NCBI RefSeq assembly: GCF_004331685.1
Contig: NZ_SJSM01000019.1
Span: forward strand, 1-64,000
From: Pedobacter hiemivivus
GTDB lineage: Bacteria; Bacteroidota; Bacteroidia; Sphingobacteriales; Sphingobacteriaceae
Direction: 5' to 3'
DNA length: 64,000 bases
A program made the position numbers and the translations under genes. The notes beneath the pieces are model-generated. The model ran no database searches. It was not told the DNA's origin and worked only from the letters and a program-made list of their open reading frames with translations. Of this stretch, positions 1 through 64,000 are shown in pieces (the first letter of the stretch is position 1; each line of letters starts with the position of its first letter).

Positions 1-251
1 TGCAGAACAACCTGTCCTAAAGATACTTCTTTTTCTATAACAGTCCTTACAACTTCTTCCTTGAAATCAGGTGTGGCCCTGATATTAGGCTGTTTGAGTA
101 GCCCATTTTCACCATAAAGATTATACTTCCGAACCCATTCCAAGATCATCCGTTCGCCTATATGGCGTTCACGGGATATGCGCAGTATCGGCTTCCCGTT
201 TTTTACTTGAGAAACTATATCTAGTTTCTCCTCAAATGTGTGTTTTACCAT
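1..251 (-). CDS. IS3-family transposase OrfA, partial
   Basis: This is the N-terminal 83 residues of a helix-turn-helix transposase subunit that binds the ends of its element. The protein starts MVKHTFEEKLDIVSQV and continues with a basic recognition region around RISRERHIGERM, then EWVRKYNLYGENGL, the pattern of IS3/IS150-type OrfA proteins. The ATG is at 251-249. The reading frame is open to the window edge, so the rest of OrfA and the DDE-type OrfB should lie to the left. The family is confident from the motif pattern; the subgroup is not. Confidence 0.75.
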   Translation of the reverse strand, partial: MVKHTFEEKLDIVSQVKNGKPILRISRERHIGERMILEWVRKYNLYGENGLLKQPNIRATPDFKEEVVRTVIEKEVSLGQVVL

Positions 252-255
252 AAAT

Positions 256-296
256 AGTGAACCCCAAAAGTTTTTGTCCAACTTTTGGGGTTCACT
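256..296. repeat. Perfect 16-bp inverted repeat beside the transposase start
   Basis: The arms 256-271 (AGTGAACCCCAAAAGT) and 281-296 (ACTTTTGGGGTTCACT) pair perfectly across a 9-base loop. The outer arm is the IS terminal repeat. The inner arm is a second inverted copy ending 4 bases before the OrfA start codon, over the expected ribosome-binding site. A transcript entering from outside the element would fold this hairpin and probably mask the start. Confidence 0.8.
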
Positions 297-325
297 TCAG
301 AAATCATGATACAGGCGCTGTTGCA

Positions 326-772
326 TTAAGCTATATCCTCAATTAAGTAAGTTTTACCGTTAAAATCAAAGCTGTCTTTCTTTTTCTTACCCAGCATCAG
401 TTTACCGATTGGTGAAGCTGCCGAAATAGCGAAGACAGTTTTGCCTTCGGACAGGAGCTGACCGGCACTGATACTAATGTAAAAGATGCCCTGATTGGTA
501 TAAACCAAACTTCCACCTCTAATACTATCCGTTACGGATGCATGTCCAATTGATTCCAGCACTTTCCTATTGTCTTCCGCATCAATCAACAGTCGTTTGT
601 TGCGGTCAATATCCTGTTGCATCATTTCCCGGCTGGTCTCATATTTATCGCCCGCACTACTCTTGGTATCGTCATTACTGGCCTCACGTGCCTGTTTGAG
701 CGCTGTTTCAGCAGTTTCAATTCTTTGTTCAATAAACTTTAAACAAAGCTGGTACAAATTTTCCTTATTCAT
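326..772 (-). CDS. GreA/GreB-like transcription elongation factor family protein
   Basis: This 148-residue protein has a charged helical N-terminal half, about residues 1-75, that could form a coiled coil, including the stretch SSAGDKYETSREMMQQ. The C-terminal half is a small beta-rich domain with GKTVFAISAASPIGKLMLGK, resembling the FKBP-like C-terminal domain of Gre factors, which rescue backtracked RNA polymerase. Homologues in the phylum are often mislabelled 3-oxoacyl-ACP synthase, and nothing here supports that activity. The nitroreductase gene upstream ends 3 bases before its start, so the two are probably one transcript. An exact role as a cleavage factor is inferred only. Confidence 0.65.
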   Translation of the reverse strand: MNKENLYQLCLKFIEQRIETAETALKQAREASNDDTKSSAGDKYETSREMMQQDIDRNKRLLIDAEDNRKVLESIGHASVTDSIRGGSLVYTNQGIFYISISAGQLLSEGKTVFAISAASPIGKLMLGKKKKDSFDFNGKTYLIEDIA

Positions 773-775
773 AAA

Positions 776-1354
776 CTACGACTCTACCCATTTAATTTTC
801 TCTTCTATTGGCGTACGCTTAGCGGCTCTAGGTTCTTCGTTATGATAACCCATATAAAAGAGGCCAAAACATTTTTCCGTTGTACCTAAGTTAAGATATT
901 CTTTCAAATCTGCAATCATACCTGGCGAACTCCAATAAGCGCCAACCTTCAACGCTTCGGCAGTAAGCGCCATATTTTGTACAGCACAGGCCAAAGCGGC
1001 TAACTCTTCCCATTCAGGAACTTTGTCCGAATTTAATTGCGCATTTAAAGTGATGATACAACTCGATTGCTCGGCTTTTTCTACGATGCTATCCTGTTTT
1101 TTCTGCAGAAACTGATGTGCAGGAGTTGTTTCTTTATAAAGACGTGCCAGTTCCTTTCCTAGTTTTATTTTCCCCTCATTTCTGAATACAATGAAACGCC
1201 AAGGCTCAGTAAGTTTATGTGTTGGTGCATAATTGGCACTTTCCAGGATCTGTTTAATTACTGCTACAGGAACCTCCTGACCGGTATAGCTAACAGGGAA
1301 TATACTTCTCCTGCGTTGTATAATGTTGGTTAAAACTGTTATTTCTTCTTCCAT
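776..1354 (-). CDS. Nitroreductase-family FMN oxidoreductase
   Basis: This 192-residue protein has the nitroreductase fold signature: an early RRRSIFPVSYTGQ region for FMN phosphate binding, SANYAPTHKLTEPWRF near residue 40, an ALACAVQNMALTAEALKVG helix, and a C-terminal RTPIEEKIKW. The length and pattern fit the YdjA-like short branch, which uses NAD(P)H to reduce nitro or quinone-type substrates. The natural substrate is not visible. A -7 promoter box lies 30 bases upstream of the start, and the Gre-like gene follows after 3 bases. Confidence 0.85.
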   Translation of the reverse strand: MEEEITVLTNIIQRRRSIFPVSYTGQEVPVAVIKQILESANYAPTHKLTEPWRFIVFRNEGKIKLGKELARLYKETTPAHQFLQKKQDSIVEKAEQSSCIITLNAQLNSDKVPEWEELAALACAVQNMALTAEALKVGAYWSSPGMIADLKEYLNLGTTEKCFGLFYMGYHNEEPRAAKRTPIEEKIKWVES

Positions 1355-1383
1355 AATTCATCTGATCGAGCGCCTCTTTATTG

Positions 1384-1391
1384 CAAAAATA
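1384..1391 (-). promoter_or_regulatory. -7 promoter box for the nitroreductase/Gre-like operon
   Basis: The minus strand reads TATTTTTG, a perfect match to the Bacteroidota -7 consensus TAnnTTTG. Transcription would start near 1377, giving a leader of about 23 bases. No clear -33 TTTG was seen, so this rests on the -7 match and its position. Confidence 0.5.
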
Positions 1392-1405
1392 GAATTTCTT
1401 TCTTA

Positions 1406-1978
1406 TTATTTCCCTGCTACCTTTTTCAGTTGCTTTTTGACCATTTTAGCCCTTGCAAAAAAGGCAATGCTCTCTACCCCCATTAGGTAATCAATCGTCT
1501 CCACTAACTCTTCTTCAATCCAGTCGTAACGGGGTACCAGATTCGCAAGCGCCTGCATACAATGTACTTTAGTAGCAACAAGTGTTTCTGGCTCAAGCAA
1601 CCATACAAATAACACCTCGATTACCGGTTCAAAATCTATTTGCTTTACAAGCTCTTTGTATATTGGAAAGGCTTTCCTATCTGTCACTAATGCTATAATC
1701 TTAACATAATGCCGCATAGCAGATTGGTTTTCAAGTTTAGGTAACAAAGTCAGCAGTTTAGGTACATACGGACAAAAGCGAGCAGCCTTGCGCGTCATCA
1801 TATATTCCAACATCCATGCTGCCCTGAAAGCAATCTCTTTCTTTTTGTGAAAGCTGATGTCTAGCACGTCATCAATATCAACCTCTACATCGTAACTCTC
1901 AATAATAGATGTGCAATCGGCCACCATTTGAAACTTTATTGGCGCGTCTAACCTTGCAATTAACTCTTCTTTATTCAC
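1406..1978 (-). CDS. HEAT-repeat-like helical protein of unknown function
   Basis: The 190-residue product is nearly all alpha-helical by eye, with repeating helix pairs such as AFRAAWMLEYMM, YVPKLLTLLPKL, HYVKIIALVTD and VHCMQALANLVPRYDW. This resembles HEAT or Armadillo scaffolds that bind other proteins. There is no signal peptide or membrane segment, so it is probably cytoplasmic. Related short proteins in the phylum are sometimes labelled adenylosuccinate lyase, but none of that enzyme's signature is present. It is transcribed divergently from the ABC-F gene, with its own -7 box at 2004-2011. Confidence 0.7.
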   Translation of the reverse strand: MNKEELIARLDAPIKFQMVADCTSIIESYDVEVDIDDVLDISFHKKKEIAFRAAWMLEYMMTRKAARFCPYVPKLLTLLPKLENQSAMRHYVKIIALVTDRKAFPIYKELVKQIDFEPVIEVLFVWLLEPETLVATKVHCMQALANLVPRYDWIEEELVETIDYLMGVESIAFFARAKMVKKQLKKVAGK

Positions 1979-2003
1979 AATTGTAAAAATCTAAATATCA
2001 AAA

Positions 2004-2050
2004 CAAATATACGCTCATGAAAACCATTTTATAAATTATGCCTACCTTTG
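2004..2050. promoter_or_regulatory. Divergent promoter pair
   Basis: Two -7 boxes face away from each other. On the minus strand TATATTTG at 2011-2004 serves the HEAT-like gene starting at 1978. On the plus strand TACCTTTG at 2043-2050 serves the ABC-F gene starting at 2070. Both match TAnnTTTG exactly. No convincing -33 element is visible for either. Confidence 0.55.
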
Positions 2051-2069
2051 CGACTTATTTTTCAACAAT

Positions 2070-3695
2070 ATGATTTCAGTTTCTAATTTATCACTCCGTT
2101 ACGGAAAGAGAACTTTATTTGAAGATGTTAACTTAAAATTTAACCAGGGCAACTGCTATGGGGTAATTGGAGCTAACGGCGCAGGTAAATCTACTTTCCT
2201 TAAAATTTTATCTGGTGAAGTGAACCAAACTTCTGGTAGCGTAGCTTTTACCCCCGGAGAACGCATGGCGGTTTTAAAACAAAACCACTATGAATTTGAT
2301 GAATTTAGCGTAATCGAATGTGTAATGATGGGTCACAAGGAATTGTACGACATCATGAAAGAGAAAGATGCCATTTATTTAAAGGAAGATTTTTCTGATA
2401 AAGATGGTGAACGTGCAGGTGAACTGGAAAACAGATTTGCTGAAATGGACGGCTGGAACATGGAAAGCAATGCTGCAACCATGTTAAGTAACTTGGGTAT
2501 AAAAGAAGAACATCATTATAAGCAACTAAAAGAACTAGATGGTAACCAAAAGGTACGTGTGTTATTGGCACAGGCCCTATTTGGTAATCCTGACATCTTA
2601 CTACTGGATGAGCCAACCAACGATTTGGACATTGATACCATCGCATGGTTAGAGAATTTCCTTGCTGATTATCAAAGCATCGTACTGGTTGTATCTCACG
2701 ATAGGCACTTTTTAGATGCAGTTTGTACGCATATTGTAGACATCGACTTTAGCAAAATGAGTATTTACTCAGGTAACTACAGCTTCTGGTATGAGTCGAG
2801 TCAACTGGCTTTAAAACAACGTGGCGACCAGAATAAAAAACTGGAAGAGAAAGTTAAAGAATTGCAGGAGTTTATTCAGCGCTTTAGTGCCAATGCTTCT
2901 AAATCTAAACAGGCTACTTCCCGTAAAAAGGCTTTGGATAAAATCGATATTTCGGAGATTAAAGCTTCAAGCCGTAAATACCCTGCTATCCTATTCAACA
3001 ATTTAGGTAGAGAAGCTGGTGACCAGATTTTACAGGTAGAGAACTTATCTTGTACTTTAAATGGTGACGTGATGTTTAAGGATGTCAACTTCATGGTTAA
3101 TAAAGGTGATAAGATTGCGATCCTTTCTCAAAATAGTTTAGCTACTACTGCATTTTACAATGTACTTACCGGGCGTGAAAAGAATTATACTGGTGAGTTT
3201 AAGTTTGGTGTAACCATTAATACGGCCGACATCCCGAATGATAACTCTCCTTATTTTGAAGGTAAAGATGAGAATCTTGTAGACTGGTTGCGCGAGTATT
3301 CTGGTACGGATCAGGACGAGCAATTTGTAAGGAGCTTTTTAGGTAGAATGCTTTTCTCTGGTGAAGAGGTATTGAAAAATGTAAAGGTATTATCAGGTGG
3401 TGAAAAGATGCGTTGTATGTTCTCACAAATGATGTTGAAACATGCGAACTTGTTAATGTTTGATGAGCCAACGAATCACTTGGATCTAGAGTCAATCACC
3501 GCTTTAAACAACGGAATGAAAGATTTTAGAGGAACCGCATTGTTTACTTCACGAGATCACGCGTTAACTGAATCTGTTGCTACACGCGTTATTGAATTGA
3601 CACCTAAAGGTGCGATTGATAAGATGATGACGTATGATGAGTATATCACTAGTCCTGATGTTGCGGAGTTGAGAGCCAAAATGTATTCAAAATAA
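2070..3695 (+). CDS. ABC-F family ATPase, YbiT-like, with degenerate second ATP site
   Basis: This 541-residue protein has two ABC domains joined by a charged linker near residues 245-310 and no membrane segments. That is the ABC-F layout of proteins that act on the ribosome in translation or antibiotic protection. Domain 1 has a good Walker A (GANGAGKST, residues 34-42), DEPTNDLD and SHDRHF. Its signature reads LDGNQ rather than LSGGQ. Domain 2 keeps LSGGEKMR and DEPTNHLD. Its Walker A position (residues 353-361) reads SQNSLATTA without the glycines or lysine, and its switch region reads SRDHAL rather than SHDR. Length and layout fit YbiT. One active ATP site is inferred. Confidence 0.88.
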   Translation: MISVSNLSLRYGKRTLFEDVNLKFNQGNCYGVIGANGAGKSTFLKILSGEVNQTSGSVAFTPGERMAVLKQNHYEFDEFSVIECVMMGHKELYDIMKEKDAIYLKEDFSDKDGERAGELENRFAEMDGWNMESNAATMLSNLGIKEEHHYKQLKELDGNQKVRVLLAQALFGNPDILLLDEPTNDLDIDTIAWLENFLADYQSIVLVVSHDRHFLDAVCTHIVDIDFSKMSIYSGNYSFWYESSQLALKQRGDQNKKLEEKVKELQEFIQRFSANASKSKQATSRKKALDKIDISEIKASSRKYPAILFNNLGREAGDQILQVENLSCTLNGDVMFKDVNFMVNKGDKIAILSQNSLATTAFYNVLTGREKNYTGEFKFGVTINTADIPNDNSPYFEGKDENLVDWLREYSGTDQDEQFVRSFLGRMLFSGEEVLKNVKVLSGGEKMRCMFSQMMLKHANLLMFDEPTNHLDLESITALNNGMKDFRGTALFTSRDHALTESVATRVIELTPKGAIDKMMTYDEYITSPDVAELRAKMYSK

Positions 3696-3806
3696 TCCGT
3701 TCTATTCACAGTCTGGAATCTTTTGCCCTGAAGAAGGACAAAATTTTCCTAGGCCTGTTCACAGAAGGAATATTTTGTTTTAATACTGCACCAAGTATGG
3801 GGTGCT

Positions 3807-3857
3807 AAAAAAAACAGTCTGCATCGTTAATCAAGATATGACGCAGGCTGTTTTTTT
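3807..3857. terminator. Bidirectional terminator hairpin
   Basis: A stem formed by AACAGTCTGC (3813-3822) and GCAGGCTGTT (3843-3852), with one G-U pair, is flanked by an A-run on the left and a T-run on the right. It sits between the convergent ABC-F and Rpn-type genes and can serve both strands. Confidence 0.8.
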
Positions 3858-3877
3858 GTAATGTCTTTTAGAAGGAG

Positions 3878-4831
3878 TTAGAGTGTTTTAATCTTCTTGA
3901 CGGCGATTTTGGTTGTTTTGGCTATAAAGTCAACGCTAAGCCCTTCCTTTTTAAGCTCTCTTGCAACTTCAATCCGGCCTTGAGTAATCCCTTGTTCAAC
4001 TCCTTGCTTTGTCGCTCTATCCAATAATAATTCTTCTATTCCCATTGTTTCAGTTCTTCCTGTGATTTGTTCAACCTCTTGTTCAAATATATTGTTAAAT
4101 TCCTCTGTTTCAAAACGCACATAATGTCTCAAAAAGTTCATTACATGCTTAATTTTATCATTTTTAAAGCCCTTGTTGTGTAGAGCCTTAAGTATGACCT
4201 GTTTTATGGTAAGTAGTGACCGATCTCTTTCCCCTTTGTTCACAATACGACTGATTTTGAAAGCTGCTTTAGCAATCAATACCACTAAGGCGAATGGATT
4301 ATTGCTACTTAGTAGTTGTTCATCATTTTGATTGGAGATTTTGTAAGTATTAAATTCATAAAGCAGTCTGGTACCTAAAAATTTTCTTTCGTAGCGATTT
4401 GACCTTTCTACTTTAAATGGGTCAGTAAAAATTGCGTAAGCTGTTATTGGTTTATGGTGCTTGTCCCAAATTCTGTAATTGTAGGTATACATCCGCTCGC
4501 TAAAATTTTTCTGGTATTTGCCTTGCACTTCAACATGAAGCAAGATCCACTCTTCCTTTCCATCAATAGTGTATAATTTCACCAACTTATCGACTACTTT
4601 GGAAGAGAATAAATCTTCTCCTAAAGGAGAAACTTGTTCAAGTTCTTTATCAAGAAATTCAAAGCCTTTATTAAAGTCGAAAATTTTATTTGCATCAGGG
4701 TGCATGAAACACAAAAAATCCTCGAAAACATCCTCTAGTATCCCTTTCCAAAGTAGATCATCCTTTCGTCTGATCCTTTTTCGAGGTGAGTCTTGTGGCT
4801 GGGCTGTGATTTGGGTTAAATTTTCCTGCAT
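3878..4831 (-). CDS. Rpn/YhgA-like PD-(D/E)XK nuclease-family protein
   Basis: This 317-residue protein resembles the Rpn family, PD-(D/E)XK nucleases related to transposase-like proteins that promote RecA-independent recombination. The core motif is visible as EEWILLHVEVQGKYQKNF with a following YTYNYRI, giving the acidic and E-x-Q/K elements. The C-terminal tail GIEELLLDRATKQGVEQGITQGR is an amphipathic repeat typical of the family. The N-terminal QDSPRKRIRRKDD is basic. It stands alone between a terminator and a divergent regulator. No terminal repeats flank it, so it is not itself an active insertion sequence here. Confidence 0.8.
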   Translation of the reverse strand: MQENLTQITAQPQDSPRKRIRRKDDLLWKGILEDVFEDFLCFMHPDANKIFDFNKGFEFLDKELEQVSPLGEDLFSSKVVDKLVKLYTIDGKEEWILLHVEVQGKYQKNFSERMYTYNYRIWDKHHKPITAYAIFTDPFKVERSNRYERKFLGTRLLYEFNTYKISNQNDEQLLSSNNPFALVVLIAKAAFKISRIVNKGERDRSLLTIKQVILKALHNKGFKNDKIKHVMNFLRHYVRFETEEFNNIFEQEVEQITGRTETMGIEELLLDRATKQGVEQGITQGRIEVARELKKEGLSVDFIAKTTKIAVKKIKTL

Positions 4832-5028
4832 TATATTCAGTTGTAAACTTCGCAGGAATAATTCAATTAAAAAAACAAACTACACACTTTAATTGAAAAT
4901 TAACCACCAATTAAGTTAAATAAAAATTGTAATTATTAAACCACTGAATATATCACTTTGTTAAATCCTAGGATCAAAATATCCGTTCTATTATTCCCAG
5001 CCTTGCCGAAGAATGTTTTACATTTGTT

Positions 5029-5607
5029 ATGATGATCGATAAGTTTTTAAATTTTATTGCCACAAGAATTGCACTAACGGATACTGATATAGCCCTTTGT
5101 AAAAAATATTTTGAACCGGTATTGCTTCCTAAAAACAGGATTCTTGAAGAAGAAGGCAAAGTTCCGAAATATCTCTACTACATTGTATCTGGATACTTAC
5201 GCTTATTTCATTATAATAAAAATGGAGATGAGGTAACTACGCATATCAACTGCCCTCCTGGATTCTTCACATCCTACTCCAACTTCATCAACGAGACAAA
5301 ATCCGATGAAAATGTGGAGTGCATCACGGAATGCGAGTTGCTCCGGATTACTAAAAATGATCTCGATGAAATCACTTCTAAAAGTTCCTCAATAAAGGAT
5401 TTCAGTATTTTTGTCTTTCAGCAATCTCTTACTTATAACGAAAAGAGATCCAGAGAGCTTGGAACCTTATCCGCTGAACAACGCTACCGAAAACTAATGG
5501 AAGAACATCCAGATATTTTATATAATGTACCAATTTCATATATAGCCTCCTTCCTGGGTATGAAAGCTGAAAGCCTGAGTCGCATACGCCGGAAAATGAC
5601 TAGCTGA
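5029..5607 (+). CDS. Crp/Fnr-family transcriptional regulator
   Basis: This 192-residue protein has an N-terminal cyclic-nucleotide-binding-type beta roll (RILEEEGKVPKYLYYIVSGYLRLFHY) and a C-terminal winged helix ending with IPISYIASFLGMKAESLSRIRRK, whose last part is the recognition helix. The Arg-Ser pair that binds cAMP in E. coli Crp is not evident, so the ligand is unknown. This divergent short Crp type is common in Bacteroidota, often next to the oxidoreductase it controls. The SDR gene starts 84 bases downstream on the same strand and is the likely target. Confidence 0.88.
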   Translation: MMIDKFLNFIATRIALTDTDIALCKKYFEPVLLPKNRILEEEGKVPKYLYYIVSGYLRLFHYNKNGDEVTTHINCPPGFFTSYSNFINETKSDENVECITECELLRITKNDLDEITSKSSSIKDFSIFVFQQSLTYNEKRSRELGTLSAEQRYRKLMEEHPDILYNVPISYIASFLGMKAESLSRIRRKMTS

Positions 5608-5691
5608 TTTTCAAAACCCCATTAACTAACAAAAGTCAAGTAGATTCGAATACAGGCTCCTGAACTTTGTCTGATATTAAAAGAATATATT

Positions 5692-6708
5692 ATGACACAA
5701 AAAGGTTTAGCCTTAGTATCCGGAGCAAATGGACATTTGGGCAACAATTTAATTCGCTTCTTGATCAAAAAAGGGATACCTGTAAGGGCGACTGTAAGAA
5801 ATATAAAAAACAAAGCGCCTTTTACAGGGCTGGATTGTGAAGTGATCCAGGCCGATATTACAGATAAGGCATCATTTGTAAGCGCATTACAGGGGGTCGA
5901 AACCTTTTATGCTGTGGGTGCCTCATTCAAACTTTGGGCAAAAAATCCCAAAAAGGAAATCTACGATGTCAATATTCAGGGTACAAGAAACACCATTGAA
6001 GCCGCAGCTGAAGCAGGTGTAAAACGTATTGTGTATGTCAGCTCCATTGCCGCCTTGGATTATACTAAACTGCCAACAAAAGAAAGTTACGGTTATAATA
6101 CCGATCGTAGGGACATGTACTACAATTCAAAAAACGATGGCGAAATAATGGCATTCCATCTGGCAAAATCACTTGGAATTGAATTGGTGTCAATTATGCC
6201 CTCCGCAATGATTGGCAGTGAAGCTTTTCTACCCTTGAATGTTTCCTATGGTATCCTAAAACTAATATTGAACAAGGAAATTCCGGTTGACACCAAGATC
6301 GCTCTGAACTGGATAGACGTAAAAGACGTGGCAGAAGGTTGTTATCTTGCAGCAATCAAAGGACGGGACGGGGAACGTTATATTCTCGCTAATGAACAAT
6401 GTATGACTATTACCGATACGAGTTTACTTGCCAACAAGCTATATCCAGAACTGAAATTGAAAGTGCCAGCAGCTGTTCCCAAACCCTTACTATTCGCTAT
6501 TGCGGGACTAATGGAATTTATAGCGAAATTAAGTGGAAAAGCTCCTTTGTTAACAAGAAAGGATATTGCGATGTTCTCTGGTCTGCAGCAAAATTTCGAC
6601 ATTTCAAAGGCCCGAACCGAATTAGGCTTTAATCCGAAAAAACCAGAACTGGCAGTTGAAGAAGCATTAAAATATTTGATGGAAAACAAACAATTGCTTG
6701 GAAAATAA
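5692..6708 (+). CDS. Extended SDR NAD(P)-dependent reductase, dihydroflavonol-reductase-like
   Basis: The 338-residue product has the Rossmann motif GANGHLG (residues 11-17), the VYVSS strand with the catalytic Ser near 118, and a YxxxK pair at Y143 and K147. This is the active site of extended short-chain dehydrogenases. Overall pattern fits the dihydroflavonol-4-reductase or 3-beta-HSD branch, with the substrate undefined. There is no signal peptide, so it is cytoplasmic. It follows the Crp-type gene on the same strand and may be its regulated partner. Confidence 0.85.
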   Translation: MTQKGLALVSGANGHLGNNLIRFLIKKGIPVRATVRNIKNKAPFTGLDCEVIQADITDKASFVSALQGVETFYAVGASFKLWAKNPKKEIYDVNIQGTRNTIEAAAEAGVKRIVYVSSIAALDYTKLPTKESYGYNTDRRDMYYNSKNDGEIMAFHLAKSLGIELVSIMPSAMIGSEAFLPLNVSYGILKLILNKEIPVDTKIALNWIDVKDVAEGCYLAAIKGRDGERYILANEQCMTITDTSLLANKLYPELKLKVPAAVPKPLLFAIAGLMEFIAKLSGKAPLLTRKDIAMFSGLQQNFDISKARTELGFNPKKPELAVEEALKYLMENKQLLGK

Positions 6709-6754
6709 AGCGGTCATAAGATAATTTTGATGGCAGTAGCAAATACTTTACATG

Positions 6755-6791
6755 AATAGTATATGCAATTAAATTGCATATACTATTTTTG
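6755..6791 (+). promoter_or_regulatory. Palindromic operator overlapping a -7 promoter box
   Basis: The arms AATAGTATATGCAATT (6755-6770) and AATTGCATATACTATT (6772-6787) form a perfect 16-bp inverted repeat around one central base. The right arm overlaps a perfect -7 box, TATTTTTG, at 6784-6791, placing transcription start near 6798 and 11 bases before the first small gene. An odd-centred AT-rich palindrome over a promoter fits binding of a dimeric Fur-family repressor. The operon's last gene encodes one. That this is its operator is inference. Confidence 0.75.
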
Positions 6792-6808
6792 TGTAGAACA
6801 CACATCGT

Positions 6809-6937
6809 ATGAACAAGAAATTATTATTAGGCGCGCTATTAGTATTTGTAAGCATGATCAACCCAGGTTGCAAGCACGGTAAGGTAGACAGCACAAAACA
6901 TGCTGTAAAATGTACAAGTAGCCATATCAATAAATAA
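6809..6937 (+). CDS. Small predicted lipoprotein, first gene of the metal operon
   Basis: The 42-residue frame starts MNKKLLLGALLVFVSM and has a classic secretion signal followed by NPGC, a possible but weak lipobox, and then KHGKVDSTKHAVKCTSSHINK. The mature part would be about 22 residues with three His and two Cys, suited to binding a metal ion. It starts about 11 bases after the predicted transcription start and ends 4 bases before the ABC ATPase gene. No family is recognised. It could instead be a leader peptide whose Cys/His codons or translation affect the operon. Confidence 0.6.
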   Translation: MNKKLLLGALLVFVSMINPGCKHGKVDSTKHAVKCTSSHINK

Positions 6938-6941
6938 CATT

Positions 6942-7571
6942 ATGATTTCATTAAAATCCGTTTCCCACGAGTATCCTGGTGGGCATCGCATTGCGTTTAA
7001 AGACTGGCAGATCAACCATGGCGACCAATGGTTGTTGTTAGGTGAGTCGGGCAGTGGAAAGACTACCCTCCTACACGTACTAACGGGTATACTAAAACCT
7101 TCGGCTGGAGAAGTCCGGATTAATGAAACTTCCATTTATGGATTATCTTCTAAAGCGCTAGATCAGTTTAGAGGGCGAAATATTGGGATTATATTTCAGC
7201 GTCCTCATTTGATCAAAAGTTTAAGTATTACAGACAACCTGGTACTTGCACAAAGTTTCGCAGGACTGCCAACTGATTTAGACCGGGTAAATGAGGTTTT
7301 AACCTCATTGGGTATTGCAAACAAGAAAAAAGCCTATCCAAATGAGCTTAGTCAGGGGCAATTACAACGTGTTTCTATCGCAAGAGCTGTGATTAATAAA
7401 CCAGAACTGCTGATCGCAGATGAGCCTACATCCAGTCTGGACGATAAAAATGCGGCAGCGGTATTGGAGCTTTTACTTCAGCAATCAGGTATTAACCAGG
7501 CCACATTGGTCGTTGCTACCCACGACAAAAGAGTTAAAGATGCATTTACAAATACTTACGAATTAGCATGA
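6942..7571 (+). CDS. ABC transporter ATPase, LolD/MacB type
   Basis: This 209-residue ATPase has Walker A GESGSGKT (34-41), the Q-loop region IFQRPHLIKSLS, signature LSQGQLQR, Walker B LLIADEPTSSLD and H-loop VATHDKR. Its size and sequence fit the LolD/MacB/FtsE class that pairs with FtsX-type permeases rather than classical importers. The next gene overlaps its stop by 4 bases and encodes that permease, so the two are translationally coupled. There is no MacA-like adaptor. Its position behind the palindromic operator suggests metal-controlled expression. Confidence 0.92.
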   Translation: MISLKSVSHEYPGGHRIAFKDWQINHGDQWLLLGESGSGKTTLLHVLTGILKPSAGEVRINETSIYGLSSKALDQFRGRNIGIIFQRPHLIKSLSITDNLVLAQSFAGLPTDLDRVNEVLTSLGIANKKKAYPNELSQGQLQRVSIARAVINKPELLIADEPTSSLDDKNAAAVLELLLQQSGINQATLVVATHDKRVKDAFTNTYELA

Positions 7572-8833
7572 GCCCATTAAAAATCAGCTGGAAAAGCTTA
7601 TGGTCTAAGCCCCTTTCTTCGGCATTAAACATTATGCTGATTGCCTTTGGAACGGGAATTTTAACCATTCTACTACTAGCATCTACTCAGATTAGTGAAA
7701 AATTAGACAACAACTCAAAAGATATCGATTTGGTGGTAGGTGCCAAGGGCAGTCCGCTGCAATTAATTTTAAGCAGTATTTACTATATAGATTTTCCAAC
7801 TGGAAACATCCCATTAAAAGAAGCGATGGAGCTGGCCCGTAGTCCTTTTGTAAAGCGCGCTGTACCCTTAGCTTTAGGCGACAATTACAACGGTACACGC
7901 ATCGTTGGTACCGACAGCAATTTTGTAAGTCTTTATCAATTAAAAACGGCTCAGGGAAAGTTCTGGCAAAAAGATTTTGAAGCGGCTATTGGTGCTACAG
8001 TTGCTAAAAACCAAAACTTGAAAATTGGAGATACTTTTTATGGTGCACATGGTTTATCAAGTAGCAGTGACGTACACAAGAGCCATCCTTATGTTGTATC
8101 CGGCATTATGACCCCACAGGGAAATGTAACCGATAACCTGATCCTGACCAATGTAGCCAGTGTTTGGAAAATGCATGATGAACATGAAGACCATGACCAT
8201 GATGCAAAAGAGGCGCATGAACACGAAGCGCATGATCACAAAGCACACGAGGCTCATGACCATGAGGCTGATGATCACTCCAACGATGAATCACGCGAGT
8301 TAACCTCTTTATTGATTCAATATCGCTCGCCTATGTCTGTAGCCATGTTCCCAAGGCTTGTAAACGAAACTACAAATATGCAAGCTGCTTCTCCTGCACA
8401 AGAAAGCACACGCCTTTTCTCGCTAATTGGCGTGGGGGTAGACACCCTTCAGTGGTTCGCTATACTCATTATGTTCATTGCAGCCATCAGTGTATTCGTA
8501 AACCTTTATAACTCTTTAAAAGAGCGCAATTATGATCTGGCCATTATGCGTACGCTAGGTGCTTCGAGAACAAAATTATTCCTCATCGTTATTGCCGAAG
8601 GTATTATGCTCACTTTGGCAGGTACCATCATTGGGATATTACTGGGGCATTTGGTATTAGAGTTTATTGGCAGCAATCAAGAGAGCAGTCAGGCCCAGCT
8701 AAGTGGTTTTGTTTTACTTTACAATGAAATATATCTATTTGTTGCCGGACTTGGTATTGGTATATTTGCTGCTATAATCCCTGCGATACAGGCTTACAAG
8801 TCTAACATTTCGAAGATATTAGCTAAGAACTAG
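7568..8833 (+). CDS. FtsX/MacB-type ABC permease with histidine-rich loop
   Basis: This 421-residue permease has an N-terminal membrane helix (about residues 13-40), a large extracytoplasmic domain and three C-terminal helices, the FtsX arrangement. Within the extracytoplasmic domain residues 203-237 contain 12 His alternating with Asp, Glu and Ala. This is a strong candidate for binding zinc or a similar ion. Such a loop is not part of ordinary LolC or MacB. It resembles the layout of Zur-regulated Zrg-type systems in Vibrio, where an ABC ATPase and permease work with DUF-family periplasmic proteins. Direction of transport is not shown by sequence. Confidence 0.88.
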   Translation: MSPLKISWKSLWSKPLSSALNIMLIAFGTGILTILLLASTQISEKLDNNSKDIDLVVGAKGSPLQLILSSIYYIDFPTGNIPLKEAMELARSPFVKRAVPLALGDNYNGTRIVGTDSNFVSLYQLKTAQGKFWQKDFEAAIGATVAKNQNLKIGDTFYGAHGLSSSSDVHKSHPYVVSGIMTPQGNVTDNLILTNVASVWKMHDEHEDHDHDAKEAHEHEAHDHKAHEAHDHEADDHSNDESRELTSLLIQYRSPMSVAMFPRLVNETTNMQAASPAQESTRLFSLIGVGVDTLQWFAILIMFIAAISVFVNLYNSLKERNYDLAIMRTLGASRTKLFLIVIAEGIMLTLAGTIIGILLGHLVLEFIGSNQESSQAQLSGFVLLYNEIYLFVAGLGIGIFAAIIPAIQAYKSNISKILAKN

Positions 8834-8856
8834 AAATTTATTATAAAATAGAGACA

Positions 8857-9300
8857 ATGATGATAAAGAGAATGATATTGGTTGTTTTACTTTTTGCAGG
8901 CTTCGCTGTTAAAGCACAACACAATCCTAACGATCAGATTAACTCGGATAACTGGGATGTTGTAGGTGGCGTAGACTTTAAAATTGTTAAGGACACCGAA
9001 ATGCAGGCCATTTTTTCACCTGAAATAAAAAAGTACGCCAATAAACCATTTGAACTAGAAGGCTACATTGTACCGATTAAAGATGGAATGAAGCAAACTA
9101 AGTTTATGCTATCTACCCTTCCTATCAATCAGTGTTTTTATTGCGGAAAAAATGGTGTACCTATTATGGTGCTGGTAGAAATGACAGAGCCTATCAAGTT
9201 TACGTACAAAACGGTAACGATCAAAGGGACGTTAAAGTTAAACTCGGGCAATGCGATGGACAATCCGCCTATTGCATTGATTGCCGCTAAAATAATATAA
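8857..9300 (+). CDS. Secreted CxxC protein, possibly DUF3299-like
   Basis: The 147-residue product has a signal peptide ending near AVKAQ, with no lipobox, so it is probably periplasmic. The mature part is beta-rich and contains ELEGYIVPIKDGMKQ, followed by LSTLPINQCFYCGKNG with a CxxC pair that could bind metal or form a disulfide. The pattern recalls DUF3299, whose members occur in zinc-regulated operons, but the match is by eye and the family assignment is tentative. It lies 23 bases after the permease and 2 bases before the Fur-family gene. Confidence 0.75.
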   Translation: MMIKRMILVVLLFAGFAVKAQHNPNDQINSDNWDVVGGVDFKIVKDTEMQAIFSPEIKKYANKPFELEGYIVPIKDGMKQTKFMLSTLPINQCFYCGKNGVPIMVLVEMTEPIKFTYKTVTIKGTLKLNSGNAMDNPPIALIAAKII

Positions 9301-9302
9301 CC

Positions 9303-9722
9303 ATGAATATCAATCCGGTAAGCATATTAAAAGAGCATGATTTAAAACACACCAAACAAAGGGTGCGCGTTTTAGAAGAGATTGCTTTAGATTCAGTAGC
9401 CATTTCACAACCCGACCTGGAGAAAAAACTAGGTAAGGAGATTGATCGGGTAACGTTGTACCGGATATTAAATACTTATCAGGAGAAGGGAATCCTACAC
9501 AGGATTATGGATATGAATGGAACTGCCAATTATGCGGTCTGTACCTCTTCCTGCTCAGAAGATCACCACCATGATGAACACGTACATTTCAACTGTACAA
9601 ATTGCAATAAGATTTACTGCTTAGAAGTAGAAGCGCCAAGAATTAAGATGCCGAAAGGATTTACCGCAAAAACCGTAAGCTCTATTGCTTACGGCATTTG
9701 CGAAAAATGTAATGCTATTTAG
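9303..9722 (+). CDS. Fur-family metalloregulator, Zur-like
   Basis: This 139-residue protein has the Fur winged helix (LKHTKQRVRVLEEIA and RVTLYRILNTYQEKGIL) and metal-site residues in HHHDEHVHF. Two CxxC pairs, CTNC and CEKC, match the structural zinc site. Fur-family proteins repress genes when their ion is bound. The operon contents (His-rich permease, Cys/His lipoprotein) point to zinc over iron, which is inference. It is the last gene of the operon, consistent with autoregulation through the upstream palindrome. Its stop codon overlaps that of the convergent SlyD-like gene. Confidence 0.9.
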   Translation: MNINPVSILKEHDLKHTKQRVRVLEEIALDSVAISQPDLEKKLGKEIDRVTLYRILNTYQEKGILHRIMDMNGTANYAVCTSSCSEDHHHDEHVHFNCTNCNKIYCLEVEAPRIKMPKGFTAKTVSSIAYGICEKCNAI

Positions 9723-10219
9723 TGACCAGAATGGCCGTCAGCGCCATGTGCATGACCGTGAGCTAATTCATCTTGAGTAGCTTCACGTACTGCCAATATC
9801 TCACCTGCAAAAATCAGGTCTTTACCAGCCATAGGGTGATTCAAATCAACGTTAACCACAGTTTCATGGATAGCAGTAACACCAGCTCTGAAATGATTTC
9901 CTTGGTTATCTTGTAAAGGAATTACATCACCAACAGCAGGTAAACCAGCTTCTTTAAACATATCGATTGGCAAGTCAGCAAATGCTCCCGGATCAATTTC
10001 TCCGTAGCCATCAGCTGCAGAAAGTTCGAAACCATAAGAATCGCCAACATTTAAACCAGCCAAATGCTCTTCAAATTTTGGAAGCATCATTCCTGTACCA
10101 TATAAAAAAACTAATGGATTTTCTTTATCCGTTTTTTCTACAAAAACTTGTTGTCCTTCTTCATTAGTCGTATGCAATTCGTACGTTAATGATACTACTG
10201 TATTGGGTTTAATACTCAT
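9719..10219 (-). CDS. FKBP-type peptidyl-prolyl isomerase, SlyD-like
   Basis: The 166-residue protein has an FKBP core with GTGMMLPKFEEHLAGLNVGD, the inserted flap of SlyD proteins, and the conserved NHPMAGKDLIFAGEILAVREAT segment. The C-terminal tail AHGHAHGADGHSGH has six His, as in SlyD proteins that bind nickel or zinc and assist metalloenzyme maturation. No signal peptide is present. It is convergent with the Fur-family gene, overlapping by 4 bases, so the His-rich tail and the metal operon are physically adjacent. Co-regulation is not shown. Confidence 0.9.
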   Translation of the reverse strand: MSIKPNTVVSLTYELHTTNEEGQQVFVEKTDKENPLVFLYGTGMMLPKFEEHLAGLNVGDSYGFELSAADGYGEIDPGAFADLPIDMFKEAGLPAVGDVIPLQDNQGNHFRAGVTAIHETVVNVDLNHPMAGKDLIFAGEILAVREATQDELAHGHAHGADGHSGH

Positions 10220-10230
10220 TGTGATGTTTT

Positions 10231-12252
10231 TTAATTTATCAATTTTAATGCTTCATCAACAGTAGCTACTGGCAACTGGCATACTTTATTTCGGCAAATA
10301 TAGATTTTTGTTTCGTTGCTTTCCTTATCTTTTAACAAAGGAAGTTCAGAATTTGTTCCCCCTAATGTAATTTTATTAGGAATGTAATGTTTATCCAGCT
10401 CCATTTTTACTTTTTCGAAATCCTTACCCGTCAACGCGATTTCATTTATACCAAATACTTCTTCCAAAACCTGGATGGCCCAGTTAGAGTAAGCAGAGCC
10501 ATAAGTCTTAATTTGAGGGAGAACCGCAGCCAGCATACCTTCTGCCTTAAGCGTATAGATATCATGATCAAAAAATAAGCCCAGCTTGTGCAGGTTTTGC
10601 GCCATTACTGAGTTAGAAGCAGGAATTACATTGTCCATAATCTCGTGTTTACGGGCGATTAAAACCTCCCCTGTTCCAGATGTATAAAATAACATCGGAC
10701 TGTCGACATCTTCAAAATTTGCCAATACATAATCCGTTAAGCGCTTTGCCTCCAATAACCACTCCGCATCAAAATCATATTGGTACAACGTGATTAAGGC
10801 TTCTATAAAGAATGCATAATCATCTAAGAAACCTGCAATAGTTGCCTTACCGTTTTTATAATTGCGGTACAAACCGCCATCAAGCTTCCTTAAATTTGCG
10901 AGGATGAATGAAGCCGCTCTTTTTGCAAGTCCATAATAATGAGGATTACCAAATATTCCGGCACTCTCTGCCAGACCTTTAATCGCCATCGCATTCCAGG
11001 CCGTTAAACACTTATCATCCAATCCTGGTCTTACCCTTTTGCTACGTTCCTGAAGCAACTTTAGCTTCACCTCTTTTATTTTCTCTATCAAGATGATAAT
11101 CGAAACGCCTTTAACCTCAGCATAATCCTCTACCGTAAATTTCCTGAGTAAAATATTTGTCTGCTCTTCTTCCCAATTCCCTTCCTCAGTCACATTAAAA
11201 TAATCAGCAAGTAAAACGGCATCAGCGCCAAGCACAGCATCAAATTCTGCTTTATCCCATACATAGAACTTGCCTTCTACTCCTTCACTATCGGCATCCA
11301 GTGCAGAATAGAAGAGCCCTTCCGGCGATGTCATTTCTCTTTCCAGCCAGACAATCGTTTCTTCGGCGATCTCTTTAAACAGCATGGATTTCGAATACTG
11401 ATGCGCCTCCGCGTATAAGCTGATCAATTGACCATTGTCATATAACATTTTCTCAAAATGAGGAACATGCCATGCACCATCAACAGAATAGCGAGCAAAG
11501 CCCCCACCTATATGATCATAAATACCACCCATCGCCATTTTCTCGAGGGTAAGCAAGGCCAAAACATGGGTACCATCATCTTCCATCAGGTGGCTGTAGC
11601 GCAACATAAACTGCCAGTTATTAGGCAGCGGGAATTTTGGTGCACGATTATATCCACCCTCTGCAATATCAAAATACCTTTTCCAAGGTTCTATAATCTC
11701 CCTTAGATGCGTTGTGGTATAGTCATCAACTTTGATATTTGGAATAATTTTCTCTGCATTTTTAATGCCATCAGTTAACCTATCGGCATATTGTATGGCT
11801 TTATCCGGTTCATTAGCCCACATATTTGCCACACTCGACAATACATTTATCCAGTCTTCCTTTTTAAAATAAGTACCACCATATATAGGTTGCTGATCAG
11901 GCAAGCAAATACAGTTTAAAGGCCAGCCACCACTTCCTGTCATCAATTGTATGGCCAACATATAAATCTGATCAATATCAGGCCGTTCTTCCCTATCCAC
12001 TTTGATGCAAACATAATCGCGATTCATCACCTCTGCGACTTCATGATTTTCAAAACTCTCACGTTCCATTACATGGCACCAATGGCAAGCCGAATAACCG
12101 ATGCTCACCAATATCAATTTGTTTTCATCCTTTGCTTTTTGCAAAGCTTCAGTTCCCCATTCATACCAATTTACCGGATTATAAGCATGTTGCAGTAAAT
12201 ATGGCGATGATGCATGGATTAAATTATTGGATTCTTTATTTATATTAGACAT
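10231..12252 (-). CDS. DUF255 thioredoxin-fold protein, YyaL/SPATA20 family
   Basis: This 673-residue cytoplasmic protein starts with the family signature [20 protein letters not shown], then a thioredoxin-like domain with C56-H-W-C59 and [14 protein letters not shown]. The C-terminal two thirds resemble an (alpha/alpha)6 toroid of six-hairpin glycosidase type, with [13 protein letters not shown] and [12 protein letters not shown]. Length matches the family. Biochemical function is unsettled; redox or sugar-epimerase activity has been suggested for relatives. The gene lies 11 bases upstream of the SlyD-like gene on the same strand, so they may be cotranscribed. Confidence 0.9.
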
Positions 12253-12334
12253 GAGATTGAATTATGTATTATGAGATAAATAGTACCGAATTTGAAACCA
12301 TAAAGCTATCAATTAATCCAACAAAGCCATAAAA

Positions 12335-13432
12335 ATGAAGATTACCCATACCGAAATTTACCGTTTTAGCATCCCTATTGAGCCATTTGTGATTGCAACA
12401 GGGACCATGCACTTTGCACAAAATGTGTTCATCAGAATATATACTGATGCGGGTATTTATGGTGTAGGGGAATGTTCGGCATTTCCAATGATTGTTGGCG
12501 AAACCCAGGAAACCTGTCTGGCTGTAGCCAAAGACCTTGCGAAGATCCTTCTCGGTAAAGATCCGCTTGATATCCCCGAAAGGATGAATGACTTGTTGGG
12601 CTATATTGATCATAACAATACCATTAAAAGTGCTTTTGATATGGCTTTGTTTGATATTTCTGCAAAAAATAAAAACCTACCCTTATATCAGTTTTTAGGC
12701 GGACAAAAACACAGCATCGAAACCGATATGACCATTGGCATTGGCAGTCCTGAAAACATGGCAATTTTAGCCTTAAAATATCAGCAGCAAGGTTGTAGGA
12801 TGATAAAAATAAAACTCGGAAAAAATGTACATGACGACATTGACCGTGTAAAACAAATCAGAAAGGCAGTAGGTGAGCACATGATCTTAAGACTAGATGC
12901 CAACCAGGGCTGGGATTTTGATGATGCGCTTTTTGCATTAGGTGAAATGGCTCCGCTAAACATTCAATTTTGTGAACAACCCATGCGGACCTGGTATGAT
13001 GATCGACTGCCAGAACTCAGTCTAAATTCGCCCATTAAAATCATGGCCGATGAGAGCTGCTATAACCACCATGATGCCAGAAAACTGATCAACAGCAAAT
13101 CATGCGATTACCTCAATATTAAATTTTGCAAATCAGGGGGGATTTTAGGAGCGCAAAAAATTCATGAGGTTGCACTACAAACTGGCATTAAGTGTATGAT
13201 AGGTGGTATGCTGGAAAGTAGGCTTGCCGTAACAGCCAATCTACATTTTGCGCTGGCCAGTCCAAATGTGGTTTTTCACGATCTTGACAGCTGCCTTTTG
13301 GGGCACCTTATAGATCCCATCGTTGGCGGTCTAACCTATAACGGCTACATCCTTGATGTGCCGGATACGCCTGGAATTGGCGCCGATGCCGATCCTATGT
13401 TTTTGAAAGACTGTGAAAAATGGGTGATATAA
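12335..13432 (+). CDS. Dipeptide epimerase, enolase superfamily (L-Ala-D/L-Glu type)
   Basis: This 365-residue enzyme has the muconate-lactonizing subgroup signature: K158-x-K160, metal ligands at D188 (LDANQGW), E214 (CEQP) and D239 (ADES), and a second catalytic Lys in NIKFCKSGG (263-266). These residues abstract and return the alpha proton of dipeptides such as L-Ala-D-Glu, linking it to murein peptide recycling. Exact dipeptide specificity cannot be read from sequence. No signal peptide is present. It stands alone, diverging from the DUF255 gene and converging with the TlpA-like gene across a terminator. Confidence 0.9.
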   Translation: MKITHTEIYRFSIPIEPFVIATGTMHFAQNVFIRIYTDAGIYGVGECSAFPMIVGETQETCLAVAKDLAKILLGKDPLDIPERMNDLLGYIDHNNTIKSAFDMALFDISAKNKNLPLYQFLGGQKHSIETDMTIGIGSPENMAILALKYQQQGCRMIKIKLGKNVHDDIDRVKQIRKAVGEHMILRLDANQGWDFDDALFALGEMAPLNIQFCEQPMRTWYDDRLPELSLNSPIKIMADESCYNHHDARKLINSKSCDYLNIKFCKSGGILGAQKIHEVALQTGIKCMIGGMLESRLAVTANLHFALASPNVVFHDLDSCLLGHLIDPIVGGLTYNGYILDVPDTPGIGADADPMFLKDCEKWVI

Positions 13433-13434
13433 AC

Positions 13435-13471
13435 AAAACGGGACATGCTGTTGAGCAGAATGTCCCGTTTT
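13435..13471. terminator. Bidirectional terminator between convergent genes
   Basis: A perfect 12-bp stem, AAAACGGGACAT (13435-13446) with ATGTCCCGTTTT (13460-13471), encloses a 13-base loop. It has A- and T-runs at the base and lies just after the epimerase stop and before the TlpA-like stop, so it can serve both strands. Confidence 0.85.
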
Positions 13472-13498
13472 GATGTTATTCATAGGTATGATTACCGT

Positions 13499-14632
13499 TT
13501 ATTTAGAAAGTAATGCTTCTAATTTTTTATGAAGTTCTTCCCCTCTCAAGTTACTCGCAACAATCTTCCCATCTGGGCCGATTAAATAATTCTGAGGAAT
13601 CCCTCTAACACCATAAAGGACTGATGCAGCATTTTTCCATCCTTGCAAATCACTCAGTTGAGTCCATTCTAACTTATCAGTTTCAATTGCTTTCAGCCAA
13701 TCTGCTTTTCTGCCTGGGTTATCTAAAGAAACACCTAGTACAGTGAAGTTTTTATCTTTAAATTTATGAAAAGCCGATACTACATTCGGGTTTTCGGCAC
13801 GACAAGGACCACACCATGAAGCCCAGAAATCAAGCAATACATATTTCCCACGGAAATCAGAAAGTTTAACCGGCTTATCATTTACATCATTCTGTGTAAA
13901 ATCCAGTGACATGGAGCCCACAGTAGTTAACTTAGTCGTTTCCATCTGTTTTGCTAAAGCTTTCCCAGAAGCCGAATTCCTTACTGCCGGTGCAAGTCCA
14001 TTAAACATTGGCTCGATTACAGCTAAGTCCATTTTACTTCCAGCGATTTCCTTTAAAGCCTGAAGACTAAAGTAAGAGTTCGGATTAGCTTTAATATATG
14101 CTTTTTGCAGTTTCACTTTTTCCTCTTGAGCAGGCTTATTTTGATCCTGCAAGCTTTTCCTAAAAGCTAGGTCTTGTTTTTTATCAGCAGATGCCGCCGC
14201 CCATTGGGCATCCAATCCGGTCATTATAGCTTGTGGAGCTGCTAACATTTTTACATAAGCAGCATTTTCCTCATTAATTTTAGATCCGCTGATCTTTCCA
14301 TTTTTAAGAGAATCTGATGCATTCACCATCACCAATTTATCTGAATAAATCGGCAAAACATCATTGCTTTTGAATGCTGAACGTAAGCCTTTTCCTTCGC
14401 GATCAAGCAATAACCGAACTTGCAATGGCCCTTGTACAGCACCTTTAAACTCAAACATACCATTCTTTAGCGCCGCAGAATCTGTTACCGTATTGCCATC
14501 AAAGCGATAGGTTAAAAACACCTTTGCCGGAGCACTTAGTTTACCAACTTGTCCCTTAATCTGGTAAGGAGTTTCCTGTGCCAACACCATAAATGGAGCT
14601 GATAACAACAGGGATACAATTATTCTTTTCAT
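13499..14632 (-). CDS. TlpA-like thioredoxin with N-terminal DUF4369-type domain
   Basis: The 377-residue protein has a signal peptide (MKRIIVSLLLSAPFMVLAQ), a beta-rich N-terminal domain of about residues 22-115 resembling DUF4369, a helical middle, and a C-terminal thioredoxin domain with ASWCGPC (Cys274 and Cys277). It would act outside the cytoplasm as a thiol reductase. It is the last gene of uptake locus 1, 20 bases after the DUF4465 lipoprotein, so it probably serves proteins or substrates of that locus. Such proteins recur in Bacteroidota SusCD operons, with unknown partners. Confidence 0.85.
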   Translation of the reverse strand: MKRIIVSLLLSAPFMVLAQETPYQIKGQVGKLSAPAKVFLTYRFDGNTVTDSAALKNGMFEFKGAVQGPLQVRLLLDREGKGLRSAFKSNDVLPIYSDKLVMVNASDSLKNGKISGSKINEENAAYVKMLAAPQAIMTGLDAQWAAASADKKQDLAFRKSLQDQNKPAQEEKVKLQKAYIKANPNSYFSLQALKEIAGSKMDLAVIEPMFNGLAPAVRNSASGKALAKQMETTKLTTVGSMSLDFTQNDVNDKPVKLSDFRGKYVLLDFWASWCGPCRAENPNVVSAFHKFKDKNFTVLGVSLDNPGRKADWLKAIETDKLEWTQLSDLQGWKNAASVLYGVRGIPQNYLIGPDGKIVASNLRGEELHKKLEALLSK

Positions 14633-14652
14633 TGTTTTATATAATTTATTGA

Positions 14653-15474
14653 TTAATTTTTAATTCTTATACCGTCCATACAAAAGTAGGATGGCGTTCT
14701 CATTACACCCGCTACGTTATCAGATGAGGCTAAATGAAAGACCACCTTATCTACCTGTCCCAATGAAGTTAAATCGCATTTATACCAATCGTTTAACAGA
14801 TAGCTTTGCGTTGGATGAAGCGGATCATAGGTCATGGAGCAAAGGAAAAACTCCTTAGTCCCGGTTTGAACTCCGCCTTTATAACCTATAGCAATAATTT
14901 TAAAATAGTCCTTATTTGCATCAACCATCTTCTTGACTCCCCCAGGTACATTGGCATACCATATGCCCTTAGGTGCTCCCTTTATGTTCGGATTAACCTC
15001 AGGTACAGCAACAGTCCCATAAACATCACCATATTTCATAGGTAAATAACCATAGGTAGTGTTGGCAACCAGAATATGTTCGATCACAGATGGCGTATTT
15101 AAAGTAAAGAAAGCATCATCATCCTTCACAGAGGCCACAGCAAATGCTTCCGTACGGTTATACTTTGCCGTGAACACGCTAAATCTATTGGTATCTATGG
15201 CCGCCTGGGTATTTGTCCAGGTAAAGGACCGATTATTCCTATTGGAATAGGCAAAACCTGAAAATGAGCCATCAGTATTTTTTTTAGTATTAAAGTTTAC
15301 TATTCCAGACTTGAATCCAGCATCAGGGACAACGAATGAAAAATCATTCAGTTTTAGCTCATTGAATGTGATGTCATTTGTTTCAGGTACCAGCAAGTCA
15401 TGTTTATCAGCGCAGGATGCAGCTAACAAGAGCAATCCGCCCATTAACGTATAAATAGATTTTTTCATATTCAT
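14653..15474 (-). CDS. DUF4465-type surface lipoprotein
   Basis: This 273-residue lipoprotein has the lipobox LAASC with Cys21. The mature protein contains SGIVNFNTKKN, SGFAYSNRNNRSF and a terminal FCMDGIRIKN, the pattern of DUF4465, a beta-sandwich family in Bacteroidota surface proteins. It lies 5 bases after susD and is probably an accessory ligand-binding component exposed on the outer membrane. The start could also be the Met at position 3. The ligand is not identifiable. Confidence 0.75.
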   Translation of the reverse strand: MNMKKSIYTLMGGLLLLAASCADKHDLLVPETNDITFNELKLNDFSFVVPDAGFKSGIVNFNTKKNTDGSFSGFAYSNRNNRSFTWTNTQAAIDTNRFSVFTAKYNRTEAFAVASVKDDDAFFTLNTPSVIEHILVANTTYGYLPMKYGDVYGTVAVPEVNPNIKGAPKGIWYANVPGGVKKMVDANKDYFKIIAIGYKGGVQTGTKEFFLCSMTYDPLHPTQSYLLNDWYKCDLTSLGQVDKVVFHLASSDNVAGVMRTPSYFCMDGIRIKN

Positions 15475-15479
15475 TAAAA

Positions 15480-16892
15480 TTATTTTAAGTCTGGATTTTG
15501 AGTGGCTAATTTGTTACTGATGATCTCTGCATCTGGTATTGGCCAGATGTATTTATTCTCATCAAAGTTTACATCCTTTTTTAGGCTGTAAACCCAAGGC
15601 TTTCCATCCTTCATAAACCTTAAAGAAGCAAACCACTCACTACCATTTTCTAAAGCCAGCTCCACCCAGATTTCTTTGAATAACACATCGTAAAACTCAT
15701 TTAAAGAAGAAGCTGTAAGTGCCGGCAACACCACACTTGTTTTAGCCGCACGCATGGCATTTATTGGTTTTAAAGCATCTGTTACTGTGCCACCGGTTCT
15801 GGCAATCAATTCTGCTTCCATTAAGTATAGCTCAGACCAACGGAAATAATAGGTAGCGTATTTATCCTCCGGTCCAGTTACCCTGCCGCGGTGTGCCAAT
15901 TTGGTGAATGCAGGAAAGGTTCGATCATCCCAGGATTCTGGCGACCTGACAATACCTGTTACCTCAGGGTACCTTGGATCAAATACTAACCAGCCGGTGG
16001 CAAATTCGAGATTGAATTTATGGTTATAGACGATCCCATAAGAATAAGCAAATTCAGATAGCGTTCTTCCTGGTGACTCCAGATACCTGCTCCAAAGGAC
16101 TTCTTTTGAATCCCAGGCATCCTCATACAACTTCTTTACATTCGGTTCTATAAAAGCTTTTGGTTTTAGAGCCTGCACCAATTTTAAGGCCTCTGTGTAG
16201 TCGTTTCCCTTACCGCGATACAATAGGAGCTTAGCTTTCAACACCATTGCCATTTCCTTTGATAAGTACTTGGAACTCGTATAGCTCGGAGCATTAGCTA
16301 TCGCATCGTCAATATCCTCAAATATTTTATCATAAGACGCTCCTACCGTAAGTCGGGCAACCTGAAGATTAGAAAGGTTGGCCATTTTATCCCGGTAAAT
16401 CAATCCATTCGGATTCTCCGGTGCCGACCACCAATGGCATCTGGTCCACAACAACCAGCTATAGTTCCAGGCTCGGTATAAGCGCGCTTCGGCAACCATA
16501 TTCTTTTTGCTGGGCAATCCAGCAGGAAACTGATCATCACTAAGTGCCGAAATGGCAATAATAGCAGCATTGGCTGCGTTTATTGCCGCATACATGCCTA
16601 TCCAGCGATCACCATAGTCCTTGTCCCCTTGTCTTGTCGCCATGTTATAGTTTATCGCGAAGTCTCCGGTATAAAATCCGGCCATTGCCGATAGCGGAAC
16701 CATCAAATTCCCCCCTAAATTTTGATTCTGCACTGTACCGTACATGCCATTCAATACATTTTTGGCACCAGCATAATCAGTCACGGCATTGTCCAGCGTA
16801 AGATTATGTGGAGGCTGCTTATCCAGGAACTTTTTACACGAAGCAAAAAGGATTAATCCTGCTAAAAGCGTATACAATTTAACTTTCTTCAT
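15480..16892 (-). CDS. SusD/RagB-family outer-membrane lipoprotein, locus 1
   Basis: The 470-residue protein begins with a lipoprotein signal (LAGLILFASC, Cys19) followed by KKFLDKQPP, the usual start of mature SusD proteins. It has the TPR-like helical region and a late YYFRWSELYLMEAELIARTGG segment that marks SusD. SusD proteins form the lid of the SusC channel and bind the nutrient. It follows susC by 17 bases in the same operon. The cargo is unknown; no glycoside hydrolase or peptidase is encoded in this locus. Confidence 0.92.
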   Translation of the reverse strand: MKKVKLYTLLAGLILFASCKKFLDKQPPHNLTLDNAVTDYAGAKNVLNGMYGTVQNQNLGGNLMVPLSAMAGFYTGDFAINYNMATRQGDKDYGDRWIGMYAAINAANAAIIAISALSDDQFPAGLPSKKNMVAEARLYRAWNYSWLLWTRCHWWSAPENPNGLIYRDKMANLSNLQVARLTVGASYDKIFEDIDDAIANAPSYTSSKYLSKEMAMVLKAKLLLYRGKGNDYTEALKLVQALKPKAFIEPNVKKLYEDAWDSKEVLWSRYLESPGRTLSEFAYSYGIVYNHKFNLEFATGWLVFDPRYPEVTGIVRSPESWDDRTFPAFTKLAHRGRVTGPEDKYATYYFRWSELYLMEAELIARTGGTVTDALKPINAMRAAKTSVVLPALTASSLNEFYDVLFKEIWVELALENGSEWFASLRFMKDGKPWVYSLKKDVNFDENKYIWPIPDAEIISNKLATQNPDLK

Positions 16893-16909
16893 CAGTATAA
16901 TATTAAATT

Positions 16910-19900
16910 TTAGTTAAGGATAAATTTCAAACCAAACGTAAATGTTCTGGCCTGTGGATAAGTGCTATAATCAACTCCCATACTCATAAAAGCGGTACTA
17001 GAAGCGCTAAAGTTTCCCTGCGGATCAAAACCTGGGTATTTCGTAATTGTAAATAGATTAGCCGCCTGGAATGAAAACTCAACCGTTTTAAACATCCTGT
17101 CATTCATTAATTTTTTCGGCAATCGATAAGAAACATTCAATGCACTTAAGCGCAAATATGAGGCATCATGCAAATACCTATCGCTCATAATGTTATTAGC
17201 ACCTCTACCGTAATAAGTTAGACGCGGCAAAGTACCGTCTTCCCCCTTCATGGTCCAGGAATCTAGTGCCATACTAGGTACATTATAAACATTCATATCG
17301 CCGGAAGTGGATTTTTCTAAATCAAATATTCTTTTCCCGCCCAAAGCGTAAGAAAAAGTTGCGTTGAAATAGAAATCTTTCCAGATCACTGTAGAACCAA
17401 AGCCACCATAGATATCAGGGTTAGCATTTCCTAAATTAGTCCTGTCATCTACAGTAACTTTACCGTCTTTATTCAAATCCATCAGATATAAATCACCCGG
17501 ATTTTCGTAAGCATCACGATAAACATCCTGATAACCGGTTGGCAATAATGGTTTTAAAGCAATAATTTCTTCCTGCGTACGGAATAATTTACCAGCATAT
17601 TTATAGCCATAGAAGTCTCCTAATTTACCACCGACATCTACCCTAAAATATTCATTAGCAGTACCACCATAAAATTTAGCACTACTGTTTAATTTTTCCA
17701 AACGACCTACATTATGGCCAACGTTTAAATCAAGCGTCCAGGTAAGATTCGCCGAACTCAGTACATCCCCCTTTACATCAAATTCCAACCCTTGATTTTT
17801 AAGACTTCCAATATTTTGTGTAACCGTACTAAATGCTGAAGATGTAGGTACTGGATCCGAATACAATAGGTTACTTACTTTTTTCTGGTACCAACCGAAC
17901 GAACCTCTGATCCGATCATTTAGCAATCCATAATCAAGGCCAAGATCTATTTGATTTTGTGATTCCCACTGAAGGATGTCATTCCCCAGTGTAGAAGGGA
18001 CTATCCCTGGCAATCCATTGTAAATTCTAGCGCCCATCAATGTTTGCCAGGCGTAATTACCCAAATTCTGAGAACCTGTTTTACCTATCGAACCACGTAG
18101 CTTTAAATAAGAAAATATATGGCTGTAAGGCTTAGCAAAAGCTTCCTCAGTAATGATCCATCCTAGCGCCGCTGATGGGAAAAACCCCCACCGTCTGTCT
18201 AGCCCGAAACGCGATGAGCCATCTTTACGCACCGTTCCGGTAATCAAATATCTATTGTTAAACTTATAGTTTAGGCGAGCAAATCCAGACACCAATGAGT
18301 TTGAATAAAGCGAACTTCTGATACTCGATTTTATGGCAGCACTACCTAAATCAATAAGCACCTCCTCATCTGGGAAATTAGTACCTATAGCGGAGAAACC
18401 CTCGCTATCATTTTGTTCCATGGAGAAACCCGCTAAAGCATTGATATCATGCTTACCGAAGGTTTTAAAATAATTCAGCGTATTCTCCCAAACCAATACC
18501 GTATTTTCACTTTGATCAATAGTTCTGGAGTTCAAATTACCATCGTATGCAGTTTTTCTAAAAACATCGGTTTTGTTGGTCGAGTAGTCTGCAGTACCGG
18601 TTGTTCTTAATTTTAGCCCCTTCCTAATATCATACTCAAGAAACATCGACACTGCGCCAGATTTCCCTTTCCCCTCATTTCTATCTTGAAGCTCTAACAA
18701 AGGATTCTTCGTATAAGTAGAGATCTTATTGATACTACCATCAGGATTATAAGCAGGAAAATCTGGGCGCATTTTCAGAATTACACCCAACATCGCATCC
18801 TTATTATTTATACTTCTCGCATTTGCATTGATATTTATGCCTAGCTTAAGTATATCTCTGACTGAAGATTCAAAATTAAAACGCATACCGTAAGTCTTAC
18901 TATTCCCCCCAATTACTACTCCATCCTGATCTTTCATAAATACAGAGGTGTAATAACTGGACTGCTTGGTTCCACCTCTTAAAGACAATGAATAATCTTG
19001 AGTTGCTTCATTTCTCGTCATTAAGTCCCACCAATCGGTATTCCCACTCAAATAAGCATCCGATCTAAACAAGTCATCGGTAATCCAGCCTTTAGTTAAA
19101 TGACTGGTATTCTTAAACTTATTATTGAATTTAGCTTCATCAATAAATTGTCTGGTAAAGTAGTCTAAACCACCTACCGTCATTACAGCCTCTCTAACAG
19201 AAGCTTTAGATAGGTTAATGTATTCATCAGCAACCAATACCCCTATTTTACTTTTATCGATAAACTGTTTACCATAGCGGGTGGAGAATTCAATGGTAGG
19301 TTTCATTCCTTCACGGCCATGCTTAGTGGTAACGAGCACCACACCTGCAGCACCACGTGAACCATAAATAGCGGTAGCTGAAGCATCCTTTAATATGTCG
19401 ATAGATTCAACATCATTTAAATTAAGGTTATACAACTTGTTTGCAATATTTCCAGATATAGAACTATTAATTCTTCCATCTTTTTCAAAGGATGTATTTG
19501 AATAATCAGGAACACCATCAATTACCCAAAGGGGTTGATTATTGCCAGACAGTGAAGATGCACCACGGATAATTACAGAAACAGGTGATGATGGTGATGC
19601 CGATTGGATCATTACATTTACCCCCGCAGCCTTACCCTGTAACAGGCTCTGAACACTCGCCCCCATTGGTGCATTTGCAATCTCAGCAGTACCAAGATGT
19701 GATACAGATCCGGTTACGTCTTTTACTTTAGAAGTACCATAAGCAACTACAACAACCTGATTTAAGGATCCTTCAACATCTTCAAGGATAATCGTAACTG
19801 CGTCAGAACTCCTCCCTATAACTTCCTGAGGTTTATAACCAATAAATGAAACATAAAGGAGCACCTTATCTTCCGTATCTTTCAGTTCGAATTCGCCCTG

Positions 19901-20497
19901 TGCATTCGTCTGCACCACCTTATTCGCATTCTTGATTTTCACGGTGGCACCTGGCAATGGTTTCCCTTTAGTATCCACAACCCTACCCTTAATAGTTTTT
20001 GGAGGTGCTACTTTAATCTGGGTATTTAAACCCGCTCCAGCAGAAGAAATTCTTTGCGTAATTACAATAGTCTTATCTTCTATACTATAATCCAGCGATT
20101 GATTTTTAAAACAGGTCTTCAACACTTCAGATAACTGTACAGCGGATACATCAAGTGTTACCGGTTTTGCCTGGTCGAGCAATTTAAAATTGTAAAAGAA
20201 GACGTATCCTGTTTGTTTTTTTATGGCTGTAAAAACCTTTTCCAGAGGCACATTTTTCCCTGTAAAAGTAACCGTTTGTGAATAACTGCTCGCAGAAACA
20301 TTCATCACCATCAATGCGGTTAAGAAAAAAGTCAATTTCATAATCAGTACTAGTTTAGCTGATAATACTTGTTTTGGAAATCGGAGCAGAACACTCCAAA
20401 ACTGGTTCTGATTATCAGTATTTAGATTCGGAGAGGTATAATACGCCTCCTTATGGCGACTGTTTTCACAGCATACGCCAGACTTAAAAAAAATCAT
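16910..20497 (-). CDS. SusC/RagA TonB-dependent receptor with STN signalling domain, locus 1
   Basis: This protein of up to 1195 residues has, after its signal sequence, an STN domain (about 70-150) that contacts FecR, a carboxypeptidase-regulatory-like domain (TIKGRVVDTKGKPLPGATVKIKN), a plug domain with DASATAIYGSRGAAGVVLVTT, and a barrel ending FTFGLKFILN. It imports nutrients across the outer membrane and signals to the sigma factor. A second possible start is Met53 (20341), directly before MKLTFFLTALMVM. All three receptors here share a K-x-L-x-x-M pattern just before that Met, which slightly favours the longer start. FecR and sigma genes lie immediately upstream. Confidence 0.92.
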   Translation of the reverse strand: MIFFKSGVCCENSRHKEAYYTSPNLNTDNQNQFWSVLLRFPKQVLSAKLVLIMKLTFFLTALMVMNVSASSYSQTVTFTGKNVPLEKVFTAIKKQTGYVFFYNFKLLDQAKPVTLDVSAVQLSEVLKTCFKNQSLDYSIEDKTIVITQRISSAGAGLNTQIKVAPPKTIKGRVVDTKGKPLPGATVKIKNANKVVQTNAQGEFELKDTEDKVLLYVSFIGYKPQEVIGRSSDAVTIILEDVEGSLNQVVVVAYGTSKVKDVTGSVSHLGTAEIANAPMGASVQSLLQGKAAGVNVMIQSASPSSPVSVIIRGASSLSGNNQPLWVIDGVPDYSNTSFEKDGRINSSISGNIANKLYNLNLNDVESIDILKDASATAIYGSRGAAGVVLVTTKHGREGMKPTIEFSTRYGKQFIDKSKIGVLVADEYINLSKASVREAVMTVGGLDYFTRQFIDEAKFNNKFKNTSHLTKGWITDDLFRSDAYLSGNTDWWDLMTRNEATQDYSLSLRGGTKQSSYYTSVFMKDQDGVVIGGNSKTYGMRFNFESSVRDILKLGININANARSINNKDAMLGVILKMRPDFPAYNPDGSINKISTYTKNPLLELQDRNEGKGKSGAVSMFLEYDIRKGLKLRTTGTADYSTNKTDVFRKTAYDGNLNSRTIDQSENTVLVWENTLNYFKTFGKHDINALAGFSMEQNDSEGFSAIGTNFPDEEVLIDLGSAAIKSSIRSSLYSNSLVSGFARLNYKFNNRYLITGTVRKDGSSRFGLDRRWGFFPSAALGWIITEEAFAKPYSHIFSYLKLRGSIGKTGSQNLGNYAWQTLMGARIYNGLPGIVPSTLGNDILQWESQNQIDLGLDYGLLNDRIRGSFGWYQKKVSNLLYSDPVPTSSAFSTVTQNIGSLKNQGLEFDVKGDVLSSANLTWTLDLNVGHNVGRLEKLNSSAKFYGGTANEYFRVDVGGKLGDFYGYKYAGKLFRTQEEIIALKPLLPTGYQDVYRDAYENPGDLYLMDLNKDGKVTVDDRTNLGNANPDIYGGFGSTVIWKDFYFNATFSYALGGKRIFDLEKSTSGDMNVYNVPSMALDSWTMKGEDGTLPRLTYYGRGANNIMSDRYLHDASYLRLSALNVSYRLPKKLMNDRMFKTVEFSFQAANLFTITKYPGFDPQGNFSASSTAFMSMGVDYSTYPQARTFTFGLKFILN

Positions 20498-20510
20498 ACA
20501 TTTGTTTAGT

Positions 20511-20618
20511 TTGGGTTGATAATATGGTTGACGAAAATTGTACAGTAGACCCAGATACCTTTACTGATTAATCAGGAAACGGAACCAGGAGTGTATCGAG
20601 CACTTCTGGTTTTTTTTT
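20511..20618 (+). ncRNA. Candidate antisense small RNA upstream of susC, locus 1
   Basis: On the plus strand a perfect -7 box, TACATTTG (20497-20504), overlaps the complement of the susC start, and an intrinsic terminator ends at 20618. Transcription between them would give an RNA of about 100 bases antisense to the susC leader. Internal structure includes the palindrome CTGATTAATCAG. No -33 element was found. Antisense RNAs at susC starts, such as DonS, are known in Bacteroides. Expression here is inference. Confidence 0.4.
20583..20618 (+). terminator. Plus-strand intrinsic terminator between fecR and susC
   Basis: AACCAGGAGTG (20583-20593) pairs with CACTTCTGGTT (20601-20611) with one G-U pair and a 7-base loop, followed by a T-run to 20618. 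The U-tract exists only on the plus strand, opposite to the flanking genes. Confidence 0.75.
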
Positions 20619-20649
20619 AGGGTATTTACTTGTAATAAGAAAGTAGATT

Positions 20650-21846
20650 TTATGGCATAACAATCACCTCCCTTCCTGCTATTCTAAAATGAACTCCACT
20701 TTTGTTTAGTATTTTAAGCACCCGAGCTATGCTAAGGTCCTTTTGAATTTCCCCCGAAAATGCCAGTTCAGGTGTAAGCCCTTCATAACGCACATCCACA
20801 TCATACCATCTTGAAATTTGTCGCATGATGGCCTTTATATCTGCATTATTAAATTGAAAATAGCCTTCTTTCCAGGACATCACCTCCCCTACATCAACTT
20901 TACTGGTACTAATCTGCCCATTAGCAAACTGTGCCTGTTCGCCAGGATGAATTACAACTTTCTTACTTACACGCACTAAACCTTCTAATAAGGTTGTCTT
21001 TACGCTACCTTCATCTGCATAAGCATTGATGTTAAAATGCGTACCTAAAACCTCTACTTCCTGTCCATTACTAGTTACCACAAAAGGTATATGTTTTATC
21101 TTTGTTTTAGTCACTTCGAAATAAGCCTCGCCACTCAATTCAACCATTCGTCGGCTTAGCCCAGAAAAAGAAGCCGGAAAACTAATAGAAGAAGCCGCAT
21201 TGAGCCAAACCTTAGTTCCGTCGGGTAGTTCCACCTGGTATTGCCCTCCACGTGGAGTGGATATCATAATTTTCTCAAGATTGTTTATTGTATTTCCTTC
21301 AGATAAATGCTCCAGACTACTTCCATCACTGTAACTCAGCTTAGCGGCATCAATCACTACTCCCCGCTTTGCCTCACTTAGATTAATGGCTTGCCCATTA
21401 CCCAGTGTCATTATCGCTATATTTTTTCCGGGCTTAATATCATTGGTCGAAAACGCGATTGTGGCTTCCCCTCCCTTATGAAGAGCAGTTTGATAAAACC
21501 AAAGTCCGGCACCAATTGCAAATACGATTGAAGCCGCAACAATGATCTTCGACCACAGCTTTACTTTTGCTGGTTCATGGCTATCCTCCTCCTCTATGTA
21601 ACCAACCTGTCTCTTTGAGAAGGCTTCCTTAAATGCAGCATAATCCGCACTAAAGTGTTGATCAGTAATATCCCCATTTAATTCGAAATACAACTTTTTG
21701 GCCTTTTCTAATTGAGGCCTTTTTTCTGGATGAGCTGCAATCCATCTGCTCCAATAAACAACATCGGCATCGTCATTCCCCAAACAATAACGCTGGAAAG
21801 AGACATCACATAAAAAGTCCTCTATGTCGTAAGCTAAATGGTCCAT
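20650..21846 (-). CDS. FecR-family anti-sigma factor, locus 1
   Basis: The 398-residue protein has a cytoplasmic N-terminal part that would hold the sigma factor, one membrane helix (about 98-118) and a periplasmic FecR domain with TPRGGQYQVELPDGTKVWLNAASSI split over residues about 195-220. The C-terminal DUF4974-type end contains WKEGYFQFNNADIKAIMRQ. It relays the state of the STN domain of the receptor to the sigma factor. It starts 58 bases after the sigma gene and is followed by the susC gene. Confidence 0.92.
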   Translation of the reverse strand: MDHLAYDIEDFLCDVSFQRYCLGNDDADVVYWSRWIAAHPEKRPQLEKAKKLYFELNGDITDQHFSADYAAFKEAFSKRQVGYIEEEDSHEPAKVKLWSKIIVAASIVFAIGAGLWFYQTALHKGGEATIAFSTNDIKPGKNIAIMTLGNGQAINLSEAKRGVVIDAAKLSYSDGSSLEHLSEGNTINNLEKIMISTPRGGQYQVELPDGTKVWLNAASSISFPASFSGLSRRMVELSGEAYFEVTKTKIKHIPFVVTSNGQEVEVLGTHFNINAYADEGSVKTTLLEGLVRVSKKVVIHPGEQAQFANGQISTSKVDVGEVMSWKEGYFQFNNADIKAIMRQISRWYDVDVRYEGLTPELAFSGEIQKDLSIARVLKILNKSGVHFRIAGREVIVMP

Positions 21847-21904
21847 TTATTAAAATTTAGCTATAGAGGAATAAACCATTTCCTTTTTACTACAAAAATT
21901 AAAA

Positions 21905-22513
21905 TTATTTCAAATAAAGTGTTAAAAAGATCACAATGCAGAGTAGACTGTAATAATCTTCACCATTTTTTTCTTTTAAATTCTCCCGAAGTTTTTTTAT
22001 GGCATCGTGAGTGATGTTATAAGCAGTCCTTTTGGTGATACCGCATTTTTCGGCGATTTCATCATAGTCCAGATCATCAAAAAACTTGAGTTTAATCAAT
22101 TCCTTTTCCCTTTCAGTTAACACCTCCATAGCTTTGAGCAAGGCCGAACGAAGTATCGAATTATTTTGGATGGCATCAAAATAATCAGCCTGACTAAGCC
22201 CCTCTTCCATCAGATCAACAGCTTTCCCTTCCTTGATTCTCCTTGTTTGTACAGATTTAAAATGGGAGAATGCAACACGCTTAAGACAGGTAATCAGATA
22301 GGCACGAACATTGGTTACTTCAGGCAGCTTTAATCGAATGTCCCACAACTGCATTAACATATTGGTTAAGCATTCGTTGGCAATTTCTCTATCTCCGGTA
22401 AGTTTTATTCCGTAATTGATAAGGCCTAGATAATGCATGCGATAGAGCTCCAAAAAAGCTTCCTCATCACCTTCCTTAAATTTTAACCATATCAGATCTG
22501 CCCCATCTTTCAT
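21905..22513 (-). CDS. ECF RNA polymerase sigma factor, locus 1
   Basis: This 202-residue sigma factor has region 2 (AFLELYRMHYLGLINYG through VRAYLITCLKRVAFSHFK) and region 4 (TEREKELIKLKFFDDLDYDEIAEKCGITKRTAYNITHDAIKKL). It would drive the fecR-susCD operon downstream. The last 16 residues, from YYSLLC to LYLK, are strongly hydrophobic and unlike most ECF factors. A -7 box ends only 4 bases before the start codon, suggesting a leaderless or nearly leaderless mRNA. Confidence 0.9.
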   Translation of the reverse strand: MKDGADLIWLKFKEGDEEAFLELYRMHYLGLINYGIKLTGDREIANECLTNMLMQLWDIRLKLPEVTNVRAYLITCLKRVAFSHFKSVQTRRIKEGKAVDLMEEGLSQADYFDAIQNNSILRSALLKAMEVLTEREKELIKLKFFDDLDYDEIAEKCGITKRTAYNITHDAIKKLRENLKEKNGEDYYSLLCIVIFLTLYLK

Positions 22514-22517
22514 CCGC

Positions 22518-22525
22518 CAAATATA
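22518..22525 (-). promoter_or_regulatory. -7 box for the locus 1 sigma gene
   Basis: The minus strand reads TATATTTG, a perfect TAnnTTTG match, separated from the ATG at 22513 by only GCGG. Transcription would begin at or within a few bases of the start codon. Confidence 0.5.
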
Positions 22526-22604
22526 TCTACATATCTTTTATAATTAGATAGCTATCAAAAATTATCCAGTTGCTATGGCTTAGCCCTTAAGCTTATCCTT
22601 ATGC

Positions 22605-22805
22605 CTATCGCTTAATGACAATGGTTCGGCCGGTAACCAAATGAAAGGTATAAATCCGGTATAAACCATCATCAGAAGTCTCAATACTTTCAACCAGGCC
22701 AGTCTTGCTAAAAGTATCCGTTACCAGGTCTCCCTTCTTAACTTCCTGAAGTACTTCTGATGGTGTTTCACTATTCAATCTAATCATGGTCTGTTTTTTT
22801 GGCAA
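22605..22805 (-). CDS. Small conserved-looking protein of unknown function
   Basis: The 66-residue frame sits between the two divergent sigma loci. After a first Met and basic KKQT, the likely core starts at Met7 (MIRLNSETPSEVLQEV) and has alternating hydrophobic strands in GDLVTDTFSKTG, YRIYTFHLVTG and RTIVIKR, which suggests a small beta-barrel such as an SH3-like or KOW-like fold. There is no signal peptide. No family is recognised. It reads towards the locus 1 sigma gene but a 91-base gap separates them, so it may be an independent gene. Confidence 0.5.
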   Translation of the reverse strand: MPKKQTMIRLNSETPSEVLQEVKKGDLVTDTFSKTGLVESIETSDDGLYRIYTFHLVTGRTIVIKR

Positions 22806-22886
22806 TGATACAACTTATTGGTCTTACCACAGCAAAATGTTGAGTATAAGATTGATCCTCCGTTTTAAAAAACTATTAAATTTCTG

Positions 22887-22894
22887 TAAACTTG
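22887..22894 (+). promoter_or_regulatory. Probable -7 box for the locus 2 sigma gene
   Basis: TAAACTTG differs from TAnnTTTG at one base. It lies 18 bases before the sigma gene start at 22913, a usual spacing for this phylum. The one mismatch and lack of a -33 element keep confidence moderate. Confidence 0.4.
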
Positions 22895-22912
22895 CAGCTT
22901 TAGGGATAAAAA

Positions 22913-23500
22913 ATGGCAAGCTATGCTTCACTTTCTGATCAGGAACTGGCAGACCTTTTAAGGCATGGCAATGAAACCGTGTTTAAAATTATCTACGACC
23001 GCTTTTGGAGTAAACTTTATTTTGTCGCCTCGAAGCGATTAAATGATCCGGCTGAAGCAGAAGAAGCCGTTCAGGATATCTTTTTGAATCTCTGGAAAAA
23101 TAGAGAATCCTTTCAGCTTAAAGTTAATTTCGAGAACTATCTGGCCGTAGCTATAAAATTCCAGGTGATTAAAAGAAGAGCTAAACGTTTTAAAAGATCT
23201 ATTATTGAACAACAACTTGGAACTGAAGCTGAATTGGAGAACTTTCAAAACCAAAATTACGATTGGAACCAATACGACTTAGAAGAACTTCAAGGCCGTT
23301 TAAGTAAAATTATAGACACTTTACCTCCAAAATGTAAATTGGTTTTTAACATGAGTAGAGATGAGAATTACACCAATAAAAAGATCGCTGCTGAATTGGG
23401 TATCTCTGAAAAAGCTGTAGAAAAGCATGTCACACAAGCCCTAAAAGTTTTAAAAACCAAACTGGGTTTATCCCTGATATTTATACTCTTCCTCAATTGA
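22913..23500 (+). CDS. ECF RNA polymerase sigma factor, locus 2
   Basis: The 195-residue protein has region 2 (TVFKIIYDRFWSKLYFVASKRL, AEEAVQDIFLNLWKNRESF) and region 4 (LPPKCKLVFNMSRDENYTNKKIAAELGISEKAVEKHVTQALKVLK) of Bacteroidota ECF sigma factors. It is the first gene of locus 2 and should direct transcription of the fecR-susCD genes that follow. It ends with a hydrophobic tail, LGLSLIFILFLN, like the other two sigma factors in the window. Confidence 0.9.
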   Translation: MASYASLSDQELADLLRHGNETVFKIIYDRFWSKLYFVASKRLNDPAEAEEAVQDIFLNLWKNRESFQLKVNFENYLAVAIKFQVIKRRAKRFKRSIIEQQLGTEAELENFQNQNYDWNQYDLEELQGRLSKIIDTLPPKCKLVFNMSRDENYTNKKIAAELGISEKAVEKHVTQALKVLKTKLGLSLIFILFLN

Positions 23501-23604
23501 AAGCTGCCTTGTCCGGAACTCCTGTTCAAAAAAATCAAAATATTTTAAAATAAAAGGTAGGGTATAGCAGTACTCGTGGGACTATGTTCTAAACTGCCCT
23601 AAAA

Positions 23605-24753
23605 ATGGACGAACATAAAATAAATATGCTTTCCGATAAAATCGTTAAGGGAACCATCTCCGAACAGGAAATGGAAGAATTTAACGATTGGTATGCTACT
23701 TACGAAAGTTTGGAGCAAAACGTAGCTACTGACAAAAACCAGGAAGCCTTAGCGGAGCGCATATTTAAAAATATAACAACTGAAGCTAACCTGCAGATTT
23801 CAAAACCTCACAGCATTAAAATGTGGCCTCGCATTGCTGTTGCCGCTTCATTTGCTTTGGTTATTGGAATGGGTGTATTCTATTACTCCGCCAAACAAGC
23901 TGATGAAATGAGACAAACTGCTTATTTGAAAAATATAAAACCAGGCGGGAATGGGGCTGTACTAACCTTAGCTGACGGTCGTAAAATCAGACTAGATGCC
24001 GCTACCAAAGGAGAATTAGCCAATGAAGAGGGCGTTCGAATTACCAAAACTAAAGATGGCCAGATTCTATATGAAACAAAGGGTACGGCTTCAGCAAAGG
24101 ATAAAATAAATACACTCGCTACCGCTAAAGGTGAAACCTATACCATTACCCTACCCGATCAAACTAAGGTATATCTTAACGCAGCTTCTTCTCTTAGCTA
24201 TCCGGCTTCTTTTGCCTCACTTAATGAACGAAAAGTTGAGCTTAATGGAGAAGCATACTTTGAAGTATCAAAGGACAGTTCACATCCTTTTATAGTCCGT
24301 ACAGCCGACCAGGAAATCAAAGTTCTCGGTACCCATTTTAATGTCAATTCTTATAAAGAAGATGGAAACACCAAAACAACTTTATTAGAAGGATCTGTTG
24401 CAATTGGCTTTTCATCAAACAAAAATGAAACCGGGGTAATCATTAAGCCGGGCGAGCAAGCTTATATAAAAGCAAATAAAATCTATGTGGACCAGGTAAA
24501 CACTGAAGATGCTATAGCCTGGAAAAATGGCTATTTCAGATTCAACAATGAGACATTAGAACAAGCGATGAATAAAATTGCCCGTTGGTACAACGTAACT
24601 ATTGACTATAAAGACCCGAACATTAAGAATAGAAATGTTTATGGTTCATTGAGCCGTTTCAGCAACATAGGCGATGTATTAAACCTTTTAGAACTTACAG
24701 AAGCCGTAAACTTTGAAGTTGAAGGGAATAAAATCATTGTATTGAAAAAGTAA
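23605..24753 (+). CDS. FecR-family anti-sigma factor, locus 2
   Basis: This 382-residue protein has a short cytoplasmic N-terminus (NDWYATYESLEQNV region), one membrane helix near residues 72-94 (IAVAASFALVIGMGVFYY) and a periplasmic FecR domain with TAKGETYTITLPDQTKVYLN, then the C-terminal WKNGYFRFNNETLEQAMNKIARWYN. It holds the locus 2 sigma factor until the receptor's STN domain signals substrate. It lies 104 bases after the sigma gene and 26 bases before susC. Confidence 0.92.
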   Translation: MDEHKINMLSDKIVKGTISEQEMEEFNDWYATYESLEQNVATDKNQEALAERIFKNITTEANLQISKPHSIKMWPRIAVAASFALVIGMGVFYYSAKQADEMRQTAYLKNIKPGGNGAVLTLADGRKIRLDAATKGELANEEGVRITKTKDGQILYETKGTASAKDKINTLATAKGETYTITLPDQTKVYLNAASSLSYPASFASLNERKVELNGEAYFEVSKDSSHPFIVRTADQEIKVLGTHFNVNSYKEDGNTKTTLLEGSVAIGFSSNKNETGVIIKPGEQAYIKANKIYVDQVNTEDAIAWKNGYFRFNNETLEQAMNKIARWYNVTIDYKDPNIKNRNVYGSLSRFSNIGDVLNLLELTEAVNFEVEGNKIIVLKK

Positions 24754-24779
24754 AACAAACAACACCCTAATAGAAACCC

Positions 24780-27700
24780 ATGTATAAAATTTATACCAAA
24801 ATTTTATGCAGGCAATTGCGCTGCATACACAAATCACTATTAATAATGAGGTTAACCGCCTTCTTATTAATTACTACCCTACTGCAGGTTAGCGCGGCCT
24901 CCTTCGCCCAAAAGCTAACCATGAACCAAAACAAAGTATCTTTTGATGAGGTATTTAGAGAAATCAGAAAACAAACTGGCTATGATGTATTGTTGATTTC
25001 AAAAAAGATCAAAAGCACAGAGCGTATAGATGTAAAATTCAACAATACCCCGCTTGAAAAAGTAATGGATGAATTGTTGAAAGGAAAAAACCTAAACTAC
25101 ACGATAGAGAAAAAAACAGTGGTCATAAAAGAGAAGGAGAGCTCTTTTATTGATCGCGTGATTAATCGTTTCGCTACAATTGATGTAAAAGGAAAAGTAG
25201 TAAATGAAAATAATGAAGGTTTACCCGGCGCTACAATTGCCGTAAAAGGTTCGTCTCAAGTAACAAAAACAAATGCCAACGGTGATTTCGTATTAGCCAG
25301 TGTAGATGAGAACGCTACTTTAGTAGTCTCTTATATCGGTTTTGAAAATCAGGAAATCAAGGCTGCAAGGGATTTGAAAGTCATTCGATTGACTTTACAA
25401 ACCAGCAGTCTGAACGAGGTGAACATTGTAATGACAGGATACCAGGACCTGAATAAAAGACTTTTTACAGGAGCATCTGCAAAAATTAAAGCATCAGAGG
25501 CTGAGCGTGCCGGTGTTCCCGATGTAAGTAGGATGTTGGAGGGGCGTGTTGCTGGTGTTTCTGTACAAAATGTTTCTGGTACTTTCGGAGCCGCACCAAA
25601 AATCAGGGTAAGAGGTGCAACTTCCATCAATGGAGAAAATAAACCATTATGGGTGGTAGATGGTATCATATTAGAAGACGTGGTGAACATTTCCAATGAA
25701 CAACTTTCTACCGGTGATCCAAGTACATTAGTCGGATCTTCTGTAGCCGGACTAAATCCCGATGACATCGAAAGCTTTGAAATATTAAAAGATGCCTCGG
25801 CGACAGCAATGTATGGTGCCCGTGCAATGAATGGGGTAATTGTTGTGACGACTAAAAAAGGTAAAAAGACAGATGGTAAGCCTGTGCTTTCTTATACAGG
25901 AAACTTTACGACCTACTTAAAGCCTTCTTATAATGAGTATGACATCATGAACTCAGCTGATCAGATGTCGGTGTTTGCAGAAATGATGAACAAAGGCTGG
26001 TTAAACCACTCAGAGGTTTCGAGAGGTGCAAGTGGTGGTGTATTTTACAAAATGTACAATGAAATGTACCAGTATGATGGGGCGACTGATCAGTTCAATT
26101 TAAGAAATGATGCGCCTAGCAGAAAAGAGTTTTTAACGAGATATGCCAACGGTAATACAGATTGGTTTGACCTGTTGTTTAAAAATTCATTTATGCAGGA
26201 ACATGCACTAAGCGTAACCAGTGGAACGGATAAATCGAAATTCTATATATCTACCAGTTACCTAGGTGATAATGGCTGGACCATTGGAAACAGCGTAGAA
26301 AGATTTACAGGAAATGTAAGGGGTAACTTTGACTTATCTAATAAACTAAGCATTGAGTTAATTACCCAAGGATCAATCCGTAACCAATTTACACCGGGTT
26401 CACTGGGAAGAAGAAGCAGTGCCGTTAGCGGTCAGTTTACCAGAGAATTTGACATCAATCCATTCACGTATGCCCTAAATACCAGTCGTACGCTTGCTGC
26501 TTTCGACGAACAGGGGAATAAAGAGTTCTTTGTACAAAACTTTGCTCCTTTCAATATCTTGCATGAGCTTGAAAACAACACCATGCAGCTTAAAATGATA
26601 GATTTTAAAATTCAGGGTGGTTTAAAGTACAAAATTATCAATGGCTTAAAGTATTCATTTGATGCAGCTTACCGCTATGTAAAAAGCGATAATGAGCACC
26701 GAATTAATGACAATTCTAATATGCCAATGGCCTATAGAGCGGCTGGTGATTCTTACGTAATCAATAACAATAAATTCCTTTATAAGGATCCGGATAATCC
26801 AAATGCTTTGCCAAGAGTAATATTACCTGCAGGTGGCTTTTACAATGTAAACAGCGACAATATGGAAAACTATTACATGAGAAACTCTTTGGAATGGAAT
26901 AAAGAATACAATGGTGACCATTTGCTAAATGCATTCTTATCCACAGAAATGCGCTTTACAGACAGACAACGTCGCGCATTTGATGGAGTAGGTTATCAAT
27001 ACGATCGTGGTGGTGTACCGTTTATCGACCCAGACTATTTTAAGAAAAGTGTAGAAAGTAACTTTTTCTATTACAACATGAATACGATGAAAGAAAGATA
27101 CCTTTCTTATCTGGGTAGAGTGGCTTACTCTTATAAAGGCAAGTATAGCATCAACGCTACCATGAGGTATGATGGCTCGAACTTACTGGGTGGTACAACT
27201 ACAGCCAGATGGTTACCAACATGGAACATCAGTGGTGCATGGAACATGGATCAGGAAAGTTTCTTTGAAAAACAAGATGTACTGAGTAGAGCTACAATAA
27301 GGGGAACTTACGGTTTAACAGCCAGCATGGGCCCTGCAACAAATGCAAGTTTAATCCTGAATAACCAAAGCACAAAAAGACCGTTTTTAAGTGATATTGA
27401 AACTGCATTGGTTATTGGAGGACTTAAAAATTCAGAGCTTACCTGGGAAAAACAATTAGAAACCAATATCGGATTTGATATGGGCTTTTTGAAAGACCGT
27501 TTAAGTCTTACGGTAGACCTTTACAAAAGAAATGGTTACGATCTGATTGGTGCAGTAAGAACATCAGGTATCGGTGGTCAGTTTATAAAATATGCCAACT
27601 ATGCCGACATGAAATCTAGAGGTATTGAGGTAACAACAGCAGGTCAGATTTTGAACGGAACCGGATTAAAATGGCGTTCTCAATTGAATTTCGGTTATCA

Positions 27701-28448
27701 TAAAGGTAAAATAACCAAACTGGAAAGTGTTCCATTGGTTTGGAACCTCATCGCTGCAGGTGGTGATGCATTGGAAGGTTATCCACAAAGAGGATTGTTC
27801 TCTGTTCAATTTGATGGATTAAATCCACAAACAGGTACCCCTACATTTGTTGGTGTAAATGGCGAACGTCATGTAAGCAATGTTTATTTGCAGGATGATA
27901 ATATTTCTCACCTGAAATATGAAGGCCCAACAGATCCCCTGATGAATGGTGGTTTTTTCAACACTTTTTCTTACAAGAGTTTCTCTTTAAGCGCTTTATT
28001 AACCTTTAGTGCAGGAAATAAAATCAGGTTAAACCCCGCCTTCTCTGCAGGCTATAACGACCTTTCTTCTATGTCTAACGATTTTGTTGGCAGATGGATG
28101 CAACCGGGAGATGAGCTTAAAACCAACATCCCAAGTATTGCGGATAAATTTGTAAACAGTAATCTGGGGTCTGATTATCCTTATAATGTATACAATTACA
28201 CTGATGTAAGAGTAGCTGATGGAGGTTTTATCCGCCTTAAGCAAATTATGCTTAGCTACAATCTACCAAAGCTTATCTCTGGAAAAATTGGCGCAAACAA
28301 CGCTTCAGTTAGTGTTGTAGGAAACAACATCGCCTTATTATATGCTGATAAACGCTTAAATGGACAAGATCCTGAGTTCTATACTTCAGGTGGAGTATCG
28401 CTTCCTGTTCCACGTCAATTTACGGTTTCATTAAAATTAGGTTTCTAA
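24780..28448 (+). CDS. SusC/RagA TonB-dependent receptor with STN domain, locus 2
   Basis: The protein of up to 1222 residues has an N-terminal STN domain (NQNKVSFDEVFREIRKQTGY onwards), the carboxypeptidase-regulatory-like domain (VKGKVVNENNEGLPGATIAVKG), a plug with DASATAMYGARAMNGVIVVTT, and a barrel ending FTVSLKLGF with terminal Phe. It is the outer-membrane channel of a SusCD pair. Met23 (24846), directly before RLTAFLLITTLLQ, is an alternative start. Only 26 bases separate it from fecR, so this locus has no room for the antisense arrangement seen at loci 1 and 3. Confidence 0.92.
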   Translation: MYKIYTKILCRQLRCIHKSLLIMRLTAFLLITTLLQVSAASFAQKLTMNQNKVSFDEVFREIRKQTGYDVLLISKKIKSTERIDVKFNNTPLEKVMDELLKGKNLNYTIEKKTVVIKEKESSFIDRVINRFATIDVKGKVVNENNEGLPGATIAVKGSSQVTKTNANGDFVLASVDENATLVVSYIGFENQEIKAARDLKVIRLTLQTSSLNEVNIVMTGYQDLNKRLFTGASAKIKASEAERAGVPDVSRMLEGRVAGVSVQNVSGTFGAAPKIRVRGATSINGENKPLWVVDGIILEDVVNISNEQLSTGDPSTLVGSSVAGLNPDDIESFEILKDASATAMYGARAMNGVIVVTTKKGKKTDGKPVLSYTGNFTTYLKPSYNEYDIMNSADQMSVFAEMMNKGWLNHSEVSRGASGGVFYKMYNEMYQYDGATDQFNLRNDAPSRKEFLTRYANGNTDWFDLLFKNSFMQEHALSVTSGTDKSKFYISTSYLGDNGWTIGNSVERFTGNVRGNFDLSNKLSIELITQGSIRNQFTPGSLGRRSSAVSGQFTREFDINPFTYALNTSRTLAAFDEQGNKEFFVQNFAPFNILHELENNTMQLKMIDFKIQGGLKYKIINGLKYSFDAAYRYVKSDNEHRINDNSNMPMAYRAAGDSYVINNNKFLYKDPDNPNALPRVILPAGGFYNVNSDNMENYYMRNSLEWNKEYNGDHLLNAFLSTEMRFTDRQRRAFDGVGYQYDRGGVPFIDPDYFKKSVESNFFYYNMNTMKERYLSYLGRVAYSYKGKYSINATMRYDGSNLLGGTTTARWLPTWNISGAWNMDQESFFEKQDVLSRATIRGTYGLTASMGPATNASLILNNQSTKRPFLSDIETALVIGGLKNSELTWEKQLETNIGFDMGFLKDRLSLTVDLYKRNGYDLIGAVRTSGIGGQFIKYANYADMKSRGIEVTTAGQILNGTGLKWRSQLNFGYHKGKITKLESVPLVWNLIAAGGDALEGYPQRGLFSVQFDGLNPQTGTPTFVGVNGERHVSNVYLQDDNISHLKYEGPTDPLMNGGFFNTFSYKSFSLSALLTFSAGNKIRLNPAFSAGYNDLSSMSNDFVGRWMQPGDELKTNIPSIADKFVNSNLGSDYPYNVYNYTDVRVADGGFIRLKQIMLSYNLPKLISGKIGANNASVSVVGNNIALLYADKRLNGQDPEFYTSGGVSLPVPRQFTVSLKLGF

Positions 28449-28460
28449 ACACAGATTAAC

Positions 28461-29936
28461 ATGAATTTAAACAAAAACTTAAAATATATACTGCTTGCAA
28501 CACTTGCGCTTTCTACCACAGGTTGCGAGAAATACCTGGACACAGTTCCTGATATGCGTTCGGAATTGAACTCCGTTGAAAAAGTAGCCGAACTATTAAC
28601 CTCTGCCTACCCTAAAGCAGAATACATCAGTTTTACAGAACCAGCTTCTGATGCAGCAGAAGACAAAGGTCCGAGTGAAGGTACAGAAGACCCGACCAAT
28701 ACAGATCCTTATATGTGGCAGGAAGTAAGAGACCGAGCGCAGGGTTCTACAGACTTTTACTGGAATGCATGCTATACGGCTATTGCAGCAGCAAATGAGG
28801 CATTAAGTTATGTCGACAAAAACATGAACGATCCTAAGATTCGTCCTTATAGAGGAGAAGCTTTAGTTGCCCGCGCTTATGCACATTTTATGTTGGTAAC
28901 CCTATATGCAACAGCATATGATATCAATGGCGCAAACGATGCACCAGGTGTACCTTATGTTACTGCTCCAGAAACCGTGGTTTTTCAGAAATACGACAGA
29001 GGAACGGTAAAATCTGTTTATGAGCAAATACAACGTGATTTAGAAGAAGGCTTGCCATTGATCAAAAACACAGCTTACAAAGTGCAGAAATACCACTTTA
29101 ACATTGCTGCAGCAAATGCATTCGCTACCCGTTTCTATCTTTTCAAGGGCGATTACAACAAAGTAATAGACCATGCTGGTAATGTTTTTACCGGTGAAAC
29201 TGTAGAGACAAGCTTACGCCCATGGAGTACAGAATATTTTGCATTAACCCCACAGGATTTGCGCGCCAGGTTTTCACAAACTACCGAAAAATCTAACCTA
29301 TTGCTAATAGAAACAGTTTCATGGTGGGCAAGAAGAGGCTCACAAAGATTTGGTTTCGGTCAGAAATTGGCGGATGAGATCTTTAACCGCAGTAATGCTA
29401 CCGGCAGAGTATGGGCACATAAGCTATACTCGTTTGGTGGTGCACCACATTATACCATGGCTAAATGGAAAGAACACTTCTCGCTTACGAGTGTAAATTC
29501 AAGCTCGGGTATTGGTTATACCATTCTACCCGCCTTTACTACTGATGAGGCTTTATTAAACAGAGCTGAAGCTTATGTGGAGCTAGGAAGTACAGAACTG
29601 GCTTTAAAAGACCTTAACAGTTTTATCAGTACCAGAATTGTGAATTTTAATCCTGCAACTGATGCTTTAACGTTGGATAAACTTAAAGGTTTTTACAGAA
29701 GTACCAATGAAAAAGAGGTATTGATCAAAGGGATTCTTGATTTTAAGAAAATGGAATTCATTACCGAAGGTATGCGTTGGTTTGACATTTTAAGACATAA
29801 AATGACGGTGAAACACAACATATTGGATATTAACGGAAAAGAGAAAACTGTTGAGCTGACTCCTACTGATCCTCGTAGACTGTTCCAGTTACCTAAAGAA
29901 GTTGTCCTTTCGGGAGTAACACAAAATCCACGTTAA
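28461..29936 (+). CDS. SusD/RagB-family outer-membrane lipoprotein, locus 2
   Basis: This 491-residue lipoprotein has the lipobox STTGC followed by EKYLDTVPDMRSEL, and the SusD features YRGEALVARAYAHFMLVTLY and LLNRAEAYVELGSTELALKDLN. SusD binds the nutrient over the SusC pore. It starts 12 bases after susC. The genes that follow encode a metallohydrolase and a DUF4302 lipoprotein, a combination associated with peptide-type rather than glycan-type uptake systems. That substrate idea is inference. Confidence 0.92.
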   Translation: MNLNKNLKYILLATLALSTTGCEKYLDTVPDMRSELNSVEKVAELLTSAYPKAEYISFTEPASDAAEDKGPSEGTEDPTNTDPYMWQEVRDRAQGSTDFYWNACYTAIAAANEALSYVDKNMNDPKIRPYRGEALVARAYAHFMLVTLYATAYDINGANDAPGVPYVTAPETVVFQKYDRGTVKSVYEQIQRDLEEGLPLIKNTAYKVQKYHFNIAAANAFATRFYLFKGDYNKVIDHAGNVFTGETVETSLRPWSTEYFALTPQDLRARFSQTTEKSNLLLIETVSWWARRGSQRFGFGQKLADEIFNRSNATGRVWAHKLYSFGGAPHYTMAKWKEHFSLTSVNSSSGIGYTILPAFTTDEALLNRAEAYVELGSTELALKDLNSFISTRIVNFNPATDALTLDKLKGFYRSTNEKEVLIKGILDFKKMEFITEGMRWFDILRHKMTVKHNILDINGKEKTVELTPTDPRRLFQLPKEVVLSGVTQNPR

Positions 29937-29979
29937 ACCAGGCAGACCTAAAATAAACATTAAAAAAATATATTTTCAA

Positions 29980-31308
29980 ATGAAAAGATTAATAAACTAT
30001 ATAGCTATTCTGTGTCTGGCGCTGGCATCTTGTAAAAAAGATGGCCCACTTAACGCCAATATGGACAACTTTAACATAGATTCTTTTAAAAGTGGACCAA
30101 CCGATGACTGGTTGAAAAGGGAATATCTTGATCCATTCAATATTGAAGTTTTATATCGCTGGGACCGCTATCAGGTGTCTCTGGCTAAGGACTTAGTACC
30201 ACCGCTGGAGAGCAAAGTTATCCCTGCTATGGAAACCGTAAAATCCATCTGGCTTAGCCCCTATTTAACCGTTGCCGGCAAAGAATTTATTAAGCCTTAT
30301 GTACCTAAACAAATTGTTTTAATTGGAAGCGCCGAATACAATAACGATGGTACCATTACACTTGGAACTGCTGATGCAGGTAGAAGAATTAATCTATTTA
30401 TCATTAATAGTTTTCAGAAGTCAAATACAGCCAATGTAGAACAAATGATGCATACGATTCATCATGAGTTTGGCCATATACTTCACCAAAACTCACCTAT
30501 ACCTGAAGATTTCCCAAGAATATCTCCGGAATATGCAGCAAACTGGACCGCTAACGTAAATACTGCCAATGAAGCGAAAAGACTTGGTTTTGTTTCCAGA
30601 TACTCAAGAAGCAATGACAACGAGGATTTTGTAGAAATGATTGCATTTCTGTTGGTAGAAGGTCAGGATTGGTTTGATGCTTATGTAAATACCGCAGGTG
30701 ACTTAGGAAAACCTAGATTAAGACAAAAGGAACAAATGATTGTAAACTACTTTAAAATGGCTTACAACATCAATTTCAGAAAGCTACAAGCCGAAGTTAA
30801 GGCTTCTTTTGATAGAGAGACTGGTCGTACCACAACGTTTGCTTCTAACTTAGCCAGAAATACTTATAGTAAGATGACCGTAGCAAAAAGCGATATAAGT
30901 CAATCCGCTACATTTACTACCGCGTATACTGCTGCAGCTGTAGCGGTAAAAGCAGCAAGCGCCGCGCTTACTGTAGCAGATCAGTTTGAGTTGAGGTTTG
31001 GTATGTTGGTTGGAAAACCGATTGCAACCCTGGTTATGACGGTTAAAAATGGCAGTACAAATGAAGAATGGTTTTTCAATTATAAAGTAACTGTTGTAGG
31101 TGATAAAGTGACTTTTGTACCGGATAATACGATTACCGGAGTAGAAACAGATAAAGGAACCAAATATAGACCTCAATTAAAACCATTGCTGGATATCATT
31201 GAACAAGCTTCAATAGCATCATTTTTATCCCCAGAAAATCTAACAAAGGGTGGATTTAAAGGTGAGGTTAATACTGCAAACTATTTTTACGGATCACTAA
31301 TCAGATAA
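29980..31308 (+). CDS. Zinc-binding metallohydrolase lipoprotein of SusD operon
   Basis: The 442-residue lipoprotein has the signal LCLALASC and a zinc-peptidase motif H162-E-F-G-H166 in TIHHEFGHILHQ, with a later acidic ligand likely in NEDFVEMIAF. This matches the substrate import-associated zinc metallohydrolase lipoproteins encoded next to SusD in Bacteroidota. It would act at the cell surface on proteins or peptides. The C-terminal part has an Ala-rich stretch (TAYTAAAVAVKAASAAL). No substrate is defined. It lies 43 bases after susD. Confidence 0.88.
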   Translation: MKRLINYIAILCLALASCKKDGPLNANMDNFNIDSFKSGPTDDWLKREYLDPFNIEVLYRWDRYQVSLAKDLVPPLESKVIPAMETVKSIWLSPYLTVAGKEFIKPYVPKQIVLIGSAEYNNDGTITLGTADAGRRINLFIINSFQKSNTANVEQMMHTIHHEFGHILHQNSPIPEDFPRISPEYAANWTANVNTANEAKRLGFVSRYSRSNDNEDFVEMIAFLLVEGQDWFDAYVNTAGDLGKPRLRQKEQMIVNYFKMAYNINFRKLQAEVKASFDRETGRTTTFASNLARNTYSKMTVAKSDISQSATFTTAYTAAAVAVKAASAALTVADQFELRFGMLVGKPIATLVMTVKNGSTNEEWFFNYKVTVVGDKVTFVPDNTITGVETDKGTKYRPQLKPLLDIIEQASIASFLSPENLTKGGFKGEVNTANYFYGSLIR

Positions 31309-31313
31309 TTACT

Positions 31314-32633
31314 ATGAAAATCAAAATATTAAGCATATTCTGTTTAGCACTGGCACTAAGCAGCTGTAAAAAAGGATCAGAAGATTTAATGATCGACGGA
31401 AAACTGCCAGAATTAAGATCACAAGAAAGTTTAGAAACCTACGGCAAGGCACTTACTTCTGCCTCAAACGGCTGGGCAGGCTACCTATTTACTGAAGGTG
31501 GTGGCGGCTACGGCTTTTATATGGACTTTAATGACCAGGATCGCGTAAACATGCTTGCTGAAATTGATGCTGGCACGGCCACAGACATCATGGAAAGCAC
31601 TTATAGACTTAAGGCAGTTATGGGACCGTCATTAATATTCGACACTTATAACTACCTGCATTTACTTGCAGATCCAAATTCGGATGTTGTTGGTGGAACT
31701 GCGGGCGTAGGTTTTAAATCTGATTTTGAATTCGAATTTTCTAGCCTAAAGGGAGACACAGTTAAACTTGTCGGAAAAAAGAGAAGGAGCGATTTATTTC
31801 TAGTGAAACTGAATGCAGAACAGCAAGATTTTTACTTAAAAGGTGGACTTAAAACGTTAGTATCTGATCTAACAACCTATTTCAATGCCAACAAAAACCT
31901 TTACATCACAGGTAACGCTGAGGTAAGCAAAGTTCAGTTTTCTGTGAATATGGCGCTAAATGTGAAAAAAGCCTTTTTCACCTGGGTAGAAAATGGCGTG
32001 GTAAAAACTGCAGAAGCGCCTTTTGCCTATACCACCAATGGTATGTTCTTCAATAAACCACTTGTTTTTAACAACATTGCGTTTAAAACAATCACATGGG
32101 ATAAAAGTAAGAACCTGCTTACCGCAACAACGACCACTGGTAAGCAAATTGATATTTTAAGAGGCGATCTTCCAATCATTCCATTGCATATTTTAATGGG
32201 AACTGATCGATTTAAAACTATTACAGTGTTCTCTACCCCATTCCAGACTTGGTCGACAAGCTTTACAGCCATGCGTGCTACCATGTCTACATCATTAACA
32301 CTTAACACGAGAAGACTGGGAAATATTAATTTCATTTTCAATGACGAAATTAAACAGATGAAGATAACGGTTACTACTTTCAGAAGTATCCTTCCTACAG
32401 TTTCGGAATTTGTTTACAACTACACTAAGACTGTAGATGGAACTTATGATTTTGAATTTGTGAATACCGAAGAAAGGACTGCTGTGATATTGAATGCAGT
32501 TTTGCCGCTAACAAAGATCTTTAATGATCATAAATTCACATTGGATTATAAATTAGATCCGGTTCAAGGTCAGGTAGGTAGTATTACCAGCGTTGATGAT
32601 CCAAATTATTACTTGTCAGGAGAATTGAAATAA
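31314..32633 (+). CDS. DUF4302-type surface lipoprotein
   Basis: This 439-residue lipoprotein has the lipobox LALSSC, then KKGSEDLMIDGKLPELRSQESL and a glycine-rich TEGGGGYGFYMDF segment typical of DUF4302 proteins. The rest is beta-rich. It follows the metallohydrolase by 5 bases and ends the operon before a strong terminator. Its function is not known; its position implies a surface component that captures or presents substrate with the SusCD pair. Confidence 0.8.
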   Translation: MKIKILSIFCLALALSSCKKGSEDLMIDGKLPELRSQESLETYGKALTSASNGWAGYLFTEGGGGYGFYMDFNDQDRVNMLAEIDAGTATDIMESTYRLKAVMGPSLIFDTYNYLHLLADPNSDVVGGTAGVGFKSDFEFEFSSLKGDTVKLVGKKRRSDLFLVKLNAEQQDFYLKGGLKTLVSDLTTYFNANKNLYITGNAEVSKVQFSVNMALNVKKAFFTWVENGVVKTAEAPFAYTTNGMFFNKPLVFNNIAFKTITWDKSKNLLTATTTTGKQIDILRGDLPIIPLHILMGTDRFKTITVFSTPFQTWSTSFTAMRATMSTSLTLNTRRLGNINFIFNDEIKQMKITVTTFRSILPTVSEFVYNYTKTVDGTYDFEFVNTEERTAVILNAVLPLTKIFNDHKFTLDYKLDPVQGQVGSITSVDDPNYYLSGELK

Positions 32634-32653
32634 TATACATACAGTAATTCATT

Positions 32654-32691
32654 AAAAAGGGCGGGCATTATTAAAATGCCTGCCCTTTTTT
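32654..32691. terminator. Terminator at the end of uptake locus 2
   Basis: AAAAAGGGCGGGCATT pairs with AATGCCTGCCCTTTTT with a single G-U pair and a short AT loop, followed by a T-run. It separates locus 2 (plus) from convergent locus 3 (minus) and has A/T-runs suitable for both strands. Confidence 0.88.
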
Positions 32692-32734
32692 GTATGCTGT
32701 CTAAATACCTTTTTGGACAGCCCCCTTATCTAGA

Positions 32735-33796
32735 TTATTTAAAGTAAGATGCAATGTCGATATGTCTGAAGTATATCCAAGTACCGCCGTCCCAATCATC
32801 ATATTCTTTGACGTCACTAATCGTTAAAATAGCGGCCCCTCCGGGTGTAAATGATAAGCTACCTCCAGAAAAACCAGTTGACGGCAGCATAGGTAGAATC
32901 TCGTTTGTCACATCATAGGGCAGTTCAGTCAGGGTCCCTCTTTTAACGATCCTAAAAACATAGGCTTTAAACGCACCTTCCGGGAACGGAGGAATCTCTA
33001 TACTTTTACTGAATGTACCATCTTCAGGTAATTCAATTCTGAAGGTGGTTGCTGTTGATTGATAAGGCAGCCCCGATCGTCTCCCTTCATAAATTACCAG
33101 ATCTGCCGGGCCACGGAATATATTTAGCTTAGATGTAAACGAAGCGGTCAGCAACATATTCACGGGATTTGCGGGAAGGCCCGCATCTATTTTATCAAAA
33201 ATTTTTTCCCCGTCGAAATAGAATACCCAAGGTATTGCAGAGGACCCGGCTTTAACTTCTTTGTTCATTAAGGATTCCGTCGTTCCCTTTTTACGAACCT
33301 GCAGCAGCCGGGTCTGACCAGCGTCAACACCTATATTGATGACCGGGAAATCTTTGCCGCTACCGGAACCTACTACCTTATCATCAACAGTAAACTCCAC
33401 TTCTCCTTGCGCAAAGCCCTTCACATTTACCGTGACGAAGTCCGCATACATTTTCTCACCATCAAAATAATAGATTATATTTTGCTGCTTTTGTTCGGCT
33501 GAAATTGTTCTTTTACTCAAAATTTCCTGTTGTCCTTTACGGCGTATTTTTAATTCTGCACTTACATCTTCCATTACCACTTTAACATTAAATTCTCCAT
33601 GTTCTGAATAGGTTTGCCCGATTACTTTTCCATCTTTCAGGAATTCCAGCGTATCTGTTAAAGTGGTTCCCTTCACAAACAAATCAATTACATTGGGAGG
33701 ATCTGACTCTGCCAATTCTAACTTTTTACAACTAAATATCGATAGCCAAAGCAGCCCCAGGCATGAATAAAAGATGAATTTTATATTGAGTTTCAT
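32735..33796 (-). CDS. Lipoprotein with duplicated domain, locus 3
   Basis: The 353-residue protein has a lipoprotein signal (LLWLSIFSC followed by KK). Two related segments are visible: LKIRRKGQQEILSKRT then IIYYFDGEKMYADF, and LQVRKKGTTESLMNKE then WVFYFDGEKIFDKI. They indicate at least two copies of an approximately 90-residue beta domain, followed by a different C-terminal domain. It starts 10 bases after the receptor gene. The best guess is an outer-membrane partner of that receptor taking the place of SusD. No family is recognised. Confidence 0.75.
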   Translation of the reverse strand: MKLNIKFIFYSCLGLLWLSIFSCKKLELAESDPPNVIDLFVKGTTLTDTLEFLKDGKVIGQTYSEHGEFNVKVVMEDVSAELKIRRKGQQEILSKRTISAEQKQQNIIYYFDGEKMYADFVTVNVKGFAQGEVEFTVDDKVVGSGSGKDFPVINIGVDAGQTRLLQVRKKGTTESLMNKEVKAGSSAIPWVFYFDGEKIFDKIDAGLPANPVNMLLTASFTSKLNIFRGPADLVIYEGRRSGLPYQSTATTFRIELPEDGTFSKSIEIPPFPEGAFKAYVFRIVKRGTLTELPYDVTNEILPMLPSTGFSGGSLSFTPGGAAILTISDVKEYDDWDGGTWIYFRHIDIASYFK

Positions 33797-33806
33797 GTGT
33801 TTTGAA

Positions 33807-36800
33807 TTAAAAATTATAGTTTAACTGCAGACTAAAAGTTCGTCCATAATTACGGGTAAAAGTTTTTTGCTCTCCTGCTTCGTACTTATCAGAAGTACCT
33901 TCTTTATAGCCTTCTTTTTTAAATTCCAATGGATCAGGAGAATTTTTATAAAACGCCGCGGCCTTATTAAAAATATTCCCCGCATTTAATTTAACCAGCA
34001 TCTTGTTTTTTAACCATTTATAGCTCAATTGAAGATCGGTCTGGCTCCGGGGCATTTCATAGTCAATTAATCTTGCTTCAGGTGCCACGATGTAAGTTTT
34101 TCTTCCGGCTTTGTTATAAACCACGTTAAAACCGAAACGTGATGCCTGGTATTGCAGACCTACATTTATTAAATATGGAGCTTGACCAGTCATAGGCCTT
34201 TTTATTCTCGAAATAATCTCTTCGGCAGCCTGATCCAGTGGCCTATACTTAGCTTCTACTTCCGACTTTTGTAAAGTCGCATTTCCAAACAAGGTTAAAT
34301 TGTTTAACCATTCCTTTTGCGCAATAAAATTTAAGCTCTTGCGGAGTTCAAATTCCAGACCATATACTTTCGCCCATTCTGAGTTCGAGATCAGGTAAAA
34401 CGTATTTGCATTCGCATACTGAGTTAATTCTATAGGTCTATCGAAATGTTTATAAAATCCGGTTATCGAAAATGTTTCTCCTAGTGAAGGAAACCATTCG
34501 GCACGAACATCATAATTGTTAATCTTTACACTGGTTAATCCGGCATTTTCAATCATGCCATCCAGATATGGACTATATCGGTAAAAGCTACTGTTGTCAT
34601 TCAACTCCGGGCGAACCACGGAAATAGACCATGAAGTCCTGAAATTGATCTCAGGTGTAATGCTATACGTTAAATTGGCCGATGGCAACCATCGCCATGC
34701 AGGATCCGGCTTTGGAACAAAAGTCGTCATTGAACCTCCAAGTTTTGGATTACTGATTTCAGTATACTTATAATAATCTGCACGTACTCCCCATACCATA
34801 CGTAATTTTTCACCCAGACGGTTATCGAGCATTAAATAAGCTGCATCATTCCGGCTTTTGCCAGCATAACGGTCATTAAACCACATCTGATATCCATAAC
34901 CATCCAGGCGCAGATTTTCTGGCTTCTGCATCTCTCTTACTGGAATATATCTGATGTCGGGATTAATTGCATTCGAGCTCTGAACAAAAGGTACAATTTG
35001 CCAGCTAAACCCTCCTTTTTTACGGTTACCATAGAAGCCCATTTTAAGCGTATTGCGTAAACCAGCAATATTAAAAGGTAAAGTCCCTGCCATACCCCAG
35101 CTATAATGACGCTCATCATTTTCATAATATTGGTTAGACATCGGGGCTACTCTGGGTTCAGAATATCTACCTGGAGCGTAGAGGTATACAAATTGCCCAT
35201 CTATTAACTCCGGCCCCTGTTCAGCCGTGCTTATCGCCTTTTCTTCACGGTTGATCCCTGTTCTTGCGGCATCCCATTCCAATTTTACTTTACCCAATTG
35301 GTGCTGGCCAATTAGCTTGTTTTGCATCAAACTTGTGAATATGGGATTGTCGTTCTCCCGTATATTTGGCGGACGAACGGCAATCTCATCGGTAAAATCA
35401 CTCGTGAAACCTTTTGTTCTTACCAGGTCATTATCAAACATCCGGGTATACGTATTACGCGAACTAAATCGGTGTTTCCCCAGTTTCACGCCCACATTTA
35501 ATATGGCACCCCAGGTGGTATTAAAACTATAGGAATTACCATTATTGTTGTATTCATTGGCCCATTTACCCCGGTGATAATCTTTAAAAATGGTATTATT
35601 TTGTGTATTCCGGTAACTTAAGGCTGCTGTGAAGCCCATGTTGTTAGCTTTGGCAGTGTCTAGATTTAACAGTCTTCCTAAACTAAACTGGTAATTCTGG
35701 CCAGCGGCAGCCGGAACCTTGTAAAGTGTAAAATGATCGTTCTTAAAACGTCGGCTTTGCGCATCTATGCGATCCTGAAATTCTGTAGCGGATAAAGTTT
35801 CATTTCCTTTGATCGTTCCCGGACCGGAAACAGCGGGATTAGTAACCAATAGGTTATCCGGAGCACTCCTTCCACCGTCGTCAAAACCCAGATAATCATA
35901 TTTACCACGTTTGTGCGTAAAAAAGGGCTTGCCGGTAGTCTGGTCATTATAAGATGTGCCGACAGAAAAACTCATAAAATTTTCGGTAGGCATATCCCTC
36001 GTATTGATCTGGATCAGGCCACCACCAAAGCTGGTGTTCATATCCGGAGTTACGGTTTTACTCACCACAACATTGTCCACCAGATTTGAGGGAATCATGT
36101 CGAAGGAGAAGTTGCGGCCTTGTGCCTCAGTACTGGGCAGGGCTGTACCATCCAGAACAGCAGCATTATAACGGTCTGAAATACCGCGGACCACAACAAA
36201 CTTGTTATCCATAGTACTTACGCCGCTGATGCGTTTTAAGCTCTCTCCAATATTTTTATCAGGCGTGCGCCCAATCTGTTCCGCACTAATCCCGTTGGTC
36301 ATCTCCGAAGCATTCTTCTGCCTGGTCAGTAGTCCTGCAGCAGAGGCTTTTTTATAGCCCGAGGTAACGGTTACCTCTTTCAGCCCTTTGGCATCTATTT
36401 TCATCGCCACGTTTAATGCGGTATTTTTACCTGCAGTAACCGTTACACCGGTAATGCGCTGGGTTTGAAAGGAGATATAGCTGATTTCCAGGGTATAATT
36501 TCCTGGCTTTAAACTGATGTTGTAGCCACCATCTACGGTACTCTGTACAGACTGGCCGGTCTCGAGCACCTTAACAGAAGCTCCGGGCAGGTTTTCGCCT
36601 TTATCGTCAACAATCTTACCGGAGATCCGTCCCGGCTGCTGAGGAACAGGTTTGGCTTCAATGACTACGAAATCATTAAATGGCTTGTAGCGGAGATTGG
36701 TATTGTTCAATATACTTTTCAGTGCCTCACTTACCGAAATATCAGCGGAATGAAGGGTTACTTTTTTTGTCTCCTTATCCAGCAGTTGCTCATAAAAGGA

Positions 36801-37025
36801 AAATTTAATGCCACTTTTCTTTTGCAGGATCAGCAGGCTTTCCGCTATTCCTGCATTTTTCAGCTCCAGGTTTACCTTTACTTTGCTTAAATCCTGACTA
36901 CTGGCCGGTGCCGCTACCAGCATCCCGGCAAAGGTGAGTTGTAGCGCGAGAATGATAAAAGATAGCTTCATCAGGAATATCAGTTTATTTAGTGTGTCAT
37001 CGTAGCTTATTACTACATTTTGCAT
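33807..37025 (-). CDS. TonB-dependent receptor with STN domain, locus 3
   Basis: This protein of up to 1072 residues has an STN domain (VNLELKNAGIAESLLILQKKSGI region), a carboxypeptidase-regulatory-like domain (RISGKIVDDKGENLPGASVKVLE), a plug with LKRISGVSTMDNKFVVVRGI and GGGLIQINTRDMP, and a barrel ending FSLQLNYNF. It lacks the SusC hallmark DASATAIYGSRG and has no SusD, so it is a FecA-like or OmpA-type substrate receptor and not a SusC. Met18 (36974) is a possible alternative start. FecR and sigma genes precede it. Confidence 0.9.
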   Translation of the reverse strand: MQNVVISYDDTLNKLIFLMKLSFIILALQLTFAGMLVAAPASSQDLSKVKVNLELKNAGIAESLLILQKKSGIKFSFYEQLLDKETKKVTLHSADISVSEALKSILNNTNLRYKPFNDFVVIEAKPVPQQPGRISGKIVDDKGENLPGASVKVLETGQSVQSTVDGGYNISLKPGNYTLEISYISFQTQRITGVTVTAGKNTALNVAMKIDAKGLKEVTVTSGYKKASAAGLLTRQKNASEMTNGISAEQIGRTPDKNIGESLKRISGVSTMDNKFVVVRGISDRYNAAVLDGTALPSTEAQGRNFSFDMIPSNLVDNVVVSKTVTPDMNTSFGGGLIQINTRDMPTENFMSFSVGTSYNDQTTGKPFFTHKRGKYDYLGFDDGGRSAPDNLLVTNPAVSGPGTIKGNETLSATEFQDRIDAQSRRFKNDHFTLYKVPAAAGQNYQFSLGRLLNLDTAKANNMGFTAALSYRNTQNNTIFKDYHRGKWANEYNNNGNSYSFNTTWGAILNVGVKLGKHRFSSRNTYTRMFDNDLVRTKGFTSDFTDEIAVRPPNIRENDNPIFTSLMQNKLIGQHQLGKVKLEWDAARTGINREEKAISTAEQGPELIDGQFVYLYAPGRYSEPRVAPMSNQYYENDERHYSWGMAGTLPFNIAGLRNTLKMGFYGNRKKGGFSWQIVPFVQSSNAINPDIRYIPVREMQKPENLRLDGYGYQMWFNDRYAGKSRNDAAYLMLDNRLGEKLRMVWGVRADYYKYTEISNPKLGGSMTTFVPKPDPAWRWLPSANLTYSITPEINFRTSWSISVVRPELNDNSSFYRYSPYLDGMIENAGLTSVKINNYDVRAEWFPSLGETFSITGFYKHFDRPIELTQYANANTFYLISNSEWAKVYGLEFELRKSLNFIAQKEWLNNLTLFGNATLQKSEVEAKYRPLDQAAEEIISRIKRPMTGQAPYLINVGLQYQASRFGFNVVYNKAGRKTYIVAPEARLIDYEMPRSQTDLQLSYKWLKNKMLVKLNAGNIFNKAAAFYKNSPDPLEFKKEGYKEGTSDKYEAGEQKTFTRNYGRTFSLQLNYNF

Positions 37026-37038
37026 AATTTTGTGCGTT

Positions 37039-37176
37039 ATCGGGTTATTTCTTACGAAAGATCTGTTAATCAGTACGGCTTTATTGCTGTACTGTTATTC
37101 TGCTAAGCCGCCAGGCGGTCAAACCAATGGCTTAGTAAAACTGTAAGGCCGTTCCCGGTTCGGGAGCGGTTTTTTT
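37039..37176 (+). ncRNA. Candidate antisense small RNA upstream of the locus 3 receptor
   Basis: A perfect plus-strand -7 box, TAATTTTG (37025-37032), overlaps the complement of the receptor start, and an intrinsic terminator ends at 37176. The RNA of about 135 bases would contain a hairpin with arms CTAAGCC (37103-37109) and GGCTTAG (37129-37135), with CCGCC/GGCGG inside. The layout copies the locus 1 candidate. No -33 element or transcript evidence is available. Confidence 0.42.
37149..37176 (+). terminator. Plus-strand intrinsic terminator between fecR and receptor gene
   Basis: CCGTTCCCG (37149-37157) pairs with CGGGAGCGG (37161-37169) with one wobble pair and a 3-base loop, followed by seven T on the plus strand. 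The minus strand has no U-tract here. Confidence 0.78.
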
Positions 37177-37246
37177 ATAAGTTAGTGGCTTATATCATGT
37201 TCCTCCTGTTTTTATGGGTTCCTGTTCTTTGTGTGATTGTTAATTT

Positions 37247-38251
37247 CTACCAAATGGTTATCGTTTTACCGTTCATCTTATAGTGTGTTTTGGTCGTCAC
37301 CTTTAGTACCTCCATCAATTGTTTTAGCGGCTGTGTACCATCCAGTATGATGTTCATTTTATACTCGCCGGCTTCTTTATTGCGGATTTCGATGGTTACA
37401 TTGTACCAGCGTTCAAGGACATTGACAACATTTTTTAAAGGCATGCCGGTAAAGCTGAGTTTTCCTTTTTGCCAGCCGGTCAGCTCTTCTATTGCCTGCT
37501 TCGTTTTAATTGCTGTGCCTGTGGCGGGGTTCCAGTCTACCGCATCTCCGGGCAACAATACCGCAATTGATTCCAGCTTGCCCGTATTTTCGGTCTTACG
37601 GTCTACCCTTACTTTCCCTGTAGCTACTGCGACTTGCACATCTTCTCCCTTAAAAGCATCGACCTTAAAGGAGGTACCTAATACTTGTGTTTGCACCTCT
37701 CCGGTATGGATAATAAAGGGTTTCTCAGGATTTTTAGTGATCTCAAAAAAGGCTTCTCCTTCCAATGAAATTTCACGGGTACTGTTGCCAAAATGTTCAG
37801 GATAAGTTAAGTGACTACCTGCGCCCAGGGTAACTACCGAACCATCGGATAAAGTAATTTTTGAACGCTGTCCGTTTGGATTATGGCTCGAAAGCATGGC
37901 TATGCTGGCAACCGTCTGTGTGCTATTGAGCTGTAATGCACCATAAGTTGCTATCCCAAGAATCAATACTGTCCATATTGCTGCGTATTTATAAAAATGG
38001 TTCCTTTTGATTACCAAATCTGGTTTTACATCATCCAGCCGACTGTTTAACCTATGCTGAAAGTCTTGAATGTACTGATCTGTTGCTGGTGTTTCATTTT
38101 TAAACTCCTGCCAGTCTTCGTCCATCACCTGCTCAAAAAGTTCCTGACCACCGGTTTGTAGCATCAGTCTTTTTATATACTCCTGCTCCCGCGGTGTGCA
38201 GTTGCCTGCTATGAATTTCCTGATCAGTATTTTATCTGTTTCCTGTTCCAT
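37247..38251 (-). CDS. FecR-family anti-sigma factor, locus 3
   Basis: The 334-residue protein has a cytoplasmic N-terminal helix region (FIAGNCTPREQEYIKRLML), a membrane helix (YAAIWTVLILGIATYGAL, about residues 88-105), and a periplasmic FecR domain with RSKITLSDGSVVTLGAGS and LEGEAFFEITKNPEKPF. The C-terminus carries WQKGKLSFTGMPLKNVVNVLERWYN. It connects the locus 3 receptor to its sigma factor. It starts 109 bases after the sigma gene and is 221 bases upstream of the receptor gene, a gap that holds the antisense RNA candidate. Confidence 0.92.
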   Translation of the reverse strand: MEQETDKILIRKFIAGNCTPREQEYIKRLMLQTGGQELFEQVMDEDWQEFKNETPATDQYIQDFQHRLNSRLDDVKPDLVIKRNHFYKYAAIWTVLILGIATYGALQLNSTQTVASIAMLSSHNPNGQRSKITLSDGSVVTLGAGSHLTYPEHFGNSTREISLEGEAFFEITKNPEKPFIIHTGEVQTQVLGTSFKVDAFKGEDVQVAVATGKVRVDRKTENTGKLESIAVLLPGDAVDWNPATGTAIKTKQAIEELTGWQKGKLSFTGMPLKNVVNVLERWYNVTIEIRNKEAGEYKMNIILDGTQPLKQLMEVLKVTTKTHYKMNGKTITIW

Positions 38252-38360
38252 TTATTATTGCCCTTCATACATACACACGCAGAAAGTGATGACAAGGGCT
38301 AATTGGAAATGTTATTTCTTCAACAAAACACGTAAACAACTGATATACAATCAGAATAAA

Positions 38361-38945
38361 TTAAAAAAGAAATAATAAAAGAAGGATTAAAGTTGCTTCG
38401 GTATAGGCTTTCAGATCTTCTCTGAAATAATTGAGTGCAGCTTTTATATGATTTTTCACTGTATTAACCGAGAGGTTTGTTTCCGCTGCGATTTCAGCAT
38501 GAGACATTTCGAGCTCCCTGCTCATCGTATAAACCAAACGACGCTGAGGACTAAGTTCCGCCAGTTTATCCTGATACAACGTCTGCACTTCAGCATCAAT
38601 TATAGCGTAATCTGCCGAACGGCTTAAGGGTTCATTGGAAGCCGACATGTTTTCAAGAGGTACAAATGACAATGCTTTTTTACGCCAATGACTGATGATC
38701 GCATTTTTTAACGATCTGTAGAGGTATTGATTCAAATGCTGTATTTCTGCAAATTCTGTCTGCCGCCAGAGTTTTAACATCAGATCCATCACCAGCTCTT
38801 CAGCCAACTCACGATCCTTAAGCTGCCTTCCCGCGTATTGGAGCAGGTCATCAAAATGACGACGAAATAATACATTGAAGGCCGTTTCATTGCCTTCTTT
38901 GCATTGTTTCGTCAGTATATGATCGGGTAGCTCTTTAAATGTCAT
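38361..38945 (-). CDS. ECF RNA polymerase sigma factor, locus 3
   Basis: This 194-residue sigma factor has region 2 (AFNVLFRRHFDDLLQYAGRQL, LAEELVMDLMLKLW) and region 4 (LAELSPQRRLVYTMSRELEMSHAEIAAETNLSVNTVKNHIKAAL). It should activate locus 3. Its C-terminus, EATLILLLLFLF, is again a hydrophobic tail. Upstream, TTACTTTG on the minus strand near 38968 resembles a -7 box with one mismatch. Confidence 0.9.
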   Translation of the reverse strand: MTFKELPDHILTKQCKEGNETAFNVLFRRHFDDLLQYAGRQLKDRELAEELVMDLMLKLWRQTEFAEIQHLNQYLYRSLKNAIISHWRKKALSFVPLENMSASNEPLSRSADYAIIDAEVQTLYQDKLAELSPQRRLVYTMSRELEMSHAEIAAETNLSVNTVKNHIKAALNYFREDLKAYTEATLILLLLFLF

Positions 38946-39114
38946 TTGAACGAATTCTCATGGCAAAGTAAGGCAGCTAATATTACGTTAAGGTTAAGTT
39001 TATGTGACTGTACAATTTAGATTAATATCTTTAATTATTGAGTCGGCTAAAGGTGACCAGTCCGCAGGCACCTAGGAAAGGGTTCAGATTAACAAAAGAG
39101 TTAGATCAAAGAAA

Positions 39115-39153
39115 AAGAGAGACAAATTCTAAAAAAATAGATTTGTCTCTCTT
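39115..39153 (-). terminator. Terminator downstream of tRNA-Leu
   Basis: A perfect 13-bp stem (39115-39127 with 39141-39153, core AGAGACAAAT) begins 3 bases after the tRNA 3' end. On the minus strand it is followed by a T/C-rich tract, consistent with termination of the tRNA transcript. Confidence 0.7.
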
Positions 39154-39155
39154 AG

Positions 39156-39239
39156 TGCCCGAAGAGAGACTCGAACTCTCAAGGATTGTACTCCAACGGC
39201 TTCTGAGACCGCAACGTTTACCAATTTCGCCATCCGGGC
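39156..39239 (-). tRNA. tRNA-Leu, anticodon CAG
   Basis: The 84-base gene folds as a class II tRNA. The acceptor arms are GCCCGGA and TTCGGGC with discriminator A. The anticodon loop is CTCAGAA with anticodon CAG. The long variable arm has a GGA/TCC stem, and the T arm is GAGAG-TTCGAGT-CTCTC. The CCA end is not encoded. The anticodon reads CUG leucine codons. Confidence 0.95.
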
Positions 39240-39271
39240 ATTAATAAAGTTCAGAATATCCTTTAATGCCG

Positions 39272-39279
39272 CAAATATA
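39272..39279 (-). promoter_or_regulatory. -7 box for tRNA-Leu
   Basis: The minus strand reads TATATTTG, a perfect TAnnTTTG match 32 bases upstream of the mature tRNA 5' end. This leaves a short 5' leader for RNase P removal. Confidence 0.5.
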
Positions 39280-39397
39280 GTATTATTGGCCATTTTTACG
39301 AATAACCTTCGTATAATTAATTCATCTCTTTTCTATTTGGAAACATTAAGCTGAATTTCTTAACTTACAGCACATCTACTCGTGTAACCTTAGAAAT

Positions 39398-40852
39398 ATG
39401 AACTGGCTGCTGATTGCTGAAATCGCCTACGTGCTCATCTTAATTTTAGTTTGCCTGCGCATCATTTACGATACCCGGAGCACGACAAAAACCCTTGCTT
39501 ACCTACTTTTCGCAATATTTGTCCCTTTTTTTGGAATGATCTTTTATTTCTTTTTTGGAATCAATTATCGGCACCGAAAAATGTATACCAAGAAACTATT
39601 TGAAAACGACGATCTCGCGGCAAAATTTAAACGCGACCTCCTTCATTCATCGGCAAAAACCTTTAAAGAAAGCAATGCCGAAGTCCTTAGTAATAAAGAG
39701 CTGGCCTTTATGCTTTTAAATGACTCAATGAGTCCATTAACGGCTAAAAATGCAGTAAAACTATTAATAAATGGAGAACAAAAGTTCCCAGAAGTATTAA
39801 CAGCAATTCAGGAAGCCAAATACCATATCCATATAGAATATTACATATTTGAGGATGATGAAATTGGCCAGGCACTTGCTGAAGCTATGATCGCAAAAGC
39901 CAAAGAAGGTGTTAAAGTCCGCTTTATTTACGATGATTTTGGCAGTAGAGACATTCGTAAAAAAATAGTACCATGGCTTATCGAAAACGGAGTAGAGGCC
40001 TACCCTTTCCTAAAAGTCCACTTCATTTTACTAGCCAATCGCCTCAATTATCGAAATCACCGCAAAATAATTGTAATTGATGGCTACATCTCTTTTGTAG
40101 GCGGAATTAATGTGAGTGACAGGTACATTAACAATGGCAATGCTAAGCAATTGTACTGGCGTGATACCCATTTACGCATTGATGGCCCCGGTACACAATA
40201 CCTTCAATATCTTTTTCTGTGCGATTGGAACTTCTGCGCTGAGACCATACTGGAACCAAACACCAACTTTTTCCCTACTAAAATTCCAAAAATCGCTGAA
40301 GAAAACAAAATAGTACAAATTGCTGCCAGTGGGCCCGATTCAGAGTCCCCAACTATTTTATTTTCCATCCTGCAAGCCATTAACCTGGCTACCAATGAAA
40401 TCCTGATTACCAGCCCCTATTTCATTCCTGGTGAAAGTTTGCTTGATGCACTCATCATATCATCACTGAGCGGAATTTCAGTAAAACTGCTCGTACCTGG
40501 CAAATCAGATTCTATTTTAGTAAACTCTGCGGCCAGGTCATATTACAATGATCTCCTAAAAGCTGGGGTTCAAATTTATCAATACCAAAAAGGCTTTATA
40601 CATGCAAAAACAATGGTAACGGATAAAAAAGTAGCGATGGTGGGCACTGCAAATATGGATTTCAGAAGCTTCGATCTAAACTTTGAGGTAAATGCAATTA
40701 TTTACGACGCTCAAATTGCCACTGAATTGAGTGCTAATTTTTATAACGATGTTAAAAACGCCGTAAGAATTGATCCCGAACAATGGGCTGATCGTCCTTT
40801 ATACAAGCAATTACTTGAAAAAGCAGCAAGGTTACTATCCCCTTTACTTTAA
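39398..40852 (+). CDS. cls: Cardiolipin synthase, phospholipase D family
   Basis: The 484-residue protein has two N-terminal membrane helices (IAEIAYVLILILVCLRIIY and AYLLFAIFVPFFGMIFYFFFG) and two HKD motifs at H221 (HRKIIVIDG) and H402 (HAKTMVTDKK). Together they form the active site that condenses phosphatidylglycerol into cardiolipin at the inner membrane. Length matches bacterial ClsA-type enzymes. It is a single gene with tRNA-Leu divergent upstream and a GH25 gene convergent 28 bases downstream. No clear terminator lies in that gap. Confidence 0.92.
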   Translation: MNWLLIAEIAYVLILILVCLRIIYDTRSTTKTLAYLLFAIFVPFFGMIFYFFFGINYRHRKMYTKKLFENDDLAAKFKRDLLHSSAKTFKESNAEVLSNKELAFMLLNDSMSPLTAKNAVKLLINGEQKFPEVLTAIQEAKYHIHIEYYIFEDDEIGQALAEAMIAKAKEGVKVRFIYDDFGSRDIRKKIVPWLIENGVEAYPFLKVHFILLANRLNYRNHRKIIVIDGYISFVGGINVSDRYINNGNAKQLYWRDTHLRIDGPGTQYLQYLFLCDWNFCAETILEPNTNFFPTKIPKIAEENKIVQIAASGPDSESPTILFSILQAINLATNEILITSPYFIPGESLLDALIISSLSGISVKLLVPGKSDSILVNSAARSYYNDLLKAGVQIYQYQKGFIHAKTMVTDKKVAMVGTANMDFRSFDLNFEVNAIIYDAQIATELSANFYNDVKNAVRIDPEQWADRPLYKQLLEKAARLLSPLL

Positions 40853-40880
40853 TAAAAACGTAGGTAAAAGCACAAACCAT

Positions 40881-41798
40881 TTACTTAATCAACAACCGAT
40901 CAAAAGCAAGACTATCGCCATTAAAAGCATTAAAATCTACGACATGATTGATACCCGATATTTTAGCTTTATCAGAGTGTTGCCAGAAATGCCAATTCGT
41001 AGCCTTATTTACTTTTAACTTAGGCTGATGATAATGGGCAATCCATAATGGATATTCATCAAAATGCCCCCGCAAATAGTCCTTATAAAAAGAAAGACCA
41101 GTATATATAATAGGCTTCACTCCCGTCTTCTTTTCTATATACTTTACAAATGCTGCAAGCTCTATACGCATTTTTGAGGCCGGGACATCGTTCAATTCCT
41201 CTATATCGACAACAGGCGGTAAATCCCCTGTTTCAAAACTAACGGTCTGCAGAAAGAACTTAGCTTGCCATTCTCCCGGTTTTTGGGGACGAAAGAAATG
41301 GTAGGCGCCACAAATCACACCGGCTTTTGGAGCTTCACGCCAGTTCCGTTGAAAATACGGATCTACCAGAAATAACCCCTCTGTAGCCTTTATAAAAGCG
41401 AAATCTATTCTTACATCATCTTCCTGCATAGACTTCACTTTCTTCCAGTCTATCTTACCCTGATAATAAGAAACATCAATACCATGAATATTATATCCTT
41501 TAGGGATGCGGATATTAAAGCTACTATAAGTGCGGTAATTTGGGTCTTCACCAATATCCCTAATCCAGCTCCAGGTTGAACTGAAGCCCTTAATGACGTA
41601 GCCGTAATAAAATGGAGAAAGTAGCACCAACACTACAGCAGCAATTAAAAACTTAAGGGCTAATGGCCATGGCTTTTTCTTTACAACTTTCTTTCGTGGA
41701 GTAGCTTTTCTGCGTGGACGACCAGATGCATCTGATTCGTAAGTTTGGCGGAAAGTAGGTTTTCTGGGAGTGGGTGTTTTCTTAGGTGCTGGCGGCAT
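40881..41798 (-). CDS. Membrane-anchored GH25 muramidase
   Basis: This 305-residue protein has a basic Pro-rich cytoplasmic N-terminus, one membrane helix (about 44-68) and a GH25 domain. Catalytic-type residues are in GIDVSYYQGKIDW (Asp108) and VVDIEELND (Asp/Glu pair), as in lysozymes that cut between MurNAc and GlcNAc. It would act on peptidoglycan from the inner membrane. The ATG at 41798 is preferred over the GTG at 41816, because the extra codons overlap a perfect -7 box. Termination of the upstream dipeptidase gene occurs at a long hairpin before this start. Confidence 0.9.
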   Translation of the reverse strand: MPPAPKKTPTPRKPTFRQTYESDASGRPRRKATPRKKVVKKKPWPLALKFLIAAVVLVLLSPFYYGYVIKGFSSTWSWIRDIGEDPNYRTYSSFNIRIPKGYNIHGIDVSYYQGKIDWKKVKSMQEDDVRIDFAFIKATEGLFLVDPYFQRNWREAPKAGVICGAYHFFRPQKPGEWQAKFFLQTVSFETGDLPPVVDIEELNDVPASKMRIELAAFVKYIEKKTGVKPIIYTGLSFYKDYLRGHFDEYPLWIAHYHQPKLKVNKATNWHFWQHSDKAKISGINHVVDFNAFNGDSLAFDRLLIK

Positions 41799-41805
41799 GA
41801 TGTCG

Positions 41806-41813
41806 CAAAAATA
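41806..41813 (-). promoter_or_regulatory. -7 box for the GH25 gene
   Basis: The minus strand reads TATTTTTG, an exact TAnnTTTG match, with 7 bases between it and the ATG at 41798. The transcript would have almost no leader. It also argues against the GTG start at 41816. Confidence 0.5.
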
Positions 41814-41838
41814 CACCTTTCAAGGAGGCATCCAAAAT

Positions 41839-41915
41839 AAAAACACCAATGTTCCTGATCGACATGCGCAGTACTTCTTCAGGACTGCGAGGAGAGCAGG
41901 AATATTGGTGTTTTT
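41839..41915 (-). terminator. Long composite stem-loop after the dipeptidase gene
   Basis: The 19-bp arms 41839-41857 and 41897-41915 pair with one G-U, with A- and T-runs at the base. Inside them a second perfect stem, CGCAGT (41867-41872) with ACTGCG (41884-41889), is present. It is in the right place to end the minus-strand dipeptidase transcript. It is longer and more structured than the other terminators in the window. Confidence 0.65.
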
Positions 41916-41959
41916 ACAAAAAAATTAAGCATCATGCAAAACGCACAATACCAAAGCAA

Positions 41960-43330
41960 TTACTTACTCAATTCAGCAAAATACTTGTGGAACAAAGGCA
42001 AAGTCTCTATTCCTTTATAATAGTTAAAAATATCGTATTTCTCATTTGGCGAATGTAAAGCATCACTATCCAGGCCAAAGCCAAAAAGCACTGATTTAAT
42101 ACCCAATGCGCTTTCAAATAAAGCAACAATAGGAATACTTCCTCCGCCACGTGTAGGAATTGGCGATTTACCAAACGAATCAACAATAGCTTTTTCGGCA
42201 GCACGATAAGCAATACTATCTGTAGGTGTCACTACTGGCTCACCACCATGATGAGCAGTGACTTTAACCTTTACATAATCAGGAGCAATACGCTCGAAAT
42301 GCTTGGTAAAGATCTCAGAAATCTCATAAGAAGTCTGGTTAGGTACCAAACGCATAGAAATCTTAGCATTAGCTTTAGAAGGAAGGACAGTCTTAGCACC
42401 TTCACCAATATAACCACTCCAGATACCGTTAACCTCTAATGTAGGTCTGGTTCCTGTACGTTCTAATGTTGAATAGCCTTTTTCTCCCCACTCCGCATTG
42501 ATATCCAAATCTTCTTTATACTCGTTTAAATCAAATGGAGCAGAATTTAAAGCCTTTTTCTCTGCATCAGTCAATTCGACAACCTTATCATAAAAAGCAG
42601 GAATGGTGATGTGATTGTTCTCGTCATGTAACGAAGCAATCATTTTACATAAGATAGTTGCAGGGTTAGCTACAGCACCACCATATACACCTGAGTGTAA
42701 ATCGCGGTTCGGGCCAACAACCTCGACTTCCATATAAGCTAATCCACGTAAACCAGTCTCAATAGACGGATTTTCCATGCTGATCATTGAAGTATCAGAG
42801 ATTAAAACTACATCAGCTTTCAAACGATCAACATTTGCATTCACAAAAATGCCAAGATTTGCAGAACCAACTTCCTCTTCACCTTCGATCATAAATTTCA
42901 CGTTACAAGCAAGTGTATTGGTCTTCATCATCAACTCAAAAGCTTTTACATGCATGTAAAATTGCCCTTTATCGTCGCATGCACCACGTGCATAAATCTT
43001 TCCATCACGCACAGTTGGCTCAAATGGAGGTGTTTTCCATAACTCCAATGGATCAGCAGGCTGTACATCATAGTGTCCGTAAATTAAAACGGTTGGTAAA
43101 CTCGCATCAATGATTTTTTCGCCATAGACAATAGGATAACCTGCAGTTTCGCAGATCTCTACATTATCAGCACCAGCATCTTTCAGTTTTTGAGCTACAA
43201 AGTCAGCAGTTTTAAGTACATCTGCTTTATATTTTGGGTCTGCACTAACCGACGGAAAGCGCAACAATTCAAACAGCTCATCTAAAAAGCGCTGCTTGTT
43301 TTCTTCAACATATTTTTTAATTTCTTGCAT
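41960..43330 (-). CDS. M20-family dipeptidase
   Basis: The 456-residue enzyme has the M20 metallopeptidase signature: YGHYDVQP with the first metal His, RGACDDKGQF with the bridging Asp, and MIEGEEEVGS with the catalytic Glu-Glu pair. A late HSPNEKYD-like element supplies a final His. Overall pattern fits the CNDP/PepV-like di-peptidase branch that cleaves short peptides in the cytoplasm with two zinc ions. No signal peptide is present. A -7 box lies 17 bases upstream and the DUF4091 gene ends 30 bases before its start. Confidence 0.92.
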   Translation of the reverse strand: MQEIKKYVEENKQRFLDELFELLRFPSVSADPKYKADVLKTADFVAQKLKDAGADNVEICETAGYPIVYGEKIIDASLPTVLIYGHYDVQPADPLELWKTPPFEPTVRDGKIYARGACDDKGQFYMHVKAFELMMKTNTLACNVKFMIEGEEEVGSANLGIFVNANVDRLKADVVLISDTSMISMENPSIETGLRGLAYMEVEVVGPNRDLHSGVYGGAVANPATILCKMIASLHDENNHITIPAFYDKVVELTDAEKKALNSAPFDLNEYKEDLDINAEWGEKGYSTLERTGTRPTLEVNGIWSGYIGEGAKTVLPSKANAKISMRLVPNQTSYEISEIFTKHFERIAPDYVKVKVTAHHGGEPVVTPTDSIAYRAAEKAIVDSFGKSPIPTRGGGSIPIVALFESALGIKSVLFGFGLDSDALHSPNEKYDIFNYYKGIETLPLFHKYFAELSK

Positions 43331-43346
43331 AACAAATTAGTTTGGG

Positions 43347-43354
43347 CAAATATA
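43347..43354 (-). promoter_or_regulatory. -7 box for the dipeptidase gene
   Basis: The minus strand reads TATATTTG, an exact TAnnTTTG match 17 bases upstream of the start codon at 43330. Confidence 0.5.
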
Positions 43355-43360
43355 ATTTAT

Positions 43361-45094
43361 TTATCGATTAAGAAGGGGTTTTACTCCTTTTAGCATTTCA
43401 TCAGCTGTGGTACTAGCCAATGATTTTATGTCGAAAATTTGCAAAGCCTGATTTAACTCATTTAACTCCTTAATCTGCCTGTTTTTTGAGTAAAACGCTC
43501 TTAATTGCTTGATTTTTTCAAAATCCTGGGCGCCTTCAATTAATTTTTCAAACCTGATAGAACTAAGCGGACCAGGGTAAACGAGATAAGTATCGCCAGC
43601 TGGCCATGAGGTAAAACGACTATCTGCTAATGGCGTTTTTGTCCAGCTATTATAAGCCCACCGTAAATAACCGTCCATATTTTTACTTGCCGTGTACCAG
43701 CCTATCCATACTCCCTCTGCTGGAGATGAAAAAGTAAACGCATTAGGATAAGGCTCGACACAGCAGGTATACCAGGTACTAATTTTACCTTCTTGCTGAC
43801 GTTTTTGCAAAGTAGCCGCTGGAAAATCCCATTTAGAAGCGATGCAGTAGGTATCTATATCTTGTTCTATTTCTGAATGATATTCGCCAGCTAATGCTAT
43901 TTTCCAGTCTTTATCCGTCTCTTTCAACAATTTAATAACCGCTTTCATGGCCTCCATTGGCCTTTCGTCCATTGCAATATAAGTTTTACTAAACCATCCT
44001 TTTTGCTTCAGATGCTGAGTAAAGTCGACAAGCATGGTTTTCCAGAAAGCGTTATAAGCTGGCGTACCAATAGCGTCTTTAAAAACGGCTTCTTTTCGTG
44101 AATTTTCGTCATAATAAGTAAAAGCGATTTTCCAAGGCACCATACTGTAACAGTTGATGCGCTCGGTAATACCACAATCCATTACAAAGGCTATATATTT
44201 ATCAAATAAACTGTAATCGTATGTCCAGCTTCTATCCTTTTTCCTGGTCCATTTAATCAAACTCGGATAATCGTCATAAGTTTGATGCCCCCAAGGCTCA
44301 TTAACTATGCTTGCGGTAATGGTTTTCTGACCTGCATTTGCCAGCATCTCGTAGTACTTTCTCATCAATAAAAAATGTTCCGCCCCCCACATCGGTACAT
44401 TGTGCAGCCGAGATACAGCCGCCGGATGTTGCCATAAATCTAAATCGTATTGCCATTTTTGAGGACTAGGCAGTGTTTTATCTAATACTTGTATAGTTAT
44501 AGGTAAGGTATAATCCTTATCTCCTTTTATTTTAATTATGCCTTTATAACTTCCTGCGTTTGCATTAGCTGGCACCTTGATACTTAGCCAGATGGGTTGC
44601 GTACTATTCTTTCTTACTGATACAGATTTAGTTTTTGTATCAATGATATCTGCCACATACGAAGAATCAAAATCCTTTGCTTTTCGGTTGCCACAACCAT
44701 CTCTAAATTCATCGGTAATTACATATTTTAAAAAACCAATCGTAATATTCTCTTTTTTAATCAACTGACCTTGTTCAGCTTGCAGATCGTAGACCTGTAA
44801 ACTGATACTATTTAAACTCCTGTTGGCCCAGATCAGCAGTTGTGTATGTATTTTTTCGCCTTTCCAGGCTTTTGCTTCCCACACCTTTTCTAAATTCACT
44901 TTGGGCGGTAATTCTCTTGCAAAGCGCGTATTGCTGGATGCAAAACTGACATTTAATCCATTGGGTACTTTGCGCCATTCACTATCGATAATTTGTGCGT
45001 TTAATAAGGGCTTTCTTTGCAAGGCTATGCTTGCGTCTTGTGCCTTAACAGTTAAATATAAAAAGGATAGGCAAATAAAAAAGAGATGTTTCAT
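43361..45094 (-). CDS. Secreted DUF4091 protein, glycoside-hydrolase-like
   Basis: This 577-residue protein has a signal peptide (LFFICLSFLYLTVKA), an N-terminal beta-sandwich with PIWLSIKVPANANAGSYKG, and a TIM-barrel-like central part. Family-type residues are visible in WQHPAAVSR, SIVNEPWGHQTYDDYP and YIAMDERPMEAM. The C-terminal RLEKLIEGAQDFEKI-like element fits DUF4091. Acidic residues in the NEPW and DERP segments are candidate catalytic residues. The substrate is probably a glycan but is not known. It is a single-gene unit; no -7 box was found. Confidence 0.82.
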   Translation of the reverse strand: MKHLFFICLSFLYLTVKAQDASIALQRKPLLNAQIIDSEWRKVPNGLNVSFASSNTRFARELPPKVNLEKVWEAKAWKGEKIHTQLLIWANRSLNSISLQVYDLQAEQGQLIKKENITIGFLKYVITDEFRDGCGNRKAKDFDSSYVADIIDTKTKSVSVRKNSTQPIWLSIKVPANANAGSYKGIIKIKGDKDYTLPITIQVLDKTLPSPQKWQYDLDLWQHPAAVSRLHNVPMWGAEHFLLMRKYYEMLANAGQKTITASIVNEPWGHQTYDDYPSLIKWTRKKDRSWTYDYSLFDKYIAFVMDCGITERINCYSMVPWKIAFTYYDENSRKEAVFKDAIGTPAYNAFWKTMLVDFTQHLKQKGWFSKTYIAMDERPMEAMKAVIKLLKETDKDWKIALAGEYHSEIEQDIDTYCIASKWDFPAATLQKRQQEGKISTWYTCCVEPYPNAFTFSSPAEGVWIGWYTASKNMDGYLRWAYNSWTKTPLADSRFTSWPAGDTYLVYPGPLSSIRFEKLIEGAQDFEKIKQLRAFYSKNRQIKELNELNQALQIFDIKSLASTTADEMLKGVKPLLNR

Positions 45095-45229
45095 AACTCT
45101 AAGTTAACCATTTGGAATATAAGGGGCAGAATGAAAACACCCCAATGAGATTTCTTTCTACTATTTCATTTTTTCTCTATCATAAAAAAGAAGCGTTTAT
45201 TACCTATAAGTTTCCTTATAGGCAACTTA

Positions 45230-45303
45230 CATTGAACGGCATTTGAACGGACATTGAACGGATATTGAACGGACACTGAACGGACTGGCCCGTCCAATGT
45301 CCG
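45230..45303 (+). repeat. Imperfect 11-12-bp tandem repeat with an inverted copy
   Basis: Five consecutive units of the form ATTGAACGGAC, with small variations, run from 45230 to about 45285. An inverted copy (CGTCCAATGTCCG) follows at 45291-45303. The inverted copy can pair with direct units to make alternative hairpins. There are no spacers of regular length, so this is not a CRISPR. Confidence 0.85.
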
Positions 45304-45428
45304 CTTAACATCCATTAATTATGAGTAAAATAAATTATCTTTATAAGCTACCTTAGCGATTTCAACACTTTAGATGAACAGTTTCTTTCTAATTTACCAA
45401 CACATTCTATTAAACGCACATAATTTCT

Positions 45429-45436
45429 TAAATTTG
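45429..45436 (+). promoter_or_regulatory. -7 box for uvrD
   Basis: TAAATTTG matches TAnnTTTG exactly and lies 55 bases before the TTG start at 45492, giving a leader of about 49 bases. Confidence 0.5.
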
Positions 45437-45491
45437 CAATTGTATAAGAATGTATCTATAAACAGCATACTTTAAATATCAGGAACGGATT

Positions 45492-47804
45492 TTGGATTAT
45501 TTAGCAGGTTTAAACCCCCAACAACGCGCAGCAGTAGAAAACACACAAGGCCCAGCAATGATCGTTGCAGGTGCAGGCTCGGGAAAAACAAGAGTAATCA
45601 CCTATAGGGTGGCATATTTGATTGAAAAAGGAGTAGATCCTTTCAATATCCTTGTACTTACCTTTACCAACAAAGCTTCGAAAGATATGCGTGAGCGTAT
45701 CATGAAAGTGGTGGGAGCTGAAGCTAAAAACATCTGGATGGGTACATTTCACTCTGTATTTTCTAAAATATTAAGAGTTGAGGCTGAAAAAATCGGTTAT
45801 CCTTCTAATTTTACTATATACGATACAGACGATAGTAAAAGCCTGATTAGAACCATCCTACGCGAACTGCAGCTGGATGATAAACTGTACAATGCAAACT
45901 TCGTCTACAACCGGATTTCATCAGCAAAGAACAACCTTGTTTCCTATACAGAATATATGGAAAATGCTGAAATTCAGGCCGAGGATATCAGTAATAAAAG
46001 ACCTTTAATTGGTGTGATCTACGAAACATATGCCAAACGCTGCTTCAAAGCTGGTGCTATGGACTTTGATGATTTGTTGTTTAAAACGAATATCTTGCTA
46101 AAAACGCATCCCGATGTACTAAATAAATACCAGCAGAAATTTAAATACCTGATGGTGGATGAGTACCAGGATACTAACTTTTCACAGTATACGATTGTAA
46201 AAAAACTCGCTGCCGCTTATCAGAACATCTGTGTAGTGGGTGATGATGCACAAAGTATCTATGCCTTTAGGGGTGCAAACATCCAGAATATATTAAACTT
46301 TGAACGCGATTATCCAGATTTGAAAGTATACAAACTGGAGCAGAATTACCGTTCAACGCAAAACATAGTTAAGGTGGCCAATAGTATTATTGCCAACAAC
46401 AAAAACCAATTAGAAAAGAACGTATTCTCCGATAACGAGTCTGGCGACAGGATCAAGGTTCAGCGTGCCTTTACCGACAACGAAGAAGGTAAGATTGTAG
46501 CTGATTCTATTGTTCAAGACCGTACCACCAAAGGTTATAACTACAATGATTTTGCCATCCTTTACAGAACAAACGCCCAATCAAGGGCTATGGAGGAGGC
46601 TTTAAGGAAACTGAATGTTCCTTATAAGATATATGGTGGATTATCCTTCTACCAACGTAAAGAGATAAAAGACTTAATTGCCTATTTCAGGTTAACCTTT
46701 AATCCTGCAGATGAGGAGGCCATCAAAAGGGTCATCAATTACCCAAAAAGAGGACTTGGTGATACTACAGTTGAGAAAATCAGTGTAGCAGCCGACCAGC
46801 ACAACATCACTATGTGGCAGGTAATCTGTAATCCACAGCAATATATACCGGGTAGAATTGCCAACCAATTGAATGACTTTGCGGTAATGATTCAGAGCTT
46901 TGCAGCAGAATCAAAAAAACAGGATGCCTATGAAACAGCCTTATATATTGCACAACATTCTGGTATTTTAAAGGAATTACACGCCGATCAATCTGAAGAA
47001 GGTCGTGGTAGACACGAAAACATACAAGAGTTATTAAATGGTATTAAGGAATTTGGTGAACGTGAGGACATTGAAGACCGTAGTCTAGCTGTTTTCATGC
47101 AAGATATTGCCTTATTAACCAATGACGATAAAAAAGACGATAAGGAGAAGGATACAGTTTCATTAATGACAATACACTCCTCTAAAGGTCTGGAATTCAA
47201 GAATGTTTATGTAGTAGGATTGGAAGAAAACCTTTTCCCGTCACAAATGTCGCTCAATTCAAGAACCGATCTGGAAGAAGAACGCAGGCTGTTTTATGTA
47301 GCAGTGACCCGTGCAGAAAAGAAACTTACCCTCACCTACTCTACTTCACGTTATAGATGGGGTACGCTTACCAACTGTGAGCCTAGTCGTTTTATTGACG
47401 AAATCGATGCACGTTTCCTTGAAATTGAAGTTGTAAAACCTGCCAAAAGTACACTGGGCGAAGGTTCATTTAACGAAGAAAGACGCACCTGGACACAACA
47501 ACGTGATACTTTCACTAAACCAAAACCAAGTATGTCATCCCCCTCTGGAACAGCAACTACACCAGCTCAGCGTCCAAAAACAACCTCAATGCTACCAAAG
47601 GCACACGTACCTACACCAGGCTTTGCGCCTGATGCAGCAAATGCTTTCCAAAATGGCATGGAGGTAGAACATGAGAAGTTTGGTTTTGGGAAAATCATCA
47701 GCCTGGAAGGCACTTTACCAGATGTAAAAGCGACCGTATTTTTCCAAGGTCTGGGTAACAAGCAATTGTTATTAAAATTTGCTAAGTTGCGAATTGTTAA
47801 ATAA
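45492..47804 (+). CDS. uvrD: UvrD/PcrA-type ATP-dependent DNA helicase
   Basis: The 770-residue superfamily 1A helicase has GAGSGKT (residues 27-33), VDEYQDTN, GDDAQSIYAFRGA, QNYRSTQNI and a late TIHSSKGLEFKNVYVVGLEE. The C-terminal tail ends with a Tudor-like EHEKFGFGKIISLEG segment that in PcrA contacts RNA polymerase. It unwinds DNA in repair and replication restart. The start codon is TTG, supported by the purine-rich AGGAACGGA just upstream and by no ATG being available before the conserved LNPQQRAAV. Confidence 0.93.
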   Translation: MDYLAGLNPQQRAAVENTQGPAMIVAGAGSGKTRVITYRVAYLIEKGVDPFNILVLTFTNKASKDMRERIMKVVGAEAKNIWMGTFHSVFSKILRVEAEKIGYPSNFTIYDTDDSKSLIRTILRELQLDDKLYNANFVYNRISSAKNNLVSYTEYMENAEIQAEDISNKRPLIGVIYETYAKRCFKAGAMDFDDLLFKTNILLKTHPDVLNKYQQKFKYLMVDEYQDTNFSQYTIVKKLAAAYQNICVVGDDAQSIYAFRGANIQNILNFERDYPDLKVYKLEQNYRSTQNIVKVANSIIANNKNQLEKNVFSDNESGDRIKVQRAFTDNEEGKIVADSIVQDRTTKGYNYNDFAILYRTNAQSRAMEEALRKLNVPYKIYGGLSFYQRKEIKDLIAYFRLTFNPADEEAIKRVINYPKRGLGDTTVEKISVAADQHNITMWQVICNPQQYIPGRIANQLNDFAVMIQSFAAESKKQDAYETALYIAQHSGILKELHADQSEEGRGRHENIQELLNGIKEFGEREDIEDRSLAVFMQDIALLTNDDKKDDKEKDTVSLMTIHSSKGLEFKNVYVVGLEENLFPSQMSLNSRTDLEEERRLFYVAVTRAEKKLTLTYSTSRYRWGTLTNCEPSRFIDEIDARFLEIEVVKPAKSTLGEGSFNEERRTWTQQRDTFTKPKPSMSSPSGTATTPAQRPKTTSMLPKAHVPTPGFAPDAANAFQNGMEVEHEKFGFGKIISLEGTLPDVKATVFFQGLGNKQLLLKFAKLRIVK

Positions 47805-47822
47805 CCCTTATATTTACAGGAC

Positions 47823-47847
47823 TTACGGAGCCTTATGGGCTCCGTAA
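47823..47847 (+). terminator. Hairpin after uvrD
   Basis: TTACGGAGCC (47823-47832) and GGCTCCGTAA (47838-47847) form a perfect 10-bp stem with a 5-base loop, 19 bases after the uvrD stop. Only a weak U-tract follows, so termination is probable but may be inefficient. Confidence 0.65.
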
Positions 47848-47922
47848 TAAATAAAAAACTGATTATAATATATAAAAACCGGCCTTTTGCCGTTATTTCT
47901 TTAAATAACTTGTCGGTTATAA

Positions 47923-47952
47923 ATGCGTCTGAAACATAAAATAGAGACGCAT
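47923..47952 (+). promoter_or_regulatory. Leader hairpin before the DUF4290 gene
   Basis: ATGCGTCT (47923-47930) and AGACGCAT (47945-47952) pair perfectly around a 14-base AT-rich loop, about 60 bases before the start. It could be a leader structure or a protein-binding site. A further pairing (GTTATTT/AAATAAC) lies just upstream. Confidence 0.45.
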
Positions 47953-48014
47953 ACTAAGCACTCCCGATGAATCAGAACTATTATAGAAATTAAAATATTA
48001 ACGAAAACATATAA

Positions 48015-48692
48015 ATGAATTTCGAATATAACACCACAAGAAACGAGTTGATTTTAGCCGAATATGGCCGTAATGTACAAAACATGGTAAAGTACATTAT
48101 CGAACTTCCCGATCTTGAAGAACGTAATAGATACGCCCAGGCAGTAATCGACCTAATGGGCTTTTTAAACCCACATTTACGTGATGTAGCAGATTTCAAA
48201 CATAAACTTTGGGATCACTTACACATCATTTCGGGTTATAAAATTGATGTAGACTGCCCTTATCCTAAGCCTACTCCTGAAGATGCATTGGTAAAACCTC
48301 AGCATATTGGCTATCCTCAACAAAGAATTACCTATAAACACTATGGTAAAACGGTTGAAATGATGATAGAAAAAGCCAAAGCTGTTGATGAACCGGAGCG
48401 TAGAGCTGCAATGGTACAGGGGATAGCCAATTTCATGAAAATGGCCTATGTAACCTGGAACAAAGACAGTGTAGCGGATGAAACTATTTTAAAAAACCTT
48501 CGCGAACTATCTGGTGGCCAATTGGAGCTAGATGAGAATGTCAATTTAAATAAAGTTGAGTTTAAACCGCCAGTGGTAAGACCTTCAAATAACAACAATC
48601 GCGGTAGACAAAACAACAATAATAAAGGCAGACAAAATAACAACAACAATCGTCCTGCCCGCAACAATAACAATCCTAAACAACGACACTAA
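48015..48692 (+). CDS. DUF4290-type protein with Asn/Arg-rich tail
   Basis: The 225-residue protein has a conserved helical domain of about 170 residues beginning MNFEYNTTRNELILAEYGRN and containing NRYAQAVIDLMGFLNPHLRD. This matches the DUF4290 family of Bacteroidota. The last 40 residues are low complexity with repeats of NNNN and GRQ, ending RNNNNPKQRH, which is basic and likely disordered, as in RNA-binding tails. Its function is unknown. murA starts 36 bases downstream and is probably in the same transcript. Confidence 0.85.
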   Translation: MNFEYNTTRNELILAEYGRNVQNMVKYIIELPDLEERNRYAQAVIDLMGFLNPHLRDVADFKHKLWDHLHIISGYKIDVDCPYPKPTPEDALVKPQHIGYPQQRITYKHYGKTVEMMIEKAKAVDEPERRAAMVQGIANFMKMAYVTWNKDSVADETILKNLRELSGGQLELDENVNLNKVEFKPPVVRPSNNNNRGRQNNNNKGRQNNNNNRPARNNNNPKQRH

Positions 48693-48728
48693 TCTTACCA
48701 GTTTTTATCCATACATCTTACGAATAAC

Positions 48729-50054
48729 ATGAACGCATTTGAAATAATTGGCGGTAAGAAATTAAAAGGCGAAATTCAACCTCAAGGGGCAAAGAATGAA
48801 GCATTACAAATCATAGCTGCTGTTTTATTAACCGATCAGAAGATTACCATCAGCAACATCCCAGACATTAAGGATGTAAACAAACTTATTGAACTACTGG
48901 GAGATATGGGCGTTACCATTGAGCGCCTGAACAAAGACACATATACTTTTGAAGCTAAAAACATCAACCTTGATTTTTTCCAATCGGATATATTTAAGGC
49001 TAAAGGTGGTGGTTTAAGAGGATCAATTATGATCGTTGGCCCACTATTAGGACGTTTTGGAAAGGCCGCCATCCCTAAACCAGGTGGTGATAAAATTGGT
49101 CGTAGAAGATTAGATACGCACTTCATCGGCTTTGAAAAACTGGGTGCCAAATTTGTATACGACAGTAAAAAAGAGTTCTTTAATGTAGATGCAACGAACT
49201 TAACTGGTGCATATATCCTATTGGATGAGGCTTCAGTAACCGGTACAGCTAACATTGTAATGGCCGCTGTACTAGCCAAAGGAACTACAACCATCTATAA
49301 TGCTGCCTGCGAGCCTTATCTGCAACAATTATGTAAGATGCTGAACCGCATGGGGGCTAAAATATCTGGTGTTGGCTCTAACTTACTAACCATTGAAGGT
49401 GTTAAAAAACTAGGTGGAACTGAGCACAGAATGCTTCCAGACATGATCGAAATTGGCTCATTTATTGGCTTAGCGGCTATGACAGAGTCTGAAATCACCA
49501 TTAAAAATGTTTGTTATGCAGAGCTTGGTGTAATTCCTGATGTATTTAAAAAACTAGGTATCAAGTTTGAATTAAGAGGTGATGACATCTTCATCCCTTC
49601 TCAAAAGCACTACGTAATTGAATCATTTATAGATGGTTCAATGCTTACCATTGCCGATTCACCTTGGCCGGGCTTTACTCCAGATCTTTTGAGTATTGTT
49701 CTTGTCGTAGCTACTCAAGCTAGAGGAAATGTATTGATCCACCAGAAAATGTTCGAAAGCAGGTTATTCTTTGTGGATAAGCTGATCGATATGGGCGCAC
49801 AGATCATTCTTTGCGATCCGCACCGCGCGTCTGTGAATGGTATTGATAAGAAATATAAACTAAGAGGTATCAGTATGACCTCTCCAGATATCCGTGCAGG
49901 AGTTTCCTTGCTTATTGCAGCATTATCTGCTGAAGGGAAATCAACCATTTTCAACATCGAACAGATTGAGCGTGGTTATCAGGATATTGACACTCGATTA
50001 CGTGCCCTTGGCGCAGACATTAAGCGTGTAGAAGCATCAGCTCCAACGCATTAA
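48729..50054 (+). CDS. murA: UDP-N-acetylglucosamine 1-carboxyvinyltransferase MurA
   Basis: This 441-residue enzyme carries out the first committed step of peptidoglycan synthesis, moving enolpyruvate from PEP to UDP-GlcNAc. Diagnostic elements are GAKNEALQIIAA (substrate Lys22/Asn23), RGSIMIVGPLLGRFG and the late DIRAGVSLLIAALSAEG. In the mobile loop, PKPGGDKIGRRRLDTHF, the residue at the usual catalytic Cys position is Asp121. Asp at this site is known in Mycobacterium, Chlamydia and Borrelia MurA and makes the enzyme insensitive to fosfomycin. The strong palindromic terminator follows. Confidence 0.95.
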   Translation: MNAFEIIGGKKLKGEIQPQGAKNEALQIIAAVLLTDQKITISNIPDIKDVNKLIELLGDMGVTIERLNKDTYTFEAKNINLDFFQSDIFKAKGGGLRGSIMIVGPLLGRFGKAAIPKPGGDKIGRRRLDTHFIGFEKLGAKFVYDSKKEFFNVDATNLTGAYILLDEASVTGTANIVMAAVLAKGTTTIYNAACEPYLQQLCKMLNRMGAKISGVGSNLLTIEGVKKLGGTEHRMLPDMIEIGSFIGLAAMTESEITIKNVCYAELGVIPDVFKKLGIKFELRGDDIFIPSQKHYVIESFIDGSMLTIADSPWPGFTPDLLSIVLVVATQARGNVLIHQKMFESRLFFVDKLIDMGAQIILCDPHRASVNGIDKKYKLRGISMTSPDIRAGVSLLIAALSAEGKSTIFNIEQIERGYQDIDTRLRALGADIKRVEASAPTH

Positions 50055-50096
50055 TAAGAAAAATACATTGTTAGCAAAAGCTACTGCTCTTAATTT

Positions 50097-50138
50097 AGCA
50101 TATAAAAAAAGCCCCAATTGGGGCTTTTTTTATATGCT
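50097..50138. terminator. Perfect 42-bp palindromic terminator
   Basis: The sequence is a perfect inverted repeat with 21-base arms and no spacer, centred on CCCCAATTGGGG. Each side carries a run of seven A or T and then ATAT/GCT. It lies between convergent murA and the CBS-like gene and can terminate both. Confidence 0.92.
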
Positions 50139-50187
50139 ATCGTCATGCTGAATTTATTTCAGCATCTCTCAGCTTGCATTCAATACT

Positions 50188-51549
50188 TTAGCCAGAAATC
50201 GCGTTAATAATATCGTACTGGGTGATAATTTCAATTTTTCCTTGCTCATCTTCAACCAAAACCGCGCTATTCTCTTTATTTATCAAAGAAGAAATCCTAT
50301 CTATCGAAGTATTCAGGTCTACAAATGGAAATCCGGCCGACATGATTTGCTGAACAGGGGCAGATCTTAAGGACGGATTTTCCAACAAGGCTTTCAATAT
50401 GTCACTTTCAGCCAATTTCCCTATCACCATGCCCTTTTGGGTAACAGGTATTTGTGAGATCTTCAACGTACTCATGCTGTTAAATGCATCGTGAATCGAT
50501 TTCTCACAATCAATTGTAACGATCTCCGTATCTTCCTTCTTTGCAATAATAGAACGAGCTGTAAGCTTCTCATCTTTAAGGAAACCGCGTTCTCTTAACC
50601 AGTCTTCGTTGTACATTTTACCCATGTAGCGACTTCCATGATCATGAAATATCACAACAACCACATCTTCAGGTTTTAACTTATCTTTCAACTGCAACAA
50701 TCCGGCAATAGCAGAACCTGCGGAGTTACCTACAAAGATCCCCTCCTTACGCGCAATATCACGAGTCATCAAAGCCGCATCCTTATCCGTAACCTTTTCA
50801 AACAGGTCTATAATATCGAAATCAACGTTTTTAGGAAGGAAATCCTCACCAATGCCCTCAGTGATGTATGGATAAATCTCGTTTTTATCCATAATACCAG
50901 TCTCCTTATATTTCTTAAAAACTGATCCGTAAGTATCAATACCCCAAACTTTTATATTCGGATTCTGCTCCTTCAAATATTTTCCTGTTCCAGAAATAGT
51001 ACCACCAGTACCTACACCAACAACAAGATGTGTGATTTTTCCTTCAGTTTGTTTCCAAATCTCCGGTCCTGTCTGCTCGTAATGCGCCAATGAATTGTCT
51101 AGATTATCATACTGATTAGGTTTCCATGAGTTTGGAACTTCACGCTCCAAACGCGAAGATACCGAGTAATAAGACCGTGGATCTTCTGGCTCTACGTTAG
51201 TAGGACACACAATTACTTCAGCACCAAAAGCACGCAATGCATCTACTTTCTCTTTGGATTGCTTATCCGTAGTTGTAAAAATACATTTGTAGCCCTTAAT
51301 TATGGCCACCATAGCTAGTCCCATACCTGTATTTCCAGATGTTCCTTCTATAATTGTACCACCAGGTTTAAGCTTTCCATTCTTCTCAGCCTCTTCTATC
51401 ATCTTCAAAGCCATCCTGTCTTTTATAGAATTTCCAGGGTTGGTTGTTTCGATTTTAGCAAGTACTGTAGCGGAAATCTCTTTAGTAATGTTATTCAATT
51501 TTACCAGTGGCGTATTGCCAATGGTTTCTAAAATATTATTGTACCACAT
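50188..51549 (-). CDS. PLP-dependent cystathionine beta-synthase/cysteine synthase with CBS pair
   Basis: This 453-residue enzyme has a beta-synthase core with ETIGNTPLVKLNNI, the PLP lysine K43 in NPGNSIKDRMALK, GTSGNTGMGLAMVA and VGVGTGGTISGTGKYLK. A C-terminal pair of CBS domains starts near residue 330 (VTIDCEKSIHDAFNSM, then IMSAGFPFVD). The architecture fits cystathionine beta-synthase. Cysteine synthase is an alternative. Met16 of the longest frame (51549) is chosen because it starts the conserved MWYNNILETIG, and because a -7 box lies just upstream. It converges on murA. Confidence 0.9.
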   Translation of the reverse strand: MWYNNILETIGNTPLVKLNNITKEISATVLAKIETTNPGNSIKDRMALKMIEEAEKNGKLKPGGTIIEGTSGNTGMGLAMVAIIKGYKCIFTTTDKQSKEKVDALRAFGAEVIVCPTNVEPEDPRSYYSVSSRLEREVPNSWKPNQYDNLDNSLAHYEQTGPEIWKQTEGKITHLVVGVGTGGTISGTGKYLKEQNPNIKVWGIDTYGSVFKKYKETGIMDKNEIYPYITEGIGEDFLPKNVDFDIIDLFEKVTDKDAALMTRDIARKEGIFVGNSAGSAIAGLLQLKDKLKPEDVVVVIFHDHGSRYMGKMYNEDWLRERGFLKDEKLTARSIIAKKEDTEIVTIDCEKSIHDAFNSMSTLKISQIPVTQKGMVIGKLAESDILKALLENPSLRSAPVQQIMSAGFPFVDLNTSIDRISSLINKENSAVLVEDEQGKIEIITQYDIINAISG

Positions 51550-51553
51550 GATG

Positions 51554-51561
51554 CAAAAATA
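51554..51561 (-). promoter_or_regulatory. -7 box for the CBS-like gene
   Basis: The minus strand reads TATTTTTG, an exact TAnnTTTG match, with only four bases (CATC) between it and the ATG at 51549. The mRNA would be leaderless or nearly so. Confidence 0.5.
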
Positions 51562-51701
51562 CGTATTGAAGATTAGAATTTTACATATAAACAAACATTC
51601 AATATATAATATTACATTATTAAAATAAACAAAATAACATTTTAATCTAGTATTCCAATAGACTTACAAACCAACGTTAATAATGCAGAACAAAAAATAT
51701 G

Positions 51702-52793
51702 TTAATTCAGTTTATATACTTTACCTGGTAAAGAAATCAAAATCCCCTGCATTTCGAGGTTCAATAAGAGCATCGCCAGCTTACTCTGATTCACATTTAG
51801 ACAGATAGCCAATTCATCAATCCGCAAGGATGCATCTTTCAAAAGCAAGACGACCTTCTGCTCGTCTTTAGAGAGTTTTATAGGTAATTGCACCTGTATC
51901 CCTTCCTTTTCTGGCAATACATCATCCCAACCCAGGTAATAAACCAAGTCCTTTGCGTGATTGATTAAGGCTGCCCTATTGGTTTTTATTAGGAAGTTAC
52001 AGCCTTCGGAAAATGGATCGGTTGTTCGGCCCGGAAAGGCATATACATCTCTGTTATAAGAATTAGCAATATCTGCTGTAATCAAGGCCCCACCCTTTCC
52101 GGTAGCTTCTACCACAATCGTAGCATCGGAAAGCCCTGCAATGATGCGGTTTCTCTTGGGGAAATTCTCCTTATCTGGATTGGTATTTGGCAAAAACTCC
52201 GTCAACAAACCACCATTTAGGACCATTTTTCGAGCTAGCTGCTTATGCAAAGCAGGATAAATACGATCTAAACCATGTGCCATTACACCTACTGTAGGAA
52301 TGTTATGCACTAAGCTTTCCTTATGCGAGGCCACATCTATTCCATAAGCCAGTCCACTCACGATAATCACGTTATAGGGCGCCAGTGTTTCTGCTAGCTG
52401 CTGACACAGCTGCCTTCCATACGCGGTTGCCTTTCTTGTACCGACAACACTAATAATTCGAGGGTGATTTAAATCCGCACTACCTTTATAATACAGCAAA
52501 ATAGGTGCATCATGGCAGTTTTTTAATCGCTGAGGATAATCATCGTCTGCGTAAAAAAGTACTTTTATACGATGTTTTTTAATGAAAGCAATTTCCCTTT
52601 CAGCTTCAGATAGCGCATCGCTTTGCAAGATTAGGTTTGCAATAACCTCACCTATACCATTAATTTCTATCAATTGCTCCTTACTGGCTTTAAAGACAGC
52701 CTCGGCAGTACCAAAATGATCAAGTAATTTCTTAGCGTGTATATGCCCTACACTTTTAATTAGCGTGAGGGCAATTTTATGGATTAGACTCAT
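51702..52793 (-). CDS. dprA: DNA processing protein DprA
   Basis: The 363-residue protein has an N-terminal HhH/SAM-like region (VGHIHAKKLLDHFGTAEAV), the Rossmann-like DprA core with SVVGTRKATAYGRQ, VSGLAYGIDVASHKESL and FPKRNRIIAGLSDATIVVEA, and a C-terminal winged helix (LRIDELAICLNVNQSKLAMLLLNLEMQG). DprA loads RecA onto incoming single-stranded DNA during natural transformation. Length is typical. It lies 98 bases from rsmG on the same strand. No other competence gene is visible in the window. Confidence 0.94.
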   Translation of the reverse strand: MSLIHKIALTLIKSVGHIHAKKLLDHFGTAEAVFKASKEQLIEINGIGEVIANLILQSDALSEAEREIAFIKKHRIKVLFYADDDYPQRLKNCHDAPILLYYKGSADLNHPRIISVVGTRKATAYGRQLCQQLAETLAPYNVIIVSGLAYGIDVASHKESLVHNIPTVGVMAHGLDRIYPALHKQLARKMVLNGGLLTEFLPNTNPDKENFPKRNRIIAGLSDATIVVEATGKGGALITADIANSYNRDVYAFPGRTTDPFSEGCNFLIKTNRAALINHAKDLVYYLGWDDVLPEKEGIQVQLPIKLSKDEQKVVLLLKDASLRIDELAICLNVNQSKLAMLLLNLEMQGILISLPGKVYKLN

Positions 52794-52891
52794 GGGCTAA
52801 CTTATGCAATTAGCCCTAAAGCATCCACAATTTAGATCCTGTTTATTTTTAAAACAGGTATAAATTCATCAATGATATCAGAAAAAAGCGC

Positions 52892-53524
52892 TTACTGAGG
52901 GATATAAACCACATATTTAGTTTCAAAAAACTCTTCCTCAAAATAAGCCGAAAGTGGATATAGTTCAGCTTTTAATTTTGATTCAGCAATTTCCTCAGCT
53001 AAATCACCTCCCTTTAGGTAAAGAATCCCATTTTGAATGGAATTTTTAGACTCCTTATTAAATTTACCTTGTATCCATGGATAGAAATCAATAAGTCTCG
53101 TTACGGCTCTTGAAACCACAAAGTCGTACTTATCCACCACCTGCTCAGCCCTTAAATGGCTCGCTGTAACATTCTTTAAACCTAAAGACCAAGCTACCTC
53201 AGCAACAACCTTAATCTTCTTTCCAATAGAATCAACCAGGTGAAACTCCGTTTCCGGGAACAAAATAGCCAATGGAATTCCAGGAAAACCACCACCTGTA
53301 CCCACATCTAAAACCGTTTCCCCGGGTTTAAAAGTACAGAATTTAGCAATTCCTAATGAATGTAAAATATGGCGTTCGTAAAGTTCATCAATATCCTTCC
53401 TCGAAATCACATTGATTTGTGCATTCCAAAAGCTGTATAAATCATACAACTGATCAAACTGAGCAATCTGTTGATCAGTTAAGTCTTTAAAGTATTTCTG
53501 TATTAGCGTTGATTTCATTTCCAC
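52892..53524 (-). CDS. rsmG: 16S rRNA (guanine527-N7)-methyltransferase RsmG
   Basis: This 210-residue enzyme methylates 16S rRNA using SAM. The SAM-binding motif is VLDVGTGGGFPGIPLAILFP, preceded by NVISRKDIDELYERHILHSL and followed by VSRAVTRLIDFYPW, all characteristic of RsmG (GidB). The frame overlaps the end of the glycosyltransferase gene by 10 bases, indicating coupled expression. The first Met of MEMKST could be either of two ATGs. Confidence 0.94.
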   Translation of the reverse strand: MEMKSTLIQKYFKDLTDQQIAQFDQLYDLYSFWNAQINVISRKDIDELYERHILHSLGIAKFCTFKPGETVLDVGTGGGFPGIPLAILFPETEFHLVDSIGKKIKVVAEVAWSLGLKNVTASHLRAEQVVDKYDFVVSRAVTRLIDFYPWIQGKFNKESKNSIQNGILYLKGGDLAEEIAESKLKAELYPLSAYFEEEFFETKYVVYIPQ

Positions 53525-54660
53525 TGAACTTTTTTAACAAATATAGATAGAATGCCATTAAAGACTAAAAAAATGAATAATAGCATGTCTAAAATCGGGA
53601 ACCACCACCTTAAATCGGCATAATTTAGTCGCTTTAAAATTCGTGGATAAACAAAACATCTGATGATAATACTCAGTCCCAGCACCCCTAAGGCCGGATA
53701 AAGCGTTGCTTTAAAACACATCGATAACACTAAGGTAACATAAAATAAGAATTGTATGATAATCTGTGCTGACAAAATGAACTTATGCTTTGGCTTATAC
53801 AATTTACCTGCACCAAAATGACGTTTCTTTTGCTTCAAATAAGCCCCAAAGCTGATATTTGGCTCAGACCAAACCTGTGCATCCTTATGTATACATATAG
53901 CTGTATTGCCATCATGAGCATGCGCATTTACAAAAAGATCATCATCACCCGATGGAATGTGCATATGCGCTGCAAAACCTTTATTGTTAAAAAACAGTGA
54001 TTTTTTGTAAGCCATATTCCGTCCTACTCCCATATAAGGCATACCTTTTATAGCATACGATAGGTAATTTACAGCTGTAAAGAAGGTTTCAAAACGAATC
54101 AGGGCATTTAAAATCCCTCTTTTCTTTATATAAGGAGAATAGCCCAGGACAATTTCTACATCATCCTGATCGGGTTGCTGCATACCATATAACCATTTCG
54201 AAGAAGCAGGCATACAGTCTGCATCCGTAAAAACCAGCCATTCATGAGCAGCAGCTTTTATGCCCATTGTTACGGCAAACTTCTTACCAGCAATAAACTT
54301 ACTACCATCATTAACTGTTACAACTTTAAGGTGCTTGTATTCCTTTGCAAAGGCTTCAAGGATATCCTTTGTCCCATCCCAAGACCTGTCATTCACCACA
54401 ATAACCTCGAAATCAGGATAATCCTGTTCAAGCACTGTAGGTAAATATTTAACCAGATTCTCTGCCTCATTGCGGGCGCAGATCACCACACTTAAAGGTT
54501 TTTTACCGGTTTCAGGAATAGGTGCAACTTTTAAACGCGCCAACTTAAGGTGCACAAACAAGCTAAAATACAGCTGTATCAGAAAACAAAAAACTAAGAT
54601 GCCGAGCAGGCAATATGCTAAGCGCTCAGCTAAAGCGCCCTCTATAAAGGTTAATTCCAC
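53515..54660 (-). CDS. Family 2 glycosyltransferase with membrane helices
   Basis: The 381-residue protein has an N-terminal membrane helix (LAYCLLGILVFCFLIQLYFSL), a GT-A domain with VVICARNEAENLVKYLPTVL and VVNDRSWDGT, a DADCMPAS motif for nucleotide-sugar and metal binding, and SGDDDLFVNAHA with the catalytic-type Asp residues. C-terminal helices complete a typical membrane GT2. It probably builds a surface glycan or lipid-linked sugar. The sugar and acceptor are unknown. It is upstream of rsmG with overlap and divergent from tgt. Confidence 0.9.
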   Translation of the reverse strand: MELTFIEGALAERLAYCLLGILVFCFLIQLYFSLFVHLKLARLKVAPIPETGKKPLSVVICARNEAENLVKYLPTVLEQDYPDFEVIVVNDRSWDGTKDILEAFAKEYKHLKVVTVNDGSKFIAGKKFAVTMGIKAAAHEWLVFTDADCMPASSKWLYGMQQPDQDDVEIVLGYSPYIKKRGILNALIRFETFFTAVNYLSYAIKGMPYMGVGRNMAYKKSLFFNNKGFAAHMHIPSGDDDLFVNAHAHDGNTAICIHKDAQVWSEPNISFGAYLKQKKRHFGAGKLYKPKHKFILSAQIIIQFLFYVTLVLSMCFKATLYPALGVLGLSIIIRCFVYPRILKRLNYADLRWWFPILDMLLFIFLVFNGILSIFVKKVQWK

Positions 54661-54755
54661 GACGTAATTTTGATGCAGCCAAATTTCTGATTTTTAATCT
54701 GTAATGTTCCTTTATGTTGATAAAAAATTTAACCCATAAATAGCTTGTTTTTTGC

Positions 54756-54763
54756 TATTTTTG
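54756..54763 (+). promoter_or_regulatory. -7 box for tgt
   Basis: TATTTTTG matches TAnnTTTG exactly. It lies 73 bases before the preferred start at 54837 and 10 bases before the alternative at 54774, allowing a leader of about 65 bases for the downstream start. Confidence 0.5.
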
Positions 54764-54836
54764 CGCAGATTTTTTGAATGCATTAAAATCATCATTTATT
54801 ACGGGTGAGGCTCAAAAAAACAATAAACACATAAAG

Positions 54837-55967
54837 ATGAAATTTAATTTAGAAGCGAAAGATATACATTCGAAGGCAAGAGCAGGAACAGTTACTACAG
54901 ACCACGGCGACATACAAACGCCTATTTTTATGCCTGTGGGTACTGCTGGAACGGTTAAATCAATTAATCAGCAGCAGCTAGAGAATGACATCAATGCGCA
55001 AATCATCTTAGGCAATACCTACCATTTATATTTAAGACCGGGACTTGACATCATTGAAAAAGGCGGTGGTTTACATAAATTTATTGGCTGGGAAAGACCA
55101 ATTCTTACCGATAGTGGTGGCTATCAAGTGTATTCTTTAAGTAAAGTTCGTAAAATTAAAGAGGAAGGTGTAACGTTTCGCTCCCATATTGACGGATCAA
55201 AACACCTTTTTACACCAGAATACGCAATGGATATTCAACGTACTATTGGGGCCGACATCATTATGGCCTTTGATGAATGTACGCCATATCCATGTGATTA
55301 TAAATACGCAGCAAATTCTATCAACATGACGCACCGCTGGTTAAAGCGCTGCTGCAACCGTTTTGATACTACCGAACCAAAATACGGCTTCAATCAAACC
55401 CTGTTCCCTATCGTACAAGGTTCTGTATATAAAGACTTAAGGATGAAATCTGCAGAGTTTATCGCTTCAATGGACCGCGAAGGTAATGCCATTGGCGGAC
55501 TATCAGTAGGTGAACCTGCAGAAGAGATGTACGGTATGACTGAGGTAGTATGTAATATACTTCCAGAAGAAAAACCACGTTATTTAATGGGCGTTGGTAC
55601 ACCAATTAACATACTAGAGAACATTGCATTAGGTGTAGACATGTTTGATTGTGTAATGCCAACCAGAAATGCCAGAAATGGGATGCTATTTACAAAAAAT
55701 GGTATCATCAATATCGGTAATAAAAAGTGGGCTGATGACTTCTCTCCAATTGAAGCTGATAGTGACCTAATTGCCGATAAAGTATATTCTAAAGCCTATT
55801 TAAGGCACTTAATGCACTCAAAAGAGATGCTTGGTGCTCAAATAGCTACCTTACACAACCTGCATTTTTACCTATGGCTGGTTAAAACAGCCCGTGAGAA
55901 GATCATAAGCGGCGAATTTTACGCATGGAAAAACAAAATGGTTACTATCTTAGGTAATAAATTATAA
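54837..55967 (+). CDS. tgt: tRNA-guanine transglycosylase (queuosine synthesis)
   Basis: This 376-residue enzyme exchanges guanine 34 of tRNAs with GU(N) anticodons for the queuosine precursor. Catalytic motifs are LTDSGGYQVYSL (nucleophile-pair Asp), MAFDECTPYP, GGLSVGEP and CVMPTRNARNG. The usual C-terminal zinc site CxCxxC is missing: the three cysteine positions are S309, L311 and D314, while the His in TLHNLHFYL remains. Met22 of the longest frame is chosen because MKFNLEAKD begins the conserved domain. lptF/G follows with no gap. Confidence 0.93.
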   Translation: MKFNLEAKDIHSKARAGTVTTDHGDIQTPIFMPVGTAGTVKSINQQQLENDINAQIILGNTYHLYLRPGLDIIEKGGGLHKFIGWERPILTDSGGYQVYSLSKVRKIKEEGVTFRSHIDGSKHLFTPEYAMDIQRTIGADIIMAFDECTPYPCDYKYAANSINMTHRWLKRCCNRFDTTEPKYGFNQTLFPIVQGSVYKDLRMKSAEFIASMDREGNAIGGLSVGEPAEEMYGMTEVVCNILPEEKPRYLMGVGTPINILENIALGVDMFDCVMPTRNARNGMLFTKNGIINIGNKKWADDFSPIEADSDLIADKVYSKAYLRHLMHSKEMLGAQIATLHNLHFYLWLVKTAREKIISGEFYAWKNKMVTILGNKL

Positions 55968-57071
55968 ATGAACTTCATCAAAGACAGAATCAAAATTCTT
56001 GACTGGTACATCATCAGCAAATACCTGGGTACATTTCTATATACCCTAACCTTATTTGTTGTGATCATCGTTATTTTTGATTTATCTGAGAAACTGGACG
56101 ACTTTTTAAGCTCCAATCTTAGCTTCTGGCAGGTCATATCGCTGTATTATGCGGGTTCTATCCCATATTATGTCAATATGCTCTCACCACTGATCAACTT
56201 CATCGCTGTAATATTTTTCACAGCAAAGATGGCTGACCAGACCGAGATTGTACCCATTTTAAGCGGAGGAGTGAGCTTTAATCGCTTCCTAATGCCCTAT
56301 TTCGTATCGGCATTCATCATCTTTGCATTCAATCTAGCTTCCAATTTATACATCCTACCTTATACCAATCAGCTTAAAAACAGCTTTGAAAACACTTACG
56401 TAAAGAAAAACGATCCATCCAGTAAGAGTAATATCCACATGAAACTGGATAACAACACCTACATCTTCATGGACAATTTCGATAGCAAGAGTAAAACAGG
56501 CACTCGCTTCTCTCTGGATAACTTTAAAGGAGACGTGTTAACTAAGAAGCTGATTGCTGACGAAATCAAATGGGACTCTTTAAAACGCTCCTGGAAGCTA
56601 ACTAACTACTCTATACGATACATCAATGGGCTAAAAGAAACGTTTGTGAGCGGCGCATCTCTAACTAAAGACACAGTACTAGATATGCGTCCTGACGACT
56701 TCTCAGCTTATGATAACATCTTTGAAAACCTCACCAACAAAGAGCTTTCAGAGAAGATTAGAAAAGAGAAAATCAGAGGATCAGGGATATGGAACGACCT
56801 GTTATTTGAGCAATATAAACGCTATCTACACCCCCTATCAGCCTTTGTTTTGACCCTTATTGGTGTTGCATTATCCTCTAGAAAGGTACGTGGGGGCGTT
56901 GGACTACCACTCGGAATAGGAATAATACTAAGCTTTGGCTATATTGTATTTAACCAATTCGCAAAAATGTTTTCACTAAAAGGAGGCGTTCCGCCGCTCC
57001 TGGCAGTATTAATGCCCACCATATGCTTCGGTTTATTGGGCTATTATCTACTTCGAAAAGCACCAAAATAA
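55968..57071 (+). CDS. LptF/LptG-family permease
   Basis: The 367-residue protein belongs to the YjgP/YjgQ family that, with LptB, extracts lipopolysaccharide from the inner membrane. It has three N-terminal membrane helices (LGTFLYTLTLFVVIIVIF; YYAGSIPYYVNMLSPL; near FVSAFIIFAFNLASN), a periplasmic beta-jellyroll domain and three C-terminal helices (PLSAFVLTLIGVALSS onward). It starts directly after the tgt stop, and the EamA gene starts inside its stop codon (TAATG). Confidence 0.9.
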   Translation: MNFIKDRIKILDWYIISKYLGTFLYTLTLFVVIIVIFDLSEKLDDFLSSNLSFWQVISLYYAGSIPYYVNMLSPLINFIAVIFFTAKMADQTEIVPILSGGVSFNRFLMPYFVSAFIIFAFNLASNLYILPYTNQLKNSFENTYVKKNDPSSKSNIHMKLDNNTYIFMDNFDSKSKTGTRFSLDNFKGDVLTKKLIADEIKWDSLKRSWKLTNYSIRYINGLKETFVSGASLTKDTVLDMRPDDFSAYDNIFENLTNKELSEKIRKEKIRGSGIWNDLLFEQYKRYLHPLSAFVLTLIGVALSSRKVRGGVGLPLGIGIILSFGYIVFNQFAKMFSLKGGVPPLLAVLMPTICFGLLGYYLLRKAPK

Positions 57072-57961
57072 TGACAAAGCTACCTGTAACGCCCAACAAA
57101 AACCTGCTGATTTTACACTTCACAGTATTTATATGGGGCTTTACAGGCATCCTCGGCGCATTAATCTCCGTTAATGCTGTACAAATGGTATGGTATAGGG
57201 TTTTGATTGCCAGCATCTCTCTTTTCATTTACTTCAAACTGAGCAAAACAAGCCTTATAGTTACGAAAAAGCAGTTTTTACAGTTCTTTTTCACAGGAAG
57301 TATCGTTGCTCTCCACTGGATTCTTTTCTTCCATGCCATTAAGGTTTCAACCGTTTCCGTTACCCTTGTATGCCTCTCTTCCTTTACCCTTTTTACGGCC
57401 ATATTAGAGCCACTGATCAAGAAACAAAGGATGCAGGTAGCCGATATCATCATCGGATTAATCATCATCCTGGGCATTTATCTCATCTTTAAATTCGAAT
57501 CCAAGTATACAGAAGGGATCATTTTCGGCCTTTCTGCAGCCCTGGCCTCTAGCCTTTTTGGCACTATAAACTCTACGCTAGTACAAAAAAGCAATCCACT
57601 TGTCATCAGTTTTTATGAGATCATCGGGGCGTTTTTCTGGATCAGTTTGTACCGTGTATTCGACCAAAGCCTCTTCACAGAGCAGTTCGATTTAAGTGTC
57701 AACGATTGGATTTACCTCAGCTTATTGGGCACCATTTGCACAGCGCTTGCATACGTTGCAGGGGTCTCTGTGATGCGAACTATATCCGCTTTCAATGTCG
57801 CACTCATCACCAATCTTGAGCCCGTATATGGCATCCTTTTAGCCTTCCTTTTCTTTGGTACAAAAGAGACCATGTCGATCGGATTTTACCTTGGCGCCAT
57901 CATTATTTTAGGGGCAGTATTCTTGTACCCGGTTTACAGAAAATACAAAAATCAACACTAA
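57071..57961 (+). CDS. EamA/DMT-family transporter
   Basis: This 296-residue protein has about ten membrane helices arranged as two EamA repeats, with FTVFIWGFTGILGALISV in the first and LTNLEPVYGILLAFLFFG in the second, the usual DMT signature. Such proteins export or exchange small metabolites. The ligand is unknown. The ATG at 57071 is chosen over 57023, because it follows the LptF/G stop by a one-base overlap and gives a normal DMT length. It is cotranscribed with tgt and lptF/G. Confidence 0.88.
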   Translation: MTKLPVTPNKNLLILHFTVFIWGFTGILGALISVNAVQMVWYRVLIASISLFIYFKLSKTSLIVTKKQFLQFFFTGSIVALHWILFFHAIKVSTVSVTLVCLSSFTLFTAILEPLIKKQRMQVADIIIGLIIILGIYLIFKFESKYTEGIIFGLSAALASSLFGTINSTLVQKSNPLVISFYEIIGAFFWISLYRVFDQSLFTEQFDLSVNDWIYLSLLGTICTALAYVAGVSVMRTISAFNVALITNLEPVYGILLAFLFFGTKETMSIGFYLGAIIILGAVFLYPVYRKYKNQH

Positions 57962-58429
57962 ATCCTTCCGCCTTGCCCCATAGGGTAGGGGAGAAATACC
58001 GCCCTCAAAAGACAGCATTCCGACTCCTATAAAACGAATCAACAACACCTCAGAAAAGCAGCTATCACAGTCCATAAACCGATCGGTTTTAAGGCAGAAA
58101 TAGGTCTCATTTTCCCAGTTATTATAAGCCAAAAAAACGCGACTCTTGTATACATAATCAAAACATGCTGCGTAAATTTAATTTTATTTACCGGCTAAAT
58201 AGTGTACCTTAACCTCAGGTTTTTGCATCATATAAATGCAATAGCGAAAACACTACAAAACCTTTAAAAACAACAAAAATAACCAACAAAACCAGTCAAC
58301 AAGACAAAATAACGAAACAAATTAAAAACCTGATTACCAACAAACAAAACCAAATCATTTAAAATAAAACATAACATAAAATCAAGCTTAAAAATTTTAA
58401 AATACTAATTATTTTAGCAATAGCAAAAT
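57962..58429. other. 468-base A-rich, G-poor intergenic region
   Basis: The first 70 bases hold a C/G-rich stretch around CCCCATAGGGTAGGGG that could be a weak hairpin. A palindrome, AAACCGATCGGTTT, follows near 58076. From about 58250 to the start of the next gene the plus strand is strongly rich in A and C and nearly without G. A near-match to a -7 box (TATTTTAG) lies near 58410. No RNA family was recognised. Confidence 0.6.
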
Positions 58430-61240
58430 ATGACGCAAAACAAACTATATAAATCACTGATAATCAAAATTAAAACAACAGCAATATTAAGTTTAATTTC
58501 ACATTCAGTTTTTTCACAAATATTCAGCGAAGAACAGAACCCACTTAGTGTAAAATGGCGTCAAATAAATGCTTCCGGCTTTAAAGTCATCTACCCTACG
58601 GAGATGGAAAAAGAAGCACAAAGGATAGCCAACACACTGCCTTACATTTACCCTTATGTAGGCGGCAGTTTAGGCGTAAAAAAAACGAGCATCCCAGTGC
58701 TACTTCAAAACCAAGGTGTGACTGCAAATGGCTTCGTTCAGCTCGGTCCAAAAAAGTCAGAATTCTACACTACCCCACCTCAGCAATTTGACAGTCAGGA
58801 TTGGCTGAACAACCTCGCCGTTCATGAACTTAGACACGTCGCTCAGTTCGACAAACTGACCGGTGGCAAGGCCAAGCCTTTTCCAGAATTAATCTACTTC
58901 GGCTGGTTCGGTGTAAGCTTACCGATCTGGTTTTTTGAAGGCGATGCAGTAACTACAGAAACTGCCCTAACCAAAGCCGGTCGCGGAAGACAACCTTCAT
59001 GGATCATGCCTTACCGAACAAGCCTACTCGAAGGGAAAAACATGTCCTATAGCAAAGCCAGTTTTGGCTCAAACAAAGACATCACTCCCGGCTACTATCA
59101 GCTCGGCTACCTGATGTCATCCATCATCAGAACCGAAGAAGGAAAAGACATCTTCGACGAAGTACTGACAGACATACGCAAACGCCCGGTCCGCCTCTAC
59201 CCTTTTTCGAACTCACTAAAAAAATTCAGCAACAAGGGAAGTCACAAATGGTTTGAACAAACCACAACGACGCTCAAAAAAAATTGGACCGCGCAAGCAT
59301 CGGCAACACCGAGTAGAAATTACAACTCATTAACCAAACCTGCCAATTATGCCACCAACTATTTTTTACCGGTCAAATTAAGCGACAACAGCATATTAAC
59401 TTTAAAGCAAAGTAAAGCCGAAGTCCCACACCTCACTTTGATCGATAGCAATCGCAAGGAAACTCACCTACTCGACATCGGCTATCAGGAACAACCATGG
59501 TTCAGTTACGCCAACGGACTTATCGTTTGGGACGAGGTTAGATACGACCCACGCTATCGTCAGCGCAGCTATAACGTAATTTGCAGCTACAACCTGGAAA
59601 CTAAAAAAGTAAAAAAGCTCAGTTCAAAAAGCAAACTCTTTGCACCATCACTTTCGGCTGACGGAAAAAAAATTATAGTAGTAAAGTTCGATTTGAGTAA
59701 TCGATGCAACCTGGTTGAGCTAAATGCCCAAAACGGGGATGTCCTTTTCACTTACCCTAACCCGCAAAACCTAATTCTGCAAACACCATCTTTTGATGCC
59801 AGCGGAAATACAGTAGCCTACATCGCCGTTAGTGAAAAAGGAAAAACGCTAAACATAACTAACAGAACCGGACAAACCGAAGAACTCATCGCTCCTACGC
59901 AACAGCAAATATCAAGACCGATATTCATTAATCAACAGATCGCATTTAACGCGCACTACAGCGGACTTGACAACATTTACAACATAGATATCAAAACGAA
60001 AAAAATAAGCGCTCTGAGCGAAGCAAAATACGGCGCTTTCAATGCATCTTTTCCTAAAGGAAGCAATACTCTTCTTTTCAACAATTTCAAACAAACAGGG
60101 TACGACATTACCGAAACTCCGATAAATCCAGAGGAGCCCGGCAAAAACAATTTTGTCTACTTTGGTGCTGCAGCGGAAAAACAGGAACACACCGGAAATG
60201 TATTTTCCAAAATCCCCGACAGCACCTACATCTCCAAACCGTACCGCACATTTGGAGATATGATCAACATACATAGCATCAGTCCTGTAATTGAAGATGA
60301 ATACCGCGGCGGATTACAATTCGATTCAGACAACCTACTCAATACACTCAACGCTTTTGCAGGCGCCGAATACTACAGAGACCTGAACCGGTTTGAATAC
60401 AACGCAGGCATTGTGCTTAAAAGTTTTTACCCGGTGATTAGTGCCACTTACCGGAACAGACCCAGAAGAACTTTCTATAACAGCAATCAAGGCGTTATGC
60501 AAGGCGATTGGAGAGAGAACAATATCCAAGTCCAAGCCATGATCCCGATTAGCTTAAACACGCTCGGAGATACCTACAGCTTTTCGTTAAGAACAGCAAC
60601 CAGCTACACCAAACGCTACATGGGTGAAAATATGCCACTGAATTACATCACTACCCTTAACTTCCCAATGGAATACGGCTTCTCCTTTGTACACTCCATG
60701 CGTCAGGCCGACCGCGACATTGCACCAAAATGGGCACAAACCTTCAGCTTAACTTACCTTCACCAGCCATTCGACAAAAAACTCGACGGTCACCTCTTTG
60801 CCTTAGGCACCTCTTTCTATTTCCCAGGATTGTTAAAAAACCATTCCTTCATGGCTAGCTTCAACTACCAAAACGCCAGTGGAGTAAGAAGATTCGACAA
60901 CGAAATAAGCGGAGTTTACGGCTACAACAACATCAGAGCCATAAGCCTCCTAAGAAACACACTATTGCTCAATTACAGATTCCCATTTGCTTTTCCTGAT
61001 GCTGAACTAGGCCCACTTGCTTACATCAGAAATGTGCGCGGTGGTTTATTTTGCCATTATGAAAACCTGGGGGTGGACACAAATATCGGAGAACCCAAAA
61101 CTTATGGCTTTGAATTGCGCAGCAGCATGAATTTACTGCGCTACCAACCCGTTATTGATTTGGGCACAAGATTTGTCTTCGTAAACAAAATTTACAACCA
61201 AAATCCTATATTAGAATTAATTTTAAACTACAGCTTTTAG
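58430..61240 (+). CDS. Outer-membrane protein fusing HExxH peptidase, beta-propeller and barrel
   Basis: The 936-residue protein has a signal peptide (residues 1-30, ending SHSVFSQ), a domain with H132-E-L-R-H136 and downstream E170 in WFFEGDAVTTE, matching gluzincin zinc ligands, then WD40/TolB-like propeller repeats (SYNLETKKVKKLSSKSKLFAPSLSADGKKI; QNLILQTPSFDASGNTVAYIA). The C-terminal part is a predicted beta-barrel ending LELILNYSF with the final Phe of outer-membrane proteins. It would be a cell-envelope metallopeptidase anchored through its own barrel. The specific family is unnamed to my knowledge. LapA-like gene starts 3 bases after it. Confidence 0.8.
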   Translation: MTQNKLYKSLIIKIKTTAILSLISHSVFSQIFSEEQNPLSVKWRQINASGFKVIYPTEMEKEAQRIANTLPYIYPYVGGSLGVKKTSIPVLLQNQGVTANGFVQLGPKKSEFYTTPPQQFDSQDWLNNLAVHELRHVAQFDKLTGGKAKPFPELIYFGWFGVSLPIWFFEGDAVTTETALTKAGRGRQPSWIMPYRTSLLEGKNMSYSKASFGSNKDITPGYYQLGYLMSSIIRTEEGKDIFDEVLTDIRKRPVRLYPFSNSLKKFSNKGSHKWFEQTTTTLKKNWTAQASATPSRNYNSLTKPANYATNYFLPVKLSDNSILTLKQSKAEVPHLTLIDSNRKETHLLDIGYQEQPWFSYANGLIVWDEVRYDPRYRQRSYNVICSYNLETKKVKKLSSKSKLFAPSLSADGKKIIVVKFDLSNRCNLVELNAQNGDVLFTYPNPQNLILQTPSFDASGNTVAYIAVSEKGKTLNITNRTGQTEELIAPTQQQISRPIFINQQIAFNAHYSGLDNIYNIDIKTKKISALSEAKYGAFNASFPKGSNTLLFNNFKQTGYDITETPINPEEPGKNNFVYFGAAAEKQEHTGNVFSKIPDSTYISKPYRTFGDMINIHSISPVIEDEYRGGLQFDSDNLLNTLNAFAGAEYYRDLNRFEYNAGIVLKSFYPVISATYRNRPRRTFYNSNQGVMQGDWRENNIQVQAMIPISLNTLGDTYSFSLRTATSYTKRYMGENMPLNYITTLNFPMEYGFSFVHSMRQADRDIAPKWAQTFSLTYLHQPFDKKLDGHLFALGTSFYFPGLLKNHSFMASFNYQNASGVRRFDNEISGVYGYNNIRAISLLRNTLLLNYRFPFAFPDAELGPLAYIRNVRGGLFCHYENLGVDTNIGEPKTYGFELRSSMNLLRYQPVIDLGTRFVFVNKIYNQNPILELILNYSF

Positions 61241-61243
61241 ATC

Positions 61244-61522
61244 ATGCGTACAAAAACCATCTTAATTATCATTCTCACAGCTCTCTTTACCATTTTTTTA
61301 ATGATCAATACCGATGCTGTACAATTTGATTTCATATTCATGAAAAAAGACATATCGAAGCTTGTGGTGGTAGGCGTTTGTACTTTTATAGGTTTTGTAC
61401 TTGGTTTTTGGGTAGGTCGACCTAAAACAACGGTAACCTCATACGACAAAGAGATTGAACAGCACAGCAACACTGTTAACAAAAGCACCCTGAGCGACGA
61501 GGATCGCGATTACATCAATTAG
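61244..61522 (+). CDS. LapA-type DUF1049 small membrane protein
   Basis: The 92-residue protein has two membrane helices (ILIIILTALFTIFLMINTD and KLVVVGVCTFIGFVLGFWVG) separated by a short QFDFIFMKKDIS loop, then a charged cytoplasmic tail. This is the DUF1049 (LapA, YciS) layout linked to envelope lipid assembly. It follows the large barrel protein by 3 bases and precedes a strong terminator. Confidence 0.85.
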   Translation: MRTKTILIIILTALFTIFLMINTDAVQFDFIFMKKDISKLVVVGVCTFIGFVLGFWVGRPKTTVTSYDKEIEQHSNTVNKSTLSDEDRDYIN

Positions 61523-61573
61523 TCCAGATAAACATTCGGAGAACGAAATAAGATTACCTAAAAAACATTGCAT

Positions 61574-61626
61574 AAAAAAAAGCGTGGTATCGTTTCAATT
61601 TAGAAACAGCACCACGCTTTTTTTTT
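61574..61626. terminator. Bidirectional terminator with double stem
   Basis: AAAAAAAAGCGTGGT (61574-61588) pairs with ACCACGC plus a nine-T run (61611-61626). A second stem, GTTTC with GAAAC, lies inside. It separates the LapA-like gene from the convergent MetZ-like gene and has A/T-runs on both sides. Confidence 0.9.
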
Positions 61627-61637
61627 ATAGAGATAAC

Positions 61638-62804
61638 TTAAGCCAAGGCTTGTTTGATATCTCCAAGAATATCGTTGATATGCTCTAAGCCGATTGACAA
61701 GCGAATTGTCCCTTGCTCAATTCCAACCTGCAAACGCTCCTCCTCAGTTAGTTTTGAATGCGTACTGGTTGCTGGATGGGTAGCAATAGACCGGGTATCA
61801 CCCAGATTAGCAGAAATAGAGAACATTTTCAATTTGTTCATAAAACGACTTGCGGCTTCAACACCGCCATCAATTACCAATGTTACAATACCTCCACCCT
61901 GTTTCATTTGCTTTTTAGCAATTTCATATTGCGGATGTGAAGGCAAGAAAGGATACATCACCCGTTTAATGCTTGCATGACTTTCCAAAAACTCAGCAAC
62001 TTTTAACGCATTTTCACAATGTCTGTCCATGCGCACCGCAAGTGTCTCTAAACTTTTAGACAACAACCATGCATTAAATGGTGACATCGACGGCCCACTA
62101 TGCCTCGCGAAACCTTCAATTTCTTTAATCAACGCAGCCGATCCCAAAATGATCCCACCTAAAGTACGACCTTGTCCATCGATAAATTTAGTTGCCGAAT
62201 GAATAGAAATATCAGCACCTAATTTTATAGGCTGCTGCAAATATGGCGTAGCAAAACAATTGTCCACTACCAACAATACATTGTGTTTTTTGGCTAACTT
62301 ACCCAACCATTCCAAATCGATAATATCAATTCCAGGATTAGAAGGCGTCTCTACAAAAATCATTTTTGTATTCGGCTGTATGCCATTCTCCCATTGCTCT
62401 GTTTTATCCAGATCTGCGTAAGTGTAGGTAATACCCCATTTCGAAAAAACATTACTCAACAACTGATGCGTTGAACCAAACACTGAGCGACTAGACAACA
62501 CATGATCACCCGATTTTAGAAAAGCAGCAAAAGTGGTAAATATTGCAGCCATCCCCGAAGCAGTAGCCCAACCAGCTTCCGAACCTTCAAGCGCAACCAT
62601 TTTATCAATTAACTCTGTCGTATTTGGGTTAGCATAACGACTGTAAACATTCCCTTCTTTTTCGTTAGCAAAAAGCGCACGCATATCTTCTGCATCGTCA
62701 AACTTATAACTTGAAGTTAAGTACAACGGCACTGAGTGTTCTTTAAACTGTGTTCTTTCTGCCTGTAAGCGTATAGCAATGGTTTCGAAATTCTCTTCTT
62801 GCAT
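61638..62804 (-). CDS. MetZ-like trans-sulfuration enzyme (O-succinylhomoserine sulfhydrylase type)
   Basis: This 388-residue PLP enzyme has SVPLYLTSSYKFDDAEDM near the N-terminus, ETPSNPGIDIIDL, VVDNCFATPYLQQP, the PLP lysine K206 in SIHSATKFIDGQGR and GDTRSIATHPATSTH. That is the Cys/Met-metabolism family. The pattern best fits O-succinylhomoserine sulfhydrylase. Methionine gamma-lyase and cystathionine gamma-synthase are close alternatives. The OsmC gene ends 5 bases upstream, so it is the last gene of an ispE-osmC-metZ operon with no space for a riboswitch. Confidence 0.85.
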   Translation of the reverse strand: MQEENFETIAIRLQAERTQFKEHSVPLYLTSSYKFDDAEDMRALFANEKEGNVYSRYANPNTTELIDKMVALEGSEAGWATASGMAAIFTTFAAFLKSGDHVLSSRSVFGSTHQLLSNVFSKWGITYTYADLDKTEQWENGIQPNTKMIFVETPSNPGIDIIDLEWLGKLAKKHNVLLVVDNCFATPYLQQPIKLGADISIHSATKFIDGQGRTLGGIILGSAALIKEIEGFARHSGPSMSPFNAWLLSKSLETLAVRMDRHCENALKVAEFLESHASIKRVMYPFLPSHPQYEIAKKQMKQGGGIVTLVIDGGVEAASRFMNKLKMFSISANLGDTRSIATHPATSTHSKLTEEERLQVGIEQGTIRLSIGLEHINDILGDIKQALA

Positions 62805-62809
62805 TTTAT

Positions 62810-63238
62810 TTATTGATGAATGGTATAGGTAAAATTAATAGTAGCAGAGCGACCTAAAATATTTGATACAGAACAATATTTATCGAAGGTCATCGCTAAA
62901 GCACGTTCCACTTTTTGTACGCCTAATGCGCCGTAAAGATCAAAATGAATATTAATCACATCAAATATTGGCGGCATTTCTTCGTCTTTTCTAGTTGCCT
63001 TAATCGCAATTTTTATATCTTCCAAAGGCTCCTTTTGTTTGGTCAGCACATTCACTACATCAATACCACTGCATCCGCCTAAACCAACCAAAAGCATCTC
63101 CATTGGTCTGAAACCTTTGCCTTCACCCCCAATTGCGGGTTTAGCATCCAGCTCCACTTTAAATCCTGCAGAATTTTCTGCTTCAAAATTAAACCTACCG
63201 CTTTTACGTACTAAATTAATCTCCATTTTAAGTATCAA
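62810..63238 (-). CDS. OsmC-family peroxiredoxin-like protein
   Basis: The 142-residue protein has the OsmC pattern: FNFEAENSAGFKVELDAKP, then MEMLLVGLGGCSGIDVVNVLTKQ with the first conserved Cys, and FDKYCSVSNILG with the second. These two cysteines reduce organic hydroperoxides in OsmC/Ohr proteins. The start could be Met5 (MEINLVRKS). It overlaps the ispE stop by 4 bases and precedes the MetZ-like gene. Confidence 0.85.
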   Translation of the reverse strand: MILKMEINLVRKSGRFNFEAENSAGFKVELDAKPAIGGEGKGFRPMEMLLVGLGGCSGIDVVNVLTKQKEPLEDIKIAIKATRKDEEMPPIFDVINIHFDLYGALGVQKVERALAMTFDKYCSVSNILGRSATINFTYTIHQ

Positions 63239-64000
63239 ACATTATAAAACACCCTGTTCTCTCTTTCAAGTTCCGGCAAACTGACCTGGCGATCAAAAAT
63301 TGCATAAACACAAGAACCGCTGCCACTCATGAGTGAGAATAACGCACCAGATTGGTATAAACTTGTTTTGATCTGTTCAATCTCCGGATATTTTGAAAAC
63401 ACAGAAGGCTCAAAATCATTTTTCAAATTAGACTTCCATTCTGCTATAGGCAAATGTATTAAATCTTTTACCGATCTACTAGGAATTATAGGCTTTATTC
63501 CGGCATAAGCATCTGCTGTAGCTACATGAATGGGCGGTTTTACCAGAACGAGGTAATATTTTGACAAATCTATTGCTATTGAGCTGAACTCATCACCTTT
63601 ACCAAAAGCATAAGCAGGTTGGTTATCTATAAAAAAAGCACAATCAGCACCTAAAGGTCGCACATAATCCTGCATCACCTCAACAGACAGTTCCAACTTG
63701 AATTTATCATTCACGAGTTTAATCAGATGAGCAGCATCCGAAGATCCACCACCTAAGCCCGCACCAATCGGAATATTTTTAAGTAACGTAATTTGTTGAG
63801 CAGGCAAATCGAAATCTCTCTTCAATACTTCGAATGCTTTCAGACAGAGATTATCTTCCGCATTACCCGGCACGTCAATTCCCTTAACTATGCAAGTCGT
63901 CTCGTCCGCATCCGTAAGTTCAATAACATCATATAACTTTACAGGGTAAAAAACCGTTTCGATGTTATGATAACCATCAGCTCTTTTTTGAGTGACGTTT
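63235..64000 (-). CDS. ispE: 4-diphosphocytidyl-2-C-methyl-D-erythritol kinase IspE, 5' part missing
   Basis: This GHMP kinase phosphorylates CDP-methylerythritol in the MEP isoprenoid pathway. The visible part includes RADGYHNIETVFYPVKLYDV near the window edge, the ATP-binding PIGAGLGGGSSDAA, and a late SLMSGSGSCVYAIF. A GTG at 63873 would give only a truncated protein. The frame continues upstream without a stop to base 64000 and includes the conserved N-terminal segment, so the real start lies beyond the window. The osmC gene overlaps its end by 4 bases. Confidence 0.93.
   Translation of the reverse strand, partial: NVTQKRADGYHNIETVFYPVKLYDVIELTDADETTCIVKGIDVPGNAEDNLCLKAFEVLKRDFDLPAQQITLLKNIPIGAGLGGGSSDAAHLIKLVNDKFKLELSVEVMQDYVRPLGADCAFFIDNQPAYAFGKGDEFSSIAIDLSKYYLVLVKPPIHVATADAYAGIKPIIPSRSVKDLIHLPIAEWKSNLKNDFEPSVFSKYPEIEQIKTSLYQSGALFSLMSGSGSCVYAIFDRQVSLPELERENRVFYNV

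Follow-up and report, generated by a model that had tools for sequence, protein, structure and literature searches.

A five-gene operon and its upstream palindrome

The window, that is the whole stretch of 64,000 nucleotides that was analyzed, contains five ORFs at positions 6809-9722, all called on the + strand in the tight order reported by the preliminary description, and recomputation of the gaps between them returned the same values of 4, -4, 23 and 2 bp. Directly upstream of these genes lies a 33-bp palindrome (6755-6787) that is absent from that description. The features of the locus are:

6755..6787, no strand: palindrome AATAGTATATGCAATTAAATTGCATATACTATT with perfect 16-bp arms and a 1-base center, proposed Zur operator (inverted-repeat scan; recurs in relatives)
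6784..6791, + strand: possible Bacteroidota -7 promoter element TATTTTTG, overlapping the end of the palindrome (read from sequence)
6809..6937, + strand: 42-aa micro-lipoprotein, lipobox-like NPGC followed by KH (ORF call; similar small ORFs in relatives)
6942..7571, + strand: ABC ATPase, ZrgC/PA4064-like (PF00005, E = 3.1e-33)
7568..8833, + strand: FtsX/MacB-type permease, ZrgB/PA4065-like, type VII ABC fold (PF02687, PF12704)
8048..8050, + strand: His161 of the permease, invariant, periplasmic triad (alignments)
8075..8077, + strand: His170, invariant, periplasmic triad (alignments)
8174..8176, + strand: His203, invariant, periplasmic triad (alignments)
8180..8287, + strand: His/Asp/Glu-rich loop of variable length and His content (model pLDDT ~30, very low confidence)
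8857..9300, + strand: exported OB-fold CxxC protein (C93, C96), remote DUF3299/ZrgE (PA4066) relative
9303..9722, + strand: short Fur-family regulator of 139 aa, proposed Zur (PF01475, E = 5e-9)

The ABC_tran, FtsX plus MacB_PCD and FUR domains of the operon proteins passed the Pfam cut-offs, and signal peptides were called by eye. The assignment of the -7 element is based on TAnnTTTG, which we take to be the Bacteroidota consensus. The tiny lipoprotein frame listed in the preliminary description is probably a real gene, as a counterpart with an NPGCKH-like sequence is located 5' of the ATPase gene at 18 of 35 Pedobacter-type loci, the window included (counted by eye). All 18 fall among the 26 loci that carry a Fur gene. 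The operon is also present in P. steynii DSM 19110 (L068).

The ABC pair, its histidines and the exported CxxC protein

The ATPase contains the motifs GESGSGKT (Walker A), LSQGQ, LLIADEP (Walker B) and THD (H-loop), and the permease family aligned over its full length (hhalign E = 1.7e-67) with 17 proteobacterial and Deinococcota outgroup permeases, including Zrg-type proteins of Pseudomonas and Phaeobacter. Membership of the ABC pair in the family of Vibrio Zrg and Pseudomonas PA4063-PA4066 is thus supported at the sequence level. The type VII ABC systems MacAB-TolC, LolCDE and FtsEX share the FtsX-type fold, but here ATPase and permease are separate genes accompanied by a His triad and a CxxC OB-fold protein, and the operon contains neither HlyD nor a MacA/LolA/EnvC-like gene.

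A recount confirmed that the permease is His-rich, with a maximum of 12 His per 35-residue stretch. The preliminary description had included this loop in its candidate system and had named orthologous permeases lacking it as grounds against the proposal. Among 80 orthologues, the number of His per 35 residues ranged from 3 to 15, with at least 8 in 18/80 and at most 5 in 49/80; by that criterion the loop cannot define the system, and it was rejected as the defining metal site. His161, His170 and His203, on the other hand, were kept in 81 of 81 Bacteroidota and 17 of 17 plasmid-borne relatives from other phyla; a first alignment had them in all 81 Bacteroidota and all six outgroup sequences, and a second in all 29 sequences (17 outgroups included). 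ORF picking returned no permease at two of 40 phylum loci (L192 and L211). Twelve further PF12704 matches exist in the genome, and the triad was found in none of the six single-unit MacB_PCD paralogues that were aligned, the other six being duplicated permeases of ~790 aa or shorter or unrecovered pieces. Judging from these alignments, the invariant triad rather than the His loop can define the system.

The CxxC motif of the fourth protein is kept without exception by the 34 aligned relatives. PF11736 (DUF3299) matched this protein with E = 0.008 (16.7 bits, under the cut-off of 22), while comparison of profiles gave a hhalign E-value of 5.8e-9 to DUF3299/ZrgE. VIA-align of its structural model (pLDDT 92) ranked 4hsp, which is PA4066, first (Z 8.0, rmsd 3.1, 100 aligned), although with a Z only 0.8 above unrelated OB folds. 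Searches of the PDB returned no match with phmmer and 4hsp first with the profile at a non-significant E of 0.11; Foldseek yielded weak OB-fold matches, none with E <= 0.001, and 4hsp was outside the first 50 rows. Profile comparison makes the exported CxxC protein a remote relative of the ZrgE type (DUF3299). The earlier suggestion of a Zrg counterpart with different accessory proteins therefore needs correction, the true difference being the missing ZrgA (DUF2796).

Compared with Vibrio ZrgABCDE, for which we relied on parts of the published descriptions and not on Vibrio sequences, the operon has in common the ATPase, the MacB-type permease, a DUF3299-type exported protein, a Fur-family regulator and a zinc-starvation setting. 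It differs in the absence of ZrgA and ZrgD, in having CxxC where DUF3299 has a CIHxPPPP motif, and in three additions, namely the His-rich permease loop, the in-operon regulator and the micro-lipoprotein. Pfam detected no DUF2796 domain (ZrgA/PA4063) among the five operon proteins, and a ZrgA NCBIfam match on the permease (E = 0.0016) was confined to the His-rich loop. Pseudomonas PA4063-PA4066 shares the homologous permease with the His triad and the DUF3299 protein, as seen in a plasmid-borne copy (L162); in the window operon, the DUF2796 protein is lacking and no pyochelin or pseudopaline genes were recognized. According to the portion of PMC8561739 available to us, and against the family view, other organisms lack homologues of PA4063. 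The Caulobacter Zur regulon includes the ABC-2 system znuGHI and TonB receptors, according to the available part of PMC4176598, and a DUF3526/ABC-2 cassette with a layout like znuGHI as described there precedes the trio of CxxC, ATPase and permease genes in some Bacteroidota (L206 and L211); this cassette is not present in the window operon.

The proposed operator and probable zinc control

An inverted-repeat scan of the window (0-1 base spacer) gave the palindrome a score of 16, compared with a maximum of 11 in 30 Markov windows. One window repeat, the terminator-like 50098-50137, scored higher. The core of the palindrome has a single exact match in the 6.58-Mb genome. Allowing one mismatch, 15 sites were seen, the exact one included, against ~20 expected when the window was modeled as a first-order Markov chain. 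Such sites are thus not enriched, an isolated weak site is of little evidential value, and the genome-wide set was rejected as a regulon. A control with the reversed pattern gave 0 sites; it is unfair as a composition control and was set aside. Only boxes backed by both position and conservation, i.e., those of the ZIP operon, were used. The boxes that precede a TonB receptor/DUF4625 operon (L159) and a FAD oxidoreductase gene (L160) are suggestive only.

A copy of the box with one mismatch precedes a methyltransferase-PAP2-ZIP operon in the same genome. Near the same place upstream of this ZIP zinc-importer operon, the box was found in 10 of 21 Pedobacter genomes, the present one included (0.3 expected), and it was absent at up to one mismatch in the other 11. 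The same box adjoins COG0523 and MerC genes in Pedobacter relatives, and a neighbor search at 80 loci found COG0523 at 19, MerC at 22 and Fur genes at 26. Pfam detected neither CobW_C (COG0523) nor MerC in the present genome, although both are frequent partners in relatives, and no zinc-linked neighbors of the kinds searched for were found at most loci without a Fur gene. The box itself was present at 25 of 26 loci with a Fur gene and at 3 of 49 without, after exclusion of six of 81 loci that lie too near a contig end.

The regulator matched PF01475 with 36.8 bits (cut-off 23.1) and contains a CxxC...CxxC arrangement and an HxDxHxH loop, its cysteines C98, C101, C133 and C136 being invariant in 10 of 10 aligned sequences. 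The Zur equivalog NF008646 scored 33.8 bits, under the cut-off of 167. Since the box is shared with the ZIP operon and with COG0523 and MerC loci and tracks the Fur gene, the regulator is very probably a Zur, and the five genes very probably form a zinc-starvation operon autoregulated by its own Zur-type Fur protein, with zinc as the presumed effector. The palindrome and its distribution support Zur control of a Zrg-type operon. The proposal of a Zur-controlled Bacteroidota counterpart of Zrg made in the preliminary description thereby gains support from the permease and CxxC homology and from the operator common to the ZIP operon.

Neighboring genes and a proposed role in periplasmic zinc handling

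Among 17 plasmid loci, hand-picked and non-random (mostly one per genus) from 117 matching records, 11 from 10 genera and two phyla have a co-oriented alkaline phosphatase gene directly 5' of the trio. In Deinococcus radiodurans R1 (pMP1, L163), the genes encode alkaline phosphatase, the CxxC protein, the ATPase and the permease. PF00245 was confirmed in all four linked phosphatases tested, and all 11 have, by eye, a Sec-like signal without a twin Arg, so that these enzymes should obtain their zinc outside the cytosol. This linkage is rare in Bacteroidota (2/120 loci), where BLAST found genes for an M20-type peptidase and a Met-zincin in the same locus at 6 of 80 loci; Pfam confirmed the peptidase assignments at L106 and the M20 peptidase of L099. 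TonB receptors near the trio (15/80 loci) were found with generic queries and are weak evidence. That relatives sit next to exported zinc enzymes, alkaline phosphatase among them, suggests that zinc is handled outside the cytoplasm. No title or abstract opening found in the mainly open-access literature links alkaline phosphatase to an FtsX-type ABC system.

From what was observed on the order of the genes, their homology, the recurrence of the operator, the invariance of the triad and the neighboring enzymes, we propose, with about even confidence, that this Zur-autoregulated zinc-starvation operon encodes a Zrg/PA4064-65-type machine for ATP-driven handling of periplasmic zinc. When cytosolic zinc is adequate, Zn-Zur would sit on the 6755-6787 palindrome and block the promoter, and a fall in zinc would lead to expression, as the operator and its other targets suggest. 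The machine would consist of the cytosolic ATPase, the permease with a three-His site in its periplasmic domain of about residues 45-270 and the exported OB-fold CxxC/DUF3299 protein, the His-rich loop serving as an optional antenna beside the invariant site. Periplasmic zinc would be bound by the triad, and ATP hydrolysis would power a transmembrane conformational stroke by which the zinc is moved between the triad and the CxxC partner. It may then be passed on to exported zinc proteins or given up to the ZIP importer, so that passage through the ABC unit itself would not be required. More tentatively, the trio could be an ATP-driven metallation machine, or mechanotransmitter, that loads zinc onto exported zinc enzymes in the periplasm (alkaline phosphatase, M20 peptidase and Met-zincin) and is recruited into Zur regulons at zinc scarcity. 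Published observations also count against periplasmic handling, in so far as the available parts of these sources report them: PA4066 shows no evident zinc binding (PMC11481552), and single zrgE knock-outs have no growth effect (PMC9820375).

The main rival, which appears somewhat doubtful, is an importer that would carry zinc from the periplasm to the cytosol, the role proposed for V. cholerae ZrgABC; the His loop and the CxxC protein would then stand in for ZrgA as the binding protein. The operator common to the ZIP operon fits import, as does the genome, in which no ABC-3/ZnuB permease (PF00950) was found, the operon permease being FtsX-type. Against it, Foldseek placed the moderate permease model (pLDDT 73) closest to LolE, MacB, YbbP, HrtB and FtsX, and to our knowledge none of these, nor LolCDE or FtsEX, is an importer. 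In addition, ZrgA is missing from the operon, a ZIP importer is already present in the genome, and repeated linkage to exported zinc enzymes would be unexpected. The published genetics points both ways in the parts available: a znuA mutant depends on zrgA to grow when zinc is limiting, which was read as import and speaks against periplasmic handling (PMC9820375), whereas cell zinc was unchanged on loss of PA4065 in a znuA zrmB strain (PMC11481552).

Export of a metallophore or a metal-metallophore complex, as proposed for PA4064/PA4065 with pyochelin-cobalt, is unlikely. PA4063-PA4066 is Zur-regulated, and pyochelin and Co accumulate in PA4065 mutants according to the available part of PMC11481552; the MacB-like fold and the biotin/lipoyl (HlyD-type) adaptors adjoining the trio in Ruegeria and Alisedimentitalea (by Pfam in the latter) also agree with such a role. 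However, ORF and Pfam inspection recognized no HlyD/MacA or metallophore gene beside the window operon, and the triad is invariant also in the alkaline phosphatase-linked relatives, for which a metallophore does not suggest itself as the substrate. Iron or peroxide control (Fur/PerR), with a metal other than zinc, is quite improbable: the genome has three Fur-family genes and the top NCBIfam match of the regulator is the iron Fur model (E = 2.1e-10), but its 40.3 bits are far under the cut-off of 146, a separate canonical FUR match elsewhere in the genome is much stronger (103.5 bits), and the box is common to the ZIP operon and the COG0523 and MerC loci. An ordinary MacB/LolC-type lipid or lipoprotein exporter with an accidental metal link is very improbable despite its fold, which is like LolCDE, MacB and YbbAP, as the scores are far under the equivalog cut-offs (MacB on the ATPase 127.1 versus 966 bits, lolCE 65.2 versus 362, LolD 153 versus 308), the aligned paralogues lack the triad and zinc-linked contexts recur.

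On the basis of the recurrent palindrome, a Zur box and a small regulon under its control are proposed for Pedobacter, a genus for which titles and abstract openings in the mainly open-access literature revealed no published box. Zinc import and metallophore export have both been assigned to the poorly understood Zrg/PA4063-66 family. The three-His site, which is kept without exception from Bacteroidota to Deinococcota, can be targeted directly by mutation, and the exported zinc enzymes that recur as neighbors offer a simple enzyme assay for the role of the machine. If periplasmic loading is true, the metallation of exported zinc enzymes would cost the cell ATP. A metallation machine, if borne out, would represent an energized zinc insertase of the cell envelope common to Bacteroidota, Proteobacteria and Deinococcota, and the conflict between the import and export roles claimed for Zrg and PA4063-66 would be resolved.

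Operon organization and relation to the Zrg systems

Reading the open reading frames of the window reproduced the five genes of the preliminary description with their coordinates and spacing; a palindrome directly upstream of the first one had been overlooked.

6755-6787: 33-bp palindrome with perfect 16-bp arms
6809-6937 (+): micro-lipoprotein
6942-7571 (+): ABC ATPase
7568-8833 (+): permease
8857-9300 (+): CxxC protein
9303-9722 (+): Fur-family regulator

A Pfam scan identified ABC_tran, FtsX plus MacB_PCD, and FUR domains in the operon proteins, while the sole match of the fourth protein, DUF3299, fell below the cut-off (E = 0.008). The closest named relative of the permease among the matches listed, from which records very near the source may be missing, is that of Pedobacter sp. 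ok626 (94%). The tiny lipoprotein ORF looks like a real gene on comparative grounds: in 18 of the 35 Pedobacter-type loci read (counted by eye), a small ORF with an NPGCKH-like motif precedes the ATPase, all 18 belonging to the 26 with the Fur gene. A SlyD-like FKBP isomerase with a His-rich tail, a possible metal-binding chaperone, converges on the Fur gene (9719-10219, minus strand) with a 4-bp overlap at its end, and it adjoins the operon in many Pedobacter loci too. Elsewhere in the window, a palindrome without mismatches that spans 40 bp or more and is flanked on each side by A/T runs (50098-50137) is likely a bidirectional terminator.

The preliminary description had proposed to look for the gene order in other Bacteroidota. 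Among 80 Bacteroidota loci, a CxxC-type gene lies downstream of the permease in 79 and the ATPase upstream in 78, one of the two exceptions being interrupted by a contig end. A tblastn search with the permease alone retrieved Pseudomonas, Phaeobacter and Pseudooceanicola loci ordered DUF2796-ATPase-permease-DUF3299, to which the Phaeobacter locus adds a Fur gene and the Pseudooceanicola locus two GTP-binding-protein genes, one of them CobW/COG0523 by Pfam. The permease family could be aligned from end to end with 17 permeases of the outgroup (E = 1.7e-67), and in profile-profile comparison the CxxC family matched seven proteobacterial DUF3299 proteins (E = 5.8e-9). The operon is therefore the core of the Vibrio Zrg and Pseudomonas PA4063-PA4066 systems without ZrgA (DUF2796), and is of a kind already known. 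The proposal of a Zrg counterpart with different accessory proteins holds for the homologous core and the missing ZrgA, but the CxxC protein is itself remotely related to DUF3299. Compared with the known systems, this operon lacks ZrgA, has CxxC in place of CIHxPPPP, a His loop inside the permease, a micro-lipoprotein and its own Zur-type regulator gene, and is preceded by what is proposed as a Zur box for Pedobacter; within the literature searched, the variant appears new. Immediately upstream of the CxxC/DUF3299-ATPase-permease trio, two further loci carry an ABC-2 permease pair (L206:1631-4430 and L211:1594-4432; DUF3526 by Pfam and BLAST, respectively) that resembles the layout reported for the Zur-regulated znuGHI of Caulobacter.

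A putative shared zinc operator

The upstream palindrome scores 16, against a best of 11 in 30 Markov windows of equal composition, and its 19-base core has no other exact match in the 6.58-Mb genome. We searched 100 related loci and the window for ATGCAA-N5-TTGCAT with up to one mismatch. The motif recurs, and in the Pedobacter-type loci most copies fall between the COG0523 and MerC genes or in front of the ATPase gene. The 80 loci on genome contigs contain 63 matches (8.8 expected). Over 75 usable loci, window included, the motif precedes the ATPase in 25 of 26 with an operon-type Fur gene and in 3 of 49 without (Fisher p = 1.5e-15, inflated by the common ancestry of the loci). When only the Pedobacter-type loci are counted (33 usable from L064-L098 and the window), 25 Fur loci still have the motif and one lacks it; the non-Fur loci number one with and six without. 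Judged from these sequences, the palindrome is a predicted operator shared among related loci. Across the genome, 15 sites with up to one mismatch were seen, about 20 being expected by chance, so isolated sites carry little meaning.

The single ZIP gene found in this genome is the third of a methyltransferase-PAP2-ZIP operon preceded by a one-mismatch box, which overlaps the longest possible ORF and lies about 90 bp before the relatives' start. A box with up to one mismatch occurs near this position in 10 of 21 Pedobacter genomes, this one included (0.3 expected), and is absent from the ZIP operon in the other 11. The box at this ZIP zinc importer lends independent support to the predicted shared operator. 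No ABC-3 (ZnuB) permease was detectable in the genome. The operon is very probably a zinc-starvation operon of the Zrg type.

Further boxes were seen elsewhere in the genome. On its contig C1 (L161:3171-11306), a 42% identical paralogue of the operon Fur protein directly follows a large CzcA-like pump with its His-rich CzcB-like adaptor and precedes a His-rich P-type-ATPase-like protein (these three named by eye). The 3' end of the paralogue gene has a one-mismatch box, and the locus is perhaps a zinc-excess counterpart. On contig C12 (L159:3066-7726), the variant ATGCAATTAAGTTGCTT heads what appears to be an operon for a Cys/His-containing small protein, a TonB receptor and two DUF4625 lipoproteins, a candidate outer-membrane zinc uptake system. 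A pyridine-nucleotide/FAD oxidoreductase was found near zinc loci at L160:4396-5349 and L206:8155-9060 (by Pfam) and at L084:8114-9007 and L052:11777-12685 (by eye or BLAST); the gene in this genome has a one-mismatch box upstream.

His triad, CxxC protein and neighboring enzymes

The His-rich permease loop, presented in the preliminary description as a mark of the system, does not serve as one: it has very low model confidence and is variable, often near-absent, with at least 8 His per 35 residues in 18 of 80 orthologues and at most 5 in 49. Immediately before it in sequence, H161, H170 and H203 occur without exception in the 81 Bacteroidota permeases and 6 outgroups of one alignment and in all 29 members of a second (17 of them outgroups), but are absent from all 6 aligned single-unit MacB_PCD paralogues of this genome; a fourth, H361, is invariant in Bacteroidota only. 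This triad, rather than the loop, is the candidate for the real metal site. We found no description of it as a family-wide feature in the literature searched.

The CxxC protein model (pLDDT 92) has an OB fold by structure comparison. Its top VIA-align match is PA4066 (4hsp, DUF3299; Z 8.0, just 0.8 over unrelated OB folds), which also headed the matches when PDB sequences were searched with a profile, though without significance (E = 0.11). Across the CxxC and DUF3299-type subfamilies, the first Cys is kept in 32 of 32 aligned members, within CxxC, CIHxPPPP-like or, in some Bacteroidota, CCYSVPPE- or CMHVPPPQ-like motifs. The last two forms, which occur in DUF3299-like proteins of L199, L205, L207, L209, L214, L215 and L218, are intermediate between CxxC and CIHxPPPP. 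At L048, L053, L056 and L085-L098, one permease is followed by two or three tandem divergent CxxC copies, which suggests hetero-oligomers or different recipients.

Among 17 plasmid loci hand-picked from 117 matching records, 11, representing 10 genera in the Alphaproteobacteria and Deinococcota, encode on one strand, in this order, alkaline phosphatase, CxxC protein, ATPase and permease; this count includes the unannotated L178 (phosphatase by tblastn, CxxC-type gene and permease by BLAST, ATPase assumed). PF00245 was present in 4 of 4 phosphatases tested, all 11 carry Sec-like signals without twin arginines (by eye), and the small genes labelled hypothetical in these loci are related to the CxxC protein of the window (E = 2.1e-9, 10 aligned). 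The remaining six contain DUF2796 (three), a biotin/lipoyl (HlyD-type) adaptor (two), or MerC and DUF3299 genes (Catenovulum). In Bacteroidota, M20-type peptidases and a Met-zincin, exported and probably zinc-dependent, are neighbors in 6 of 80 loci, and alkaline phosphatase in 2 of 120 (L083 and L197, both with RR-type signals; L197 also has genes for COG0523 and DUF4625). In Algoriphagus, Sphingobacterium and Parapedobacter, most loci had none of the zinc neighbors searched for. By gene context, the trio's neighbors point to exported zinc enzymes; no description of the phosphatase linkage was found in the literature searched.

Possible mode of action

A structure search placed the permease fold near LolE, MacB, FtsX and HrtB. 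These are type VII ABC systems, which are exporters or do their work at the periplasmic face. Published readings of the Zrg/PA4063-PA4066 family conflict. In two reports, ZrgA is required for growth at low zinc, interpreted as import (PMC9820375; PMC9817125). In a third, loss of PA4065 in a znuA zrmB background raised the apparent zinc demand and cobalt with cell zinc unchanged, interpreted as pyochelin-Co export (PMC11481552). We lean slightly towards a periplasmic rather than a trans-membrane action, in which the trio would carry out ATP-driven zinc handling in the periplasm. Such handling could fit both published readings and would suit the enzyme neighbors, and the complete chain, a zinc-starvation Zrg-type operon with ATP-driven periplasmic zinc handling, has in our estimate about an even chance of being correct.
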